Both the position numbers and the translations under genes were made by a program. Of a stretch of 64,000 bases of DNA, positions 1 through 64,000 are shown piece after piece. The notes beneath the pieces are model-generated. The model had not been told where the DNA came from, ran no database searches, and worked only from the letters and a program-made list of their open reading frames with translations. The stretch lies in the NCBI RefSeq assembly GCF_000238775.2, contig NZ_AFEJ02000002.1, positions 744,001 to 808,000 of the forward strand, written 5' to 3'. This DNA comes from Acaryochloris sp. CCMEE 5410 (GTDB lineage Bacteria; Cyanobacteriota; Cyanobacteriia; Thermosynechococcales; Thermosynechococcaceae). Numbering within the stretch: position 1 is the stretch's first letter; each line of letters starts with the position of its first letter.

Positions 1-2
1 TT

Positions 3-56
3 GGGATTCAGACAGGCGATCTCATCCCGATTCAGCCTGTTTCCCCTGAATCGTAA
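3..56 (+). other. possible 3' end of an upstream gene
   Basis: One forward frame is open from the window edge and ends at TAA 54-56, giving a short tail ending in PVSPES. It may be the C-terminus of a gene that begins outside the window, but it is too short to identify and could be chance. Confidence 0.2.
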
Positions 57-154
57 AATTTTGCAGAATAGCCCCAAAATCTGGTGATTGTAACTTGACG
101 GTTGGCAAGCATGCTCGTCAGGATGATACAAGTATTGAAACTGATTTAAATTTT

Positions 155-196
155 TTTCATACCTATTTATTTTTCATACCTGTTTTTTATAGGTAT
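155..196 (+). promoter_or_regulatory. repeat-rich leader before the MetF-like gene
   Basis: The motif TTTTCATACCT occurs twice within about 20 bases (about 155-181). The second copy forms an inverted repeat, ATACCT-N9-AGGTAT (176-196), ending 35 bases before the ATG at 232. The arrangement is operator-like or a small hairpin in the leader. No regulator can be named from the sequence. Confidence 0.3.
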
Positions 197-231
197 AAAG
201 TCACCCTTTATTGCTAACCTGTGAATCTTTT

Positions 232-1194
232 ATGACCTCTCCTATTGCTCCTGTTCATGATCTATCTGAACAGCTATCCTCCCCGATTGCACATCGATTC
301 CAGGCTGCAATTCATGCTGGAGAGTTTTTAGTGACCGCAGAGGTGATGCCTCCTAAAGGTGGTTCTATCCAGCATATGCTGGACCAGGCCCTCCACCTCA
401 AAGATTGGGTTCATGCAGTTAATATTACTGACGGTAGTCGAGCAGTTCTCAGAATGAGCTCTTTAGCCGTTGCTGCTATCTTGCGACAGCACGGAATTGA
501 ACCGATTTGTCAGATGGCCTGCCGCGATCGCAACCGGATTGCCCTCCAAGCGGATCTGATGGGAGCCCATGCCTTGGGGATTCACAACATCCTGGCCCTG
601 ACGGGAGATCCCATCAAGGCAGGAGATTTCCCTAAAGCAAAAGGGGTATTCGATCTAGAGTCCGTCCGCTTGCTGAATATCATTCGCCAGCTCAATAATG
701 GCCTGGATGGGAATGAAAAGCCCCTCCCTGATGGCCCAACCCAGCTCTTAGTGGGTGCCGCTGTTGATCCGCAATTGGCAAGCTGGTCAGGGCTACAAAG
801 CAGATTTGAGAAGAAAGTAATGGCGGGAGCTGAATTTTTCCAAAGTCAATTGATCGTTGACTTTGATCGCCTGGAAAAATTTATGACAGAAATTGCTGCG
901 CCTGCCAAAAAACCAATATTGGCCGGTATTTTTCTACTTAAATCCGCAAAGAATGCCCAATTTATTAATAGGTGTGTTCCTGGGGTTAATATCCCTGACG
1001 CTATCATCAACCGTTTGGACAAAGCCACCGATCCACTGCAAGAAGGAATTGCGATCGCAGCTGAGCAAGTCCAACAGGCCCGTCAACTCTGCCAGGGGGT
1101 CCATATGATGGCGGTCCGTCGAGAAGACTTAATTCCCCAAATACTGGAGCAGGCAGGCGTTACACCTGTAAGAAAAACTCAAACCATCTCATAG
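232..1194 (+). CDS. metF: methylenetetrahydrofolate reductase family protein
   Basis: The 320-residue product resembles the MetF/MTHFR TIM-barrel flavoprotein family, which reduces 5,10-methylene-THF to 5-methyl-THF for methionine synthesis. Supporting motifs are the N-terminal segment TAEVMPPKG, the NITDGSRA strand, the CRDRNRIALQADLMGA segment (family motif around the folate/FAD site) and ILALTGDP. The length is close to the 290-320 residues usual for the family. The frame is open from a TTG at 211, but the ATG at 232 gives a better N-terminus and is preferred. The gene stands alone; the next gene is convergent. Exact substrate is inferred from family, since some cyanobacterial members are only MetF-like. 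Confidence 0.8.
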   Translation: MTSPIAPVHDLSEQLSSPIAHRFQAAIHAGEFLVTAEVMPPKGGSIQHMLDQALHLKDWVHAVNITDGSRAVLRMSSLAVAAILRQHGIEPICQMACRDRNRIALQADLMGAHALGIHNILALTGDPIKAGDFPKAKGVFDLESVRLLNIIRQLNNGLDGNEKPLPDGPTQLLVGAAVDPQLASWSGLQSRFEKKVMAGAEFFQSQLIVDFDRLEKFMTEIAAPAKKPILAGIFLLKSAKNAQFINRCVPGVNIPDAIINRLDKATDPLQEGIAIAAEQVQQARQLCQGVHMMAVRREDLIPQILEQAGVTPVRKTQTIS

Positions 1195-1265
1195 ATTTTC
1201 AATTTTCCTGTCTGTGGTTATGGGAACCAAACGATAGTTCACCTTTGAAGTCACCCTTGCCATTC

Positions 1266-4205
1266 TTAAGATGCTGGAGGGGCTAATTCTTCAGTATCAA
1301 CGGGGCGGACAATAGCTTCCGTCTCCTGTCCATCAGTCTGAAAAATACCAGCCAGTCCTTGGTCTAGGGTTTTGGCCATCACAATTTTGTTTTCATAAAC
1401 GACGATCACCCTGGCCAGAATCGGTACGCTATTTTCTTCTGCTTCTAGATATAACGGCTCCACATAAAGCAGCGAGTCTTCAATGGGAATAATCAGTAAA
1501 TTTCCCTGAATCACCCGTGACCCCTGTCGATTCCAGAGAGAAATTCGTTGAGAAATAACAGGATCCTGATTGATCAGCGCTTCAATTTGTTCTGGGCCAA
1601 AAATGAGTTCTCGTTTAGGGAATTGGTAGAGCAGCCGTTTGCCATAGTTTTCACCATCAGACCGGGCTGCTAACCAGGCAATCAAGTTGTTCCTGCGAAC
1701 TGGGGTAAAGGGATAGAGCAAAATAAATTCTTCTTTATCTGCCTCTGGCAACTTCATCGTTAGGTAATAGGGCTTAACCAGCTGACTTTTCTCACCATAA
1801 ATTTCATTGGGGACCCGCCATTGATCCTCCCGGTTATAAAACACCTGGGGGTCGGTCATATGGTAGGTGAGCAGGCTTTGGGATTGGGCTCGAAATAGAT
1901 CCGTGGGGTAGCGGGTATGGCTGCGCAGACTGGGGGGCATAGCCGCTAAAGGCTGAAACATTTGGGGGAAAATTTCCCGCCAGGTTTTGAGGATAGGATC
2001 GTTGAGATCGACACTGTAGAAGGTTACTGAGCCATTGTAGGCATCCACCACCACTTTGACGGAATTGCGGATGTAGTTAAAACTTTCTTTGCCTGGATCG
2101 GAATAGGGGTAATGATTGCTAACGGTATAGGCATCAATCACCCAGAATAAAGTGCCAGGAACTGCGGGTTTATTGGTACGGTTGAAGGCTTCCACCTCCA
2201 CATTGGCTGTCACCAAATAGGGATTGCTATCAAACCGCAAAAAGGGAGCCAGCTCTTCTACGCGTTCTTTAATTTGGCGGCGAAATAGGACTTCAGTTTG
2301 AGGGGTGAAATTCTGGGTAAACAGCATCTGCCAATCCCTCAAGTAGAGAGAAAATAGCCCTCGCCGCCACCAAGATCCAATCGCCACACCTCCGGTGCCG
2401 TCATAGGTGTTGTAGCGATTATCATTGCCGCTGGGATAGTCCAGTTCCTGTACCTTGGTGCGGGTCATCACGTAGGTATTAGTCAGTTCCCCAAAATAGA
2501 TTCGGGGCACATTGATAGGAATGCTGGCAGCGATGTCTGAGGTTGCCGTTTGTAAGGTCCCTTCGTTATTTCCCGCACCAATATCTTTAACAAAGTAAGT
2601 GGGTAAACCACTGGTCTCAGCCGTATTCACAGGACTGAGGGTAAAGCCGTAACCGTGGGTATAGATCAGACGCTGGTTAATCCAAGTCTGGGCTTCGGGA
2701 GGGACATTGCCATAATCCAGCTCACGAGCTGCCACCAGCACCTGGCGTTTTTCGGTGCTCGATGGGGGCGCAGTGCTTTCTTCGTCTGGGTTGGCAGGCC
2801 GGGATGTTTTAAGGGTGTAGCGATCCACATCGGCGCTGGGAAACTCATAGTAGAGGCGAATGCGCTGGAGCTGTCGATTGGCCTCTAGTAGCGGTCGGGT
2901 ATCCCATAGGCGAATATTGCGCAATGTAGAATCATTGGCCTTGAGCTTGGCGGGGGTTAAGTCGGCTTTGGGCTGGAAAGTTTTGGTCTCAATATTGTCG
3001 AGGTCAAAGGCCGCTCTGGTCAGTTGAATACTTTTTTCGATATAGGATTCTTCTCGGGCCAGCTCGTTGGGTTGAACCACCAGGGCCTGGACCCCTCGGG
3101 GCAAAATCAAACCTGCCACAACGGCAATGCCGATATAAAAACTGAGAATCCAGGAGAGTTTAACCGGACGCCGAGCCGGACGAGAAAACACCGCTCGCCC
3201 AAAAAAGACGACCGCAATGGTGGCTGCGCCAAAACAGAGAATTGTTTTGGTGGGTAAATCTACTGTAACGTCGGTATACCCGGCCCCATAGAGAATACCT
3301 TGGGTGGAATAGAGCAGGGAATAGCGGTCTAGCCAAAAGCCCCAAGCCAAGGATAAGGCGAGGGCACCTCCTAGGCCATAGAGGTGCTTTTTCTGAGGCA
3401 GACTGAATCCTGGGAAACGGCCTTGACTGAGACTATCGCCAGCTAAAAGGTAGGTGAAAGCGACGCTGATAAATCCGGTGAGAGTCACCCCCATCAGCCA
3501 AAATCGCAGCAGTTCCCAAAGGGGTAAAACAAAGACATAAAAGCCAATGTCATGGCCAAACAGCGGATCGATGTTTTTGAAAGGCGTAGCGTGCAGAAAG
3601 GCTAAAACGGTGGTCCAGTGGTTGGAGGCGACTAGCCCGAGTCCCAGGCTGAGACAAAGTGCGATCGCACCCAGTACAAATCCAGGATGCCAGAGTAAAA
3701 AAGCCGTGAAACCAGCGACTAGCAGCAGTTGCCAGGGCATCTGCAACCAATGTTTGAGCAGATCGGTCGTAGCAGAAAAAGTAAACTGCTGCAGATTCTG
3801 AGAACTGGACGTAGCAATTTCGGTGGGGGGATACCAAAACTGGATGATTACCTGACCAATATGGGTCAGCAGACTCGCCAACAACAGGCTTAGTCCCACT
3901 AATACCAGCAGTAATTGTGTCAGCTTAAGAGCACCGGGTTCAGTTTTGTCGATATCAACAGGTTGACGGTAGCGCCAGCGGCGGGCCAGGACTAAGTTGC
4001 CAACCAGATATCCTCCGGTACTGGCTAACGCTAAGACCCATAACCCCATTCTGACTGCGAGTTGGGTTTGAAAGACGGATAGATAGCCTAGATTTTTGAA
4101 CCAGGCAAACTCAGCAATAAAATGAGCCAGCAGATCTAGACCAAATACCACTCCCAATGCGAGGAGTAGAGCTTTAACCAACCAACCAACAACCTTAGAG
4201 GACAT
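1266..4205 (-). CDS. UPF0182 family membrane protein
   Basis: This large protein (979 residues from the ATG at 4205) matches the UPF0182 family of unknown function, common in cyanobacteria and actinobacteria. The first third is hydrophobic, with about seven membrane segments (for example VKALLLALGVVFGLDLLAHF near the start and WLLALGVVF-like stretches after it). The rest is a long soluble region, probably outside the membrane, with conserved-looking stretches such as GGVAIGSWWRRGLFSLYLRD. The frame extends 11 codons further upstream to 4238, but the Met at 4205 starts directly before the first helix and is preferred. It is convergent with the MetF-like gene. Function is unknown. Confidence 0.85.
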   Translation of the reverse strand: MSSKVVGWLVKALLLALGVVFGLDLLAHFIAEFAWFKNLGYLSVFQTQLAVRMGLWVLALASTGGYLVGNLVLARRWRYRQPVDIDKTEPGALKLTQLLLVLVGLSLLLASLLTHIGQVIIQFWYPPTEIATSSSQNLQQFTFSATTDLLKHWLQMPWQLLLVAGFTAFLLWHPGFVLGAIALCLSLGLGLVASNHWTTVLAFLHATPFKNIDPLFGHDIGFYVFVLPLWELLRFWLMGVTLTGFISVAFTYLLAGDSLSQGRFPGFSLPQKKHLYGLGGALALSLAWGFWLDRYSLLYSTQGILYGAGYTDVTVDLPTKTILCFGAATIAVVFFGRAVFSRPARRPVKLSWILSFYIGIAVVAGLILPRGVQALVVQPNELAREESYIEKSIQLTRAAFDLDNIETKTFQPKADLTPAKLKANDSTLRNIRLWDTRPLLEANRQLQRIRLYYEFPSADVDRYTLKTSRPANPDEESTAPPSSTEKRQVLVAARELDYGNVPPEAQTWINQRLIYTHGYGFTLSPVNTAETSGLPTYFVKDIGAGNNEGTLQTATSDIAASIPINVPRIYFGELTNTYVMTRTKVQELDYPSGNDNRYNTYDGTGGVAIGSWWRRGLFSLYLRDWQMLFTQNFTPQTEVLFRRQIKERVEELAPFLRFDSNPYLVTANVEVEAFNRTNKPAVPGTLFWVIDAYTVSNHYPYSDPGKESFNYIRNSVKVVVDAYNGSVTFYSVDLNDPILKTWREIFPQMFQPLAAMPPSLRSHTRYPTDLFRAQSQSLLTYHMTDPQVFYNREDQWRVPNEIYGEKSQLVKPYYLTMKLPEADKEEFILLYPFTPVRRNNLIAWLAARSDGENYGKRLLYQFPKRELIFGPEQIEALINQDPVISQRISLWNRQGSRVIQGNLLIIPIEDSLLYVEPLYLEAEENSVPILARVIVVYENKIVMAKTLDQGLAGIFQTDGQETEAIVRPVDTEELAPPAS

Positions 4206-4289
4206 TACAAGGAACCGCTCTTGGCATGTAACTTTCAAATCATAGAGGATTCATCCCAAATCGATGCATAGGATTCTTCGTCTAGGTCT

Positions 4290-5387
4290 TTAACTCGGTA
4301 AACTCAACACATCAGCAACTGAATGGTGGTGTCCTCGATGATAGTCATCGGCATTCAGAGACTGCACCAGATCTGCAAAGGTGAGATGAAAACATTCCAA
4401 TCCGCCACAAAGCCAATCAATATAGTCTGGCCATTGGTCTGTGGCATTGATATCTGTTTCGGGAAGAGGGCAATAGATGACACATTCGGAGACCAGATTT
4501 TCCCAGTTCAGGGCAAATCCCAGTTCGGATTCAATCTGTTCCTGTTGCGCAGCGAGTAACTCGTAATGGGCTTGGGCATCTTCATCAAATAACCGCAGCT
4601 CAATGGCTAGAGATGTATGCTCTCGATTCAAATGGGCAGAGAGCAAAAATCCCGCTCTTCCAATGGCAAAATCAATATGATCATCCGGAGGTGGAGCAAC
4701 GGCTTTGACCACACTGCCCCGTTGTTCTAGCTGATCGCAGAGTTCCGACCAAAACGCGACATGCTGTTCTTGTTCTGCTGTTAATGGCTCCGGTTCTGGC
4801 TCCTCCTGCTCTGGCTCAGGATCAGGCAATGCTTCGGCTTGTTGTTCGAGCTGACTCTCTAGATCCAACTCGGTGGGGTCATCTGGGGCATCTTCAGTCG
4901 ATTCTTCCGCTGGTGAGACCAGATTAAACTGGGCAGCCATTGCGGTTTTGCCAATTTGCCATAGCTCGATTTCTACGCCCCAAAATTGCAGGGAGGGTTG
5001 GGCATGTTGATTGAGCCAGTTGAGCAGTTTGAGATGTTCTGCCGAAAACTGACTGGCAATCCAAATAATGCCTGCTGCACTAATGTCGGCCCCTTCCGTC
5101 AGTAGCTGCCCGAAATGCTGCTCATCGGTGGGGCAAAGCTGACTGCCAATCAAGATCCAGTTTTTGGTGCCCGCCTGCCGACAGAGCAAATCCCCTTGGC
5201 GATCGCACATTTGCTGCGCATCTAAAACCACTTCCAAAGACAAGCCAATGGCTTCCCCCAAAAGCTGCATATTCTCCTCATGGCATAGCCAGGGCGCAAA
5301 ATCCTCAGTGGCGGACTGCCAATATTGGGTGACATCGACTTTCTCTAGACGACCCAAATTGGGCTTGGAGGGGTGCTTGGGAGACAT
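4290..5387 (-). CDS. DUF4268-like protein of unknown function
   Basis: The 365-residue product has an N-terminal section (VTQYWQSATEDFAPWL then LLGEAIGLSLE) resembling the start of DUF4268-containing proteins, some of which have an endonuclease-like N-terminal fold. A low-complexity Glu/Pro/Gln linker at about 165-205 separates it from a C-terminal part with helices around LELRLFDEDAQAHYELL. The family assignment is from memory of sequence style. It is encoded on the same strand as, and upstream of, the UPF0182 gene, 84 bases apart, so co-transcription is possible. A His-rich cluster (HRGHHH) lies near the C-terminus. Confidence 0.65.
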   Translation of the reverse strand: MSPKHPSKPNLGRLEKVDVTQYWQSATEDFAPWLCHEENMQLLGEAIGLSLEVVLDAQQMCDRQGDLLCRQAGTKNWILIGSQLCPTDEQHFGQLLTEGADISAAGIIWIASQFSAEHLKLLNWLNQHAQPSLQFWGVEIELWQIGKTAMAAQFNLVSPAEESTEDAPDDPTELDLESQLEQQAEALPDPEPEQEEPEPEPLTAEQEQHVAFWSELCDQLEQRGSVVKAVAPPPDDHIDFAIGRAGFLLSAHLNREHTSLAIELRLFDEDAQAHYELLAAQQEQIESELGFALNWENLVSECVIYCPLPETDINATDQWPDYIDWLCGGLECFHLTFADLVQSLNADDYHRGHHHSVADVLSLPS

Positions 5388-5679
5388 GGGTATCGCTCTA
5401 ACGATTTATCCTCCCCGACTGTCAAATCACATCAAGGAGGAAACGGGCTTAATATTCAATAGCTTAACGGGTATAGAGTCCCTCGGATCAGCCAAATCAA
5501 CGGCAATATCTAACTTGGGGACGTACCTCAAAATACAGTACCAACTTCAAATCCCTAATGTACATTCCAGACTTATCGGATTCGTTGTTCAGCTTTAATG
5601 TTGTATTTGGTTTGCGAGGGTCGGGGTGGCGCGGTCAGGAATTCGAACTTAGCACGAAAAAATAACGCAGTTAAGACAA
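5388..5679. other. intergenic region, nothing recognised
   Basis: About 290 bases between a DUF4268-like gene and a small unknown gene. No convincing gene, RNA or terminator was seen. It marks the start of a 5.4-11 kb stretch of small unknown genes and mobile DNA. Confidence 0.4.
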
Positions 5680-6054
5680 TCACTTCTCACTATTGGCAAA
5701 GTATTCGTCGTCAGTCGGGAAAAATCTTATGGACTCACTGTCGCAAGGATATATTTTTCTCGCTGCCTCCATTACTTTTACACCCAACTCGCCACTTTCT
5801 GTTTCCGAAGACAGCCTCCACTTATCCCGAGGAATCCCATAGTAGTTCTCAGTCTCATCAATTAGTTCTTTCAGACTGTAGAACAGATTATCACCTTCGA
5901 CGTTGACTGGATCTAGGCTGTAGTATCTAATCAGCAAGACTAAAATGGCCCCATTAGAATCAGTCATAATCTCTACCCCTAACGCTTCTAAGTCTCGGTC
6001 ATCTGAAGGGTCTGCTAAATGAGGTTGGGGTTTTACTGTGGAGAAAATATGCAT
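5680..6054 (-). CDS. hypothetical protein, 124 aa
   Basis: A small acidic soluble protein without recognised domain. The preferred start is the ATG at 6054 (MHIFSTVKPQPH), because the frame upstream to 6111 overlaps the divergent antitoxin-like gene. It contains segments such as LRYYSLDPVNVEGDNLFYSL-like text and ends in FANSEK. A similar tail (FVNSEKC) can be read on the same strand near 8950, so a decayed relative may lie there. It has no membrane segment or signal peptide. Function is unknown. Confidence 0.55.
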   Translation of the reverse strand: MHIFSTVKPQPHLADPSDDRDLEALGVEIMTDSNGAILVLLIRYYSLDPVNVEGDNLFYSLKELIDETENYYGIPRDKWRLSSETESGELGVKVMEAARKIYPCDSESIRFFPTDDEYFANSEK

Positions 6055-6126
6055 GCTTAGCTCAATACCCAATGGGATGGCTGCTCCGATGTTAAGCTGA
6101 AGCCACACCAAATGGTAGGTGCGCTC

Positions 6127-6303
6127 ATGGATACGCTAGCGAAACATTTAGATACAAAGCTTCGAGAGTGGCAGCCTGATATCGTTGACCAAGTAAGGCA
6201 GAGAATCACAGAAATTATTGATCTTGCAGATCAAGATGCCTTAGACATCCTCCGCTCCCGCACCATAGATCAAGAAGTCTTAGATTTACTCGATGAACCC
6301 TAA
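6127..6303 (+). CDS. antitoxin-like protein of a MazF/PemK-type pair
   Basis: A 58-residue helical, charged protein (starts MDTLAKHLDTKLREWQPDI, ends QEVLDLLDEP) that resembles small antitoxins encoded just upstream of MazF/PemK toxins in cyanobacteria. The ATG at 6127 is preferred over 6112. Its 3' end overlaps the start of a toxin-like reading frame by 11 bases, the typical arrangement of translationally coupled toxin-antitoxin genes. The toxin frame is truncated, so this antitoxin may be an orphan. Confidence 0.55.
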   Translation: MDTLAKHLDTKLREWQPDIVDQVRQRITEIIDLADQDALDILRSRTIDQEVLDLLDEP

Positions 6304-6373
6304 GCCTGGTGAAGTTTGGCTTGCTGATTTAGGATTAGCCGTAAAGACTCGTCCTATAGTTGTTACACGTTAA
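6293..6373 (+). pseudogene. truncated MazF/PemK-like toxin
   Basis: The frame starts at ATG 6293 and encodes only 26 residues beginning MNPKPGEVWLADLGL and ending KTRPIVVTR, then stops at TAA 6371. The PGEVWLADLG...KTRPIVV pattern is the N-terminal strand region of the MazF/PemK ribonuclease family, whose members are about 110 residues long. I could not recover the rest of the fold in the following bases, so the toxin is most likely a remnant. It overlaps the antitoxin gene by 11 bases. Confidence 0.6.
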
Positions 6374-6635
6374 AAACGGTTGGGAGCTAGGGGTTGCTTA
6401 CGATATTAGCTTCCACATACAAAAAAGTGTATCCCTTTGTCCGTCTTGCTTTTTGGATATCTCAGCTTTTATCCAATCTAGAAACTATTTCAAAAATCTC
6501 CCTGGTTTTGAGCGGGGTCAATAGAATTATCTGATTCGTTTTCTAGAATCAGTATCGGTTAAAGAAATGTCTCATCAGCGTAAGCAATACCCACAAGTAC
6601 AAACCAGATTAGTGATGACTGAGTGGTCGAGTGTA
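6374..6635. other. intergenic region before the first ISAs1 copy
   Basis: Contains the site where the first ISAs1 copy inserted. A short frame starting at ATG 6568 (MSHQRKQYPQ) would continue across the insertion point if the element were removed, ending about 30 residues later. It is not recognised. A degenerate 38-bp match to 9077-9117 lies at about 6520-6560. Confidence 0.3.
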
Positions 6636-7801
6636 CAGGGCTGTTTTAAGTTAGCAGCGAAAAAATAATATCGACCCGATTAGCAAGCTTAGTCATCGCG
6701 GTTTTGAGGGATTGATAGTCGTTTAGCCGCAGGATATTAATCCCAATAGTTCTAAGCACTGACCAATTGAGCAGTGCTTGTTCATCTTCGAGTCGATAAT
6801 CATCTTCGCCAAAAACAACATCCTTCGGCCAATGCAACCGATTTTCAATGCCCCAATGTTCTCGGACCAGAGATTGCCAATGCTGGGGTGAGGTGGCAGC
6901 TGAACTGATGTAATAGGCCGTATTGTGATACTCCTTTCCTTTGCGAGTGCCCCATCGTTGGACACAAAGCACAGAGCGAATTGCCTCCCATTCTTGTAGG
7001 GCTATGCCGACAGGCTCATAAACCTGTATACACCGATGTTCATCTCGTCCTCTACTTTGGGCGGAGTGGATGTGCTCAGCCATGGGTTTAAGACACTCAA
7101 AGTAAGTCTGGAGGTGGTCGTAAAGTCTTCCCTGATTGGATTTGACCGCCACAAGATAGTCGTTACCCGAGGCCACAATCTTCTCAAGTGTTTTTTTGGG
7201 CGTGTAAGGCATCCATGGTAATCAGCAAGCCATCGAGTTGAAGGGTTTCCAACAAAGCCTGGACGACTTTGATTTCGCTATTATCCTCCTGAGTGAGGGC
7301 TTCGAGCTTGAGGGTGATGCCTGCTTCCACCGCAAATAAACTCACCAACCCTACAAAACGCTGCTTCCCCTTGGCATCTGTCAGCCCCTGACGAATCCGT
7401 TTGCCATCAATGGAGGCTGCATAATTATCGGGAGAGTGAGTCTGGGCTTTCGAGAGCATCCATGCTTCAAATTGGTGGCTCAACGCTTGGAAGTCAAGCC
7501 CCTTCATCACTCGACGAAAGGTACAGTGAGACGGAACTTCGAGGCTCTCAAGCCCCAATAGCTCACTTAAAGGCTGGCGATAATCGCTCACAAAGGTTTC
7601 TAACGGACGGTACCCTTGATATCCAGCAAGCATGCCCATCACCATCAATAGCAACAGCAGCCATAACGGATGAATACGGCCATGGGCACTGCGGAAATCC
7701 GGGACTTGCTTCAAAGTATCGATTAGATGGCTCATCGGTCTCTCTACTGTTGGTCAGTAGAACCATCCTATTTTTTCTAGGAGGAACGTAAAACAACCCT
7801 G
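6636..7801 (-). mobile_element. ISAs1-family insertion sequence, copy 1
   Basis: The 1166-bp element is bounded by imperfect 13-bp inverted repeats: CAGGGCTGTTTTA at 6636 and the complement of CAGGGTTGTTTTA ending at 7801. It is flanked by a perfect 10-bp target duplication, GTCGAGTGTA, at 6626-6635 and 7802-7811. It carries one transposase gene on the minus strand. The element is one base longer than copy 2 at 32028-33192, because of an extra A in a homopolymer inside the gene. The intact target duplication suggests recent insertion. Confidence 0.93.
6646..7735 (-). pseudogene. frameshifted ISAs1-family transposase
   Basis: The reading frame begins at 7735 (MSHLIDTLKQVPDFRSAHGR) and breaks near 7191-7197, where a run of seven T (seven A in the coding strand) replaces the six of the intact copy. 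The second part runs in another frame to 6646. On both sides of the break the translated product matches the 362-residue transposase of copy 2 residue for residue. The family has a DDE catalytic core, with IDGKRIRQG carrying the first Asp. The single-base insertion should inactivate this copy, unless ribosomal or polymerase slippage on the A run rescues some product. Confidence 0.9.
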
Positions 7802-7863
7802 GTCGAGTGTATGCATATATTCGAAAGTGTCAGAGTAAAATATAAGCCATTATTCAGAAGGGA

Positions 7864-8265
7864 TTAGACTTGCGAGTCAATATCATGCCAACTACCTAAA
7901 TCTTCAAATTCTTGAACATCATCAAATTTCCCTGTAAATTTTGGCAGAGCTACTAAGCTATCAACCATTTGTATCAATTTTGCTTCAGCTTGAATTTCTG
8001 GAATACAAACACGGACATAGGGGCCTTCATTCAAGTTCCAGTCGTAAACGTATAGTCCCAGTTTTGCATAGTCATCCCAAACAGAAGAACTCCCCCAATT
8101 GGGAGAATCAATCGACTGAGATATTTCATCATGCTCAGAGAAAAATTTCATGACTGCGTGAGGGATATAACCTATACCTGCCGTTGAGAACAGTGCTATA
8201 CACCTACTGGAATCGATAGCAAACCAATCAAACTCCCTTCCAACAAATTCGTAAATATCAGCCAT
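7864..8265 (-). CDS. hypothetical protein, possibly immunity-like
   Basis: A 133-residue acidic protein. The N-terminal pattern DWFAIDSSRCIALFSTAGIG resembles small proteins found beside polymorphic toxin genes or scattered in cyanobacterial islands, where a DWFAVD...FTTAG pattern recurs. That link is from memory and is weak. No signal peptide or membrane segment is present. It lies 52 bases beyond the target duplication of the ISAs1 element, on the same strand as other small unknown genes. No toxin gene is visible near it. Confidence 0.55.
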   Translation of the reverse strand: MADIYEFVGREFDWFAIDSSRCIALFSTAGIGYIPHAVMKFFSEHDEISQSIDSPNWGSSSVWDDYAKLGLYVYDWNLNEGPYVRVCIPEIQAEAKLIQMVDSLVALPKFTGKFDDVQEFEDLGSWHDIDSQV

Positions 8266-8332
8266 ATGCTCTGAATTTAACTACTCATTAGGCAGCAATT
8301 TTTGCGATGATCGATCGCGCCACCCATTTAAC

Positions 8333-8755
8333 CTACTCAATTTCATAATCTACCAGTAGATCTGGATTGCTTTTTTTCAGATGCTGTGCAACTTTTGAAG
8401 ATACTTGGGTATTTAAAACGGATAGGTATTTTAGGGATTTTAACTTCCCCAGAAGCATGATTCCGGAGTCATTTACTTGAGTGTCCTCAAGCCAAAGTTC
8501 TTCCAAAGAATGGAAAGTCGCTACCCTGTAAAGGGATTTGTTAGTGATGTTGCAACCATCAAAGTCAATGCATCGAATTTGATCTAATTGAGGCATAGCA
8601 ACCACACCGGCATCAGATATGAAGGAGTTCTCAAGTCTGAGAAATACTGTATTCTTTGGTATTTTTTGAAGATCGTTGTCTGTGTAACGACTGCCATTGA
8701 TAAAGCCCATTTTCGAATGCATCGTAAACACTAATAGATCGGAGTCTTTTCTCAT
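8333..8755 (-). CDS. leucine-rich-repeat-like small protein
   Basis: The 140-residue product contains three or four repeats of about 24 residues with spaced leucines and Asn/Thr turns: TVFLRLENSFISDAGV, LDQIRCIDFDGCNITNKSL, LEELWLEDTQVNDSGI and LKYLSVLNTQVSSKV. This pattern is typical of leucine-rich-repeat proteins of the cysteine-free bacterial type. The start is uncertain; ATGs lie at residues 1, 12 and 16. It is likely a cytosolic protein-binding module. Partner and role are unknown. Confidence 0.6.
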   Translation of the reverse strand: MRKDSDLLVFTMHSKMGFINGSRYTDNDLQKIPKNTVFLRLENSFISDAGVVAMPQLDQIRCIDFDGCNITNKSLYRVATFHSLEELWLEDTQVNDSGIMLLGKLKSLKYLSVLNTQVSSKVAQHLKKSNPDLLVDYEIE

Positions 8756-8822
8756 ACGACTTTGGGGCGTTCAGTATCAAGGAGTCAAAATTTACGCCTG
8801 ACAATATGATAGGTATGATCAT

Positions 8823-9181
8823 TTCAGGTGTTTGCTAATTAAGTTTGGTATTGAATTTCAATTGGTGATTAACATCATCTTCGGAAAGATTTAATACCAT
8901 GTATCAGATAATATGCCTTATCTGTATAGGTTTGCGGCATATTGGCAGTTAACACTTCTCGCTATTCACAAACCTGAAGTAACCATCTCATAAAAAATAG
9001 TTTTATCAACAACATCAATAAATTGATCATTTGGGACGAGTGAAGAAACGATACTTAGATCAGGAAAGCTCTGAAGGGCAACTAGAATTATCTGGTTCGT
9101 TTTCCCGAATGAGTGTCGCAGGCCCACCAAACTTTTATTACTGCACATGGTTATGCATGGTCAATTTTGAGCCTATTTGCT
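8823..9181. other. region with a possible decayed gene
   Basis: About 360 bases without a clear gene. On the minus strand a frame ending at 8966 encodes a protein-like tail (LQSFPDLSIVSSLVPNDQFI, then VVDKTIFYEM) whose upstream part looks out of frame, suggesting a gene remnant. Just before 8966 another frame ends in FVNSEKC, similar to the FANSEK tail of the gene at 5680-6054. A degenerate 38-bp repeat lies at 9077-9117. Confidence 0.3.
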
Positions 9182-9670
9182 TCATTCCCAAATTGCTAAG
9201 CATTTTTTGCTTTGCCAGAAGTTCTCCAATGTCATCTTCGATTTTATACAACACCTAATCGTTAGCGGGCTTAGTCTGACACTAATTGGATGCGAACATT
9301 GTCCCTGCCATGTACCTATATCGACCACATCTTCTCCTTCTAACGTGATCTCATGTCGCTTCAGATATTCCATGATTGCTGGTACTTGCAGATCAACCCC
9401 TGTCGTTGCTTCAGCATGAGGATTGCGTAGTACTTTAGCTAACGTTACTAATTCTCGTAAATCATGTTGATTATTTTCAAAATGTTCAACATAACTCTGG
9501 TAGTAAATTGTATCTAGAGCTGTATCTTGATCGACAAACTCACCATCTATCACATACCCAATCGCCCAATTCCCCTCACCATATTTTTTATCCCAATCGC
9601 GTTGTCGGGCCTCTCTCCTTTTTACCCCACCGGCTCGCCCAATCTTTCTATCAATGACCTTCCAAGTCAT
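9182..9670 (-). CDS. conserved hypothetical protein, 162 aa
   Basis: A soluble protein with a basic N-terminus (KIGRAGGVKRREARQRDWDK), an acidic middle (DGEFVDQDTALDTIYYQSY) and the motif HAEATTGVDLQVPAI. The C-terminal part reads VRLSPLTIRCCIKSKMTLE then FWQSKKCLAIWE. The pattern is reminiscent of a small conserved hypothetical family in cyanobacteria, but no function is known to me. It has no membrane segment. The start at 9670 (MTWKVIDRK) is the only good ATG. Confidence 0.6.
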   Translation of the reverse strand: MTWKVIDRKIGRAGGVKRREARQRDWDKKYGEGNWAIGYVIDGEFVDQDTALDTIYYQSYVEHFENNQHDLRELVTLAKVLRNPHAEATTGVDLQVPAIMEYLKRHEITLEGEDVVDIGTWQGQCSHPISVRLSPLTIRCCIKSKMTLENFWQSKKCLAIWE

Positions 9671-9888
9671 GTTCTATACCTGTTCCAACATTTCTATCTC
9701 TGCGCCATTCCACACTATCGATTAATTGATATTTCGTGGACAGTGTCGATCTAAGCCACCGTAATTCGTTTATTAAGATCGCAATTCACAGTCCAAACAA
9801 TTTCTTTGGTAGATACTGACTTCGTCGTTAATATCCCAAATGCCCATTGCATAGGACCTGGGTGTTGCTAGCCGACACCTCAGTTTCG

Positions 9889-10137
9889 TTAGATAGGCTC
9901 CAAGTCGTTCGGAAACGCCGAAGATCTTTCTTCAGCGGTATCATCAGCAAGATTTCGAGTGTTCCAGCTTCGGTTTAGGTGAGCGTAGACGTGGGCTATC
10001 TGGATTTTGAAGTCAATCTCATCAATTTGACCCTGCTCTGCCATCTGGCTCATCAGCGACTCAATATGTTCCTTCGCATCATCCAGTTCGTAGAGCAAAA
10101 GAGCCCAGTTGATCGGGCTATCAGTGGCGTTAATCAT
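9889..10137 (-). CDS. hypothetical protein, 82 aa
   Basis: A small, acidic, probably helical protein (starts MINATDSPINWALLLYELDD; includes AKEHIESLMSQMAEQG and YAHLNRSWNTRN). No domain is recognised. It lies 92 bases upstream, on the same strand, of the zinc-ribbon gene end at 10230, with the order 10230-10757 then 9889-10137 in the direction of transcription, so the two could share a transcript. Confidence 0.5.
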   Translation of the reverse strand: MINATDSPINWALLLYELDDAKEHIESLMSQMAEQGQIDEIDFKIQIAHVYAHLNRSWNTRNLADDTAEERSSAFPNDLEPI

Positions 10138-10229
10138 AGTTAGTTGCCTATCATCTGGATTAACCAGGCCGGAACAGAAGACATTGACTTCAGACCACGC
10201 ATTTTTGAGAACTCCTGTTCAACCCGTTG

Positions 10230-10757
10230 TCACACCGCATTTTCCGCTGGCGAGAAGTTCCAAGTATCGGGTAGTTTAGCATCGCAAAATTGGCAATAGT
10301 ACCACGAGTCTTTCACGATATTACGTTCGTTGCATTTAGGACACCGCCGAAAGATAACAGTACTCGTGAATCGGCCGGGATGTTTGATGCCGATGCAGTT
10401 GAGTACGGATTCAACAAGCATCCATGATTCAGGTTCAGGACAAAATCCAGTGGATTGGTTTGAGATTTCGACGACCTCGCAGTTACGATCAATCGTGATT
10501 TCACCTGCCGCAAGAACAGGTCCACCAGCCGCGCATGCAACGTGTTCGGACCGGCGAGGTGCAACTCTTAGCGTTTGATCTACTCCAACGGTGAATGTTG
10601 CGATCGAACTTCCGTCCAGGGTGCGTTCGGTTGGATCAGCACTGAGCCACGTAGATAGGTCATCTACACTGTGTATTGGCTTACCAGACGGCTGAGTGCG
10701 GGCAGTATCGCGAATTTCGGGCGGGCCGACGTAGTGATATTCGCGATGTGGTTCCAT
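10230..10757 (-). CDS. hypothetical protein with C-terminal zinc ribbon
   Basis: A 175-residue protein. The C-terminal third carries two CxxC pairs, CPKC near residue 138 and CQFC near residue 155, which should bind one zinc ion as a rubredoxin-like ribbon. The N-terminal part (YHYVGPPEIRDTARTQPSGK and SVDDLSTWLSADP) resembles proteins of unknown function seen in bacteria with large genomes. Codon use appears GC-richer than the neighbouring small genes. There is no signal peptide or membrane segment. Function is unknown. Confidence 0.55.
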   Translation of the reverse strand: MEPHREYHYVGPPEIRDTARTQPSGKPIHSVDDLSTWLSADPTERTLDGSSIATFTVGVDQTLRVAPRRSEHVACAAGGPVLAAGEITIDRNCEVVEISNQSTGFCPEPESWMLVESVLNCIGIKHPGRFTSTVIFRRCPKCNERNIVKDSWYYCQFCDAKLPDTWNFSPAENAV

Positions 10758-10831
10758 TTCCGATTGTTGAGTTGGATAACTATGGTTATACGTCGAGTGT
10801 CAAAAATACCCTTCCAAAAGAAACTAGATGC

Positions 10832-10940
10832 TATACTCCGAACGAGTTGAAAGTTTACTTTTTAGATGAGCTTCAAATTCCTTGGTAGAGAGAGTTATAG
10901 CTCAATCTGAAATGTTAATCCCTCAGCCGTTGGCAGTATA
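10832..10940 (+). repeat. 109-bp MITE-like dispersed repeat, copy A
   Basis: Aligned by eye with the inverted copy B (52490-52520 joined to 53598-53675), 108 of 109 positions agree; the one difference is a C/T in CAGCCGTTGG. The ends form imperfect inverted repeats, TATACTCCGAACG at the start and the complement of TATACTGCCAACG at the end. Both ends carry TA, which would fit a TA target site as used by IS630/Tc1-type elements. It has no coding capacity of its own. Confidence 0.8.
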
Positions 10941-11142
10941 TATGTCGAATAATATGACTTAATTGGATAGATATATGGGACATGAGTAGTGAATACTTCT
11001 CTTTATTCGCACTCTTTACGTATAAATCTTATAGTCAAGGTAAATTTTCTGTAAAAGAATTGTAGGATTCTTCTGAAAAACGTTGCCTAAATCTGGAAGA
11101 CACCTGGAGTAAAAGACTACGACTTCGCTCAACCAGGAGCTT
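10941..11142. other. intergenic region, nothing recognised
   Basis: About 200 AT-rich bases between repeat copy A and the endonuclease V gene. A short inverted repeat, AGGAG-TTTTA-CTCCT, lies at 11139-11153, overlapping the end of the nfi gene. It might help terminate that transcript. Confidence 0.25.
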
Positions 11143-11832
11143 TTAACTCCTCTGTTCAGGGTTGGGAGGGATTTTTGAAGACGCTAACTTATCGGCCCAA
11201 CGGGTAGTCTCCGGTAGCCGATAGCGGGTGGTACAGCTCATCACATATTCAATGGCACAGTCCAAACTTATCCGATGCCCCAAAGAAATATACAGGGGCT
11301 TTGTTTTGGGGCGGGTGCGGAGGACTGCCCCAATCCGTTCATCCTTGTCGATTAAGGGCTGCCAATTCCCTCGGGTTTGATCTACAGGCTCGTGCTTTCC
11401 CACTAAACGTGATTTGGCTACACCAATCGCAGGTAGATCCACCAGCACACCTAAATGGCAGGCAATCCCAAAACGTCGGGGGTGGGCAAGCCCCTGACCA
11501 TCACAAAGCAGCAAATCCGGGGTGGTTTGAATTTGGGCTAAGGCTGCTAAAACCGTTGGAATTTCTCGAAACGATAGCAAGCCTGGAATGTAGGGGAACG
11601 AAGTGGGTTGGCGAGCAATCGTCGTTTCGTGGAGTTTTAGCTCTGGCCAAGTCAGAACTGCGATCGCAGCGCGAGTCGTTTTACCTTGGTCTTCAAACCC
11701 GACATCCACTCCCGCGACAAAGCGCACCTCATTAAAGTCGTCAGTGGGGATGACCTGGGAACAAAGTTGTTTTTGAAGTTGAATAGCGTCTTGAGCCGTT
11801 TGGGGCCAATTCTCAATCTTAGGAACTCGCAC
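11143..11832 (-). CDS. nfi: endonuclease V (deoxyinosine 3'-endonuclease)
   Basis: This 229-residue protein matches endonuclease V, which cuts DNA one bond 3' of deoxyinosine to start repair of deaminated adenine. Visible hallmarks are the first catalytic strand FVAGVDVGFED, the PYIPGLLSFREIP wedge motif, the LLCDGQGLAHPRRFG motif with the second Asp, and the GVAKSRLVG lysine region. The length is in the 220-230 range of bacterial members. The start is a GTG at 11832, directly after the stop of the small membrane gene upstream, so the two genes are probably co-transcribed and perhaps coupled. Confidence 0.92.
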   Translation of the reverse strand: MRVPKIENWPQTAQDAIQLQKQLCSQVIPTDDFNEVRFVAGVDVGFEDQGKTTRAAIAVLTWPELKLHETTIARQPTSFPYIPGLLSFREIPTVLAALAQIQTTPDLLLCDGQGLAHPRRFGIACHLGVLVDLPAIGVAKSRLVGKHEPVDQTRGNWQPLIDKDERIGAVLRTRPKTKPLYISLGHRISLDCAIEYVMSCTTRYRLPETTRWADKLASSKIPPNPEQRS

Positions 11833-12018
11833 TTACCACTTATGAAGCCAGTGGGTATCAATAAAGTCCATCACCATCAGGGCTCCGAGCATACCGCCCA
11901 TGATTCCCAAAATGAAAAGTAAAGGGTTAGCAACGGCGATTAGACTGCCTAATGCGCACATAACCACTGTTAAGAAGAAAAGAATTATGACTAAAAGTAA
12001 CGGTCTAAATAAATCCAT
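11833..12018 (-). CDS. small hydrophobic membrane protein, 61 aa
   Basis: Two membrane segments fill almost the whole protein: LLLVIILFFLTVVMCALGSL and the Gly/Met-rich LLFILGIMGGMLGALMVMDF. It sits between nadK and nfi on the same strand, with its stop immediately followed by the nfi GTG start. Function is unknown. The hydrophobic pattern and tight placement support a real gene. Confidence 0.65.
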   Translation of the reverse strand: MDLFRPLLLVIILFFLTVVMCALGSLIAVANPLLFILGIMGGMLGALMVMDFIDTHWLHKW

Positions 12019-12041
12019 ATTAATTTCTTATGAGATATATA

Positions 12042-12974
12042 TCAATTTGTAATGCGATGATTGTTATTGTACTGTATTCGTGCACCTGCCCAGTCTAATT
12101 TCTCCCGTAGGGTGCGATAGTACGAATAATTTTCCCGCAGTAATACAAACCTGGCCCGGTATTTAGCCATCCAGATATCCACTCGCTGTCCCGGCCAAAT
12201 TGAAGTACACAGGACCCCATCCATCCATAGCTTGGTCGCCAGTTCCCGATCGGCAAGGGGCCAGACACTCACCCGAGAGCCAGGCGGCAACACAATAGGC
12301 CGACTGGATAAACTCAACGGGCAAATTGGCGTGATCGCCATAGCTTCCATGCCCGGATGCAAAATCGGTCCGCTAGCTGCAACGGTATAGCAGGTAGACC
12401 CTGTGGGTGTAGCGACTAATAATCCATCGCCTTGATACTGATCCACCACTTCGCCATCAATTTCCAGCTCCAGAATGGAAGTAATCATGCGATCAGCAGA
12501 AGCAGGCTTGATGCACATTTCATTGAGGGCGGTGTAAAACGGTTCTTCCTCCGGGGTATCCGTTGGATCAACATCACGGTCGGCAACTCGGGCCCGCAAC
12601 ATCATCCGCTGTTGAACAGCGTAGCGATCTTCAAAAATTCTTTGCCAAACCTGTTCTGTATCCATAAATAGATCGGCGGGTTCAGTCAGGAATCCTAAAT
12701 GCCCCCCAATATTGACGGCCAGCATGGGAATGCCATCGGGAGCCAAATGTCGAGCAGCCGCCAGGGCAGTTCCATCTCCGCCCAGCACAATGGCGAGGTC
12801 AATGGGCTGGGTGGCAGAAGCCAGAAAAACTGGATAGGGATTATCTTTCGGACCACTGGGACCCATCAAGATATGGCAGCCCTGGGCTTCTAGCTGACGG
12901 GCACATTTCTCTGCCCATCGTTGGCTATGGGTATCCCCAGCTTTATAGACGATGATGACTTGCTGTAACTGCAC
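12042..12974 (-). CDS. nadK: NAD kinase
   Basis: The product is an NAD kinase, which phosphorylates NAD+ to NADP+ in the cytosol. Key motifs are VLGGDGTALAAARH (ATP/NAD site with catalytic Asp), the NEMCIKPA segment (NE motif) and DGLLVATPTGSTCYTVAASG. The frame is open upstream to 13085, but the GTG at 12974 (VQLQQVIIVYKAGD) matches the usual family N-terminus and has AAGGGG upstream at good spacing. It also removes an overlap with the preceding gene. The protein is then 310 residues, normal for the family. Cyanobacteria commonly encode two NAD kinases. Confidence 0.88.
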   Translation of the reverse strand: MQLQQVIIVYKAGDTHSQRWAEKCARQLEAQGCHILMGPSGPKDNPYPVFLASATQPIDLAIVLGGDGTALAAARHLAPDGIPMLAVNIGGHLGFLTEPADLFMDTEQVWQRIFEDRYAVQQRMMLRARVADRDVDPTDTPEEEPFYTALNEMCIKPASADRMITSILELEIDGEVVDQYQGDGLLVATPTGSTCYTVAASGPILHPGMEAMAITPICPLSLSSRPIVLPPGSRVSVWPLADRELATKLWMDGVLCTSIWPGQRVDIWMAKYRARFVLLRENYSYYRTLREKLDWAGARIQYNNNHRITN

Positions 12975-13038
12975 CCGATTGGTCCCCTTTTCTGCTTTGC
13001 TCAGGCGTATGTAATCACCGTACCCTGTTCGCAGCGCT

Positions 13039-13800
13039 TTATGAGTGGGGGGTAGATTCTGATAGGTGAGAGGTTTCCACAGCAACTGATTCAGGTGCTA
13101 TGGCTGTCGGTGCAATGTCCCATTGCATAAAGTTCAACTTAAATCCCCATAACCGAGGATGGGGACGGAAGATGCGGAAACAGCGTTTGACACCAGGAGG
13201 GAGATCGCGCCAGGACTGCACAGTAAATCCTTGCCGTTCATAAAAAGGCACCACCTGAGGTTTACAGGCAAGATACACATCTTTATCAGATTCCTGGATC
13301 AGGGTTTGGACGATTTGAGATCCCCACCCCTGATGACGGAATTGAGATTGGACAAAGACATAAGCCAACTCACTATGGCTGTTATAGGCATTGAGTAGTG
13401 CACAGCCGGCTAAGGTTCCCTCTTGCTCAATCACCTGAAATCGAGACCAGTTAAAGACAACCCCGAAAAATCGCATTATCAACTGACCCATCACTAGACT
13501 GGCGAGGTACAAGCCCAGCCCCGCTGTCGCCACATTCGCGATGGCCAAAATAAACTGCACATCGACCATCGTTGTCGATTGACGCCAGTAGATTTGTAAC
13601 CACAATGCCAGCCCCACCAACCCTAAACGGAAAAAGGCAAAGCTAAAGAGTCGCACATCTAGCTCAATGCCTTCATCCCAGGTGAATTGCCAAAGCATTT
13701 GTTGGATGGCCCATTTATCTTGGGCTTGGGCGGGACGCAGCACATAAGGAGGAGACGTTGACATGGAGCTAGGAAAAGAGGAAGGGTCTGTTCCATTCAT
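13039..13800 (-). CDS. GNAT acetyltransferase with inserted membrane segments
   Basis: The C-terminal half carries the GNAT acetyl-CoA fold (SELAYVFVQSQFRHQGWGSQ is the RxxGxG/A-type loop, followed by CKPQVVPFYERQGF). An N-terminal arm (YVLRPAQAQDKWAIQQML) supplies the usual first strand and helix. Between them, at about residues 45-110 of the 253, are two hydrophobic segments (RLGLVGLALWLQIYW and ILAIANVATAGLGLYLASLV) that should anchor the enzyme in a membrane. The preferred start is ATG 13800; 13764 is an alternative, and the longer frame to 13944 overlaps the upstream gene. Substrate unknown. Confidence 0.75.
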   Translation of the reverse strand: MNGTDPSSFPSSMSTSPPYVLRPAQAQDKWAIQQMLWQFTWDEGIELDVRLFSFAFFRLGLVGLALWLQIYWRQSTTMVDVQFILAIANVATAGLGLYLASLVMGQLIMRFFGVVFNWSRFQVIEQEGTLAGCALLNAYNSHSELAYVFVQSQFRHQGWGSQIVQTLIQESDKDVYLACKPQVVPFYERQGFTVQSWRDLPPGVKRCFRIFRPHPRLWGFKLNFMQWDIAPTAIAPESVAVETSHLSESTPHS

Positions 13801-13861
13801 ATCATTTGCCCGCCAGATTATCTGAGGTTCTTTGGCGGGTGGTGTTATGAAAAAGCTATGG

Positions 13862-15238
13862 CTAGGGAAATAGCTTAGAGCAAAGGACATGATTGGGGTC
13901 GAAGGCGGCTTTAGCCTGCTGCCACGCTCGCCAATGAGGTCCAAAGTGTTGAGACCAAAAGTCAGGGTTAGTCTCTCCCAACCATCCGGATAAATAGCGT
14001 TTGCCGCCTGCTTCTATCACTAACTGATGGGCTTGTTCTAGTGCCGTCAATGCTTGAGTCTTTAACGAAAGGGGAATGCCTGTCGGCAATACGGCAAATA
14101 GAAAGGCTTGTTCAGGTTTCATTAGAAAACGAGGGGTTGGTCGTTCAGCAACCCACAGCACGCGATGACCATCGCCAAAGCAGGGGGGCAAAATCTCTAG
14201 AATTTGAGGGATGATCTCTGTTGCCGTACTTACGGGCAATAGACAGTCAAACCAGGGATGCAGCTGTTGCCAGGCCCCGCTGGCCTGCATGGATTGAAAC
14301 CGCAGATCATAGCGAGCGGCATAATCAGCCGTATCGTCATCTTCGATATAGAGGAGCTTGTGGTAATGCAAGCCTGCTAATACCTGTTCTTGCTGGGGTG
14401 GCGTTGCCGGATCAAACTCTACGCTGACATGTAGCCCCCACAACCACTGCACTAGAGGACGTCGACCTGTCGGCGTTTTCTGTAAGCCCTGCATATTTGC
14501 AGAGCAAAATCCTTCTAGGTAATCGATGCGATCGCACAACTGATGCTGGTCCCTGATCCAGGTTTCCAGATCTTCGTAGACCAAAAAATAGGTGCGTATC
14601 TGCGGCTTAATCGGTCGCGTGGCTAGGGTGGCCGATAGGATGACTGCACATCGTCCCTGCCCCCCCAGGACTGCAGCATAAAGATCTGGGTGTTTATCAG
14701 GAGAACACCAAAGTCGTTCTCCTGCACCCGTCACCACTTCTAGGGCGATTACATTTGCGATCGCAGGACCATACCGATGGCTATTAGCTCCAAATCCTCC
14801 CGCCGATAGCGTACCCCCTACGGTCAGATTGAGATTGAGCGGCATCATACAAGGTAGACATTGATGGGGCTTCAGCATCGCAACCAGTTGTCGCCAGGTC
14901 GCACCTGCACCACAGGTCACCTGCTGCGGCAACGCTTTAGAGTAGCGAATATCATCTAGTCGCGACGTATCTAAAGTCATACCCCTGGGACTGATGGACT
15001 GCCCATTTTGGCTACACCCTTTGCCCCTTAGAGTGATCGGCAACTGATATCGATTGGCCTTTTGCATCAAGGCCACAACATCTTCTCCCTGTCGAGGTTG
15101 AACGACTAACTGCGACTGCCCCTGAATAAGGTGACCAAAATCCGTACTTGCGGCCGCCAATACTGCGGCATCCCGATCGAATGGGATGCCCATTTCACTA
15201 ACTTGATGAGCCAACGAAAATATTTTCTGGCTAACCAT
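13862..15238 (-). CDS. FAD-linked oxidase, cytokinin-dehydrogenase-like
   Basis: A 458-residue flavoprotein of the PCMH/VAO family. The FAD-binding region holds QSQLVVQPRQGEDVVALMQK, LPITLRGKGCSQNGQ and GGTLSAGGFGANSHRYG; the C-terminus FDPNHVLCSKLFP resembles cytokinin dehydrogenases. These oxidise cytokinin side chains, but relatives use other substrates, so the reaction is uncertain. In plant enzymes the GHS motif supplies a His for covalent FAD attachment. Here that position reads GCS, so the His is absent. It ends 62 bases before the ATG of the GNAT gene on the same strand and may be in one operon with it. Confidence 0.75.
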   Translation of the reverse strand: MVSQKIFSLAHQVSEMGIPFDRDAAVLAAASTDFGHLIQGQSQLVVQPRQGEDVVALMQKANRYQLPITLRGKGCSQNGQSISPRGMTLDTSRLDDIRYSKALPQQVTCGAGATWRQLVAMLKPHQCLPCMMPLNLNLTVGGTLSAGGFGANSHRYGPAIANVIALEVVTGAGERLWCSPDKHPDLYAAVLGGQGRCAVILSATLATRPIKPQIRTYFLVYEDLETWIRDQHQLCDRIDYLEGFCSANMQGLQKTPTGRRPLVQWLWGLHVSVEFDPATPPQQEQVLAGLHYHKLLYIEDDDTADYAARYDLRFQSMQASGAWQQLHPWFDCLLPVSTATEIIPQILEILPPCFGDGHRVLWVAERPTPRFLMKPEQAFLFAVLPTGIPLSLKTQALTALEQAHQLVIEAGGKRYLSGWLGETNPDFWSQHFGPHWRAWQQAKAAFDPNHVLCSKLFP

Positions 15239-15562
15239 CTTGTCGCTCCTAAAAAGAGGTTGTGATATGCAAAAGTTTACTGAAAAATAATCAAAAAATT
15301 TAAAATATAGATTGAAGTAGAAAAAGATTTCTGATAGAATTATTGCAAGATAGAAAGATTTTTTATTAGTAAATACAGAATTCTAATTAGATTGACATCA
15401 AGATATGGCTAATGAATTGAATCATTAGATCTCATCGCTCTAATCCCATTTAAGAAAAAGAGATCTAGATCGAATTAAACGAAATTTTTTGGATGACTAG
15501 TAAATTTTGTCCTGCCGATAACAAGATCTAAGCCATATCTCGATATCTAATTTATGCGAGCC
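15239..15562. other. AT-rich intergenic region
   Basis: About 320 AT-rich bases between two minus-strand genes. It should hold the promoter of the FAD oxidase. The motif AGATCTAG appears at about 15463. No gene or clear hairpin was seen. Confidence 0.35.
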
Positions 15563-16588
15563 TTAGCCGACATTGATAATAGATGCTTGCTGTTGATACT
15601 TTCGGTGAGGCTGAATAATATTTTTCATCATGTACTCGACTGTATTCTGGTGAATCCAGCCTTTTTCAGCTAATAGATTACCAATTGGCTTATGGTCTGA
15701 TTGTTGCTCTTGTAAGACTTCCTCAAGCTGAGCATGAGTCACTAAGTTCGCTTCCAATAGATAACAACCTAGAGGTTTGAGATTGGTATTGACCGGTCTC
15801 GACGGCGCTGAGGTGGGTTGGCGGTCAGTATAGAGATTGTTATGGTTGACCCCTTTGAGATAGTCAAGATATTCATGCTCTAGCGAGGCTTCAGGCTGAA
15901 TGTTGGCTTGCTGGGCAAACGCCAATAGCTCATTCATTAAGTTCGTAAAGACGTCAAAGGTCTGATCGACTGCAACAATCGCAGCGTCACGTTCCTCTTC
16001 CGAAAGCTCGACCGCTTCAATGACTTGACGAGACTCCGTAGAGCAAAAGGTATGCCCCGTATCCACTTCTAAATGACCCGCCCCAAAATACTCATAGTCA
16101 TTATTGGTCTCTTTAGACAGTTCGCGAGCGGGCACTGCAGAATTGGCTAACAAAATATTCCCAGTGGATTCTGTCGCCTCAATAATCGTGAACTTCCGCA
16201 CGGGACTGGCTTTATAGGTCGCATTGTACAGATAGTATGCGGCTGCCCGGGCATTAACCGTTTGCTGATTCCAGAGAAACTCTAAGGATTGATTAAAGCT
16301 CAAGGTGGGATTAAACCTTAGCTTTTCCATATCACTCAGTAGCCATGGCCAATGATGATCATCTTCATAGGTATGGACATTGATAATCTTCTGGATTTCA
16401 TCTGTCGTTGGCTCAACCCGAAAGACGTTGCGATTGAGTTCTCCAAAACTCATGGCAAACGGCGCAATGCAAGGTGCAAAGGCCAATCTTTGTCTCGGAT
16501 CAATGGTTTGATCTTGAAGGAACTCAAACAACGGTAACTGAGCAAATTCTTTCTTCTTTTGATTAATGTAGGCCAGGACTTTTTTCAT
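15563..16588 (-). CDS. heme-oxygenase-like protein with MshEN-like C-terminal segment
   Basis: A 341-residue protein of two parts. The N-terminal ~240 residues look like the helical heme-oxygenase/TENA-like fold, some members of which are di-iron oxygenases: PRQRLAFAPCIAPFAMSFGE, then DDHHWPWLLSDM and FGAGHLEVDTGHTF, with several His, Asp and Glu that could bind metal. The C-terminal ~70 residues (LGCYLLEANLVTHAQLEEVL and GNLLAEKGWI) resemble the MshEN/GspE N-terminal domain, often a nucleotide or c-di-GMP binder. Both assignments are from sequence pattern only. The combination is unusual. Function is unknown. Confidence 0.6.
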   Translation of the reverse strand: MKKVLAYINQKKKEFAQLPLFEFLQDQTIDPRQRLAFAPCIAPFAMSFGELNRNVFRVEPTTDEIQKIINVHTYEDDHHWPWLLSDMEKLRFNPTLSFNQSLEFLWNQQTVNARAAAYYLYNATYKASPVRKFTIIEATESTGNILLANSAVPARELSKETNNDYEYFGAGHLEVDTGHTFCSTESRQVIEAVELSEEERDAAIVAVDQTFDVFTNLMNELLAFAQQANIQPEASLEHEYLDYLKGVNHNNLYTDRQPTSAPSRPVNTNLKPLGCYLLEANLVTHAQLEEVLQEQQSDHKPIGNLLAEKGWIHQNTVEYMMKNIIQPHRKYQQQASIINVG

Positions 16589-17049
16589 CTTGATCCCCTT
16601 ATATAGGTGAAGTACTTGAATCCAATTTTTCCTCTGAAAAAATATTATTCTGCAACTAAAATGCTTGCAGAATAATGCAGAAACTCACACTAGTGTTAAT
16701 GATTATTACAGACATTATTGATTTCGTGAAGTGATGAAAAATACATGAACAAGCTATTGATATTTGATAAAAAATGCTTATCATAGAGTTCCGTGAAATA
16801 ATATTTATATTTTTTTAATAAATAAAAATTTCTCTCCCATAAGAGTTGTGTATATATGATTTTTTTAAGTAATAATTGTTTGTTTTACTCAACTCAAGGC
16901 GATTAGTATATTTTGCTCGGGGATATATTTTAAATACTATGGGTCAAAAGCTATAACAGACAGTAAATGGATGATTTTTATCCTAAATAGCCAGAAAAGC
17001 TGAATCTGTATTTACTTGCTTGGAAAAAATCGCCTTTAAAAAGGGAGAG
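16589..17049. other. AT-rich intergenic region
   Basis: About 460 very AT-rich bases between the heme-oxygenase-like gene and the SLH-protein gene. It is likely promoter DNA for the former. No coding frame, RNA or repeat was recognised. Confidence 0.35.
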
Positions 17050-17085
17050 CCAATCAGTCTCTCTACTGGCATAAAGACTGACTGG
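17050..17085 (-). terminator. possible terminator after the SLH gene
   Basis: An 11-bp stem with one mismatch: CCAATCAGTCT (17050-17060) pairs with AGACTGACTGG (17075-17085) around a 14-base loop. On the minus strand it follows the SLH gene stop and is followed by a CTTTTT run. That makes a weak Rho-independent terminator plausible. Confidence 0.45.
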
Positions 17086-17110
17086 CCCGTCAATGGATCA
17101 AGCGCAATCG

Positions 17111-18472
17111 CTAGCTCAAGCTAAAGGGGCGCTCTAGCTGTAGGTTGAGGTCAGTTTGTGAATCAATCACAATCACTTCCTGTAGGGCTGGATCAATCAC
17201 ACCACCAATAGTGGCCCCAGAAGCGGCCCCGGCCAGAATTTTTTCGGCTGTAATGGTGCGATCACCAATAACGGCGGATAAGCCAGCCGCTGCTGCGGCT
17301 CCTAGGGCAGAGTCTCTCGCCACCGATTGCCATGGACGATTCCGATTGGTTTCAATCGCCGTTCCCACAGCGGCTCCAGTCAGTACTTTTTCCGCCGTGA
17401 TGGTGCCATCACCAATGACAGTGGACAGTCCAGCTGCCGCGCCAGCCCCTAATACAGCATTGCGGGCTAGGGCTAATAAATTCGGATCGCGGGCACTCAC
17501 GGTGCGGGTAATAATTTCAGACGAAGCTTCTAATGGGTAGGAGTTGCCATCAATCACGACCTCACGGGCTACAAATTGAGTGCCACCCCCTTGAGGCTGA
17601 AGTTCTCCCAGAATAGAGCTGCCTTTAGGAATAACTGTATTTCCCCGATTATCTTTGATATCTTCGGTGGCTTTGACGGTTAAAGGAGCTGTCTCTTGGG
17701 GAGAGACAATCACTTTCTTGGCGACATCGTAGACAACTGGAATATCGGTTCTGGCTTGTAGGCCTTCTGCTGGGGAACCAGCAATGTAGTTCCCAGAAAT
17801 AAGAGAGGCTTGTTGAGGGTTTTTCAGGGCTTGGCAAAGGAAGGCAGCCACTTCAGCGCGAGTGGCTCGGCTGTTGGGATTCAGATAGCGGATATCAGGA
17901 TAGTTGACAACAAGCTGGCGTTGGGTTGCGGATGCGATCGCACCTCGTGCATAATTTGGTATCGCACTGGCATCGGCATAGGTGTTGCCGAGGGTGGCAT
18001 TAATGGATCCTGTGGGGGAGTACCCTAAGCCGTTATTGAGAGAAACCAACACCTGAGTTCGAGGAATTTGCTGAGCAGGCCGAAACTCACCACTGGGATA
18101 TCCCGTCAGAAATCCTGTTTGGGAGGCGGTCCGAATCGCATTGGCTGCCCAAAAGTTAGACCGAACATCTGTAAAGGAACGAGCACTGCGGCTTCGATCT
18201 GCATTGGGAAACGCATTGACAACCATTGTTGCGTACTCGGCTCGAGTCACCGGAGCATTGGGGCGAAACTCTCCATTGGGATAGCCATTGATAATGTTGC
18301 GCTGGGCCAGGGACTGAATACAGCTTTGAGCCCAATGCCCTTGCGTATCTGAAAAGCGAGTTTGGGCAAGGACAGTGGATTGAACTAGGAAGGGACTAAC
18401 CAGAGCGGTAGAGAGACCCAAACTCAAAAGCGCAGCCGTTGAAGATTTCCATTGGTGTGAGGGTGTCATCAT
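17111..18472 (-). CDS. SLH-domain protein with paired glycine-zipper segments
   Basis: A secreted protein of about 453 residues. A signal peptide (TAALLSLGLSTALVSPFLVQ) is followed by three SLH domains: FSDTQGHWAQSCIQSLAQRN, FTDVRSNFWAANAIRTASQT and YADASAIPNYARGAIASA. SLH domains bind cell-wall polymers. The C-terminal region has two near-identical blocks, AVLGAGAAAGLSTVIGDGTI and ALGAAAAAGLSAVIGDRTIT, each a Gly/Ala-rich zipper. Starts at TTG/GTG upstream are possible, but the tandem ATGs at 18472 and 18469 are preferred. Likely envelope-located; exact role unknown. Confidence 0.82.
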   Translation of the reverse strand: MMTPSHQWKSSTAALLSLGLSTALVSPFLVQSTVLAQTRFSDTQGHWAQSCIQSLAQRNIINGYPNGEFRPNAPVTRAEYATMVVNAFPNADRSRSARSFTDVRSNFWAANAIRTASQTGFLTGYPSGEFRPAQQIPRTQVLVSLNNGLGYSPTGSINATLGNTYADASAIPNYARGAIASATQRQLVVNYPDIRYLNPNSRATRAEVAAFLCQALKNPQQASLISGNYIAGSPAEGLQARTDIPVVYDVAKKVIVSPQETAPLTVKATEDIKDNRGNTVIPKGSSILGELQPQGGGTQFVAREVVIDGNSYPLEASSEIITRTVSARDPNLLALARNAVLGAGAAAGLSTVIGDGTITAEKVLTGAAVGTAIETNRNRPWQSVARDSALGAAAAAGLSAVIGDRTITAEKILAGAASGATIGGVIDPALQEVIVIDSQTDLNLQLERPFSLS

Positions 18473-18896
18473 GTAGGTCACCAAAAATGATTTTCAGTGA
18501 TAAACGATGATTGTTTGATTATTTTGGTTCCAATTCAACTAAATGGAACTTTATAGGCATTATTGAGTCTTATGCTTAAAAATATAGTACTTATTTCCTA
18601 TTTTTAGGAATATTTGGAACTTTATTCTGTATCAATAGTCTGATGGGTAACACTACATATGTGATCAGGCTTCGCAGTGGCTAAATATGGGAATGTCTCG
18701 CTTAAGTCATTTGCCCTGCCCTCAAGTAGGGCGATACTGAACATCCATTTAACGCTTTAGGGGATGGATTGGGAGGAGGGAGAGTACGCTTTACGAAAGC
18801 ATGGATGTGCTCCCCTACCTGACTGGAGTGATGTGGGGATGGATGACTATGGAAAATGGTAAATGGTATCTCATCAATGTTGGATGAATCGGTTGC
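18473..18896. other. intergenic region, nothing recognised
   Basis: About 420 bases between the SLH gene start and the Rpn-family gene end. The part next to the SLH gene is AT-rich and should hold its promoter. A small GCTTT-ACG-AAAGC hairpin is at about 18790. No gene was recognised. Confidence 0.35.
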
Positions 18897-19799
18897 TCAA
18901 ACCGCTTGATTTTTCTGTAACCAGTTCACAAGGTCTGCGGGTTCAGTAAAGTCGAGCAGCGCCTCACCAAGGGCTTCGAGTTGGTCGAGGGATAGAGCTT
19001 GGATGGACAATCTCGCCGCTGGGGGCACCTCACCGATGCGGCGAGCGAGTTGACGGAGGATCAGGGATTGTTCACCTTCCTGGCGACCTTCCTGGCGACC
19101 TTCCTGGCGACCTTCCTGGCGACCTTCCTGGCGACCTTCCTGGCAACCGGCTTCCCAACCTTCCTGGAGAAGTTCTTCCTTCCACTCTTGATAGATAACT
19201 GATTGCTGCATGATCTCTTTCCGCAGAACCTGATTAATGAAGTCTTTCTCCAATGTTAACCCAGCCAGAATCCCTGCTGACGCAGCCACATTGCTTTGAA
19301 CTCGCGCATCTGGGACAGCATCAATATATCCAGCGACCTGTCGCAGGGTTTGGGCTTGGTCTGAAGTGTTGGTGAGGACAGCCAGTGGCAGTAAACCGAT
19401 TGATTCCAAAAAAGGTTGAGTGGGCTGTTCCCAGAGGCGGATCGCCTCAAATTCATGACGAGTTCCCGGAATATCAAAGGCTGTCTGGTAAACATATTCG
19501 GAGTTAGAGGGGGTTAAATACACCACCACTTGCTTCATGTCTTTCTGGGGAAAGCGGCGGTAGACCCGCAGGCGGTAATCTGCGAGTCGAAAGGCCATGT
19601 TTGGATCTGGCTCGGTCTGAAACTCAATCTGTAAGACGATGTCATCTGATTGCAGCAAAATAAGCGAGTCGGCCCGAATCGGCTCTAGGGATAATTCCGT
19701 TGGACTAAGTTCTGTCAGGGAGATGGGTTCACCGAGTAGCCAGGAGGCGAAATCACTGGAAAAGCTTTCTGCAAGGAACTTACAGGTAGAATCAAACAT
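18897..19799 (-). CDS. Rpn-family putative nuclease with DUF4351 domain
   Basis: The 300-residue protein has an N-terminal PD-(D/E)XK-like core (FDSTCKFLAESFSSDFASWL and RADSLILLQSDDIVLQIEFQ) as in Rpn recombination-promoting nucleases, followed by a C-terminal DUF4351 segment (LARRIGEVPPAARLSIQALS and LDQLEALGEALLDF). Between them is a (RQEG)n run, encoded by a 12-bp tandem repeat. Proteins of this kind occur in many near-identical copies in cyanobacteria and are linked to mobile DNA; most are of untested activity. It is monocistronic by position. Confidence 0.8.
   Translation of the reverse strand: MFDSTCKFLAESFSSDFASWLLGEPISLTELSPTELSLEPIRADSLILLQSDDIVLQIEFQTEPDPNMAFRLADYRLRVYRRFPQKDMKQVVVYLTPSNSEYVYQTAFDIPGTRHEFEAIRLWEQPTQPFLESIGLLPLAVLTNTSDQAQTLRQVAGYIDAVPDARVQSNVAASAGILAGLTLEKDFINQVLRKEIMQQSVIYQEWKEELLQEGWEAGCQEGRQEGRQEGRQEGRQEGRQEGEQSLILRQLARRIGEVPPAARLSIQALSLDQLEALGEALLDFTEPADLVNWLQKNQAV
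19074..19145 (-). repeat. 12-bp tandem repeat in the Rpn gene
   Basis: About five to six copies of the unit CTTCCTGGCGAC run in tandem. They encode the repeated RQEG tetrapeptide. Because the unit length is a multiple of three, gain or loss of copies keeps the frame, so the linker length could vary between strains. Confidence 0.85.
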
Positions 19800-19908
19800 G
19801 CTGGGATTATATCAGCCCCATGCAGGAGGAAGGCTTTTTGTCGTTTGATAGGGAATGGCTTCCAAACTCTCCTAGATCATGACTGTTCCTGGGAAGTGTG
19901 GGCATTGC

Positions 19909-20358
19909 TCACCTTTGATTCATTACCCAGTCGGTCCATATAACGCCATTTAAACCAGCACCCAACATAGCTCCTTCAATGGTGACTAGCCACGCTCGAC
20001 ACTCAAACCAATTCACATCAACCAAATCGGCACCTATGAACCACACGCGATCAAGAACCGCACCACTAAAGTTGGAGCCAGTCAATTTTGCGTTACTAAA
20101 ATCCACGATTTCAAGAGTCGCACCGCTGAAGTTGGCTTCACTGCCATCGACCTCTCACAAATCAGTGGGAAGCATAGGGTTAGGAGTGTTCAAGTACCCG
20201 CTAAGATCACTGTCTCTCAAATCTACTTTCCTCAAGTTGGCTCCTCTTAGAATAATCCCTTGCAGTTCATGTCCACTCAAATCAGCGCCCTCAAGGTTGA
20301 TACCACTGAAATCTCGCTCCCCAGCAGCATAACGCTCCAACAATTCCTCAGCAGTCAT
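19909..20358 (-). pseudogene. pentapeptide-repeat protein gene with in-frame stop
   Basis: The frame starts at ATG 20358 (MTAEELLERYAAGERDFSGI) and encodes A(D/N)LxG-type repeats such as LEGADLSGHELQG and LRGANLRKVDLRDSDLSG. It stops at TGA 20155-20157. The same frame continues immediately with EVDGSEANFSGATLEIVDF and more repeats, to 19909. The clean continuation implies a single nonsense change splitting one gene of about 149 codons. Pentapeptide repeats form a right-handed beta-helix; function here is unknown. A shortened product of about 67 residues could still be made. Confidence 0.7.
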
Positions 20359-20545
20359 TACTACAACTCCCAAAACACAACCATTCCCACCTGGCTCCAA
20401 TTCCTCCAGGACTTTAACCCATTCAAAATCAATGGAGAAGGGAGCTTAAGATGCCCAGGTTATACCTAGAATTCCTAGACGAACCTATTTTTTAACGCTG
20501 ATGCCATGATAGAACTGGCTTGGGTTGCCAGGGATAGTGCCTTCA

Positions 20546-21073
20546 ATGTCAGACTCAGAGCAGATTCAGATTCGAGTAAGTATGCCAGCAGATTATGCTG
20601 CGATCGCATCTATATACAATGAAGCGATCGCAACAGGCAGTATCACCTTCGATACTCGTCAATTCGAAGCGTCAGATATTCAAGCCTGGGTGAATAAATT
20701 TTGCGATCGCGAATGTCTGTTGGTCATTGAGCGTCAGCAGCAGGTTCTAGGCTGGGGCATTGTCAAACAATATAGCGATCGCCCAGGATATCGGGTCTGT
20801 TGCGAAACATCGATTTATCTGACCTTTGCGGAAAAGGGCCAGGGGTTAGGAAAAATGATGCAAACGGCTCTCCTGCAAAAGGTGGTTGAGCTAGGCTATC
20901 ACCACGTAGTCGTAAAAATTGTCGCAACTAATGATGACAGCATTGCCTTCCACAAACGCTTTGGGTTTGAAATGGTCGGCGTGCAAAAAGAGGTTGGTCA
21001 TGTTGCCGATCGCTGGCAAGATGTTGCAATCATGCAGCTTATTTTGCCCCAAGTTCCACCCCACTCATCTTGA
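20546..21073 (+). CDS. GNAT acetyltransferase, phosphinothricin-acetyltransferase-like
   Basis: The 175-residue protein matches GNAT enzymes of the phosphinothricin/methionine-sulfone acetyltransferase type. Visible features are RVSMPADYAAIASIYNEAI with FDTR at the start, ETSIYLTFAEKGQGLGKMM (acetyl-CoA loop QGLGK), and NDDSIAFHKRFGFEMVG. Relatives N-acetylate amino-acid analogues; the natural substrate is unproven. The ATG at 20546 is preferred to a TTG at 20525. Several GCGATCGC octamers fall within the gene. The following genes are more than 150 bases away and may be separate. Confidence 0.85.
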   Translation: MSDSEQIQIRVSMPADYAAIASIYNEAIATGSITFDTRQFEASDIQAWVNKFCDRECLLVIERQQQVLGWGIVKQYSDRPGYRVCCETSIYLTFAEKGQGLGKMMQTALLQKVVELGYHHVVVKIVATNDDSIAFHKRFGFEMVGVQKEVGHVADRWQDVAIMQLILPQVPPHSS

Positions 21074-21227
21074 ACAGTAGGAGTTCTTGATTTGAGTTCT
21101 GTGAAAATGAAACAGCGAAAAGGTTGAGCCACCAAGCCTAGCAAATCCTATATTGTAGATTCTCAAATTTCATAAACTGGGCATTTTAAATAAAGAAGCC
21201 ATTTCTAAAGAGTGAAGGGAGTTGTGA

Positions 21228-21560
21228 ATGGGCAGACTAATAGGCTTAGGATTGTTGATCCTTGGCTTTTACTTTTTGGGGCAAAACATTTACTTCACAA
21301 CCAATGTGCATCCCTACTGGTGGAGGGGAATTGCAGCAGATGCTTCCGTTCTCTTTCTGACAGGGGGAATCGTTTCTCTCTTTTTTCTACCTAGACGAGA
21401 AAAAATGTTCGGATGGATTCTGATGGGAATTGGTGTGCTACTGATTTTCTTTGGCAGTCACGCTGTTCTAAATCCCACAAGCTTATGGCAGTTCTGTGTC
21501 TCTTTTGGATGTTTTGTGGGAGGCTATCAGCTATTTAGCACGGGTCGATTGAATATTTAG
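21228..21560 (+). CDS. small membrane protein, 110 aa
   Basis: Four hydrophobic segments are visible: GLGLLILGFYFLGQNIYF, ASVLFLTGGIVSLFFL, FGWILMGIGVLLIFFG and FCVSFGCFVGGYQLFS. A purine-rich AGTGAAGGGAG sequence lies just upstream of the ATG. No family is recognised; function is unknown. It is 138 bases before the DUF423 gene, also a small membrane protein gene. Confidence 0.65.
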   Translation: MGRLIGLGLLILGFYFLGQNIYFTTNVHPYWWRGIAADASVLFLTGGIVSLFFLPRREKMFGWILMGIGVLLIFFGSHAVLNPTSLWQFCVSFGCFVGGYQLFSTGRLNI

Positions 21561-21697
21561 GTAGGTCGCCAGTGAAGAACGAACAAGGATGGCTTTGGGG
21601 GGAGCGCGCCTTTCTTCATACCTGAGTGGACCATAAAGATGAATTAAAACAATGCCATGATCCATAATGTTACTTTCATCAAGAGAATCAGGAATTC

Positions 21698-22084
21698 ATG
21701 GCGAAAATATTCCTATTGGCTGGTGCCGCTTTCGGTGGCCTTTCAGTGGCGGCTGGGGCTTTTGCCTCCCATGCTCTCAAAGCCCAACTTAGTGAAAAAT
21801 CACAACAGATTTTTGAGACTGGCACTAAGTATCAGATGTATCATGCTCTCGCTCTGATCCTGGTATCACTGCTGTTGAGTCGGGCAGAAGGAGGAGAAGG
21901 GTTACTGACCCTGGCAGGCTATGCCTTTATTGCCGGTATCGTTCTATTTTCTGGCAGCCTCTATGGATTGAGCCTATCTGAGATCAAGTGGTTTGGTCCT
22001 ATTACCCCATTAGGAGGTGTTGCCTTTTTAGTCGGGTGGGGATGCATTGCGATCGCAGCCTTAAAATCATCTCCTATCAGCTAG
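21698..22084 (+). CDS. DUF423 family membrane protein
   Basis: The 128-residue protein matches the DUF423/YgdD family, with about four membrane segments. Typical features are the N-terminal AAFGGLSVAAGAFASHAL, then QIFETGTKYQMYHALALILV, and the C-terminal TPLGGVAFLVGWGCIAIAAL. The family is widespread and of unknown function. The Nudix gene starts 15 bases after its stop, so the two are probably co-transcribed. Confidence 0.88.
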   Translation: MAKIFLLAGAAFGGLSVAAGAFASHALKAQLSEKSQQIFETGTKYQMYHALALILVSLLLSRAEGGEGLLTLAGYAFIAGIVLFSGSLYGLSLSEIKWFGPITPLGGVAFLVGWGCIAIAALKSSPIS

Positions 22085-22098
22085 CGGGGACTCCTGCA

Positions 22099-22689
22099 AT
22101 GCCCTTATCAGAGCAACCTAACTCTCCTGGTCAGGTGCCCCATTATCATGAGCCAGAACGCACTTATCAAGCTGATCTTGATGCCAGATTACCAACAGAG
22201 GTCTTTAGCCAAGCTCTGGATCATTTGGTCATTACCTGTGTTGATTTAGTCTTTACCCATCAATGCCAGGTGTTATTAGCGAAGCGCTGCACCTATCCGC
22301 AAAAATCTTGGTGGGTGATTGGCGGACGTATGATCGCTGGAGAGTCCCCCTTGCAAGCTGCCCAGCGGAAAGCGAAGGAAGAAGCAGGACTTGCGATCGC
22401 AACCGATCGATTCCAGTTTGTGGGCGTCTATTCCACCTGTTTTGCCCATCGGCAGCAAGCCCCCCAAGATCGGGGCTTACACAGCCTCAATCTCACCTAT
22501 TTAGTCGCTTTGACTGATTCAGAGAGGCCACTCCTTTGCCTTGATCCGAAGGAGTATCAAGAGTGGCAATGGTACTCTCATCGTGAAGCTACCTTGCAAC
22601 TCAAGGCTTCCCAGGTGATGGATCAACTGCTATTGAGCCTGTTGGATCGCATCAATTCTATGGGAAGCACATCTGGCAAGATCAGTTGA
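22099..22689 (+). CDS. Nudix hydrolase
   Basis: A Nudix-fold hydrolase of 196 residues. The box reads GRMIAGESPLQAAQRKAKEE followed by AGL, close to the consensus GX5EX7REUXEEXGU, but the Glu of the REU element is Lys. The two metal-binding Glu of the EE pair remain. Relatives cleave nucleoside diphosphates linked to another moiety; an N-terminal segment (FSQALDHLVITCVDLVF) is like some GDP-mannose or ADP-ribose type members. The substrate cannot be told. Start ATG 22099 follows the DUF423 stop by 15 bases. Confidence 0.78.
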   Translation: MPLSEQPNSPGQVPHYHEPERTYQADLDARLPTEVFSQALDHLVITCVDLVFTHQCQVLLAKRCTYPQKSWWVIGGRMIAGESPLQAAQRKAKEEAGLAIATDRFQFVGVYSTCFAHRQQAPQDRGLHSLNLTYLVALTDSERPLLCLDPKEYQEWQWYSHREATLQLKASQVMDQLLLSLLDRINSMGSTSGKIS

Positions 22690-22747
22690 TTTGATCTCAC
22701 CGGTCCAGATTGGGGGTACCCATATCCTTCCAAGACAAACAATCGTT

Positions 22748-22963
22748 TTATGCAGCCTTGGGGACATAGCTTGCTTCTTCGTTGCTGCTGGAATATTCCG
22801 AAAGCAGCTCTTCATCGTCCGTAGACCAGTCGAAATCGGAGTCGTCGTTTTGGCGGAAGCGACCATTCTCTTCTAACCAGTCATATAGAGACGTATTTTT
22901 GCGAGGTGCAATTACGGGGCTAACCTGATTACGGTTTTCTTCTGTCAAAGAGGGATTATACAT
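22748..22963 (-). CDS. DUF3134-like small cyanobacterial protein
   Basis: A 71-residue acidic protein starting at ATG 22963 (MYNPSLTEENRNQ, then SVIAPRKNTS-like and SLYDWLEENGRF). The pattern matches my memory of the cyanobacterial DUF3134 family. It is Asp/Glu/Ser-rich in the second half (DDSDFDWSTDDEELLSEYSS). Function is unknown. It is convergent with the Nudix gene. Confidence 0.65.
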   Translation of the reverse strand: MYNPSLTEENRNQVSPVIAPRKNTSLYDWLEENGRFRQNDDSDFDWSTDDEELLSEYSSSNEEASYVPKAA

Positions 22964-23134
22964 GGGTGTGATCCAAGGGAAAACGTGTTCGTATACACAA
23001 ATTTGCCCCATCTATAAGCCTTATGCTTCGGTATTTATAATGAATTTACTCAGAGAAAAATCACTGTTTTCTCCTGGAATTTACACAGGTCTTTTTGCCT
23101 CTAGGATAAAGGCATCCTCCTTTACAGCTTCAGC

Positions 23135-23914
23135 ATGGTGAAACTTCCCGTCCCACAACTGATAGTCAGCCTAGGGGGGTTGATACTGGGGGGATGTCAG
23201 CTTCTCCCTCAAACCCGCCAGCTCAGGGTATCTGCAGCTTCCAGTCTGCGAACCGTTTTACAAACCCTAGAACCCGAATTTGAGAAGGCATATCCCCAGG
23301 TGGATCTCACCTTTAATTTTGCGGCCTCGGGGGTCTTACAGCGCCAAATAGAGCAAGGGGCACCTGTGGATGTGTTCTTTTCCGCTGCGCCTCAACCCAT
23401 CAATCGTCTGCTGGAACAGCAGCTTATTACCCAAGACTCCCATCGGTCTGTGGTTACGAACCAACTTGCTCTAATTGTGCCTGAGCAGTCTCAGATGTCT
23501 CTGACTGGGTTTCAGCAGTTAACGTCCCCCCAAGTCAAAAAAATTATGGTGGGGGAACGAGCGAGTGTGCCTGCGGGACAATATGCCCAAGAAGTGTTTA
23601 CGACACTCGATTTATCTCAACAGCTTCAGGCTAAGCTGATTTTTACTAATAACGTGCGTGGGGTTCTGGCGGCGGTGGCCAGTGCCAATGTGGATGCCGG
23701 TATTGTCTACGCCACGGATGTGCGCCAGTCCGACCAGGTGAAGCAGGTGGCCCTTGCTCCGGCCCAAAGCCATTCTCCCATTGTGTATCCGATTGCAATT
23801 GTGGCTGCAAGTTCCCAGCCCCAGGTGGCTCAATCTTTTATCGATTTTTTATCCACGCCTGAAGCGCAAGATCGCTTCATCCAGGCTGGATTTGGTTTAG
23901 TGCCGAAGGATTGA
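23135..23914 (+). CDS. modA: molybdate ABC transporter substrate-binding lipoprotein
   Basis: The 259-residue protein is a ModA-type periplasmic binding protein. It has a lipobox (GGLILGGC, Cys at about residue 21), so it is probably anchored in the membrane. Typical ModA motifs are the SAASSLRTVLQ start, FNFAASGVLQRQIEQGAPVD and FFSAAPQPINRL. It ends with the family tail DFLSTPEAQDRFIQAGFG. It delivers molybdate (or tungstate) to the fused permease/ATPase, whose GTG start follows 3 bases after the stop. Confidence 0.92.
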   Translation: MVKLPVPQLIVSLGGLILGGCQLLPQTRQLRVSAASSLRTVLQTLEPEFEKAYPQVDLTFNFAASGVLQRQIEQGAPVDVFFSAAPQPINRLLEQQLITQDSHRSVVTNQLALIVPEQSQMSLTGFQQLTSPQVKKIMVGERASVPAGQYAQEVFTTLDLSQQLQAKLIFTNNVRGVLAAVASANVDAGIVYATDVRQSDQVKQVALAPAQSHSPIVYPIAIVAASSQPQVAQSFIDFLSTPEAQDRFIQAGFGLVPKD

Positions 23915-23917
23915 CCT

Positions 23918-25720
23918 GTGAACATTGCCCCCCTGTGGACCTCTTTAAGGATTGCTGCGATCGCAACAGGTATCACTTTTATCTCGGGGGTGGCAATGGC
24001 CTATGCCATGCACCGCTATCGGGGCAATGGCAGAGCGGTGATGGAGAGTATCCTCCTGATCCCTTTGGTTTTACCCCCCACCGTGTTGGGGTTTATGCTC
24101 CTCTTTCTTCTGGGGACTCAAGGTCCCATCGGTCGGCTCTTAACCCCTTTTGGATTGAACCCTGTATTTACTTGGTATGCTGCTGTGATTACGGCAACGG
24201 TCGTGTCTTTCCCTTTGCAATACAAAACCGCCTTAGGGGCGTTCCAGCAGCTCGATCCCAATCTGCCAGCGGCGGCTCGCACGTTGGGGGCGTCCGAATG
24301 GACCGTATTTCGACAAGTGATCTTACCCTTGGCGGGGCCAGGCATATTGGCCGGTACAAGTCTGGCCTTTGCCCGAGCCCTGGGGGAATTTGGCGCTACC
24401 CTGATGTTGGCGGGGAATATTCCAGGGCAGACTCAAACCATTCCAATAGCCATTTATTTTGCCGTTGAAGGTGGGGCCGTTGAGGAAGCGTTGATTTGGT
24501 GCAGCATCACCCTCTTTGTCAGTTTAGGATGCCTGGTGGGGGTGAATCTATGGCTCAATCAAAAACCTCGCTGTCTAAAGTTCCGTCGTCGTCGCCCTTT
24601 GAGACCCAAATTACCTTCAGGTGTGTCCTTTCCTCCTACTAAACAGGGGCTATGGGTTGATTTGCAAAAGCGAGTGGCTGGATTCCAGCTGGATATCTCC
24701 TTCCACACCCAAGAAACGACTTTGGGGGTGTTGGGAGCGTCAGGGGCTGGAAAAAGTATGCTCCTTCGCTGTATTGCTGGCATTGAGACTCCTGATCGGG
24801 GCAGGATTGTTCTGAATGGTCGAGTGCTGTTTGATTCTGCGCAGGGTATTAATATACCGAGTTGCGATCGCAACATTGGCATCCTGTTCCAAAACTATGC
24901 CCTGTTCCCCCATCTCACCGCCGCTGAGAATATTGCCTTTGCCTTATCAGCAGGGCGGTCGTTAAATACGACTGAAGTGACATCCCACTTAGCCCCGCTG
25001 CAGTTGGCTGACTACGGCCACCGCTTGCCCCAAGAGTTATCTGGAGGACAGCAACAGCGGGTAGCCCTTGCGAGGGCCTTAGCAAGTCAGCCCCAACTCT
25101 TGCTGTTTGATGAACCCTTCTCAGCCTTAGATACCCACCTTCGCAACCAGATCGAGAAAGGGATGGTATCTCGTCTATCTACCTTTGATGGCATGACCCT
25201 GTGGGTGACCCACAATGTGGAAGAAGCCTATCGACTCTGTGATCAGTTGATGGTGGTGGAGCAGGGGAAATCATCTACCTTACGCCCCAAGCATCAAATC
25301 CTAGAACAGCCCGAAACCCTCAGTATTGCCCAACTGACGGGCTGTAAAAACTTCTCCCGCATCCAGCAGATCGGCCCAGAAGAGGTATTTGCCCTGGACT
25401 GGCAGTGCCCCCTACAAACCCTGGAGCCAATTCAGCCCCACCATTCCCAAATCGGTATTCGAGCCCATCAAATTCGGTTTTTAGATTTAGAAGCACCCGT
25501 GACTTCAACTAGTAATACCTTTCCAGGCTGGCTAGCGATGACCCGGGAAACCCCTCACCGGATGACCCTCTATTTAAAGCTCCATTCGCCCCCCACTCAC
25601 GCAGAAGATTACTATCTTCAGGCTGAAGTATTCAAAGATAAATGGCAACAGCTCAAAAACCTGCCTTTTCCCTGGTCCATTGCCCTTGACCCCATGCGAA
25701 TTTTATTACTTCGGGAGTAG
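23918..25720 (+). CDS. modB: fused molybdate permease and ATPase (ModB-ModC)
   Basis: A 600-residue fusion. Residues about 1-215 are the ModB permease (GVAMAYAMHRYRGNGRAVME, the EAA-loop region LGASEWTVFRQVILPLAGPG). From about 240 the ModC ATPase follows: Walker A GASGAGKS at about 274, Q-loop FQNYALFPHLTAAEN, signature LSGGQQQR at about 374 and Walker B LLLFDEPFSALD. The C-terminal tail is a short MOP/TOBE-like region. ModB-ModC fusions are known in cyanobacteria. It starts with GTG and lies 3 bases after modA. The likely complex imports molybdate for nitrate reductase or related enzymes. Confidence 0.93.
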   Translation: MNIAPLWTSLRIAAIATGITFISGVAMAYAMHRYRGNGRAVMESILLIPLVLPPTVLGFMLLFLLGTQGPIGRLLTPFGLNPVFTWYAAVITATVVSFPLQYKTALGAFQQLDPNLPAAARTLGASEWTVFRQVILPLAGPGILAGTSLAFARALGEFGATLMLAGNIPGQTQTIPIAIYFAVEGGAVEEALIWCSITLFVSLGCLVGVNLWLNQKPRCLKFRRRRPLRPKLPSGVSFPPTKQGLWVDLQKRVAGFQLDISFHTQETTLGVLGASGAGKSMLLRCIAGIETPDRGRIVLNGRVLFDSAQGINIPSCDRNIGILFQNYALFPHLTAAENIAFALSAGRSLNTTEVTSHLAPLQLADYGHRLPQELSGGQQQRVALARALASQPQLLLFDEPFSALDTHLRNQIEKGMVSRLSTFDGMTLWVTHNVEEAYRLCDQLMVVEQGKSSTLRPKHQILEQPETLSIAQLTGCKNFSRIQQIGPEEVFALDWQCPLQTLEPIQPHHSQIGIRAHQIRFLDLEAPVTSTSNTFPGWLAMTRETPHRMTLYLKLHSPPTHAEDYYLQAEVFKDKWQQLKNLPFPWSIALDPMRILLLRE

Positions 25721-25775
25721 TTATTTCCCCTTTTTTCTTGGCTATTTTTGTAAGTGATAAAGATTGCTTAGTTAA

Positions 25776-25791
25776 GGTGATTTAGATCACA
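25776..25791 (+). promoter_or_regulatory. CRP-like binding site
   Basis: The sequence GGTGATTTAGATCACA fits the cyanobacterial CRP-type consensus TGTGA-N6-TCACA except for the first base. It lies 56 bases after the modBC stop, followed by a TATTAA -10-like element at about 25815. It may control a small transcript rather than modBC. Confidence 0.45.
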
Positions 25792-25826
25792 CTAACTTCC
25801 ATTTATTACAGCGATATTAAAGAAGA

Positions 25827-25902
25827 CTTAGTGCTATCTGAGTCGTCATTGGGGAACACACATACGTCCGACAGGTTGGTTCAGCTTGTCGGTGTTTTTT
25901 TT
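25827..25902 (+). ncRNA. candidate small RNA after modBC
   Basis: A short transcript is possible from a TATTAA element at about 25815, with a CRP-like site upstream, to the strong terminator ending at 25902. It would be about 75 bases. There is no coding capacity. The same segment could instead simply be the 3' end of the modBC message. Confidence 0.3.
25868..25902 (+). terminator. strong intrinsic terminator after modBC
   Basis: A hairpin from CCGACAGG (25868) to CTTGTCGG (ends 25892), followed by TG and eight T. It is a good terminator for modBC or for the candidate small RNA. Confidence 0.7.
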
Positions 25903-25914
25903 GGAAACGATGCA

Positions 25915-25942
25915 CCGACGGGGTTTAGCCTGTCGGTTTTTT
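25915..25942 (+). terminator. second tandem intrinsic terminator
   Basis: An 8-bp stem (CCGACGGG with GCCTGTCGG, 25915-25936; one G-U pair) with a 6-base loop, followed by six T. Its stem is similar to the first terminator 12 bases upstream, so the two may be duplicates. Confidence 0.65.
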
Positions 25943-25971
25943 AGTGACATGGTATTGACGACGAAAAGACC

Positions 25972-26009
25972 TCCGTATAAACACGGAACTTTTTGACTTT
26001 CTTTTTTTT
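25972..26009 (+). terminator. weak third hairpin with T tracts
   Basis: A 5-bp stem TCCGT / ACGGA (25972-25987) is followed by ACTTTTT and later a run of eight T near 26009. It is short, so activity is doubtful. Confidence 0.3.
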
Positions 26010-26138
26010 ACTCTTCAGAGACATTTTGTTTACTCCGAAAATTCTCCTAGAAAATCCTTTGGACTCCGTAATTATTCGGTAGAGCTTACTTGTGACTGCC
26101 GATAAAGTGTAATCACTGTGTGTTCACCACTGTTTCTG

Positions 26139-26166
26139 GGTAAGAACTGCTGTAGTAGTTCTTACC
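26139..26166 (+). other. perfect 10-bp hairpin
   Basis: GGTAAGAACT (26139-26148) pairs perfectly with AGTTCTTACC (26157-26166) around an 8-base loop. It has no T tract, so it is more likely part of an RNA structure or a protein-binding site. It lies 22 bases before the terminator at 26189. Confidence 0.45.
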
Positions 26167-26188
26167 TGGATCCAAATACAAATCCTTG

Positions 26189-26226
26189 AATGACCTCGCT
26201 TGATCACGAGGTCATTTTCTTTTTTC
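26189..26226 (+). terminator. intrinsic terminator between modBC region and lysC
   Basis: A perfect 10-bp stem (AATGACCTCG with CGAGGTCATT, 26189-26216) and an 8-base loop, followed by TTTCTTTTTT. It is oriented for plus-strand transcripts. Since two terminators already follow modBC, it suggests another short transcript ending here. The lysC gene is on the opposite strand and ends 36 bases on. Confidence 0.65.
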
Positions 26227-26261
26227 AGTATTAGGGAGGGTAGAGCCTTGCAGCCGAAAAG

Positions 26262-28034
26262 CTAACCCTCTAGGCCAAATGCTTGATGAATGGCCTGTAA
26301 AGCAGTACTCCCATCTTCTTGGGCCACGACGCAACTGACTCGAATTTCCGAGGTGGCGATCATTTGAATATTGATTTTCTGCTGGGCTAAGGCCATAAAC
26401 ATCTGAGCTGCTACCCCCGGTTGCCCCAACATACCGATACCGACGATGCTGACTTTTGCGATCGCAGAATCCGATGCCACTTCACCACAACCAAGCGTCC
26501 TAGATAGATCCTGCAAGAGTTCCTTCGCCACCTGTAAATCCCCTTCAGCTACGGTAAAGGCAATATCTCGGGTAATCTGCCCTTCTACCTGACGGGAACG
26601 CTGGGACTGAATAATCATATCGACACTGATATTTCGCTTGGCCAGAACCTGGAAAATATGAGCCGCCATGCCTGGACGATCCGGGACATTTCGAATAGCC
26701 AATTGGGCTTGCTCCAGATCCAAGGCCACCCCTCGCACTGGAGGAATCGGATAATCCGGTAAGGCGATTCCACTATCAATCGAAGAGCTCGTCACTTCAA
26801 ACACATCGCACAGGGCCTTGGTTGCCCGTTCACAATCTGCTGCGGCAATCGTGCAGCTGACATTCACTTCAGACGTGGAAATCATCTGCAAATTAATGCC
26901 TAAATCACTCAAAGTCTGAAACATTTGGGCGGCAATTTGTGGGCGACCAATAATCCCTGCACCAACAATACTGACCTTGGCAACATTCGGTTCGACTAGC
27001 ACTTCCGAGGTACTTCCAGAAGGCACCGTAGAATTAAAGGCATTTGCCACAGCCTCCGCTTGAATACAACAGTCCTGGGCAACGGTGAAGGCAATATCAT
27101 TTGAATGACCATCATGGATGGATTGAATAATCAGGTCCACATCCAGACCCTGATTGGCTAACTCGCCAAACAACCCAGCTGCAACACCGGGGCGATCCGC
27201 CACGTGGAGCAATGCCACCTTGGCCTGGTTCAGATCAAAATGCACCGCATCCACAGGCCGACCCAACTCCAGGTCCGTTAAGGTCTTAGGCTGGGTCCCG
27301 GTTGAAATGATTTGGGTGCCCGGTTCATCGGTCCAGCTGGAGCGAACGGCCATCTGCACCCCATAATTGCGAGCAATTTCTACGGCCCGAGGATGAAGTA
27401 CGTTGGCTCCTAGACTTGCAAGCTCCAACATTTCCTCGCAGGTAATCTCTGTCATCAGTTGGGCCTTCTCCACCAGCCGAGGGTCCGTCGTCAGTACCCC
27501 CGCCACATCCGTATAGATCTCGCATTTCTCAGCATGGAGAGCCGCCGCCAACGCCACAGCCGAGGTATCCGACCCGCCTCGGCCTAAGGTAGTGACCTCT
27601 AGATCGGAGGTATTAGAAGTACCCTGAAAGCCAGCTACGACAACCACTTTTCCTTCACTTAGGTGGCGCTCTAATCGTTCTGTGGCAATGTGCAAAATAC
27701 GGGCGCGAGTATGTTCGGGTTCAGTGACAATTCCCACCTGCGCCCCGGTCAAGGAAATAGCGGGTTGTCCCAGTTCTTGGAGGGCCATACTCAGCAAGGA
27801 AATCGAGACCTGCTCTCCCGTCGATAGCAGCATATCCATCTCGCGCCGACAGGGATTGGAAGACACTTCTTGGGCCAGTTGGACGAGGGTATCGGTGCTC
27901 TTGCCCATGGCAGATACCACCACCACCACCGAGTTGCCCTGGGCAACGGTCTGCTTGACTCGCTGGGCAACCGCTTTAATTCGCTCGACTGAACCAACGG
28001 ATGTGCCACCAAACTTCTGAACAATTAGGCCCAT
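26262..28034 (-). CDS. lysC: aspartate kinase with four ACT domains
   Basis: Aspartate kinase phosphorylates L-aspartate, the first step to lysine, threonine and methionine. The kinase domain starts with [16 protein letters not shown] and includes [16 protein letters not shown]. The C-terminal half holds two pairs of ACT domains, seen as repeated segments [17 protein letters not shown] and [17 protein letters not shown], and [19 protein letters not shown] and [19 protein letters not shown]. Four ACT domains and about 590-600 residues are typical for cyanobacterial LysC. These sites are expected to bind lysine and threonine as inhibitors. The start ATG at 28034 is firm. Confidence 0.95.
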
Positions 28035-28185
28035 GATTGTTAAATCTATCTGTAAAACGCAGGACTAGATCCAGCAAGAACGCCATTCTATATCCCACAA
28101 ACTGCTAATCAGCATTATGGTATGAAACCGTTATGGGTCATACTGCTTCCATGTAAATCTATAGAATGAATCCTCTCTGACAACG

Positions 28186-29412
28186 ATGATCAGCCGTCCT
28201 GCCAACACTTCTCTTGCAGCACCTTGGGGTGCCCCCCTTTCTGATGCAGCCAAACGGTTGCTGTTGTTGGGGTCAGGAGAACTAGGTCGGGAAGTGGCCC
28301 TAGAGGCTATGCGTTTGGGGATTGAAGTGATTGCAGTGGATGCCTATGATCATGCCCCTGCAATGCAGTTTGCCCATCGGAGTGTTGTGATCAATATGCA
28401 GGATGGGGCGGCCCTGCGTCAGATTGTAGAGTCTGTGAAACCGGATCTGATCGTGCCGGAAATTGAAGCCATTGCCACTGCAACGCTGCTCGACCTAGAA
28501 GCGGAAGGATGGAATGTAATTCCCACGGCTAAAGCAACTAATCTGACTATGGATCGGGAAGGCATTCGGCGTCTAGCAGCTAGTGATTTAGGTCTAAAAA
28601 CCTCCCCCTTTCAGTTTGCTTCTACTCAAGCTGAATATGAGCAGGCCGTGCAGCAAGTTGGTCTTCCCTGCGTGGTCAAACCTGTCATGAGTTCTTCAGG
28701 CAAAGGGCAAAGCTTAGTCAAAACAGATAGTGAAATTATCCCAGCCTGGACCTATGCTCTAGAAGCCGGACGTGGCAATGCCCCTCGCGTCATCGTTGAA
28801 GGCTTTGTCGAATTCGAAACAGAAATTACTTTACTCACCGTGCGGTCCCAGTCGGGCACCCACTTCTGCCCTCCCATTGGTCATGTCCAGCAAAGCGGGG
28901 ACTATCGAGAGTCCTGGCAACCCTGCCCTCTCCATCTTGATACGCTGCAAGCGTGCCAAGATATGGCCCGCCAAATTACGGATGCCCTAGGGGGCTGGGG
29001 GTTGTTTGGAGTGGAACTTTTTATTGCCGGCCCTGCCGATCAGGCCCAGACGGTGTATTTCAGCGAAGTCAGCCCGCGCCCCCACGATACAGGCATGGTC
29101 ACCATGGTCAGCCAAAACATGTCAGAGTTTGAGCTACATGCTCGCGCTATACTGGGACTCCCCATTGGCGATATCCAGCTGGTTAGCCCAGGAGCGTCTG
29201 CAGTCATTTTGGCCTCAGAAGCATCTAAGGAACCCAAGATTGAAGGTGTTGCTGCAGCTCTTACGGTGCCAACCAGTCGCGTGCGCCTATTTGGCAAACC
29301 CACTGCCCATAAAAATCGACGGATGGGGGTGGCCCTAGCCCTCGGTGAGACGATAGAAGAAGCCAGACAACGAGCTAAAACCTGTGCCCAGCAAGTTACC
29401 GTTACTAGTTAA
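28186..29412 (+). CDS. purT: formate-dependent GAR transformylase (PurT)
   Basis: The 408-residue ATP-grasp enzyme uses formate and ATP to formylate glycinamide ribonucleotide in purine synthesis. The N-terminal [17 protein letters not shown] and [15 protein letters not shown] are PurT hallmarks, followed by [29 protein letters not shown] (ATP loop) and [16 protein letters not shown]. Length is normal for PurT (about 390-410). It is divergent from lysC with about 150 bases between. The gene is monocistronic by position. Confidence 0.94.
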
Positions 29413-29671
29413 TTAGCGCTAAAACTCATTCCAATTACCTTCCTGTTTTTACCTGCATTTGACTATAAGCGAAGACCATAGGCAGCTGTAAAAATCGTCA
29501 AGAGTTAGATGCCTGTTTCGATTGACAGTAGCAATAGATACCAAAAAAAATCATTTTCCAATAGATTATTAAAAAACCATTGGCCCCTTCCTATAAACGA
29601 AGCCACCATCCCAGCAAGCCTTGTTTTCATAAGTAAAAGCTTCTGGGAAGAACGCCTATAGATCATCATAT
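29413..29671. other. intergenic region upstream of the CIRCE element
   Basis: About 260 bases after purT. It should contain the promoter for the CIRCE-controlled gene. No coding frame or clear terminator was identified. Several TA-rich tracts could be -10 elements, for example TATAGA at about 29658. Confidence 0.35.
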
Positions 29672-29698
29672 TTAGCACTCACTACCTTGGAGTGCTAA
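29672..29698 (+). promoter_or_regulatory. CIRCE operator (HrcA binding site)
   Basis: TTAGCACTC (29672-29680), a 9-base spacer, then GAGTGCTAA (29690-29698). This is an exact match to the CIRCE consensus, the operator of the heat-shock repressor HrcA, which usually precedes groESL or groEL. Here the next gene is an unknown 100-residue protein whose ATG is 82 bases downstream; no chaperonin gene is in the window. Confidence 0.95.
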
Positions 29699-29779
29699 AT
29701 AATAAAGATTTTGCCGACTATTTAAGCTGGAAATGATGTTAGGGGCACCATTAGTAAAAGCTTAACCAGGAGTGATGCT

Positions 29780-30082
29780 ATGACTTTACACATTGAATTT
29801 AAGTCTAGTACGATCCAATTCTGGAAACAGTTAGAGATGTTCCAAGCCTTTATCCAATATCCAGAATTAGGGGTTCAGGTCTCTATTGATCAAGATCCAA
29901 TTAACCGAATTTTTCTCCGTTCTGAGCATTGTGGGATTGAGGTTCCTGAACGACCCACTATCATGTTTCAAGCCACTATTATTGATGCTCTTCCTTTGGC
30001 ATCTGTTGAAGCTATGATTCAACGATTTACTTTTAAAACAGAAGAGCAATCTTGTATTGCAACCCTTGGATTAATGTCTTAA
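29780..30082 (+). CDS. unknown 100-aa protein behind a CIRCE operator
   Basis: A small soluble protein (starts MTLHIEFKSSTIQFWKQLEM, ends SCIATLGLMS) with no recognised domain, no signal peptide and no membrane segment. It is preceded by AGGAG at good spacing and by a perfect CIRCE operator 82 bases upstream. It is followed by a 43-bp palindrome that may be its terminator. So the gene appears to be a compact heat-shock-type single-gene unit. Known HrcA targets are chaperonins, so a role in protein stress is inferred only. Sequence features such as ERPTIMFQATIIDALPL do not point to a fold that I recognise. Confidence 0.75.
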   Translation: MTLHIEFKSSTIQFWKQLEMFQAFIQYPELGVQVSIDQDPINRIFLRSEHCGIEVPERPTIMFQATIIDALPLASVEAMIQRFTFKTEEQSCIATLGLMS

Positions 30083-30128
30083 TTAGAAGAAGGCAGTTGA
30101 AACAGCCATAATTAGATATCCCAAATAT

Positions 30129-30171
30129 AAATGCTGTAGCAGTTAAGCAATGCTTAACTGCTACAGCATTT
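30129..30171 (+). terminator. 43-bp palindrome, likely terminator
   Basis: AAATGCTGTAGCAGTTAAGC is mirrored by GCTTAACTGCTACAGCATTT with only a few central bases, giving a stem of about 19-20 bp. It lies 46 bases after the stop of the CIRCE-controlled gene. The T tract is short (TTTT), so termination strength is uncertain. The palindrome would work equally in both directions. Confidence 0.55.
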
Positions 30172-30190
30172 TGAGTGCGAATGAATAACT

Positions 30191-30337
30191 TTAAAACGCT
30201 TGAATGAGTTCAACTTGCATTGGACCTTTGCTGGAATATGCTAAGTAAAATTCATATCGATTGATCCGATTTTCCGGGTGCCGCAAACATAGCGTTGCCC
30301 AACGATAGGATGATTCTAAAATATCGCCGTTGAACAA
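30191..30337 (-). pseudogene. small reading frame without a normal start
   Basis: The minus strand is open from 30343 down to the stop at 30191, with convincing protein-like text: LFNGDILESSYRWATLCLRH, then PENRINRYEFYLAYSS and MQVELIQAF. A TAG at 30344-30346 closes it upstream and no early ATG exists; TTG at 30337 is the only start candidate. It may be the C-terminal remnant of a gene, or a short gene with TTG start. It lies directly downstream of the 30371-30571 gene on the same strand. Confidence 0.35.
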
Positions 30338-30370
30338 CGCCCCCTATTGGCTATTCAGGCAAGATGTCAC

Positions 30371-30571
30371 TTAATTTTGGGTAGAAGTATTCAACCGACT
30401 GAGTTGTTGGCCAATATCTTGAAGTTCTTCAGCACCAATATCGCAAATTTCGGCTATTTGAGCTGGAATTAACCCTGCATCTACCGATAGAGCTAAGTTC
30501 GAGCATAAGTCTCTAAGTTGAACTAATCGATCTATGGTTTCTCCTAACTGCTTAGGGGTATTTTGGGACAT
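30371..30571 (-). CDS. hypothetical protein, 66 aa, helical
   Basis: A small helical protein (MSQNTPKQLGETIDRLVQLR, DAGLIPAQIAEICDIGAEEL, then QDIGQQLSRL). The pattern suggests a two- or three-helix bundle and perhaps a coiled coil. No family is recognised. It starts at a clear ATG at 30571. A related-strand reading frame lacking a normal start lies just downstream. Confidence 0.5.
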   Translation of the reverse strand: MSQNTPKQLGETIDRLVQLRDLCSNLALSVDAGLIPAQIAEICDIGAEELQDIGQQLSRLNTSTQN

Positions 30572-30778
30572 TACTCATCGTTCTCCGTAGGATTAATAAA
30601 ATGGCACTCATCAAACTTGCACTGACAGAGCAAGCTATTGCTCAGTGAAGCAAGACAACACTCACCAAAAGCTTTTTCATTAACAAACAGCTATGAAAAG
30701 GCTAAAAATCTATTCTCTTTACTGACAAAATCAGGGTTATGCGGATGGGGATAACGTTACAAAGCCGGTCTCGACCCA

Positions 30779-31405
30779 TCAGATGGGTTCAGAGAAAAAT
30801 ATTCCCATACAGAGTGCCAACACTTGGTTGACCTGTTCCTCAAGACTGATATTGCCAAAGGCTTCCCGATCAATCACGGATCGACTGATCAATCCCAGTG
30901 TCACGCTGATTAGGGCTTCATCTGCAATCGGGCGGACGGGATAGTGCTGGCGCAAATATTGGAGTAAATCCAGCATTTTGCCATAAGCAATTGAGAACTG
31001 ACCGGTCGTATAGTCATATTGGCCTTGAACCAGACGATTCTGTTGAGTCCGAATAAACCGAAAGGTATACTCTTTGGGATGCTCTAGGCCCCATCGAATA
31101 ACACCTTTGGTAATTGCGATTAGAATCTCAAGCGGATCTGTACCAGCCTTTTCGTAATCAATCAGAATTTGACGCTCGGTCAGCTTAAAAATATGTACAG
31201 ATAATGCTTCAGCAACCGCTTCTTTACTTTCAAAATGTGCATAGAGACTCGCCTTTGACTTAAATCCTGCAGCTTTGCGTAGATCCTCAACTGAAGTTTC
31301 TTCGTAACCTTGGCGGGTGAACAACTCAAGGGCCGCATCTAAGATGGCTTGTTTTCCATCGCGACGATAAGAACGTTTGGGTTGAGTAATCTCCAAAATG
31401 GGCAT
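30779..31405 (-). CDS. TetR-family transcriptional regulator
   Basis: The 208-residue protein has an N-terminal TetR helix-turn-helix domain: AILDAALELFTRQGYEETSV then EDLRKAAGFKSKASLYAHFE, followed by a variable ligand-binding region. A perfect 12-bp palindrome, GAACGTACGTTC, lies 12 bases upstream of its ATG and is its likely operator, implying autorepression. The gene is divergent from the ADP-ribosylglycohydrolase gene at 31631, which may also be controlled by this site. The ligand is unknown. Confidence 0.85.
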   Translation of the reverse strand: MPILEITQPKRSYRRDGKQAILDAALELFTRQGYEETSVEDLRKAAGFKSKASLYAHFESKEAVAEALSVHIFKLTERQILIDYEKAGTDPLEILIAITKGVIRWGLEHPKEYTFRFIRTQQNRLVQGQYDYTTGQFSIAYGKMLDLLQYLRQHYPVRPIADEALISVTLGLISRSVIDREAFGNISLEEQVNQVLALCMGIFFSEPI

Positions 31406-31416
31406 TCCTACAAACT

Positions 31417-31428
31417 GAACGTACGTTC
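31417..31428 (+). promoter_or_regulatory. palindromic TetR-type operator
   Basis: GAACGTACGTTC is a perfect palindrome between the divergent tetR and ADP-ribosylglycohydrolase genes, centred 17 bases before the regulator's ATG. ACGTACGT-type palindromes are bound by several TetR proteins. Binding by this regulator is inferred from position. Confidence 0.5.
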
Positions 31429-32027
31429 GTTAATATTCTAGAAAAGCCCACAAGGGAGTGACCTTATCTTGTTGCAAAAGTTTAAATATCCAGAAAAAGG
31501 CATAGATCTTGCCCCATCTCTATAACCTTTGTGGCGGTATAAAAGCGAATTAGAAATAGGTGAGCCGCAGACCTCAACTATCCAGTTGTTAAAGTTGTAC
31601 TGGCAGTTCCAAAGGTCTTGAGTGGGAAAGATGGTTAATCTCCTACCTGAAAAAACTCCTAGACATCACCCGTGCTCCAAAGTTCTTTCGGGGTTGATGG
31701 GTTTATGCATTGGAGATGCACTGGGCGTACCCGTTGAATTCCTGAGTCGAGAGGAGTTGATGGAGAGTCCAGTGACCGATCTGGATAGCCGAAATGAATG
31801 GCGGGAACCGCCCGGAACATGGTCCGATGATAGCTCTTTAACCTTTTGTCTAGCGGATAGTCTGTGTGATGGATTCTCACTTCAAGCTATCACAAATTCC
31901 TTCTGTCGCTGGTATTACGAACAAGAATGGACGGCACGGGGAAAAGTATTTGATATTGGCATTACGACTCAGATGGCGATTGAGAAATTACGTAACGGTG
32001 TGTCACCGCTTGAAGCGGGTGATACGG

Positions 32028-33192
32028 CAGGGTTGTTTTACGTTCCTCCTAGAAAAAATAGGATGGTTCTACTGACCAACAGTAGAGAGACCGATGAGCC
32101 ATCTAATCGATACTTTGAAGCAAGTCCCGGATTTCCGCAGTGCCCATGGCCGTATTCATCCGTTATGGCTGCTGTTGCTATTGATGGTGATGGGCATGCT
32201 TGCTGGATATCAAGGGTACCGTCCGTTAGAAACCTTTGTGAGCGATTATCGCCAGCCTTTAAGTGAGCTATTGGGGCTTGAGAGCCTCGAAGTTCCGTCT
32301 CACTGTACCTTTCGTCGAGTGATGAAGGGGCTTGACTTCCAAGCGTTGAGCCACCAATTTGAAGCATGGATGCTCTCGAAAGCCCAGACTCACTCTCCCG
32401 ATAATTATGCAGCCTCCATTGATGGCAAACGGATTCGTCAGGGGCTGACAGATGCCAAGGGGAAGCAGCGTTTTGTAGGGTTGGTGAGTTTATTTGCGGT
32501 GGAAGCAGGCATCACCCTCAAGCTCGAAGCCCTCACTCAGGAGGATAATAGCGAAATCAAAGTCGTCCAGGCACTGTTGGAAACCCTTCAACTCGATGGC
32601 TTGCTGATTACCATGGATGCCTTACACGCCCAAAAAACACTTGAGAAGATTGTGGCCTCGGGTAACGACTATCTTGTGGCGGTCAAATCCAATCAGGGAA
32701 GACTTTACGACCACCTCCAGACTTACTTTGAGTGTCTTAAACCCATGGCTGAGCACATCCACTCCGCCCAAAGTAGAGGACGAGATGAACATCGGTGTAT
32801 ACAGGTTTATGAGCCTGTCGGCATAGCCCTACAAGAATGGGAGGCAATTCGCTCTGTGCTTTGTGTCCAACGATGGGGCACTCGCAAAGGAAAGGAGTAT
32901 CACAATACGGCCTATTACATCAGTTCAGCTGCCACCTCACCCCAGCATTGGCAATCTCTGGTCCGAGAACATTGGGGCATTGAAAATCGGTTGCATTGGC
33001 CGAAGGATGTTGTTTTTGGCGAAGATGATTATCGACTCGAAGATGAACAAGCACTGCTCAATTGGTCAGTGCTTAGAACTATTGGGATTAATATCCTGCG
33101 GCTAAACGACTATCAATCCCTCAAAACCGCGATGACTAAGCTTGCTAATCGGGTCGATATTATTTTTTCGCTGCTAACTTAAAACAGCCCTG
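32028..33192 (+). mobile_element. ISAs1-family insertion sequence, copy 2 (intact)
   Basis: The 1165-bp element lies between 13-bp imperfect inverted repeats: CAGGGTTGTTTTA at 32028 and the complement of CAGGGCTGTTTTA ending at 33192. It is flanked by a perfect 10-bp duplication, GGTGATACGG (32018-32027 and 33193-33202). The transposase frame is intact, so this copy could be active. It disrupts the ADP-ribosylglycohydrolase gene. Confidence 0.95.
32094..33182 (+). CDS. ISAs1-family transposase
   Basis: A complete 362-residue transposase with the DDE-type ISAs1 fold. It starts MSHLIDTLKQVPDFRSAHGR and shows RVMKGLDFQALSHQFEAWM, then AASIDGKRIRQGLTDAKGKQ with the first Asp, LLITMDALHAQKTLEKI with the second, and REHWGIENRLHWPKDVVFGE near the end, with the catalytic Glu. 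The A6 run here is one base shorter than in the broken copy at 6646-7735. It is probably the master for both copies. Confidence 0.93.
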   Translation: MSHLIDTLKQVPDFRSAHGRIHPLWLLLLLMVMGMLAGYQGYRPLETFVSDYRQPLSELLGLESLEVPSHCTFRRVMKGLDFQALSHQFEAWMLSKAQTHSPDNYAASIDGKRIRQGLTDAKGKQRFVGLVSLFAVEAGITLKLEALTQEDNSEIKVVQALLETLQLDGLLITMDALHAQKTLEKIVASGNDYLVAVKSNQGRLYDHLQTYFECLKPMAEHIHSAQSRGRDEHRCIQVYEPVGIALQEWEAIRSVLCVQRWGTRKGKEYHNTAYYISSAATSPQHWQSLVREHWGIENRLHWPKDVVFGEDDYRLEDEQALLNWSVLRTIGINILRLNDYQSLKTAMTKLANRVDIIFSLLT

Positions 33193-33779
33193 GGTGATAC
33201 GGTGGAGCGGAGCAATGGCAATGGTTCATTAATGCGGATTTTGCCGATGGCTTATTGCTACCAAACGGTTGATTTACCCACCTTGATCCATAGAGTTCAT
33301 CAGGTCTCGTGTATCACCCATGCTCATCCTCGATCGCAAATGGCCTGTGGAATCTACACCTGTATTGCCATCGCCTTACTTCAAGGAGCTAATCCTAGAG
33401 ATGCTTATGTCAAAGGATTGGATCAAGCTGAGGAGGTTTACCAAGCCTTTCCATACCTTCTAGAAAAGCACCATTTTGAGCGGATATTTAACCGGGATAT
33501 AGACCATTTACCGATTGAAAGTATCAATTCAGAAGGGTATGTGATTGACACCTTAGAAGCGGCGCTATGGTGCTTACTCACAACATCCTCATACCCAGAG
33601 GCAGTATTAAAGGCAGTCAATCTGGGTGAAGATACAGATACAACTGCAGCGGTAACAGGAGGGCTGGCAGGGATTCATTATGGAATAGAAAATATTCCAT
33701 CTAATTGGATTAACGGAATTGCGCGTTCGCAAGATATTCAAAAATTGGCAGATCGCCTGGAAACTTCTCTACTCCAATC

Positions 33780-34292
33780 ATGACTGTTTCACATGAAATT
33801 GTTGGACAATTTGTGGATGCCGCTGTACTGGATTCACAGCTAGCAAATCGTCTGTTGCAAAAACATCCTGAGCTGAAATCTGCAACATTGCTTGGCGAAT
33901 CGCTCCTTCACTTCTTGGCTATCGAAAATTACCCTAACGGTATCCGTTTCCTAGTGAAGCGGGGCTGGTCTATTGATGAATGTGAAGAGGATGGAACAAC
34001 ACCATTGATTAGTGCTGTGTTCGTCGGGGCATTTGATGCAGCAGTCGCATTACTTGAACTTGGGGCGGATCCGAATGCTGTCTCGGATACATATGACAAC
34101 CCGCTCCACTGTGCTATTTCTGATGGCAATATCAAACTGGTTGACCTCCTGCTCAAAGGTGGAGCAACTCCTTTGTATAAAATGAATTGTGGAACCACCG
34201 CTTTTGATGTGCTGCCTAATAACAAACCCGAAAAAAATGCCACAATTAGAGCAATGTTAAGAGAGCATGGTTGGGTTGCACCTGATGAGTGA
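33780..34292 (+). CDS. ankyrin-repeat protein
   Basis: The 170-residue protein contains at least three ankyrin repeats: GESLLHFLAIENYPNGIRFL, DGTTPLISAVFVGAFDAAVA and YDNPLHCAISDGNIKLVDLL, each followed by a LGADPN-like turn. It overlaps the ADP-ribosylglycohydrolase stop by 4 bases (ATGA), so the two were translationally coupled before the IS insertion. After that insertion its expression may depend on promoters inside or near the element. Ankyrin repeats mediate protein binding; partner unknown. Confidence 0.8.
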   Translation: MTVSHEIVGQFVDAAVLDSQLANRLLQKHPELKSATLLGESLLHFLAIENYPNGIRFLVKRGWSIDECEEDGTTPLISAVFVGAFDAAVALLELGADPNAVSDTYDNPLHCAISDGNIKLVDLLLKGGATPLYKMNCGTTAFDVLPNNKPEKNATIRAMLREHGWVAPDE

Positions 34293-34361
34293 TGGCATTA
34301 TATGTTGATGCTGGCTCTCCAATCCAACACTGTAATCCATCGTGATGTATAGTTTTGCTGC

Positions 34362-34697
34362 CTAAACGGAACTTTTCTGAACAATAATTTGATTCTTGTC
34401 TGGATCATTAATGATTTAGCTACTCTCATTCAACATTCTGTGTTTCGTGGTGATCTGAAAATTCTCAAACTTATCGGCATTCACCCTTAAGCCAAATGTT
34501 ATGGGGGCGGAAAGTCTCTCATATTTTTGAGGGTAAAATTCAACCACTGACTCACCCAGTTGGATCGAATAGTGGAGAGGCCCTTTGCCATGTTTCTCCT
34601 CATTGACCGTATGGCCTAACAGTTTTCCGTACCAAATCGCCAGTGCTTTGGGGTTACTGGAATACAAAACAATGAGGTTCAATTCGATTTGGGACAT
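34362..34697 (-). pseudogene. VOC-family (glyoxalase-like) gene with in-frame stop
   Basis: The frame from ATG 34697 (MSQIELNLIVLYSSNPKALA) has the beta-alpha-beta start of the VOC/glyoxalase fold and reads GPLHYSIQLGESVVEFYPQK. It stops at TAA 34416-34418 after about 93 residues. The same frame continues with IINDPDKNQIIVQ to 34362; DPDxNxI is the usual C-terminal VOC motif. So a stop codon splits the gene. Function unknown; a truncated product might still fold partly. Confidence 0.65.
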
Positions 34698-34851
34698 AAT
34701 TTGAAATGAGTGCCCAGAGTGTTTTATACGGCCTGCCACAAGCAAGACTACATTCTAGCTGTCAATCTTCCCTCTAAATATTCGAGGTTAAACTTCCGTT
34801 AACCTCAGAACCCTTTATAATCCGATCGCCTTGTGTTTCCCTAAAATCCCT

Positions 34852-36051
34852 ATGAGTACCCCCTTGAGCTGGTCTGAATTAGCTGACCGTACTGACTTCC
34901 ATTTGGATCCTGTGAACGGTCCAACCAATGCCCAATCCTGCCTGCGTTTGTTTGGTCAATCCGAAAACGATGTAAAGGTTACACTCTTCCGTGACAATCA
35001 CGCCTGGTGTCCCTACTGCCAAAAAATTTGGCTATGGCTAGAAGAGAAGCAGATCCCCTATCGGATCGAAAAAGTGACGATGTTTTGTTACGGGGAAAAA
35101 GAACGGTGGTATAAGCAGATCGTACCCTCGGGGATGTTGCCTGCTCTGGAGCTAAAGGGTCGGGTAATTACCGAAAGTGATGATATTTTAATTGCCTTAG
35201 AAAAAGAGTTTGGTCCCTTGGGCAAAGGTATGCAAGATCCAGCAGTTATGCCTTTGCGCCAACTGGAGCGATTGCTGTTTCGGGCCTGGTGTACTTGGTT
35301 GTGCTATCCCTCTCGTCCTCGGCAAGATCAGCGAAATCGGGAGCAGTTTGTCAGCGTGGTGGAAAAGGTAGAAGCAGCTCTTAGCAGTACACCTGGGCCT
35401 TATTTTTTGGAAGAGTTCGGCACAGCAGACGCAATTTTTACCCCCTATGTCGAGCGCATGAACGCTAGCCTCTATTACTACAAGGGCTACTCTCTGCGAG
35501 AAGAGAATCCCCGGTTTTCGGATTGGTTTGATGCTATGGAAAGTCGGCCCACTTATCGAGGCACTCAAAGCGACTTCCACACCCATGCCCATGATTTACC
35601 CCCGCAGATGGGCGGTTGCTATAAGAACAGCGATCCGCAGACGCCCATCAATATGGATCGAGTGGATAATGGTCCTTGGTCAGAGTTGCCGGATGTGACC
35701 TATCCAGAACCCGAAACCTCTCGGGCGGAAGCATTACATCGGGTGGTGAAGCATCACGAGAATATTATTAAGGTCAATCCAACCAAGGATGAGTTATTTG
35801 ATGAAGCTCTGCGCTGTGCCCTGACCCATTTGATTACGGGGGAGGTCTGCTCACCCCCGCCGGGTTCGGATATTGGGTTGCGTTACTTGCGCGATCGCAT
35901 CAGTGTTCCGCGCGATATGTCCATCTATGCAGCTAAGCGTTTGAAGGAATCCCTGGAGGCAACAGCCGCCCTCGTGGGTAATCGTCAGGGGACCCCCATC
36001 CCTGTGCGTCACCGCCGTGATCAAGACCCAGCCAATTTTGCCAAGGCATGA
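34852..36051 (+). CDS. glutathione S-transferase family protein
   Basis: The 399-residue protein has a thioredoxin-like GST N-terminal domain: [20 protein letters not shown] with a CPYC motif, then [21 protein letters not shown] helical GST C-terminal domain follows ([20 protein letters not shown]). There is an additional C-terminal extension of about 130 residues with [20 protein letters not shown] and [20 protein letters not shown]. The CPYC motif suggests redox or dehalogenase-type chemistry rather than classical conjugation. The preferred start is ATG 34852. Substrate is unknown. Confidence 0.82.
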
Positions 36052-36191
36052 TTGAGCGTATTGGGTTCAGCAAGAGATTAGATACGCTAATTGATAATGG
36101 TGTTAGTAAGAGGGGAAGAAGCTAGTTCTAGACAAAGCGTTTGTCCGCTTTAAATTTGAATTATTTCATCTGAGCAACTAGGAGTTATGCC

Positions 36192-36818
36192 GTGCCAAAA
36201 GCTCCCATTATCCAGCCGGATCAGTCCTATACCTTTTCGGATTATTTTAAGCTCAACTTTGCTCCACAAGATATTTTGGCGCACTTCAAGGCAAGTTTGC
36301 TTCGTCGCACGTTAACCTTGCCTCGTTATCCTGGGCCTTTAGACCGACTTCACGATTTAAGAAGTCGAATAGAAGAGAGCTTGCCTCGGTTAAGTTTGAC
36401 GTCTGAAATGGTGAGACGGGAATTTCTGATTGCACCTGTTTTAACCGATGTTCTGCACTATACCCAAGCCACGCTAAATGTCGAATATCCCGTTGCAGTG
36501 AGTGACCAGCTCAAAGGTTCTCTCGATTATTTACTCCAAAATCACCAAACTTTTCTGGTTATTGAGGCCAAGAACGAAAATCTTGAACGAGGGTTTGTTC
36601 AATTGGCTATTGAGTTGATTGCCCTCGATCAATGGATTGAGTCTGACCAAAAGATTCTGCATGGTGCAATATCCACTGGAAATATTTGGCAGTTTGGGCA
36701 GTATGATCGCCAATCTAGAACTATTACCCAAGATCTCTATCTGTACCGTGTTCCTGCTGACTTGGAGGATCTGTTACGCATCCTAGTTAATATTCTGAAG
36801 CAATTAGAAGACGCCTGA
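36192..36818 (+). CDS. PD-(D/E)XK nuclease-like protein
   Basis: The 208-residue protein has a core consistent with the PD-(D/E)XK nuclease fold: SLDYLLQNHQTFLVIEAKNE, with a D and an ExK motif (E-A-K). N-terminal helices (YTFSDYFKLNFAPQDILAHF) precede the core. Similar cyanobacterial proteins of unknown function occur near restriction or mobile genes. The start is GTG at 36192. It is not paired with a methyltransferase in this window, so a restriction role is not supported. Confidence 0.62.
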   Translation: MPKAPIIQPDQSYTFSDYFKLNFAPQDILAHFKASLLRRTLTLPRYPGPLDRLHDLRSRIEESLPRLSLTSEMVRREFLIAPVLTDVLHYTQATLNVEYPVAVSDQLKGSLDYLLQNHQTFLVIEAKNENLERGFVQLAIELIALDQWIESDQKILHGAISTGNIWQFGQYDRQSRTITQDLYLYRVPADLEDLLRILVNILKQLEDA

Positions 36819-36924
36819 TAGTCCTGTTGAGGTCTCTATTATTTGTCGGCCTCTGTGTGATCGGTATCCTTGTGATAGCGCTCTAGGGCTATTAAAACCG
36901 AGATAGTGACTGGGGTAGAGGACG

Positions 36925-37530
36925 ATGAATAAAGTTTGGACGGGTTTGGTGGTTGCGATCGCATCCTGTAGCACCATCTCATCAGCACAAGCCTTCCCCG
37001 GGATGACCAAGGCTGAAGTAACGCGTTGGTCATCCCAAAACTATGCAGCTCAAGCTGATGCTGGGCTAGCCAAAGTCCCCCCGTTGCAGACCACCCAAAA
37101 GTACGAGCCAGATCAATCCGACCTCGATGTCTCGTTTAAGACGATGGATGGCACAGTTCATCTCACCGTCTTTTTGGATCCAGCGGGGAAGGTCAAAATG
37201 GAAAATATAGACTACCGACCTGCCTGTTACTGGGAGGGGAAGTCAGGCTGTTCTAGCCCGATTGAATTTGGGCAAGGCAAGCAGGGCAAAGGAGCTAAGC
37301 TGATTCAATCTATCTGGGGACAGGCCGTTCTGGCCGATTTTCAGGCCGCAACTTTAACGAAAACCCATACCGATGGCGATACCTATCGTTGGTATCAAGG
37401 CCAGCTCTATAACTATGAGACGTTTCAGGGGGAAGGCAATACTACCGTGCAGTTCAGTGTGGTGTCAAAGGATGTTACGCAACGCGATCGCATTCAACGC
37501 TTCATGGAGGGGCAAAGGCTACCCCAGTAG
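36925..37530 (+). CDS. secreted hypothetical protein
   Basis: The 201-residue protein has a clear signal peptide (MNKVWTGLVVAIASCSTISS, then AQAFPG as a cleavage region). The mature part has mixed strands such as LDVSFKTMDGTVHLTVFLDP and CYWEGKSGCSSPIEFG, with a Cys pair that could form a disulfide. No family is recognised. It is likely periplasmic or outside the cell. A hairpin terminator-like repeat follows at 37559. Confidence 0.7.
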   Translation: MNKVWTGLVVAIASCSTISSAQAFPGMTKAEVTRWSSQNYAAQADAGLAKVPPLQTTQKYEPDQSDLDVSFKTMDGTVHLTVFLDPAGKVKMENIDYRPACYWEGKSGCSSPIEFGQGKQGKGAKLIQSIWGQAVLADFQAATLTKTHTDGDTYRWYQGQLYNYETFQGEGNTTVQFSVVSKDVTQRDRIQRFMEGQRLPQ

Positions 37531-37558
37531 ACATCTATCAGGCCCAAATTGTAGAGAA

Positions 37559-37586
37559 CCCCCTAAAGCACAGCATCTTTAGGGGG
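37559..37586 (+). terminator. hairpin after the secreted protein gene
   Basis: CCCCCTAAAG (37559-37568) pairs perfectly with CTTTAGGGGG (37577-37586) around an 8-base loop. The stem is strong, but no T tract follows, so it might be an RNA-processing or protein-binding signal instead. Confidence 0.45.
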
Positions 37587-37707
37587 AGGATAGCCTTCTG
37601 TACTAAGTCATAGATAAGGGAGTTCAAAAGGAACTCCACCACCAACCTACCAATCAAATTTGGGGAAATGTTGAAGGCAAGCTATTCCAATTAGAGTGCA
37701 ACTACTA

Positions 37708-38657
37708 GACCTCTTGCATAATTGGATTTGCGATATGGTATTGAATCTGATGTTGTTCCTATTCAGTGCCATACCCCATGAATTACGAAGCAGCCCAAAA
37801 GCTGAGTGCAAAAGACTTTAAGCGACGAACTGGAGTCTACAAACAAACCTTTAAACGCATGCTCCACGCATGGCATACCTATCACCTCAATCGCTCAAAT
37901 GCAGGAAGACCTCCAAAGTTGTGTCGTTGTGATCAACTGATGGTGGCCCTTCAATATTGGCGAGAATATCGGACCTATTTCCACATTGCTGGAGATTGGG
38001 AAGTCCCTGAATCAACCGTCTGCCGTATTGTCCACCAGGTCGAGAGTGCTCTGATGAACTCAGGACTCTTCCGCTTACCCGGCAAGAAACATCTAATACA
38101 AGGATTTGAGCGACCTGATGTTGTCGTGATGGATGTGACTGAGACACCGATTGAACGTCCTCAAAAAGGACAAAAAGCGTATTATTCAGGAAAAAAAAGA
38201 GGCATCCCCTCAAATGCCAGATTATTGCTGACCGCAACACTTTAGAGATTATCTGTCTGAGCTTTGACAAAGGTCGTCGGCATGATTTTCAGATATTCAA
38301 GGTTTCAGGTATCCATATCCATCCAGATACCGAGAGTCTGCAAGATAGCGGATATCAAGGGATTGCAGCCTACCACGCCAACAGCTATGTTCCTCTCAAG
38401 AAGCCACAACACAATGAACTGACTTCCCTGCAGCGAGAGTATAACCGTGCTTTGAGTCAGGAACGAATTGGCATTGAACACATTAATCGCAGCCTGAAGA
38501 TTTTCAGAATTTTGTCGGAGCGCTATCGCAATCGTCGTCGTCGCTACGCCCTGCGGTGTAACTTGATTTCAGCCATCTATAACCATGAGCTATCTTTGGC
38601 TGCTTAAGGGATGGCAAACAGCAATACCACATCGTGAAATGAATATTGCAAGAGGTC
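37708..38657 (+). mobile_element. IS5-family-like insertion sequence
   Basis: The element has 11-bp terminal inverted repeats (GACCTCTTGCA at 37708 and its complement ending at 38657). TA dinucleotides lie on both sides, consistent with TA as target. It carries a transposase read in two frames. The element is about 950 bp, a usual size for the family. Confidence 0.8.
37778..38607 (+). CDS. IS5-family-like transposase with probable -1 frameshift
   Basis: The first frame (ATG 37778) ends near 38245 and encodes MNYEAAQKLSAKDFKRRTGV, an HTH region and VVMDVTETPIERPQKGQKAY. At eight A (38191-38198) a -1 shift joins the second frame, KRHPLKCQIIADRNTLEIIC and SGYQGIAAYHANSYVPLKKP, up to TAA 38605. 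The second frame supplies the rest of the DDE domain. Slippage on A runs is a common way for such elements to make transposase, so this is probably programmed rather than a defect. The family assignment is from motif pattern. Confidence 0.75.
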
Positions 38658-38984
38658 TATTACTCATGTTCGATCGGCTGGTTCTTCTCACCTTGCTGAC
38701 AACCGATCTGGAAGGTGAATGCAGCATGCCGACTCCAATGCCCTTGTCACCCATGACTACGCTTTCGCCTAACGGAAAGCTACGACGTCTTGAAAAACTG
38801 AATATGAGTGTTGAGTTGGTTATCCTATTTATGAACGTTCGGTCAACATCTGGTATTTCAGTACTGTCTTCACAAAATCATATATTTCTCTAATCCTGTC
38901 AACCAGGCTTTATTCTACAACCGAAATAAAGCGAACCCTGCCTTGAGCATTATTCAATAGAGATCGAGACAATTCAGAAAAGAA
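38658..38984. other. intergenic region, nothing certain
   Basis: About 330 bases after the IS5-like element. Two frames are open in this stretch, but neither looks like a known protein. A minus-strand frame (VVMGDKGIGVGMLHSPSRS) might be a remnant, but I cannot support it. Confidence 0.25.
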
Positions 38985-39473
38985 TTATTCTTTTCTGATT
39001 AGCCCTTCATGCATCTGATTTTTTCGATGATTGAGAAATCCTAGGATGAGGATAGGCCAAATAGTGCTAGTAACCGTTAGAAAAACAAACCACTCAGGTG
39101 AACCACCATTCGGCCAATAGTTTTGCCCATGTCGAATGCAGAGTACGACGGGTGCTAAAGCTAATAAAGCGAAACTCCAGCCTAGAATATAAGTCCGTAT
39201 TACGTTGGGTAAACGTAAGGGTTCTTGGCCAATAATATCGAATCCAAAACTTTCGCCAATGAATACTCGATTGACAGAGCTATCTTGAATTTTAAAGGGA
39301 CGGACAACCCGTGATGTTAAAGGGAAAATAGGAATAAAAAATATAGTTATCCAAAGCGTTACACGATACAGTCCATTTGGAAACGGTCGATATCCGAGAA
39401 CTGAAACACCTATTCCATAGATAGAAAAACCTGAGAATTGGCTCAATGATATTTCAAAGAGGTTTCTCTCCAT
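38985..39473 (-). CDS. hypothetical membrane protein, 162 aa
   Basis: The protein has about four hydrophobic stretches, including LYRVTLWITIFFIPIFPLTS, TYILGWSFALLALAPVVL and FVFLTVTSTIWPILILGFLN. The N-terminus SQFSGFSIYGIGVSVLGYRP is mixed. No family is recognised and neighbours give no clue. The start ATG at 39473 is clear. Confidence 0.6.
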   Translation of the reverse strand: MERNLFEISLSQFSGFSIYGIGVSVLGYRPFPNGLYRVTLWITIFFIPIFPLTSRVVRPFKIQDSSVNRVFIGESFGFDIIGQEPLRLPNVIRTYILGWSFALLALAPVVLCIRHGQNYWPNGGSPEWFVFLTVTSTIWPILILGFLNHRKNQMHEGLIRKE

Positions 39474-39870
39474 AAATTGCTCACCTGCTCATCATTGAAT
39501 AGAGATGATTTAGTGGTTTGGGATTAAAGTTAAGTGAGCAAGAAAAAACAATGCAATAAATGTAATTTATTGTCCATATTAAAGAAGATGGAAATTCCAG
39601 CTCAGTCAAAAAAATAAGTATATATACTCGACTGCCTAGACCTTAAGGCAACCCTTCAATCCAAAAAATAATTCTTAAACTCTCTACACTTATAATTCCC
39701 GAATTGTGGTAGTTTTCCTACACAAAAAGAATGGGGATTCGGTACCGTTTGAAAATGACAAAAATAGGGCCTAATAGTGGTTTAACACTTTGTAGTGATC
39801 TTTGTCATCGGCAAAAACAAGGATTAATTTTATACTGTGAACATGAAATTCAGCTTTGAGATGGTTGGCA
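39474..39870. other. intergenic region, nothing recognised
   Basis: About 400 AT-rich bases between a minus-strand membrane protein gene and a plus-strand lipoprotein gene. It should hold both divergent promoters. No hairpin or gene was recognised. Confidence 0.35.
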
Positions 39871-40755
39871 ATGAAACGGAATCAAAGACTTAGCTTTGTG
39901 TTGCTCCTTTGCCTATTTGGTTTGGGGTTATCCATTCAAGCTTGCCAACAAACTTCGGCCGATACGAATTCACCCAGCACTGAGACTCCAGCTGACCGTC
40001 AACAATCTGGGGCAGGCCAATCTGGTCCATTCAGTCAAGAATTAGACAAAATCGGCAAACCTGAGAGTTCTTCATCTTCCCCTGATGAAGGCGAAATCCG
40101 AGAGGTCACTTACATCGCCGAAAAAATTACGCCTGTACCCGCCCAACTCGTGAGCAAAGATCCGAATTCCCGTATTAATGTGCGATCGCAACCCTCCACT
40201 CGCTCCAAAGCCAAACATTTTGGCTACAAAGGAGATGCGGTCACCCTGCTTCAAAAAGCGAAAGGAGAAGGAGAGGCCATCTGGTACTATCTTCGCTTTA
40301 ACCAATCTCAAGCAGAGGGGTGGATTCGTAAAGACTTCATCAGCCTTACCTCATCAAAACTGAATCCCAAGCAGCAGTATCTCCCATTCAACTTGAAAAC
40401 AGATCCATGGATATCCTCCTTTAATCAGAGCTACAAAGCTGCTAAGCAAACTAACGAACCCTGGCTGTTTAATGCCCCGACTGTCGCTTTGAAATTATTG
40501 GGCTATCCCAATACGGATGGCTGTAAACCGACAAACGTCTCAACCATCGAACATAGTCCCTCTAAGGTAACGGTGATTGTCAGCAATGGCCCAGAGCAAG
40601 TGCTGCCTTGTGCCGGTGATTCCGTTCTGGCCTCCGAGACGCGAGTTGATTTAGTCAAACAAAAGCGCATTTGGGCCATTGAATGGGTAGGTGGTCGCTA
40701 TCGGTGCCACCAGGGTCGCGGGCAACAAGAGTTCGCCCCTGCACGATGCAATTGA
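39871..40755 (+). CDS. SH3-domain lipoprotein
   Basis: The 294-residue protein begins with a lipoprotein signal (SFVLLLCLFGLGLSIQAC, lipobox Cys at about residue 25). After a Ser/Pro/Gln-rich linker, a bacterial SH3-like domain reads INVRSQPSTRSKAKHFGYKG and DAVTLLQKAKGEGEAIWYYL. The C-terminal part has several Cys and ends CHQGRGQQEFAPARCN. Such proteins sit at the outer face of a membrane and may bind cell-wall peptides. The ATG at 39871 is preferred to a TTG at 39856. Confidence 0.8.
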   Translation: MKRNQRLSFVLLLCLFGLGLSIQACQQTSADTNSPSTETPADRQQSGAGQSGPFSQELDKIGKPESSSSSPDEGEIREVTYIAEKITPVPAQLVSKDPNSRINVRSQPSTRSKAKHFGYKGDAVTLLQKAKGEGEAIWYYLRFNQSQAEGWIRKDFISLTSSKLNPKQQYLPFNLKTDPWISSFNQSYKAAKQTNEPWLFNAPTVALKLLGYPNTDGCKPTNVSTIEHSPSKVTVIVSNGPEQVLPCAGDSVLASETRVDLVKQKRIWAIEWVGGRYRCHQGRGQQEFAPARCN

Positions 40756-41127
40756 TCATGCGTAACGTAATCATGAGCGGCTTTAGCACCATAAATATCT
40801 GACTATAAGGATGGTAAGCCAATGTCCTATCCAAGCTCAGCACGATTCGACCTTGACCCCGATAAGCAGGGGCTAGTGTCGCACGGTGGGCATCCATCAA
40901 TGTCAGCCTGATTCAAAGATAGATTCAAACATGGCTCGACGGCTGATTTGCTTTGTAGGAGACCATACTATCTGGTTATAGATGCCTTGCAAGGTTTTAT
41001 TCGGACTAATGAGCAACCCACTGATATAGCGGCTAATGTGAGCAAAGCCTGCTTCTCGACAAAATACTGGACGGTAGGAGGATAGAGCACTGGCAATGGT
41101 GTCGGGAATGCCGGCTAATGGGAACAT
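40756..41127 (-). pseudogene. IS701-like transposase fragment
   Basis: The minus strand carries an N-terminal transposase-like piece (MFPLAGIPDTIASALSSYRP and PNKTLQGIYNQIVW with KQISRRAMFESIFESG). At 40903-40906 the frame shifts, apparently by loss of one G (GGCTGACATTG instead of GGCTGGACATTG), and continues as LMDAHRATLAPAYRGQGRIV. A further shift lies near 40780. The C-terminal two-thirds are gone, cut near the lipoprotein gene end. It is a decayed element end, not functional. Confidence 0.65.
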
Positions 41128-41711
41128 GGCTCAAATTGAAGATGCACGACTTATGTTGGTTCTATCACAGACAAAACAGTAACCTTTCAAGTCATATTTA
41201 AAAACCTCTTTGGCTCTGTCAAAATGGAGCTTTTTGTGGCAGAAAACTATTTCTTTTTCTAGGGCACTAGCTTTGTCTCAAAGAATACTAAAATCCTAGG
41301 AAGCCTACCAATGTAGACAAAATAGAGCCACAGAGGCATGGCAAACTACAACATTATTGTTACCCATAATGATGTCTACACTTTAAAAACTTCTCTATTT
41401 ATTCTCCTATATAACTAAATAACCTCTCCAGACTTCTCTTTATGATTTGAGTCGCTTTGTGAGTCATAAATATTGAACGATATCAACTAATAGAGGGTTT
41501 TATGAAGCGTTCAGTTTAAAAAATGAATCTCTTTGTAAAGGAAATTTCAGTAGATTTACATATTTCTCTTTCAATAGAATTGGCTAGGATTTAGGGCAGT
41601 GAAATCATCTACTGCTACAAATTGGGTGGTGTGTGTCCAAACTTAGTTTTATGAACCCTTGTGATCCAATTGCGTATTTAACAGTTCTCCATATTTGAAT
41701 CGTTGGTTTTT
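41128..41711. other. AT-rich intergenic region
   Basis: About 580 AT-rich bases before the c-di-GMP enzyme gene. No convincing coding frame, RNA or repeat was seen. It probably includes a long leader or promoter region. Confidence 0.35.
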
Positions 41712-44075
41712 ATGAATGACTTTGCGACAAATCCTCTAGATAGACAGTCAGAACTCACTGAACTAGGGCAGAAGGCGTTGTCCGGGTTTAGCTTAACTGA
41801 CTTGTATCTGGATGCGATCGCACTAATGAGTCACCACTTGCCGATCTCAGACTGTAGTTTGTGGCAAGTCCTCTCTGATAGCAACACTCTGCGGTTAGTA
41901 GCGAAACAAAAAGCGTCTCTCCTAGGGGGCTCCACCGATATCGATAGCCGAGACTATCCGTGGTTACAGACCTTGATGCAAACGGGACAAACAGCCGTTA
42001 TTGCCGGGCAATCCGAACAACTTCCCCTGACGCAACCCCATGGAATAAGCGGTCTGTGTATCCCGATCTCTGGGCCAGATCGTCCCCTGGGATTACTGGA
42101 GATTTTGACCCCTGCCCCTCAGGATTGGAATAAAGAGGATCGCAATTTTGTTAACTATGTGGCCCAGGTATTAGCAACGGCTATTCAGCGCAAACGTTCA
42201 GAAATGCTGCTGCAAACCCAAACCCAAATTTTGGAAAATGTGGCAACGGGGCAAGGGCTAGATGAGATTCTAAACAGTTTGTGTCTATTGATTGAGAGTC
42301 AGTCTCCAGGGACGGTTTGTTCCATCCTTTTACGGGATGCTCATCAACCGGAACTACGCATGGGAGCAGGTCCCAGTTTGTCCTCGGAAGTGGCCGCTGC
42401 CTTTGATCATTTGCTAATTGCTGAAAATGCTGGCTCTTGTGGGACTGCAGCCTTTCGTGGCCAGGCTGTATATGTGGAAGATACGCAACGCGACCCCGTC
42501 TGGGTGGACTTCCGCGACTTTGCCCAACAGCATAATATTCGTGCCTGTTGGTCAACCCCTTTTTTCTCTCAGTCTGGGGATCTATTAGGAACCGTTGCCT
42601 TATCTCATCAAGTTCCCTGTTCCCCTACCGCTCATCATCTCAACATCATAAAAACCGCCACCCATTTAGCGAGTATTGCGATGGAGGGACACCGGACGGC
42701 CGAGAAACTCAAACAAAAGGCGCTATTTGATACCTTGACGGGATTACCGAGCCGCGACTACTTCTATGAACAGCTTCAACGTAAGTTGCAACAGATTCAG
42801 CGCCAGCAGCTAGAGGGATATTCTCGTCAGGCAGAGCTTTGCCATTTCGCCGTTTTGTTTCTGGATGTCGATCACTTTAAGCTCGTTAATGACAGCCTGG
42901 GGCATAGCGTGGGGGATCAGCTTCTTGTTGCAATTGCTCGGCAGCTTAAAGAGAGTTTGCGTCCTCAGGATTTACTGGCTCGCTTGGGGGGAGATGAGTT
43001 TGCTATTCTCCTGGATGGAGTCGTCAACCACCAACAGGCCCATAAGATTGTCCAACGTATCCAGCGGTCCCTGGCTAAGCCATTAAAGCTCAATCAGCAA
43101 GAAGTATTTACTTCAGTCAGTATTGGGATTACCCACTCCACCAGCCTGTATCAACACCCTGAAGAACTGCTGCGAGATGCAGATACAGCCATGTATCGAG
43201 CCAAAGCCCACGGTCGCGGGGGGTATGTAGTCTTCGATGAGACCATGCATAAGCAAGTTCGCTCTCGCTTATGGTTAGGCAATAGTCTTAGATATGCGGT
43301 CAAAGCGATTGAACAAGGACAGAATCCCTTTCGATTGCAGTATCAGCCCATTTTCTGTTTGCGGCAACAGCGGCTGATTGGTTTTGAAGCGCTATTGCGA
43401 TGGCATCATCCCCAGCAAGGCCTGATCTCTCCCGAGAAATTCATTCCTGTGGCTGAGGAAACGGGGCTGATTATTCCGCTGGGGGAGTGGGTTTTAAAAG
43501 CTGCTTGTCAACAACTCGCGGCATGGGAACAGGAATTTTCCGTACCGTTAACCATGAGTATTAACGTGTCGAGTCAACAGTTTCTGCAACCTTACTTCGT
43601 CCAGTCTGTTGAATCTTTAATGCAGTCGCACCATCTGGCCGGTCACCATCTCAAACTGGAAATTACCGAAACGGTGTTAATGGAGTCCACTCACTACGTC
43701 ACCGATCGACTGGAGCAATTGCAAAACTTAGGCATTTCCCTCAGTTTGGATGATTTTGGCACCGGATATTCATCCTTGAATTATCTGTATAACTTGCCCA
43801 TTAATACCCTCAAAATCGATCGATCGTTTGTTTGGGGCATTGGCCAAGGACAAGATCAAATTGTCAAAACCATTATTGCTCTTGCCCATGGCCTAGAGAT
43901 GAATGTTGTGGCAGAAGGGATTGAAACGATAGAACAAATGCAATATCTCCACACCTTAGGGTGTGAGCTTGGACAAGGCTATTGGTTTGCTCGTCCTCTT
44001 CAACCGGAGGCAGCCCAACAGGTCATTGCTACCCTGTCTAGTCCCATGAGCTTGTCTTTACCGATTGGGGAATAA
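41712..44075 (+). CDS. GAF-GAF-GGDEF-EAL c-di-GMP enzyme
   Basis: A 787-residue protein with two N-terminal GAF-type sensor regions (about 20-155 and 170-330), a GGDEF domain (about 340-510) and an EAL domain (about 525-780). The cyclase motif RLGGDEFAIL is intact, preceded by an RPQD product-inhibition site 5 residues upstream. The EAL domain has GFEALLRWHHPQQGLI, ETVLMEST, LDDFGTGYSSLNYL and LKIDRSFVWGI, so phosphodiesterase activity is possible. No membrane segment is present. Start ATG 41712 is preferred over TTG 41703. The HAMP-GGDEF gene follows 11 bases later. Confidence 0.92.
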   Translation: MNDFATNPLDRQSELTELGQKALSGFSLTDLYLDAIALMSHHLPISDCSLWQVLSDSNTLRLVAKQKASLLGGSTDIDSRDYPWLQTLMQTGQTAVIAGQSEQLPLTQPHGISGLCIPISGPDRPLGLLEILTPAPQDWNKEDRNFVNYVAQVLATAIQRKRSEMLLQTQTQILENVATGQGLDEILNSLCLLIESQSPGTVCSILLRDAHQPELRMGAGPSLSSEVAAAFDHLLIAENAGSCGTAAFRGQAVYVEDTQRDPVWVDFRDFAQQHNIRACWSTPFFSQSGDLLGTVALSHQVPCSPTAHHLNIIKTATHLASIAMEGHRTAEKLKQKALFDTLTGLPSRDYFYEQLQRKLQQIQRQQLEGYSRQAELCHFAVLFLDVDHFKLVNDSLGHSVGDQLLVAIARQLKESLRPQDLLARLGGDEFAILLDGVVNHQQAHKIVQRIQRSLAKPLKLNQQEVFTSVSIGITHSTSLYQHPEELLRDADTAMYRAKAHGRGGYVVFDETMHKQVRSRLWLGNSLRYAVKAIEQGQNPFRLQYQPIFCLRQQRLIGFEALLRWHHPQQGLISPEKFIPVAEETGLIIPLGEWVLKAACQQLAAWEQEFSVPLTMSINVSSQQFLQPYFVQSVESLMQSHHLAGHHLKLEITETVLMESTHYVTDRLEQLQNLGISLSLDDFGTGYSSLNYLYNLPINTLKIDRSFVWGIGQGQDQIVKTIIALAHGLEMNVVAEGIETIEQMQYLHTLGCELGQGYWFARPLQPEAAQQVIATLSSPMSLSLPIGE

Positions 44076-44086
44076 ACAGTACTTCT

Positions 44087-45418
44087 ATGCCCTTTTGGTT
44101 CACCCCTAAAACCTCTCTAAACCAGCGTCTTCGACTGGGCTTAGGGACCATGTTTGTCCCTTTGCTGATGTTGGCGACCGGGGCAATCATTTCCTTTGAA
44201 GGAGCATTAGGTCGGTTTGATAAGGGTGAGAATGTAGGGCGCGAAGCCTTGTTCCCATTGGCCCATGTGGAAGGGCTACTTCTAGATTTAAATGTGGTGG
44301 CATCGCCAGTTGAGCTATCTCACTCCCTAACGTGGGAGGAGTATCAGCAAAAAAGTCAGGCGATCAAAACGAGTTTGGAGAGGCTCTTGGAATTCTCCCA
44401 CCAGGATCCACACCAATTTAGTTCTGTACAGGAAATACAGCGAAAATGGCAGCGAATTTCCCAGCTGTGTCAGCAAATCCTGGATCCTTCTGTTGCTCAA
44501 TCGGGAAAGGGCTTGTCACACTCTGCCAGGGTTGAGCTGCAAGAACAGCTCAAAATGATTTTGCAAGATGTCCAGCGACTGAATTATCGGTTGATTGCGT
44601 TTCAAAATGATGCCAATGTCAACCATGCAGAAGCCGTTCGCAAAGAGGTTAGACAGCTGATCGCTATGATTTTTGGTTTGGCGTTAGCGATAGCAGTCCT
44701 GTTTGCCTATGGGCTCTCTCGGTCTATTACGGTGCCATTAAAATCTTTGGAGGACGGCGTTGAGAAATTAGGTAAGGGAGATTTGAGCCATCGGATTTCT
44801 TTGGCTGCTGACGATGAATTTAGTCATTTAGCCGCAACCTTTAACTTGATGGCGGCCAAGCTGGAGCAAAGTCAAAAAGACTTATACCGTTTAGCAACCT
44901 TGGATGGGCTAACGGAAGTCTACAATCGGCGGGAATTCAATCGCTGGTTGAGGGTGGAGGTGGAGAAATCCCAGCGCAATACTGATCAAGTTTCGCTGAT
45001 CATGGTGGATATTGATCATTTCAAGCAGCTCAATGACACCTATGGCCATCAGGCCGGAGATTTGGCCCTGTGTGAGGTGGCTCAACTTCTACAGCGTGAA
45101 GTGCGACCTGGAGATATTGTCTGCCGATACGGTGGCGAAGAGTTTGCAGTCATTCTGCCCAAGACGAATAGTGATGAGAGTGTTGCGATCGCAGATCGGA
45201 TTCGCCTAGCCATTGCAGAGGAAGCGATTATTCTACCCTCCTTGCAGCAAATAGAGATGACGGCCAGCTTAGGGGTTGCCACCTTCCCTGGTGATGCCCA
45301 AACCAAAGAGCACCTGATCAAACAAGCCGATCAGGCGCTCTATGGTGCTAAGACTTCAGGTCGAAATCGAGTCCACCAGGCTCAACAAAATGTTGTCGAA
45401 ACCCAAGTGGTGGTCTAA
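44087..45418 (+). CDS. membrane diguanylate cyclase (HAMP-GGDEF)
   Basis: A 443-residue protein. A first membrane segment (FVPLLMLATGAIISF) and a second (IAMIFGLALAIAVLFAYGL) flank a helical periplasmic sensor of about 150 residues. HAMP (RSITVPLKSLEDGVEKLGKG) follows, then a GGDEF domain with RYGGEEFAVILP. The RPGD inhibition site lies 5 residues before GGEEF. It should make c-di-GMP from GTP in response to a periplasmic signal. It starts 11 bases after the previous c-di-GMP enzyme, so both are likely in one operon. Confidence 0.92.
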   Translation: MPFWFTPKTSLNQRLRLGLGTMFVPLLMLATGAIISFEGALGRFDKGENVGREALFPLAHVEGLLLDLNVVASPVELSHSLTWEEYQQKSQAIKTSLERLLEFSHQDPHQFSSVQEIQRKWQRISQLCQQILDPSVAQSGKGLSHSARVELQEQLKMILQDVQRLNYRLIAFQNDANVNHAEAVRKEVRQLIAMIFGLALAIAVLFAYGLSRSITVPLKSLEDGVEKLGKGDLSHRISLAADDEFSHLAATFNLMAAKLEQSQKDLYRLATLDGLTEVYNRREFNRWLRVEVEKSQRNTDQVSLIMVDIDHFKQLNDTYGHQAGDLALCEVAQLLQREVRPGDIVCRYGGEEFAVILPKTNSDESVAIADRIRLAIAEEAIILPSLQQIEMTASLGVATFPGDAQTKEHLIKQADQALYGAKTSGRNRVHQAQQNVVETQVVV

Positions 45419-45820
45419 CTACTTCTTATCAAACAAGGCCCCTAACGTATCAGGGTTCATCATGTTGCATTCCATCAGTTTGAGGGCCAAGGCTGTGCCG
45501 ACTCGATTGGCTACAACTTGCTGTAATTTCGGTTGGGTACGGGCAGAGGCTAGTAATTGACCTTCTAAAGATAGCTCTGAGGTTTTGCTACCCTTGCTAT
45601 TACGCATCTCTTTCAACAGATCGCGAGTATCTTTGCAGGAGGAGGCTGAGATACGGGCGGCAACAGTATCACTCATGCGCGTGATGATAGCAAATGTTGT
45701 CTCTTCAGGAATTCCTAACTGCGAAGGATCTGCTTGGGCATGCGCCCCAAAGGGTAAGATTGCGCTGAGCGCAACAAAGGCGCAACTTCCTAAAGATAGG
45801 ATTGATTTGCTTCTCGACAT
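45419..45820 (-). CDS. secreted hypothetical protein, 133 aa
   Basis: A signal peptide (RSKSILSLGSCAFVALSAIL then PFGAHAQA) precedes a helical mature domain with MSDTVAARISASSCKDTRDL and LQQVVANRVGTALALKLMEC. Two Cys may pair. No family is recognised. The stop is adjacent to the stop of the convergent diguanylate cyclase. Start ATG 45820 is preferred. Confidence 0.6.
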   Translation of the reverse strand: MSRSKSILSLGSCAFVALSAILPFGAHAQADPSQLGIPEETTFAIITRMSDTVAARISASSCKDTRDLLKEMRNSKGSKTSELSLEGQLLASARTQPKLQQVVANRVGTALALKLMECNMMNPDTLGALFDKK

Positions 45821-46244
45821 ATTCCACTCCAAAAATTATTCGTCAATTGGGATTGTGCCACTATGGCACGGCGATCTAGCGATGCTGACGCCTAGTTATG
45901 GTCTGGCACAGATGAGTTCAATACACCTAAAAATTCGGAATGCACCTAAATTAACTCAACCCTGACCACCTATACCTACAAAATAGGTTTAATTTCTTGA
46001 TGTTGAGACGAAATTAAGAATCACTCTATTTTCATCCCCCCATAAGTTAAAGTGACGGATATGAGCGTTTTATAGCTCCGGCTTTTAGGTAATGTTTAGT
46101 TGAACTGCTGACCTCCTCTAGGTTTACTATGGCTGGGTTTGAAGCATTTTGCAGTGATCGGTATCATGCTAGCGGCGTGATCAAAATGCCTGATGTGGGG
46201 ACGTTTCAAGCCATTTCTCTGCCTTTGCAGAGGGGGACGAACGG
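45821..46244. other. promoter region of the pilin-like cluster
   Basis: About 420 bases between the secreted protein gene and the first pilin-like gene. A purine-rich GCAGAGGGGGACGAACGG lies just before the ATG at 46245. No other feature is clear. Confidence 0.35.
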
Positions 46245-47795
46245 ATGCCCCTAAATCCCTTTACCGCAACAGTGATACGTTGGTGGTTACAGCAGCGCCA
46301 CTCTACCAACCGCAGGGATGCAGGCTTTGCCTTACCCTTGGCTTTGGGGTTGGGTTTTGTGATGGTGGTACTGGGACTGACGATGATGATGACCGCCCAA
46401 AGCGATCGCATAACATCTTGGCAACGGAAAGAATCGGGTGCCAGCTTATCGACCGCAGAAGGGGGAATGGCAAGGACTTTAGCCCAGCTCACGGTCCCCA
46501 ACAACGCCATTTTGCTCAACCGCAATTACGACACAATTAATCCCCAAACGGGTAAAACCTATTTAGGCCCAGATGGAATTTTCAATAGTGGAGATGAAGA
46601 GACAGAGCCCATTGATGAATGGACCAGCTATGACCCCAGTAATCAACCCTGCCACCAGCAGATGAACTGGGGGGCTCCAAATTTTAACTTTTCTGGTCCC
46701 ATCGGTGTGAATGGCACCTACGCTCTGAAGGCCTATCGTTATGATCCCAAACGGCAGCAAGGCACATTATTCGTAGAAGCAACCACCAATGATCAGACCA
46801 CGGGAATCGTGATCAAAATTAATGTAACCCCAGATTTAGACAATTTTCCCGGTATTATCGTCTCCCGCAACACAAATGGAGCTTTTAAGACGGGGACCTT
46901 GGCGCTCAGAGGTCGAGAGATTCTAGGAAGCAAGGGGAATATCTACTACAACCCTGACGGTTCAGCCAATGATGCCCTAACCAACAGTGCTGCCCCAGGC
47001 GATCTAAGTCGGAATGATTATTTGAATGCCATCTGGTCGACCAATGAGGAAGATTTTGAGGCGGATGGCAGTCCCATCGATACGGTAGAAGGAAAAATCT
47101 TTGCCTGTAACTTACCCCCTCAGCTACCGACGACGATTCAAGGAACCAACTTCGGTCGTATCACTTCCAGTACGACCCTGAGAGGGGTAGGAGGCATGTC
47201 CCCAACCCTCTATCGCGTCGAAAGTATTGATTTAGGTAATGATGACGTCTTGACCGTTGATACCACGGGAGGCCCAGTCCAAATTGATGTTGTGTATGGG
47301 GGGACCGATCCAGAGCTAGCCATTACCCTGCGAGATAATGCCAAAATCCTTAATGTTCGGACAGACGCTCAACCCCCTCAGGTCGGCGATCTGCGCATTC
47401 TGGCTAGGGGAAATAGTCAAGTGAACCTCTATGATCGTAGCTGCATCCAAAATGCCTTTCTCTGGTTCCCGATTGACGAATTAAGGTTGCTGACCAGCGG
47501 TCCAGGTTGTCCAGGTGGACGAAATACGAATGTTGAGGGGGTGTTATGGATGGAAGCCATCTTGGCCCTCAAGGATCAGGAAGTTCACCGGGATGTGAAC
47601 TTTCTCAATGGCTTCAATGGCACCAACTATGATCAACCCAAAAACACCTATTATCCCTTGGTCAATTCAAGAATCACAGCTGGAATCGCGGTGCCAGAAG
47701 ATGTGTCCAGTCTGATGGATTTACTGAAATATGTGGAGTGGCCAGCTCGCTATCGATTTGGGGGAGTGCAAAACTGGCAGCGTGTGCGGCTATAA
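46245..47795 (+). CDS. PilX/GspK-like minor pilin protein, paralogue 1
   Basis: The 516-residue protein starts with a type IV pilin-like signal (RDAGFALPLALGLGFVMVVL): a Gly before a Phe, then about 20 hydrophobic residues. The usual Glu at mature position 5 is absent, as in GspK/PilX-type minor pilins. After the helix comes SDRITSWQRKESGASLSTAE, then a long mostly beta region with Asn/Gly-rich repeats. It is 36-40% like the next large protein by eye in its first 100 residues. Likely located in the inner membrane or pilus tip complex. Adhesive or assembly roles are inferred. Confidence 0.7.
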   Translation: MPLNPFTATVIRWWLQQRHSTNRRDAGFALPLALGLGFVMVVLGLTMMMTAQSDRITSWQRKESGASLSTAEGGMARTLAQLTVPNNAILLNRNYDTINPQTGKTYLGPDGIFNSGDEETEPIDEWTSYDPSNQPCHQQMNWGAPNFNFSGPIGVNGTYALKAYRYDPKRQQGTLFVEATTNDQTTGIVIKINVTPDLDNFPGIIVSRNTNGAFKTGTLALRGREILGSKGNIYYNPDGSANDALTNSAAPGDLSRNDYLNAIWSTNEEDFEADGSPIDTVEGKIFACNLPPQLPTTIQGTNFGRITSSTTLRGVGGMSPTLYRVESIDLGNDDVLTVDTTGGPVQIDVVYGGTDPELAITLRDNAKILNVRTDAQPPQVGDLRILARGNSQVNLYDRSCIQNAFLWFPIDELRLLTSGPGCPGGRNTNVEGVLWMEAILALKDQEVHRDVNFLNGFNGTNYDQPKNTYYPLVNSRITAGIAVPEDVSSLMDLLKYVEWPARYRFGGVQNWQRVRL

Positions 47796-48063
47796 GACTG
47801 AAGTTCTGTTTAGTTGAGGCGATCAAGGCCAGCCTGCATCTCACTACTCTTCTCCTCAAAAGTAGGGAATTCCGTATTATCTCTGTCGTCAAGTACAAGC
47901 AGGGAAAGTCAGGATAAGAACAGTGTTGTCCTGAACACGGTCCTGCCAATGTTCCCCATTGGCATTAAACGTCCTCTGATGTACTTATGCTTAACCGTTG
48001 GTGTCACTTTTCTTATCGCAGTTGTTATTGCATCCCGTTTACGGCCCGTTGGCAGGGGAAGGG

Positions 48064-49536
48064 ATGATGGGCAACAAATTTTCAGCATCTTTGCTGCGCG
48101 GCTGGCTACTATCCTATCTCCGTTCTCAATCTTCCAGACGTTCTGCGAACCAAGGCTTTGCCTTACCCCTCGCTTTGGGTTTGGGCTTTGTCATGGTTAT
48201 TTTGGGGATGTCAACGATGATGATTGCCCAAAGCGATCGCATCTCTGCCTTTAACCGCAAAGAATCAGGGGCAAGTTTGGCTGTGTCAGAAGGAGGTATG
48301 GCTCGAATGCTGTCCCAAATGACCCAACCGAATAATCGAATTTTATTGACTCGAAACTACGATACAGTCAATCTCAAAACTGGAACCACCTATCTCGGTC
48401 CGGATGGCATTCTCAATTCTGGGGATGAAGAAGCTACCGCTGTTGATGAGTGGACAGGATATACAGGCAGCACTTCATCTCCGTGTGAAGACACTTCGAC
48501 GACCATTACTCCCAGTATCACCACCTCAGGGGCCATGAGTTCTGGTGGTCAATATCAACTTAAAGCCTATCGGTATAATCCGACGGAACAAACGGGGACT
48601 CTGTTCATTGAAGGTCAGCATGGAGAACGAGTGTCTTATGTGCTGTCTACCCTGTCTATACAGTCGGAAGTAGAGAATTTCCCTGGTGTGCTGGCGATGC
48701 AGGGGGCCTTTATTCGAGGACGCACCCTTATTGGTCAACATGCCAATCTTTACTACGATCCGGCCTGGTCTGCTGACAGCAGTTTGACAGATAAATCTGC
48801 CCCGATTGATAGTGACCGTTCTGCTTATCTCAATGCCATTTACTCCACTTCAACGGATGGTCCGGGTGAAGATTTAATTTCTGGCAACATTGTGGGATGT
48901 CAGATTACCCAAACCTTGTCAGTCGATTTGCCCGCAGAGGTTACGAGCTTAGGCACCGTTGCAGGTAGTACTACGCTCACCGCGGCCAACAGTCCCTACC
49001 ATATCGAAACATTGGCATTAGATGGTACTGATGTCGTCACTGTGGACACAACGGATGGCCCCGTCTATCTTTATGTCACTGATTCCTTTGAATTACGGGG
49101 CAATGCTCAACTGAGAAATATTCGCTCGGATGGGCAAGCTCCACGAGTGGGTGATTTGAGGATTATTGTTCATAATGCAAGCGCTGTAACACCTGCTATC
49201 GAACTGTACGATCAATCTTGCATTGACACCGCCTTTGTTTACAACAAGATTAATGATCTCCACTTACAAGGGACTGGAGATGGCTGCCCCAGTAGTGGTA
49301 ATACCAATTTTGATGGCGTCGCTTGGGTAGAGGATGTCGTCAGTTCGATCAATATTAATCCCCATACCCGCATGGTGCCTTCTGAAGATGATGACATCAT
49401 CACGACCAATGGCAGTACGTCCGGCATTAGAGTACCCAACGATGTATCCAGCTTGGCAGATGTGGTCAGTGGTATTGGCATTACACCCAAGAATAAGTTT
49501 GGCTATGTGAAAAGTTGGCAACGGGTGAGGTTATGA
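48064..49536 (+). CDS. PilX/GspK-like minor pilin protein, paralogue 2
   Basis: A 490-residue paralogue of the preceding protein. It carries the same start, NQGFALPLALGLGFVMVILG with SDRISAFNRKESGASLAVSE, and shares motifs such as TYLGPDGI, VGDLRI and the C-terminal FGYVKSWQRVRL. Glu at +5 is again missing. The frame extends to TTG 47998, but tandem ATGs at 48064/48067 with AGGGGAAGGG upstream are preferred. Tandem duplication within the operon is likely. Function inferred as pilus-related. Confidence 0.7.
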   Translation: MMGNKFSASLLRGWLLSYLRSQSSRRSANQGFALPLALGLGFVMVILGMSTMMIAQSDRISAFNRKESGASLAVSEGGMARMLSQMTQPNNRILLTRNYDTVNLKTGTTYLGPDGILNSGDEEATAVDEWTGYTGSTSSPCEDTSTTITPSITTSGAMSSGGQYQLKAYRYNPTEQTGTLFIEGQHGERVSYVLSTLSIQSEVENFPGVLAMQGAFIRGRTLIGQHANLYYDPAWSADSSLTDKSAPIDSDRSAYLNAIYSTSTDGPGEDLISGNIVGCQITQTLSVDLPAEVTSLGTVAGSTTLTAANSPYHIETLALDGTDVVTVDTTDGPVYLYVTDSFELRGNAQLRNIRSDGQAPRVGDLRIIVHNASAVTPAIELYDQSCIDTAFVYNKINDLHLQGTGDGCPSSGNTNFDGVAWVEDVVSSININPHTRMVPSEDDDIITTNGSTSGIRVPNDVSSLADVVSGIGITPKNKFGYVKSWQRVRL

Positions 49537-49659
49537 CCAAAATGCCTTAATCCGTTTCTTGTCAAAGTATGGGCAAGTCTCATAGGGGATGGAAAGTTTC
49601 TCCCCCCTGAAGCTGAAAGCCTTCTTTTTTTTATGTTCATTCTTCTGCTGTAAATTGCC

Positions 49660-50532
49660 ATGCTCCGCTTGTATCCATTGATTCAACTCAGACCTTCACA
49701 CTCAGAGGCGGGGTTTACTCTGGCTGAAAAAATGGTCATTGCTGCCATTATCGGCATCGCTGCTGCCATCTCAGCTCCGAGTATTATGGCGACCATGAAC
49801 CGAGCCAAAGTTAAACAGACGATGGCAGAAGTCCGCACAGCCTTGAATGAAACTCAACGAGAAGCCATTAAAGGCAATAAAATTTGCACCCTAACCCTCA
49901 ATTTTGTGGAAGGGAAAATAACTGGACCGTGTCTCAAATCGGGTGATCGCACCTTGGAAACGGATGTTGCGATCGCAACTAATCTGATAGATCCAAACTC
50001 AAACACAGCCCGTACCAATAAAGGGCAGCCCGTTCTAATTGGTTCAGATGTGCAACCCTCTCTAGGACTGAGCGATGGTGAAACGATCTCCCAAATTGCT
50101 ATGGCTCCTGTTCCTGAAGAACAAGCTAAAGCGTCTAAAGCGGGAGTGGTCGTTCAGGTTATCGCTAAATGTAAAGGTAATACCGAAAGAGGATTAGGGT
50201 TAGGGACCTGCAAAGCTAAAGATGATGACGACGATGATGATGATGGTGGACACGATTCACCCTCTATCCCAGGGCCATCGGCCATCATCCCGATCAAATA
50301 TGGTGTCTTAGGCAACCCTGAATTTGCGATTGTTAGTGCTCAACAAACACCAACAGATCCTAGCGGCAAGATTATCTTTTACAGTCTTGATGATTCCAAA
50401 GCCACTAAACACTGTATTGCGATTTCCAATACTTTAGGGTTAACCCGTATTGGTACCTATCAAGGCGATATGAGTCCGGCTGCCATTACGGACTCGGGTC
50501 GTTGCACTGCCGCGAACTGGGAGGAGCAATGA
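49660..50532 (+). CDS. GspH/FimT-like minor pilin
   Basis: The 290-residue protein has a class III signal (SEAGFTLAEKMVIAAIIGIA), cut after Gly, with Glu at +5. The conserved following text is SAPSIMATMNRAKVKQTMAE and VRTALNETQREAIKG, similar to GspH/FimT. A run of eight Asp at about residues 188-195 (KAKDDDDDDDDGG) splits the beta region, an acidic linker that could bind calcium. The C-terminal part ends SGRCTAANWEEQ. It overlaps the next gene by 4 bases. Confidence 0.78.
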   Translation: MLRLYPLIQLRPSHSEAGFTLAEKMVIAAIIGIAAAISAPSIMATMNRAKVKQTMAEVRTALNETQREAIKGNKICTLTLNFVEGKITGPCLKSGDRTLETDVAIATNLIDPNSNTARTNKGQPVLIGSDVQPSLGLSDGETISQIAMAPVPEEQAKASKAGVVVQVIAKCKGNTERGLGLGTCKAKDDDDDDDDGGHDSPSIPGPSAIIPIKYGVLGNPEFAIVSAQQTPTDPSGKIIFYSLDDSKATKHCIAISNTLGLTRIGTYQGDMSPAAITDSGRCTAANWEEQ

Positions 50533-51590
50533 AGCATCATTTAGGGGGAGATGGTTTGCATCAACTGTCATCTAAGAAGACATTACCCACTCACCATGGC
50601 TTTACTCTGGTGGAACTCTTGGTTGCGGCTTTCATTACTAGCCTGGTCGTCAGCGTCGCAGGATTTGGGGTGATTGCAGCAACCCGAGCCAACAACCGGA
50701 CTGAAGCGATTGCGGCTAGACGCCACGACTTAAGCCGAGCTTTTGATTTCATTAGCAATGAAATTAGGATGGCGAAACGCATTAACCAATCCCAAATAAT
50801 GAAGGCAACGGATGCCTCTTCCATGTCTAGTATGCTGACCAGCGCAGGTTTACAAGCTTCGGACTGGAGTAACCCCGTACTTTACTTAGAAATTCCCATC
50901 ACCTCCCAGGTTCCAAATATTTGTCCTGCTGGAGGTCCTAATGCAGGTTCACCTCCACCCCAACCCGCGACCTATGATCAAGTCGTGTATGATATCCGCC
51001 CCAGTACCCAAGATTGGCTTGCTCCCAACTCCATTCACCGGTATGGTCGTGTTCCCGCCAGTGATGGCAGTATCAATCCCTGTAGTAACCCTGTTGCTAG
51101 CGATACCTTAGTGGATGCGATCTCAGAGGAAATCGATACCCCCCCCACCTGTCCTACACCAGGGGTAATGATGGGGAAAGGGGGGTTTCAAGCCTGTGTA
51201 CAGGGCAGTCAAGTTGATTTAATTATGCGTAGCCAAATCTCTGATGTAGAAATTCATCGATTGAGCAGTACTGCTACGTCCCGCGCAGGAACTAGCCAAC
51301 CTAGCCAACCTATCCCTGTTTTAACTGCTACTCAACAACCCGGCACCAATCAGATCGAGTTAAATTGGCAGTGGTCCGGTGCTCTAAGTGGCGTCACTTT
51401 TGAAGTGAATCAGGAAATTCCTTCAACGTCCCAGAAGTCCAAAATTTATACTGGTTCAGACAGTCGTAACTCAACCGAAATGCAAGGATTGGCTGGAGAA
51501 CAACATTGCTATACAGTCACCGCAAAAGTGGGGCAAATTACCAGCCCTGAAAGTAATAAAGTTTGCTTTACTCCAGTCACAGTTTATTAA
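50529..51590 (+). CDS. PilW-like minor pilin
   Basis: The 353-residue protein has a type IV prepilin N-terminus (HHGFTLVELLVAAFITSLVV-like; Gly before FTLVE, Glu +5), followed by RAFDFISNEIRMAKRINQSQ, as in PilW/GspJ. The C-terminal part includes a domain with a possible fibronectin-type fold (LEVNQEIPSTSQKS and CYTVTAKVGQITSPESNKVC). The ATG overlaps the stop of the previous gene (ATGA) and has GGGAGGAG upstream, so translation is coupled. It is the last gene in the cluster. Confidence 0.78.
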   Translation: MKHHLGGDGLHQLSSKKTLPTHHGFTLVELLVAAFITSLVVSVAGFGVIAATRANNRTEAIAARRHDLSRAFDFISNEIRMAKRINQSQIMKATDASSMSSMLTSAGLQASDWSNPVLYLEIPITSQVPNICPAGGPNAGSPPPQPATYDQVVYDIRPSTQDWLAPNSIHRYGRVPASDGSINPCSNPVASDTLVDAISEEIDTPPTCPTPGVMMGKGGFQACVQGSQVDLIMRSQISDVEIHRLSSTATSRAGTSQPSQPIPVLTATQQPGTNQIELNWQWSGALSGVTFEVNQEIPSTSQKSKIYTGSDSRNSTEMQGLAGEQHCYTVTAKVGQITSPESNKVCFTPVTVY

Positions 51591-51688
51591 ACTGGATTCT
51601 ACTGTTTTTATTTAGATTAACTTTTAACTACATAAGCTCAGTTCAACCTAAGCGCATTTTCTTGGATATTTTAGTAAGAAAATATAGG

Positions 51689-51735
51689 TCTCAGCCCAGG
51701 CAAGAATCAGAATTCTAATTCATCCTGGGCTGAGA
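51689..51735 (+). terminator. hairpin after the pilin-like cluster
   Basis: TCTCAGCCCAGG (51689-51700) pairs perfectly with CCTGGGCTGAGA (51724-51735) around a 23-base loop, 98 bases after the PilW-like stop. There is no T tract, so it could be a stabilising 3' hairpin rather than a simple terminator. Confidence 0.45.
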
Positions 51736-51905
51736 TCACATATTGAATTCAATATTAAGCTCATTCTGTGACCAGAAAATAAAAATCCACATATTTAATC
51801 AATTCAATACGTGGCTATCCTGGGAAAAACATTTAAAAGATCAGGGATATTACTGAAGGGAGCAGAAAACAAGGACAATACAATTAAGTTATACACAACT
51901 CATAC

Positions 51906-52289
51906 ATGTATTTGTTGTCCCCTTTCGTTTTCCCCTCGATCCCCATGGTTACCGTTGACGATATCACTGGTTTTTTTCTCGATCATTCCTCTGAAGGCCG
52001 AAAGGTTACAAAGTATGACTTCAAGGGGGTTCCAGTAATTGAGTCATGGGTAGGCTTATGTAAAAACGGCAGAGTCACCATTAAAGGTCGCATTCATAAT
52101 CATGAGATGTATACCCAGGGTGTAAAGATCAATACCTCAAGTGTCACAGGGTATTTTTCTGAAAAAGGTCGTGTTTATGTCACAACGAAGAACTCGATCT
52201 ATGAACTTGGAAGTCCTCTAAATGAAGTGGAACTTTTAATCAATATTCCTGAGTTTCAGGATCCCAAAAAAGTAACTGCATGGAATTAG
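51906..52289 (+). CDS. hypothetical protein, 127 aa
   Basis: A small protein with mostly beta pattern (GRVTIKGRIHNHEMYTQGVK and TGYFSEKGRVYVTTKNSIYE). No domain is recognised. The Met at 51945 (MVTVDDITGFFLDHSSEGRK) may be the real start, since the first 13 residues are hydrophobic and look out of place. It is not part of the pilin operon by spacing. Function is unknown. Confidence 0.45.
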   Translation: MYLLSPFVFPSIPMVTVDDITGFFLDHSSEGRKVTKYDFKGVPVIESWVGLCKNGRVTIKGRIHNHEMYTQGVKINTSSVTGYFSEKGRVYVTTKNSIYELGSPLNEVELLINIPEFQDPKKVTAWN

Positions 52290-52520
52290 TCTTAATAGGT
52301 TTTTGGGTTGATTTCACAAAAAAATTAAGTTTCTTTAGAGAATATCCCAAGAGACTTATGCAATAAACAAAAATTTCACTGAGCTGGTTCTTCACTAAGC
52401 TTAGTGATTTTTTTGGGTTAAACCCAGTTACTTTTCAAGACTATTTAATTTCACCGGAAGTCATTCAAAAGCACTAGAAACAAGAATGTTATACTGCCAA
52501 CAGCTGAGGGATTAACATTT

Positions 52521-53589
52521 GGCACTGGTCTACTAACAGGGCACATACCTAAACCCTTTATTGGTGAGGAGTTCTAGTGTGCTCAACGGACGAGAACAAA
52601 ATCCCATCTCCATTGCTGGTGTGGTCTGCTTACTGAGCCCCCAATGGGGTCTAACCCAGTTATGAATCAGGCGTTGTACATCTAGCACTCGCTGTAACCC
52701 CGACCGCTTCTTAGCGTAGAGATTCTGCCGTCTTCGATAAGCACTACATCGTCTCCTCAAGGCAGCATTGTGAGCCTCATTATGATTGGCATGGACCTCA
52801 GACCCTAGACTGATAGCGGTAAAGGGATGCTCTGCTTTCACCCACTCTACTCGCCGATTCCCCTGAGACCCTTTAACTTTCATCGCGACTTCTAACCCCT
52901 CTCGCCAAACCTTGCGATGCCCATAGTCAGGATGACACTCCTCACCATTGAGATAGACATTGGCGAGCTTCCAAAGTTCTTGTCCATAACGCCTCTCACC
53001 ATCGGTAAACCATCGAATCCCATCACAGGCTTTGACCCACTCCCAAGCTGAGTAAACGCCATTTGCAAAAAGTTGTGCATCCTTGAGGCCAGCTTGTGCT
53101 GTCAACCAATAGCGGCTTTCGCGTTCAAGGAAATGGATGGTCCAGCCCTGGGATTGGCTGGGGGGGAAGATTTTTGCCTACACGCGTGTAAACTTCATCC
53201 CCTTCTACCGTCACATCAGAGGCTGCTGGTGCGGGAGGTGACCAGTTCTGTGCTTGGTCTGCTAGGCGTTTTTCCCAACGCATAATGGTGGTATGAGATT
53301 TACCGAAAGTTCGACCTGCAGCACGAATACCCATCCCTTCGGTGCGAGCTTTGATGGCATAGCTCACTACTGAACTAGCGGTGCGTAAGCGAGCCATTGG
53401 GGTACCCGTGCGTTCGTTGAAACGCCGATTGCAATCCTTACACTGATATCGCTGGACTAATGTCCCATCTTGCAGGCTATCAAAGCCGCGCTTTAGGATC
53501 TTCTCGCTTAGACAATATGGGCATTCCATTGATCTACATTAGGTTGCGTCGGAAGCATTATAGCTAGATCCTGCTAACAGACCAGTGCC
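52521..53589 (-). mobile_element. IS1-family insertion sequence
   Basis: A 1069-bp element with imperfect inverted repeats (GGCACTGGTCT plus a similar CAGG region) at both ends. It is flanked by a perfect 8-bp target duplication, TAACATTT (52513-52520 and 53590-53597), the size typical of IS1. It lies inside a copy of the 109-bp repeat. Its transposase is frameshifted. Confidence 0.92.
52533..53529 (-). pseudogene. frameshifted IS1-family transposase
   Basis: The N-terminal part (ATG 53529) has a zinc-binding motif (CPYCLSEKILKRGF, CKDCNRRF) and an HTH (GMGIRAAGRTFGKSHTTIMR). It runs to VEGDEVYTRVGKNLPP and then enters a wrong frame at seven C (53160-53166 on the plus strand as G). With six C the frame would continue as SQSQGWTIHFLERESRYWLT into the DDE second part, DGERRYGQEL and HNEAHNAALRRR. 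So a one-base gain in a homopolymer broke the gene. Programmed slippage is less likely because the length of the run should be even-spaced for -1. Confidence 0.75.
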
Positions 53590-53675
53590 TAACATTTCAG
53601 ATTGAGCTATAACTCTCTCTACCAAGGAATTTGAAGCTCATCTAAAAAGTAAACTTTCAACTCGTTCGGAGTATA

Positions 53676-54053
53676 CCAGTAGCCTGGGAATACAAGAATT
53701 TTTGCTTCAGTTTTCCTTCCTGGAACTTGAATTAGCCTTGGTTACTGACCACCCACACTTAGCCCTCATACCCCCCGAGATTGGGATAAGTTGAAGTCTC
53801 CATTCTGCAACCTAAAATTCTTTGGTAGACACACCAAAAAAACCGGAAAGCAGCATCTGCCCTGAATAACGTTAGCCGTGAGAGCTATTTAAGAATTTGA
53901 ATAAAACAGATAAGAAATCACAATCGATGAGCAAAAATACTTAGTTCATCTATGATAGACTAATTAAAATGATTGATTCAAACTAAATTGATTTTAATCA
54001 ATACTTGCTGCCTGCACATATCCAGGACAACATCATTTGAAAGGGGTGTTTGA
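53676..54053. other. intergenic region with a possible gene remnant
   Basis: About 380 bases between repeat copy B and a small membrane protein gene. From about 53680 a plus-strand frame reads SLGIQEFLLQFSFLELELAL and stops at TGA 53792-53794; it looks like a gene tail cut by the repeat. It is too short to identify. Confidence 0.3.
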
Positions 54054-54263
54054 ATGTTTAGTGGTTTCTTTCTGGTGATAGCTCTTGTTTGTATCACTCT
54101 TGCCATCAAACTGAGAAGAACTGAAGAAGTCCATTCCATCGCTGCAACCTGTGCAGGTCTCCTAAGTAGCCTATGCAGTTTTGCCCTCGCTCCTCCGTCT
54201 GCTCAGCTTGCAATGACTTTAGTGATGGTTGGCATAGTTCGGTGGTTGCCGCTACGCTTCTAA
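54054..54263 (+). CDS. small membrane protein, 69 aa
   Basis: Two hydrophobic segments (MFSGFFLVIALVCITLAIKL and SIAATCAGLLSSLCSFALAP) plus a third at the end (LAMTLVMVGIVRWLPL). A GAAAGGGG motif lies upstream of the ATG at suitable spacing. It is unlike known families and lies 98 bases before chlD on the same strand. Confidence 0.5.
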   Translation: MFSGFFLVIALVCITLAIKLRRTEEVHSIAATCAGLLSSLCSFALAPPSAQLAMTLVMVGIVRWLPLRF

Positions 54264-54360
54264 GCTCTCTCATCCGTTGAGATGAGGTAATGGGGCAGAC
54301 AAAATCCTGAAACAACGCCTTTGAAGCATGGATCTTGGTATTCTGAAGGTCTGAACACCA

Positions 54361-56421
54361 ATGAAATCTTCTATGCCAGTTGCTGAACTTCCCCAAAAAA
54401 TAACCACCTTTCCCCTCACAGCTGTGGTGGGTCAAGAAGCGATTAAATTGGCATTATTACTCACAGCCGTTGATCCAACTCTAGGTGGGGTCGTTATTGC
54501 CGGTCGGCGAGGGACCGCGAAATCAGTTATGGCCCGAGCGGTTCATGCCCTTCTCCCTCCCATCGAAGTGGTCAAAGACTCCATCTGCCAAGGCGATCCA
54601 GAGGATACTTCTGCTTGGGATGATGATCTATTGGCCAGTCTGGAGGCTGGCGACATTCCGATAGTGGATGGACGGCCCCAACCCAAAACCGAAATTATTC
54701 CGACCCCATTTGTCCAGGTTCCTTTAGGAGTGACAGAAGATCGGCTGTTAGGTTCTGTGGATGTTAGCCAATCCGTAAAACTAGGAGAAACCGTATTTCA
54801 ACCTGGACTGTTGGCAGAGGCCAATCGGGGAGTCTTATATGTGGATGAGATTAATCTTCTGGATGACCAGATCTCCAATTTATTACTGACCAGCCTAACG
54901 GAAGGTCGAAATCAAATCGAACGGGAGGGGCTCAGCTTCCAGCATCCTTGCTCTACTATTTTTATTGCTACCTACAACCCAGAAGAAGGCCCTCTACGAG
55001 AACATCTTCTAGACCGTATCGCTATTTCCCTCTCAGCAGATCAGGTGTTAGGCCTTGATCTGCGAGTCCAGGCAGTTGAACAGGCTACTGCCTATGCCAA
55101 TTCTCCTCAAGCGTTTTTAGCACAGTATGAGGATGAAACAGATGATTTAAAAACTCAGATTTTGCTGGCGCGGGAATGGCTCAAGGATGTCCAGATCCAG
55201 CACTCCCAAATTGTCTATCTCGTGGACGAAGCCCTCAGAGGCGGAGTGCAGGGTCATCGAGCCGAACTATTTGCCGTTCGTGTAGCCAAAGCCCATGCGG
55301 CCCTCAATGGCCGTTCAGAAGTCACTGCAGAAGATTTACGGCGTGCTGTTGAATTAGTTATTGTCCCTCGGGCAACGGTCATTGATGCCCCACCCCCAGA
55401 ACAACCCCAACCCCCACCTCCCCCACCCCCTCAACAAGATAATTCCGATCAGTCGGATCAAGATGAAGAAGAAGAGGACGATCAAAACGAAGAAGATCCA
55501 CCGGAACCCGAAGAGCCTCCCAGCATCCCTGAAGAATTTGTGTTCGATCCCGATGGTGTTGTCCTCGATCCCCAAGTTTTGTTCTTTGCCCAAAATGCTA
55601 GCCGACAAGGGAAATCAGGCAGTCGGAGTATTGTCTTTTCGGAAGATCGGGGACGCTACGTCAAGCCCATGCTGCCTAAGGGTGGCGTTAAGCGAATTGC
55701 CGTAGATGCCACCTTGAGAGCTGCTGCCCCGTATCAAAAAGCCCGGCGGCTTCGTCACCCCAATCGGCGAGTCATTGTTGAACAATCTGATGTCCGCACC
55801 AAGCGGTTAGCCCGGAAAGCAGGAGCATTGGTCGTGTTTGTGGTGGACGCTTCAGGTTCGATGGCTCTGAACCGGATGCAGTCGGCGAAAGGGGCCGTGA
55901 TGCGCTTATTAACGGAAGCCTATCAAAATCGAGATCAGGTTTCTTTGATCCCTTTCAGAGGGGAACGGGCCGATGTGCTCCTACCCCCGACTCGGTCTAT
56001 CGAAGCTGCCCGCCGTCGCTTGGATACCCTACCCTGTGGTGGTGGATCTCCCTTAGCCCACGGTCTGACTCAAGCCGTTCGGGTAGGTATGAATGCCCTC
56101 TCATCTGGGGATATTGGTCAGGTTGTATTGGTCGCGATTACGGATGGTCGAGGTAATATTCCCTTGGCAACATCCTTGGGTGAACCGCCAGTGGATGGGG
56201 AGAAACCTGACATTAAGGCCGAACTGTTAGAAATTGCGGGGCGCATTCGAGCCTTGAATTTGAAATTGCTGGTGATTGATACCGAGAACAAGTTTATTTC
56301 CACTGGATTTGCCAAAGAGCTGGCCCAAAATGCAGGGGGCAACTACTATCACTTACCGAAAGCCACCGATCAAGCGATTGCCGCAGTCACCCAAGATGCC
56401 ATCAGCAACTTGACGGGTTAG
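54361..56421 (+). CDS. chlD: magnesium chelatase subunit D
   Basis: The 686-residue ChlD works with ChlI and ChlH to insert Mg2+ into protoporphyrin IX, the first step specific to chlorophyll. An AAA+ domain ([33 protein letters not shown]-like, [10 protein letters not shown]) is followed by a proline-rich then acidic linker at about 345-400 and a C-terminal von Willebrand A domain with the MIDAS motif DASGSM at about residue 495. The subunit lacks a proper catalytic ATPase role but is needed for assembly. The start ATG at 54361 is clear. Confidence 0.95.
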
Positions 56422-56428
56422 GCCTAGC

Positions 56429-57889
56429 TTATGACGGCTCTGGAGCGTTACTTCGAAGAATGATTTGCTGGTCTTTAATCGCAATTAGCTCAATGGCTAG
56501 GGGACCTGCGGTCAGTACTGTATTCGGAGTAATGGCAATAATATCGACAGGGCCTGGATCGTTCCGATCTTTCAACGCCAAAATAAATCGGAATAGATCT
56601 ACTTGACGAAAGGTACCCACGGTACCCGTCAGGGGATCCGGTAAGAAGCCAGCAACAATCGCTTGCTGATTGACCACTCTTAGTAATTGCTCAATTTGGA
56701 GGAGGAGTTGCTCGTCACTCACTTGAGCGGGCTGGACAGAAATTCGGGCAATGCGGGTATCGGCTTGGTAAATGACTCGGTTCGCAGCTAACTGAGGAAC
56801 GACAAAGATGGTTCGTTCTCCTTGTAAATAACTGGCAGCCGCTAGAATCTTGACCACATAAGATTTCCCATCCCCGATGCGAAGGGCCAGCCGCTCAACG
56901 TCAGACTGTCGCATTTGAACAACCTGTTGTTCATTCGGAAGGTCTGCCAGATTGGACAAGGCAATCGCACTTTGACGGGCTTGGGTGAGCAACGTGTTGA
57001 TGGCTTGGATCGCATCGGCTTTGGAATTGATGTCTTGAATTACCGCTGAGGCCAGGACTTGTCCTGTGCGAATGGCAATGGTGCCTCGACGTAGCCCCAA
57101 TAGGAGAAATTCGACATTTTTCTCTAGGCGTTCACGATTGGCTTCTAGGGCCTGAACGTCTTGTTGGAGTTGTTGACGTTGTTGATTGGCTGCTCGAAGT
57201 TCCAGACGCCCTTTTGTAATCGTTGTGGTTAGCTCCTGCTTTTGAATCTCGACTTGGCGGAGTCGGGTCTGAGCTTGAGTAATCGCGGTTTCGAGTTTCC
57301 TTTTTTGAGCGTTAACTTGTTTGAGCCGGGCTTCAGATTGATTGCGCTGAACTCGGAGGTTTTTTTGTTCTGTGCGGAGGGACTGAATTTGCGATCGCAA
57401 CTGCCTCGCTTGTCCCGCGAATTTCGTGATCTGCTGCTTAGACTGGAGAAAGCGCTTTTGGGTTTGCTTGAGTTGGCGTTCGATCCGCTTTTCTCGGGTA
57501 ATCGCTTTGACCAAAGAACGATTGGCCGTCTTAAGGCGTTGGCGAGTCTGGCTGAGGCTAGTGCGGGACCGCGTGAGATTCACCTCAATGGAGTCTTTTT
57601 CCGCCTGGGTGTCCGCCAGTTCCTTTTGGACAATCCGACTCCGTTTCTGGATATCATCAAACCGAAATAGGGCATCTCGAAACTGTTGGCTAAAGGCAAA
57701 TACAATCCCTAAGGTAAGGGCAGAAATCACTGCACCCGTCATGATCGTAATGACAATGGCCGTATTTTTAGGACGGAGGTTGAAGAGGCTTAAGCGAGCT
57801 TTGCCCACCTTCGAACCAATCCGATCGCCCAACGTTGCGATCGCACCGCCCAAAATAATAATGACAACAACTAGAAAGTAACCCAGCAT
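56429..57889 (-). CDS. DUF3084 coiled-coil membrane protein
   Basis: The 486-residue protein has an N-terminal membrane segment (MLGYFLVVVIIILGGAIATL) and a second hydrophobic stretch at about residues 50-70 (IVITIMTGAVISALTLGIVF). A long Arg/Gln/Lys-rich coiled coil follows (about 80-260; for example RLKTANRSLVKAITREKRIE). A C-terminal alpha/beta part reads PEEQVVQMRQSDV-like then VYQADTRIARISVQPAQVS. The family is cyanobacterial and of unknown function. It is convergent with chlD, with 8 bases between the stops. Confidence 0.85.
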   Translation of the reverse strand: MLGYFLVVVIIILGGAIATLGDRIGSKVGKARLSLFNLRPKNTAIVITIMTGAVISALTLGIVFAFSQQFRDALFRFDDIQKRSRIVQKELADTQAEKDSIEVNLTRSRTSLSQTRQRLKTANRSLVKAITREKRIERQLKQTQKRFLQSKQQITKFAGQARQLRSQIQSLRTEQKNLRVQRNQSEARLKQVNAQKRKLETAITQAQTRLRQVEIQKQELTTTITKGRLELRAANQQRQQLQQDVQALEANRERLEKNVEFLLLGLRRGTIAIRTGQVLASAVIQDINSKADAIQAINTLLTQARQSAIALSNLADLPNEQQVVQMRQSDVERLALRIGDGKSYVVKILAAASYLQGERTIFVVPQLAANRVIYQADTRIARISVQPAQVSDEQLLLQIEQLLRVVNQQAIVAGFLPDPLTGTVGTFRQVDLFRFILALKDRNDPGPVDIIAITPNTVLTAGPLAIELIAIKDQQIILRSNAPEPS

Positions 57890-57914
57890 GGAAACCCTTG
57901 CAGACCGTAACGGG

Positions 57915-58295
57915 TTAATCCAGCAGATTCTCTAAGCGACGACGAATTTGATCTAAATCATTAACATCGGCTTCCGGTTGATCCGGCTGCCAGTCTGTTT
58001 TATCGACATTAGCCTCTGGCGGTACAGCAAGGGAGCCCACAGGAATTAATTCCAGTTCTAAGCCCGCACTGTCGCAAAATGCTTCAATCTCTTCTTGATC
58101 AAATCCCTCTACCGTGGCTGCTGGAAAATCTTGAGCTTCCAGCATTAAGGCAAAGCGAGTGGCGTCGTCTTCCTCTTCAAAAGCCAGCACTACATCTTGT
58201 GTATAACTGCCTTCATCGGTGGAAACCTGCTTTTGTAAGGAGTGAATGCCCTCGTTCTCAGTTCCAGCATTAAATAACAAAACAAATACACGCAT
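57915..58295 (-). CDS. DUF3110-like cyanobacterial protein
   Basis: A 126-residue acidic protein starting MRVFVLLFNAGTENEGIHSL and reading DVVLAFEEEDDATRFALMLE, then DFPAATVEGFDQEEIEAFCD. These features match the cyanobacterial DUF3110 family of unknown function. The frame is open far upstream, but the ATG at 58295 is the normal family start. It lies just upstream of the DUF3084 gene on the same strand, 25 bases apart, and is likely in its operon. Confidence 0.78.
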   Translation of the reverse strand: MRVFVLLFNAGTENEGIHSLQKQVSTDEGSYTQDVVLAFEEEDDATRFALMLEAQDFPAATVEGFDQEEIEAFCDSAGLELELIPVGSLAVPPEANVDKTDWQPDQPEADVNDLDQIRRRLENLLD

Positions 58296-58621
58296 GATCC
58301 TGAGTTGAAATCTTATATATACCTTTGATCGACCACTAGAGGGTGCTGAACAAGAATAACATTTACCTCTATAATCAATCTTTGTCTGGACAATGATAGC
58401 AAGGCTAACCCTTGGGGAGTCACACTCCACCTTTACTTGGGGGACAGGATATCTGAAGAGGGTCACCTGATTCAAATCATTTTTAAATTCTGTTGTGCGT
58501 TATGGATTGTTGAGGAACTAACCCTTAAAAAAGCCTTCTGTAAGGCTACAGTTCATTGATTCAGATTTTGAGTTAAAGGGCCTACTACTTATCTGTCAAC
58601 GGTACCCCTCTGAGGGATGTC
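58296..58621. other. intergenic promoter region
   Basis: About 330 bases between the divergent DUF3110 and TamB-like genes. A GAGGGATG motif immediately precedes the TamB start. No coding frame or hairpin was recognised. Confidence 0.35.
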
Positions 58622-61600
58622 ATGCCCCAACCTTCCCCTCCCGGGCAAGCTTCTCGTCCATCTCCACCCCATCGACACTTTACTCGTCTTCACGTTCTGC
58701 TCATTGTAGTTGGATTGTTACTGGCTGCGATCGCAGGAGTGAGCTGGTGGGTGCTGAGATTTATTGATGAAGACTTAACCCCCCTTGTGGCAGAGGAGCT
58801 GAGCAAAACTTTAAATCGGCCCGTCAAAATGGGGGACGTACAAAATTACTCCCTTACCCATATTCGGTTTGGACCGTCAGAGATTCCGGCTTGTTCACCC
58901 CAGCAAGGATGTGCGAAAGAAGACGCCGATTCCGCCAAAATGGAAGCCGTTGATATCCGGTTCAACCTGTTGCCAGTTCTTTGGAGCCGTAAACTGCCTC
59001 TAGAGGCAACACTGATCAAACCCCAGCTGTACCTCGACCAGACTCAGGATGGGGAATGGATTGCGACGCGACTTCGCTTTGGACCATCAAAGGCTTGGAT
59101 TAAAGTCAAACTAAATCAGCTTCGGGTGCAGCAGGGAACGGCTCAGATTGAACCGGCCAACATCGAGGCTCGACAATTCAGCCAGCTCAACGGCACCCTT
59201 AATTTCTCGACCCCAGAAACCCTATACTTCAATACCCAAAGTCAGGTGGATTCGGGGGGCCAACTTTCCGTTAAAGGGGCATGGCAATCCAAACAGAAAA
59301 AGTTAGAAGTCAATGCCCAAACCAAGGATCTTGTGGCTGCCCCTTTGATGGGCCTGCTGCCCAAGCTGCCATTCGAAATCAACAAAGGACAATTACAGGG
59401 GCAATTTCAGGTCAAACTGCGTCCCCAACACCCCGTAACCATTCATTCTGATGCCACCTTATCCCAAGGGGATATTTGGATTCCCAGGCAAGCCATTCGG
59501 GTCCAAGCCAACAACATTCGCACCGATGTTCGCATCGAGGTGCTCCCTCAGCGTCCGGTGGAGTTGAAGGGAGAGGCCTATATTGATGGAGCAAGGGCAG
59601 ATGTTCCTGAAGATCTCATCCTAGATAATCGACGTCAGCGGCCTCGCCGTTTGTCCCAACTCCAGGGAACCGTTGATTTCCTGGGGCTCAAACAGCGGTT
59701 TCGCTTTGATCTCAAGGGACGGATGGGTCAAACAGGGCGACTGAAGGCTAGAGGCACTGCCTCCTTCCTAGAACAACAGACCAATATGCGCTTGCAGCTT
59801 CAGAATCTGCCAGCGCCCTTATTTGACCAAGCCTTTCAACTCCCCATCACCGCAGATTCGGGGCAAGTCAGTGCCAGCATTCGGGTAAAACTCCGTCCCA
59901 AGCAGCGTCCAGATGTCCAAGGTACGGCCCTTCTCAAACGCGTTGAAATGGGAATTGTCAACGTTCCTCAACCCTTCAGTCGTGTACGCGGATTTCTGCG
60001 ATTTAAGGGAATCGCCGTGCGCCTAGAGGGGCTCAAGGGGGACTATGGGCAGATCCCCATGCAGGCTACGGGCTGGATTGACCCAGATCGGGGCTATAGC
60101 TTGGTGGGGCAGACAGAGTGGGTAGCCGCTCAACCCACCCTGGAAACGCTCCAAGTCACGGGTTTACCGTTTCCCGTGACGGGACAGTTCAAAGGGGATA
60201 ATCTCCGATTTGATGGTGCCATTGACCAACCCATTTTTTCGGGTTCAGTTCAATTGGCAAAGCAACCAAAGGTGGATCGGGTACCGTTTAAGCAACTCAC
60301 AGCTCAGTTCCAATTGGCCGATGCCTTGCTAAAAATGGAGGACATCAAAGCCGAGCCCACGGTTGGAGGACAGTTTCGAGGGACAGCACGCTTTAATGTT
60401 GAGCCAGGGGGACAGTTATTAACCCAACTCGAAGCCAGCAATATCCCCGGGAATGGGATTGCCCAGTCCTACCAAGCCGATCCGGGTTTTCCCTTGGGTC
60501 CCCTCCAAGGACAGATTAAGATATTTGGCCCCCCAGACGATATCCGCACCAATGTCGATTTTCAAGCTCTGAAAGGACAATTCCCGACTAGGGGAAATAT
60601 TTTTGTTCGCGATAGCGTTGCTCAACTCAGACGGATTGTCACTCAGATTCCGGGGGGAGAACTGCGCACCCAAGGTCAGATTAAAGATAATCGGATCAAC
60701 GTCACAACGACGACGTCAGGAGTGGCCCTAAAAGCTTATACCCCTGATGCTCGTGGCCAAATGACCGGGCAACTCAAAATTACAGGTCCCTTTGATCGGT
60801 TTAGTGTCAATACCGCTAGAGCCCAGGGACAGGCCCGCTTTTCTGATGGGATTGCCATTGTCTATGATCCCATCGCCGCCCAACTGCGATGGGATGGACA
60901 GCAAATTTTGGTGGATCAAGCCACAGCCCCAGGATTTTGGTCTCAAGGCCAAGTGGGCTTGGATTTTGACACGCCCCAAGGTCCTCAGCTGACGACCCTG
61001 AATCTGGCAGTCCGTTCTTGGGGCTACGATTTGGGATTATTTCCGCCCTTTGGCCCCACACAAGTCAAAATGGCAGGGCGGGCCAACCTAGTGGGACAAC
61101 TCACAGGGACTGTGGCGGATCCCTACCTAGACTCTACCGTGCAAATCAACAACCTTTTGGTCGGAGGGATTCCCTTTGAAAATCAACTCAAGGGCAAGAT
61201 GCTGTATGGTCAGCAGGCCAAGCTAGATTTACGCGTATCGGGACAACGCGATCGCATTAACCTCGCATTAAATTCCAATCAATTACCCACCGCCTTTGAT
61301 ATCCGCCGCGATCAAGCCTGGGCAAAAGGTAGAACAGAGCAGGGTAAGCTAAACCTTGCGTTTCAAGATGTTCCTCTCGCAGCCTTAAACTGGCAGCCCG
61401 TTGATAACCTTGGACCGATCTCTGGCCTCTCTTCAGGCAAGTTTTCTCTTAATCCCACCACTTATGCGGGGCACGGAACCCTTGCTGTGACCCGCCCGGC
61501 CCTGGGCAAGTTAGTGGGCGATCAATTTTTAGGTCGGTTTCAACTGACGAGCGATACCATTCGGTTGCAACAAGGTGAATTACGCGATCGCAACAACTTA

Positions 61601-63808
61601 TACCAGCTCCAAGCCAACGTTATCCCTGGCATTAATCCCAAATTTTCAGGGACCCTCAACATTCGCCAAACCGAAATTGCCGATTTGGTCGCCGCGGCAA
61701 CATCCCTCAATCTCAACCCATCGGCGTCTCTGGATCAGCCTCGAGGTAAAGCCAAAGATGTTGAAACCCTTCCCATTGGCTCTGCCCAAGGGTCTTTAAT
61801 GATGCAGCTTCGCCGCCTGTCAGAGTTAGATGCCTTGGCGACACAACAACAAGCCGACGCTCCTCCAGACCCTCTATTTCCCGATTTAAACGAATTATCC
61901 GGTAAGCTGGCAGGCCGACTACAGTTTTCAGGGTCTCTACAATCAGGTCTAGATACTCGTTTCGCGCTGCAGAGTGAGGCATTGAAGTGGGGGGACTATG
62001 CCATTGATCGTATTACGGCACAAGGGCAATATACAGATGGCAGCTTAAAACTCCGGCCTTTATTGGTGGCAACGGGAGAACAGGAAGCCAAGTTTCAGGG
62101 AACGATTGGTCTTCAGCAGCAGTCCGGCCAGTTAACCCTAAAGAATTTACCGTTGCAAGGACTGAATCAATTTCTCGATTTGCCCTTTGAGGTTGCGGGT
62201 ACGGTGAATGGAACGGCAACCCTTGCTGGCACTTTAGCCGACCCACGTCTCCAGGGTGAGCTGAATTGGGATGAGGCTAGGGTGAATACCCTTGCCCTCA
62301 ACCAAGCTCGAACAACCTTTGCTTATAACCGGGGGCGATTGACCTTTGAGGGCGGCTCAGAGGCTCTTCCCTTCAGATTTACAGGAAATATCCCCTATCA
62401 ATTACCCTTGACTGCGGTGGGACCGGATAGTGATGCCCTGGAGGTGTCCCTTAAAGTCAAGGATGATGGCCTGTCTCTGATTAACTTATTTACGGATCAG
62501 CTTAATTGGGTAGAGGGCCAGGGAGAAATCGATCTCAATGTCACTGGTACCCTAACCCAACCTTCCATGCAGGGGAGTATCCAGTTAAACCAGGCCACAC
62601 TAACATCTAATTTATTGTTTGAACCCCTCACCAACGTTACTGGAACCATTCAATTCGATCGCAATCAATTACGGATTAACCGTCTGATTGGCCTCTATAG
62701 CCAGGGGGAACTGGAAGCTTCGGGCAGTCTCCCCCTATTTGTTTCCGAGCCTCCTCCCTCTTCTGCTTCACTGCAGCTAGCACTTAAAGCCCTCAAACTC
62801 AATGTCAAAGGACTGTATAAAGGTCAAATTGATGGCGATCTGAATATCTCTGGCTCCCTGCTAGCCCCTCAATTGGGGGGCGTGATGGCCTTAACCAATG
62901 GCCAGGTTATTTTAGCGGATGTCAACGTGGCCTCATCCAGTACTTCAGGCCAATTTGGACAAACCACTCCTCTGGAATTTAACAACCTGCAAGTTCAGCT
63001 CAATAATAATGTTCGGGTCACTCAGCCCCCTTTACTGAGTTTTGTTGCGGCGGGTAACGTCACCGTCAATGGTTCTGTAAATGCCCCTCGTCCTGCCGGT
63101 AAGATTCGATTTCGCCAGGGGTCTGTAAATCTATTTACTAGCCGTTTTCGGATTGATTCGCGTCGAGATAATTTTGCCGAGTTCGATCCGAGTTTGGGGT
63201 TAGATCCTTTTCTTAGCATTGGCATGGTGACGACTGCCACCGATATTGCCGGAGGGCGGGCTACGGAACTGAATGAGTTTGAGGACCTCCCTGCAGGCCG
63301 AATCGGGGCCATTGAATCGGTGCGCGTCCGGGCGACAGTGGAAGGACGGGCCAGTGAACTGGTCAATAACTTTAATCAAGTGGTGCAGTTGACCAGCACG
63401 CCCAGCCGTTCGGAGGGAGAAATCCTAGCCTTGTTGGGGGGGAGCGTCACCAATAATTTAGAAGATGGGAATACCGAACTTGCCTTAGTTAACTTGGCTA
63501 GTTCGGCGTTTCTAACCGGCTTTGAAGGATTATTCTCCGATGCCTTGGGAACACGGGCCAGCTTCCGCTTGTTCCCCGTATTAATTCCCAATGATGACCA
63601 AGATCAGTCTGTGTTGGCATTTGGAGCCGAATTGGGTTACGACGTGACGGATCGATTCTCCGTGTCGGCCTTGCAAATCTTAACAGGACTAGATGAAGCC
63701 ACTTTATTTAATGCGAGTTACGACATTAATGAGCAACTACGGGTGCGAAGTGCTATCAGTACTGATGGAGAAGCTGTTGGCATTCTCGAATATCGCATTC
63801 GTTTTTGA
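58622..63808 (+). CDS. tamB: TamB-like translocation and assembly protein (DUF490)
   Basis: The 1728-residue protein has an N-terminal membrane anchor (LHVLLIVVGLLLAAIAGVSW) and a very long periplasmic region of repeated beta strands, with the C-terminal DUF490/TamB domain (LTSTPSRSEGEILALLGGSV, near 1595). It ends in VGILEYRIRF, a C-terminal aromatic residue typical of outer-membrane-interacting proteins. Family members carry lipids or help barrel-protein insertion between membranes. The ATG at 58622 is well placed. The next gene starts 6 bases after the stop, so the two may be co-transcribed. Confidence 0.9.
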   Translation: MPQPSPPGQASRPSPPHRHFTRLHVLLIVVGLLLAAIAGVSWWVLRFIDEDLTPLVAEELSKTLNRPVKMGDVQNYSLTHIRFGPSEIPACSPQQGCAKEDADSAKMEAVDIRFNLLPVLWSRKLPLEATLIKPQLYLDQTQDGEWIATRLRFGPSKAWIKVKLNQLRVQQGTAQIEPANIEARQFSQLNGTLNFSTPETLYFNTQSQVDSGGQLSVKGAWQSKQKKLEVNAQTKDLVAAPLMGLLPKLPFEINKGQLQGQFQVKLRPQHPVTIHSDATLSQGDIWIPRQAIRVQANNIRTDVRIEVLPQRPVELKGEAYIDGARADVPEDLILDNRRQRPRRLSQLQGTVDFLGLKQRFRFDLKGRMGQTGRLKARGTASFLEQQTNMRLQLQNLPAPLFDQAFQLPITADSGQVSASIRVKLRPKQRPDVQGTALLKRVEMGIVNVPQPFSRVRGFLRFKGIAVRLEGLKGDYGQIPMQATGWIDPDRGYSLVGQTEWVAAQPTLETLQVTGLPFPVTGQFKGDNLRFDGAIDQPIFSGSVQLAKQPKVDRVPFKQLTAQFQLADALLKMEDIKAEPTVGGQFRGTARFNVEPGGQLLTQLEASNIPGNGIAQSYQADPGFPLGPLQGQIKIFGPPDDIRTNVDFQALKGQFPTRGNIFVRDSVAQLRRIVTQIPGGELRTQGQIKDNRINVTTTTSGVALKAYTPDARGQMTGQLKITGPFDRFSVNTARAQGQARFSDGIAIVYDPIAAQLRWDGQQILVDQATAPGFWSQGQVGLDFDTPQGPQLTTLNLAVRSWGYDLGLFPPFGPTQVKMAGRANLVGQLTGTVADPYLDSTVQINNLLVGGIPFENQLKGKMLYGQQAKLDLRVSGQRDRINLALNSNQLPTAFDIRRDQAWAKGRTEQGKLNLAFQDVPLAALNWQPVDNLGPISGLSSGKFSLNPTTYAGHGTLAVTRPALGKLVGDQFLGRFQLTSDTIRLQQGELRDRNNLYQLQANVIPGINPKFSGTLNIRQTEIADLVAAATSLNLNPSASLDQPRGKAKDVETLPIGSAQGSLMMQLRRLSELDALATQQQADAPPDPLFPDLNELSGKLAGRLQFSGSLQSGLDTRFALQSEALKWGDYAIDRITAQGQYTDGSLKLRPLLVATGEQEAKFQGTIGLQQQSGQLTLKNLPLQGLNQFLDLPFEVAGTVNGTATLAGTLADPRLQGELNWDEARVNTLALNQARTTFAYNRGRLTFEGGSEALPFRFTGNIPYQLPLTAVGPDSDALEVSLKVKDDGLSLINLFTDQLNWVEGQGEIDLNVTGTLTQPSMQGSIQLNQATLTSNLLFEPLTNVTGTIQFDRNQLRINRLIGLYSQGELEASGSLPLFVSEPPPSSASLQLALKALKLNVKGLYKGQIDGDLNISGSLLAPQLGGVMALTNGQVILADVNVASSSTSGQFGQTTPLEFNNLQVQLNNNVRVTQPPLLSFVAAGNVTVNGSVNAPRPAGKIRFRQGSVNLFTSRFRIDSRRDNFAEFDPSLGLDPFLSIGMVTTATDIAGGRATELNEFEDLPAGRIGAIESVRVRATVEGRASELVNNFNQVVQLTSTPSRSEGEILALLGGSVTNNLEDGNTELALVNLASSAFLTGFEGLFSDALGTRASFRLFPVLIPNDDQDQSVLAFGAELGYDVTDRFSVSALQILTGLDEATLFNASYDINEQLRVRSAISTDGEAVGILEYRIRF

Positions 63809-63814
63809 CACCCT

Positions 63815-64000
63815 ATGACCCTTGCCACTTGGATTACAATTTCCCGACTATTTGCCCTTCCCTTTCTGCTTTATGGTTTACAGGGCGATATTGCGGATAA
63901 CTTCCCTGCTCGCTGGATTTGTTTAGCCATCTTTATTGTGGCTGCGAGCACTGACTGGTTAGATGGTTATCTGGCCCGTAAATTCGATCAAGTGACCGAT
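63815..64000 (+). CDS. pgsA: CDP-alcohol phosphatidyltransferase, partial
   Basis: The reading frame starts at ATG 63815 (MTLATWITISRLFALPFLLY) and runs off the window after 62 codons. It contains DWLDGYLARKFDQVTD, the first part of the CDP-alcohol phosphotransferase motif DGxxARxxxxxxxxGxxxDxxxD. The start WITISRLFALPFLL is typical of PgsA, which makes phosphatidylglycerophosphate. The C-terminal part lies outside the window. It follows the TamB gene by 6 bases. Confidence 0.85.
   Translation, partial: MTLATWITISRLFALPFLLYGLQGDIADNFPARWICLAIFIVAASTDWLDGYLARKFDQVTD

Follow-up and report, generated by a model that had tools for sequence, protein, structure and literature searches.

A CIRCE operator kept upstream of a rare orphan gene in Acaryochloris points to a probable HrcA target that is not a chaperonin

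The DNA analyzed here, a 64-kb stretch of the Acaryochloris sp. CCMEE 5410 genome spanning positions 744001-808000 of contig C2 (hereafter, the window), carries on its forward strand an exact copy of the CIRCE operator (TTAGCACTC-N9-GAGTGCTAA, 0 mismatches), downstream of which lies a 100-codon open reading frame that we named X100 (Table 1). Farther downstream, a 66-aa open reading frame and then a TetR regulator are both encoded on the opposite strand, so that X100 is the only obvious target of the operator. A first-pass annotation of this DNA had described just such an arrangement, i.e., an exact CIRCE site with no chaperonin in reach, placed before a single small gene that has its own AGGAG and a strong palindrome after it, and all of these elements were located. 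The missing chaperonin was borne out by tblastn, as the organism's own GroES and GroEL (the first 350 aa of the latter) gave no match at E ≤ 1e-3 across the whole window. At 31622-33783, an ADP-ribosylglycohydrolase-like gene is seemingly split by a transposase ORF (32094-33182), as judged by eye.

Table 1. Features in and around the CIRCE-X100 unit (positions in the window)
Feature	Position	Strand	Basis and details
purT	28186..29412	+	Pfam ATP-grasp and PurT_C; upstream flank, outside the unit
CIRCE operator (putative)	29672..29698	+	Exact match; arms of 9 bp (29672-29680, 29690-29698), loop of 9 nt (29681-29689)
5' leader, CIRCE to start codon	29699..29779	+	81 nt; 78% identity with IP29b
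AGGAG ribosome-binding site	29768..29772	+	Read from the sequence; 7 nt before the ATG
X100, acidic orphan protein, 100 aa	29780..30082	+	ORF with ATG; dN/dS; no family match
Hairpin	30129..30171	+	20 bp, loop of 3 nt, dG -32.5 kcal/mol, z -8.6

When the window was searched for CIRCE with up to three mismatches, this site was the sole match, where shuffled sequences lead one to expect 0.01; under a base-composition model using the composition of the window, an exact site is expected about 1.3e-4 times in a genome of 8.09 Mb. Across the 8.09 Mb of the genome, three CIRCE sites have at most one mismatch, and they precede groESL, groEL2 and X100. Two more CIRCE-like places carry three mismatches each, a number close to the expectation of the composition model. 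Both CIRCE-groE units are located on contig C1, and the genome encodes HrcA itself (PF01628 above cut-off at G000:C2:872120-872842). The distance from CIRCE to the ATG is greater at X100 than at groESL (36 nt) or groEL2 (66 nt), and in other genomes many groE genes have their CIRCE even farther off than the 81-82 nt found at X100. Clearly conserved promoter hexamers were not found beside the X100 operator. The K-box consensus had no match in the window; one is present at the organism's own groESL and none at its groEL2.

To gauge how unusual it is for CIRCE to precede a non-chaperonin gene, we considered a sample of 92 cyanobacterial loci (sites with ≤1 mismatch among the matches listed in the family, and ≤2 for 16 genomes), counting a site as groE-linked when groES or groEL follows it at a distance of no more than 700 bp. 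Among the matches listed, 85 of these 92 CIRCE-like sites precede groES or groEL, three precede X100, two precede members of a second orphan family of 113 aa (see below) and two precede neither. In this sample the motif thus marks known HrcA targets faithfully. Of the two sites before neither, the one at locus L066, with two mismatches, runs into the 3' part of a long ORF at its end and probably arose by chance; the other, a one-mismatch CIRCE at L075:2001-2027 (genome G034), lies within a long ORF with neither groE nor an orphan-family gene nearby. Two other places in this material are recorded here as observations: a diverged CIRCE with two mismatches (L056, G004:C219:247-273) precedes an additional groES-groEL pair of Acaryochloris sp. 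IP29b; and in genome G005 hrcA consists of two overlapping frame pieces (L101 and L102, G005:C172:38296-39020), maybe through a frameshift or an error in the metagenome-assembled genome, with two CIRCE sites still present before groES and groEL.

X100 encodes a protein of 11.5 kDa with a pI of 4.8 and without any membrane-type hydrophobic stretch. By its pattern of substitutions, the gene is under purifying selection and evolves as a protein (dN/dS 0.12, window versus the IP29b orthologue). In line with the first-pass description of an unknown protein, searches of Pfam (even at E ≤ 10), NCBIfam, PHROGs and the PDB sequences gave no match to X100; they showed no recognizable chaperone signature and no homology to GroES or GroEL. 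It likewise had no curated match to known heat-shock families, the small HSPs included, its fold itself not being predictable: an AlphaFold model built from three sequences reached a mean pLDDT of 36 and is unusable.

The leader between CIRCE and the start codon is likely transcribed. An RNA thermometer within it was considered and rejected, as folding did not rise above that of shuffled sequences (z +1.3 and +0.85). Short blocks in the leader are common to all three genomes that carry X100 (ATAAAGA, a G-rich stretch before ATTA, and TTAACC), and the AGGAG is also present in IP29b and absent in Lyngbya confervoides BDU141951. The hairpin downstream of X100 is the probable end of the transcript, which would make X100 a single-gene unit; its T tail is short and weak, and a terminator scan gave no entry there. 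The notion that it is a mobile repeat was rejected because its arm is single-copy, with no other occurrence in the genome at ≤2 mismatches, and Rfam returned only sub-threshold, microRNA-like matches to it.

X100 is rare. It was found in three of 97 relatives, the genome under study included, and a three-row X100 profile run against 388 genomes of the class gave convincing E-values only in the same three. Two orthologues are therefore known, namely those of Acaryochloris sp. IP29b (IP29b_bin.176, genome G004; 82% identity) and L. confervoides BDU141951 (genome G012; 52%). Among named genome contigs, a single-sequence search gave no relative and the three-row profile gave these same two organisms; plasmid records and viral contigs gave none. 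Weak profile matches in G306, G282 and G058 (E 0.006-0.01) were taken as chance, being partial and in two cases interrupted by internal stop codons; the DNA around them held no CIRCE better than five mismatches.

The first-pass annotation had proposed, as a check, asking whether CIRCE precedes the orthologues, and the answer was positive: the operator stands before all three X100 genes found, with 0 mismatches in Acaryochloris sp. CCMEE 5410, 0 in IP29b and 2 in L. confervoides, and at a spacing from the ATG of 81, 81 and 82 nt, respectively. Under the composition model, the chance of meeting a CIRCE with ≤2 mismatches in 120 positions is ~3e-6. All three genomes encode hrcA. The basis for this conservation is a set of three genomes, of which two belong to the same genus. 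Between Acaryochloris sp. CCMEE 5410 and IP29b, the CIRCE arms are identical (18/18), compared with 5/9 for the loop, 47% for the upstream DNA, 78% for the leader and 82% for the coding sequence. Since the loop sequence differs in all three loci, the arms appear to have been kept by selection rather than by recent copying.

Comparing loci with and without X100 suggested that operator and gene travel together. In another Acaryochloris genome (G002), which keeps purT, the 66-aa gene and the TetR gene, 206 bp separate purT from the 66-aa gene, compared with 958 bp in the window, and neither X100 nor any CIRCE better than five mismatches occurs at the locus. The purT locus of genome G001 likewise has neither, and in L. 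confervoides the CIRCE-X100 unit sits in a different neighborhood, the purT locus of that genome being without it. Given this joint presence and absence, CIRCE and X100 seem, by comparison of these loci, to come and go together as a single unit. Completeness is 82-92% for the other six Acaryochloris genomes, and it is therefore uncertain that they lack X100 at other places.

Cyanobacterial HrcA is a repressor of groE genes that acts through CIRCE; heat inactivates it, and GroEL restores it (PMC7760821). For groES of Synechocystis, the reported transcription start is the first base of the loop within CIRCE (PMC2662882). We consider it very likely that X100 is a single-gene unit repressed by HrcA through CIRCE and derepressed together with groESL and groEL2 upon folding stress. 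By analogy with other systems, X100 transcription would start in or just before CIRCE, HrcA would bind the operator and block initiation, and heat or another protein-folding stress would inactivate HrcA, releasing X100 alongside groESL and groEL2. X100 thus very probably belongs to the HrcA regulon as a non-chaperonin gene, as the first-pass annotation had supposed, a reading favored by the presence of CIRCE before 3/3 X100 genes. That it is a new heat-shock protein is plausible; our guess is that its product could be a small soluble helper under folding stress, e.g., an accessory to GroEL or a factor for a client set special to the lineage.

The role of the protein has a rival reading. X100 may be controlled by HrcA and yet serve a purpose other than folding, e.g., upkeep of the photosynthetic apparatus, and we give this slightly less than an even chance; it competes with the guessed role and not with HrcA control. 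Nothing speaks directly against it. The lack of a chaperone signature speaks for it, as does the fact that the named X100 relatives come only from Acaryochloris and L. confervoides, and precedents exist, HrcA being described as affecting non-chaperones in Helicobacter pylori (PMC6843607) and the non-chaperone gene wcw_0502 of the Chlamydiota (PMC12038028).

It is highly unlikely that the palindrome works mainly at the RNA level, as a 5'-terminal stem-loop of the X100 mRNA that governs stability or translation, instead of as an HrcA operator. As RNA it does fold well (dG -16.3, z -6.5), and the groES leader is described as having a structured element to which CIRCE belongs (PMC2662882); however, it is the letters of the arms themselves that are kept between Acaryochloris sp. 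CCMEE 5410 and IP29b, and the two changed letters in L. confervoides break the outermost and the innermost pair without any compensating change, although both are deviations from the HrcA consensus as well. Least probable of all is that CIRCE has no function here, being a remnant or duplicate of a groE promoter that ended up in front of an unrelated gene, X100, for even if the rarity of X100 and its different neighborhood in L. confervoides mark the region as mobile or turning over, the DNA flanking the operator bears no clear likeness to the organism's own groESL and groEL2 promoters beyond CIRCE, and the site was kept down to 52% protein identity at a nearly fixed spacing while the upstream non-coding DNA drifted.

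The proposed HrcA control of X100 is best set against two known systems. The first is that of the cyanobacterial groESL and groEL2 genes, with which X100 shares an identical operator in a genome that has hrcA and two CIRCE-groE units, and from which it differs in that the target is an orphan protein of 100 aa. Cyanobacterial CIRCE/HrcA targets are given as groESL1 and groEL2 in the literature consulted (PMC4390874, PMC2758279, PMC5381637), and other genes affected by deletion of hrcA lack CIRCE, according to a review (PMC7760821). The second is wcw_0502 of Waddlia, a non-chaperone gene described as lying behind a conserved CIRCE and as being occupied by HrcA in ChIP-qPCR (PMC12038028). Here too CIRCE is kept before orthologues of a non-chaperone gene; in contrast to X100, wcw_0502 belongs to unrelated bacteria and encodes a putative secretion-system effector, the comparison being by published description (PMC12038028). 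Other phyla thus offer known cases of genes that HrcA targets, or that depend on it, without being chaperone genes (PMC12038028, PMC6843607). One paper that couples a "hypothetical protein" with HrcA and CIRCE (PMC7734504) was set aside, as the protein it describes is GroES-like and not a new target.

A second family of small orphan proteins, of 113 aa (L069:1346-1684, minus strand, with relatives in L103-L191), has relatives in 88 of 194 genomes of the class. Of its 90 matches, 88 genes were used; we dropped the second piece of a split gene in G063 and a match in G139 that tblastn did not find again. CIRCE (≤2 mismatches, ≤450 bp upstream) precedes 19 of the 88 genes, in 8 of 28 cyanobacterial families: every gene in f32 (8/8), f20 (3/3), f2 (2/2), f23 (2/2) and f29, f31 and f37 (1/1 each), and 1/4 in f3. 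Two of the 19 sites (G047 and G050) are those that led to the discovery of the family. Seven further genes have a CIRCE-like sequence with three or four mismatches, and the remainder have nothing near. As a control, a reversed CIRCE pattern was run on 89 stretches taken from the starts of the loci rather than from the upstream regions themselves, and it never came below five mismatches. No groE was found near the 19 sites, in the 0.7 to 4 kb of DNA around each.

These observations make the 113-aa family a second and broader candidate for the non-chaperonin part of the HrcA regulon; if real, its control by HrcA would depend on the lineage. Like X100, it is a small protein of orphan type, and CIRCE precedes its gene in part of its genomes; unlike X100, it is far more broadly distributed, and no homology between the two was detected. 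In hhalign the family and X100 gave no alignment (probability 0.7%, the X100 profile holding three sequences only), and the 113-aa protein was not found in the genome of Acaryochloris sp. CCMEE 5410 or in L. confervoides. The initial proposal of a non-chaperonin HrcA target is supported, with the amendment that X100 is rare and is not the sole non-chaperonin gene to follow a CIRCE in cyanobacteria.

X100 as a member of the regulon, beside the wider CIRCE-linked 113-aa family, appears to be new as far as the open-access literature search reaches; within that literature we found no report of CIRCE before a cyanobacterial non-chaperonin gene, which is weak evidence, as subscription papers lay outside its scope. 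The CIRCE kept before X100 designates a specific and testable extra candidate target of HrcA, the 113-aa family brings in another with a much wider distribution, and together they offer a way into an uncharted part of the cyanobacterial heat response. More speculatively, cyanobacterial HrcA may govern, besides chaperonins, a set of small orphan proteins (X100 in Acaryochloris and Lyngbya, the 113-aa family in at least 8 cyanobacterial families) that fill one role and replace each other by lineage, such as that of GroEL accessory factors or of regulators of HrcA itself; we hold this broader scheme to be rather unlikely.

AlphaFold gave the 113-aa family a confident alpha/beta fold (pLDDT 91). 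A fold search of the PDB gave no clear match (best Foldseek E 0.64), and VIA-align against the PDB reached a best Z of 4.0, a value that common arrangements also give. The best PDB sequence match was 2eby (E 0.0008), over a stretch of 64 positions. Scattered weak matches of some members to known families (best E 0.0003 in Pfam and 0.0024 in NCBIfam) were taken as chance, as any one such family was matched by 1 to 6 of the 64 members. At L071:2001-2300 (G050), the 113-aa gene that follows an exact CIRCE matches the family in its first half only, and by eye the same locus carries a TnpB-like, transposon-associated ORF on the opposite strand.
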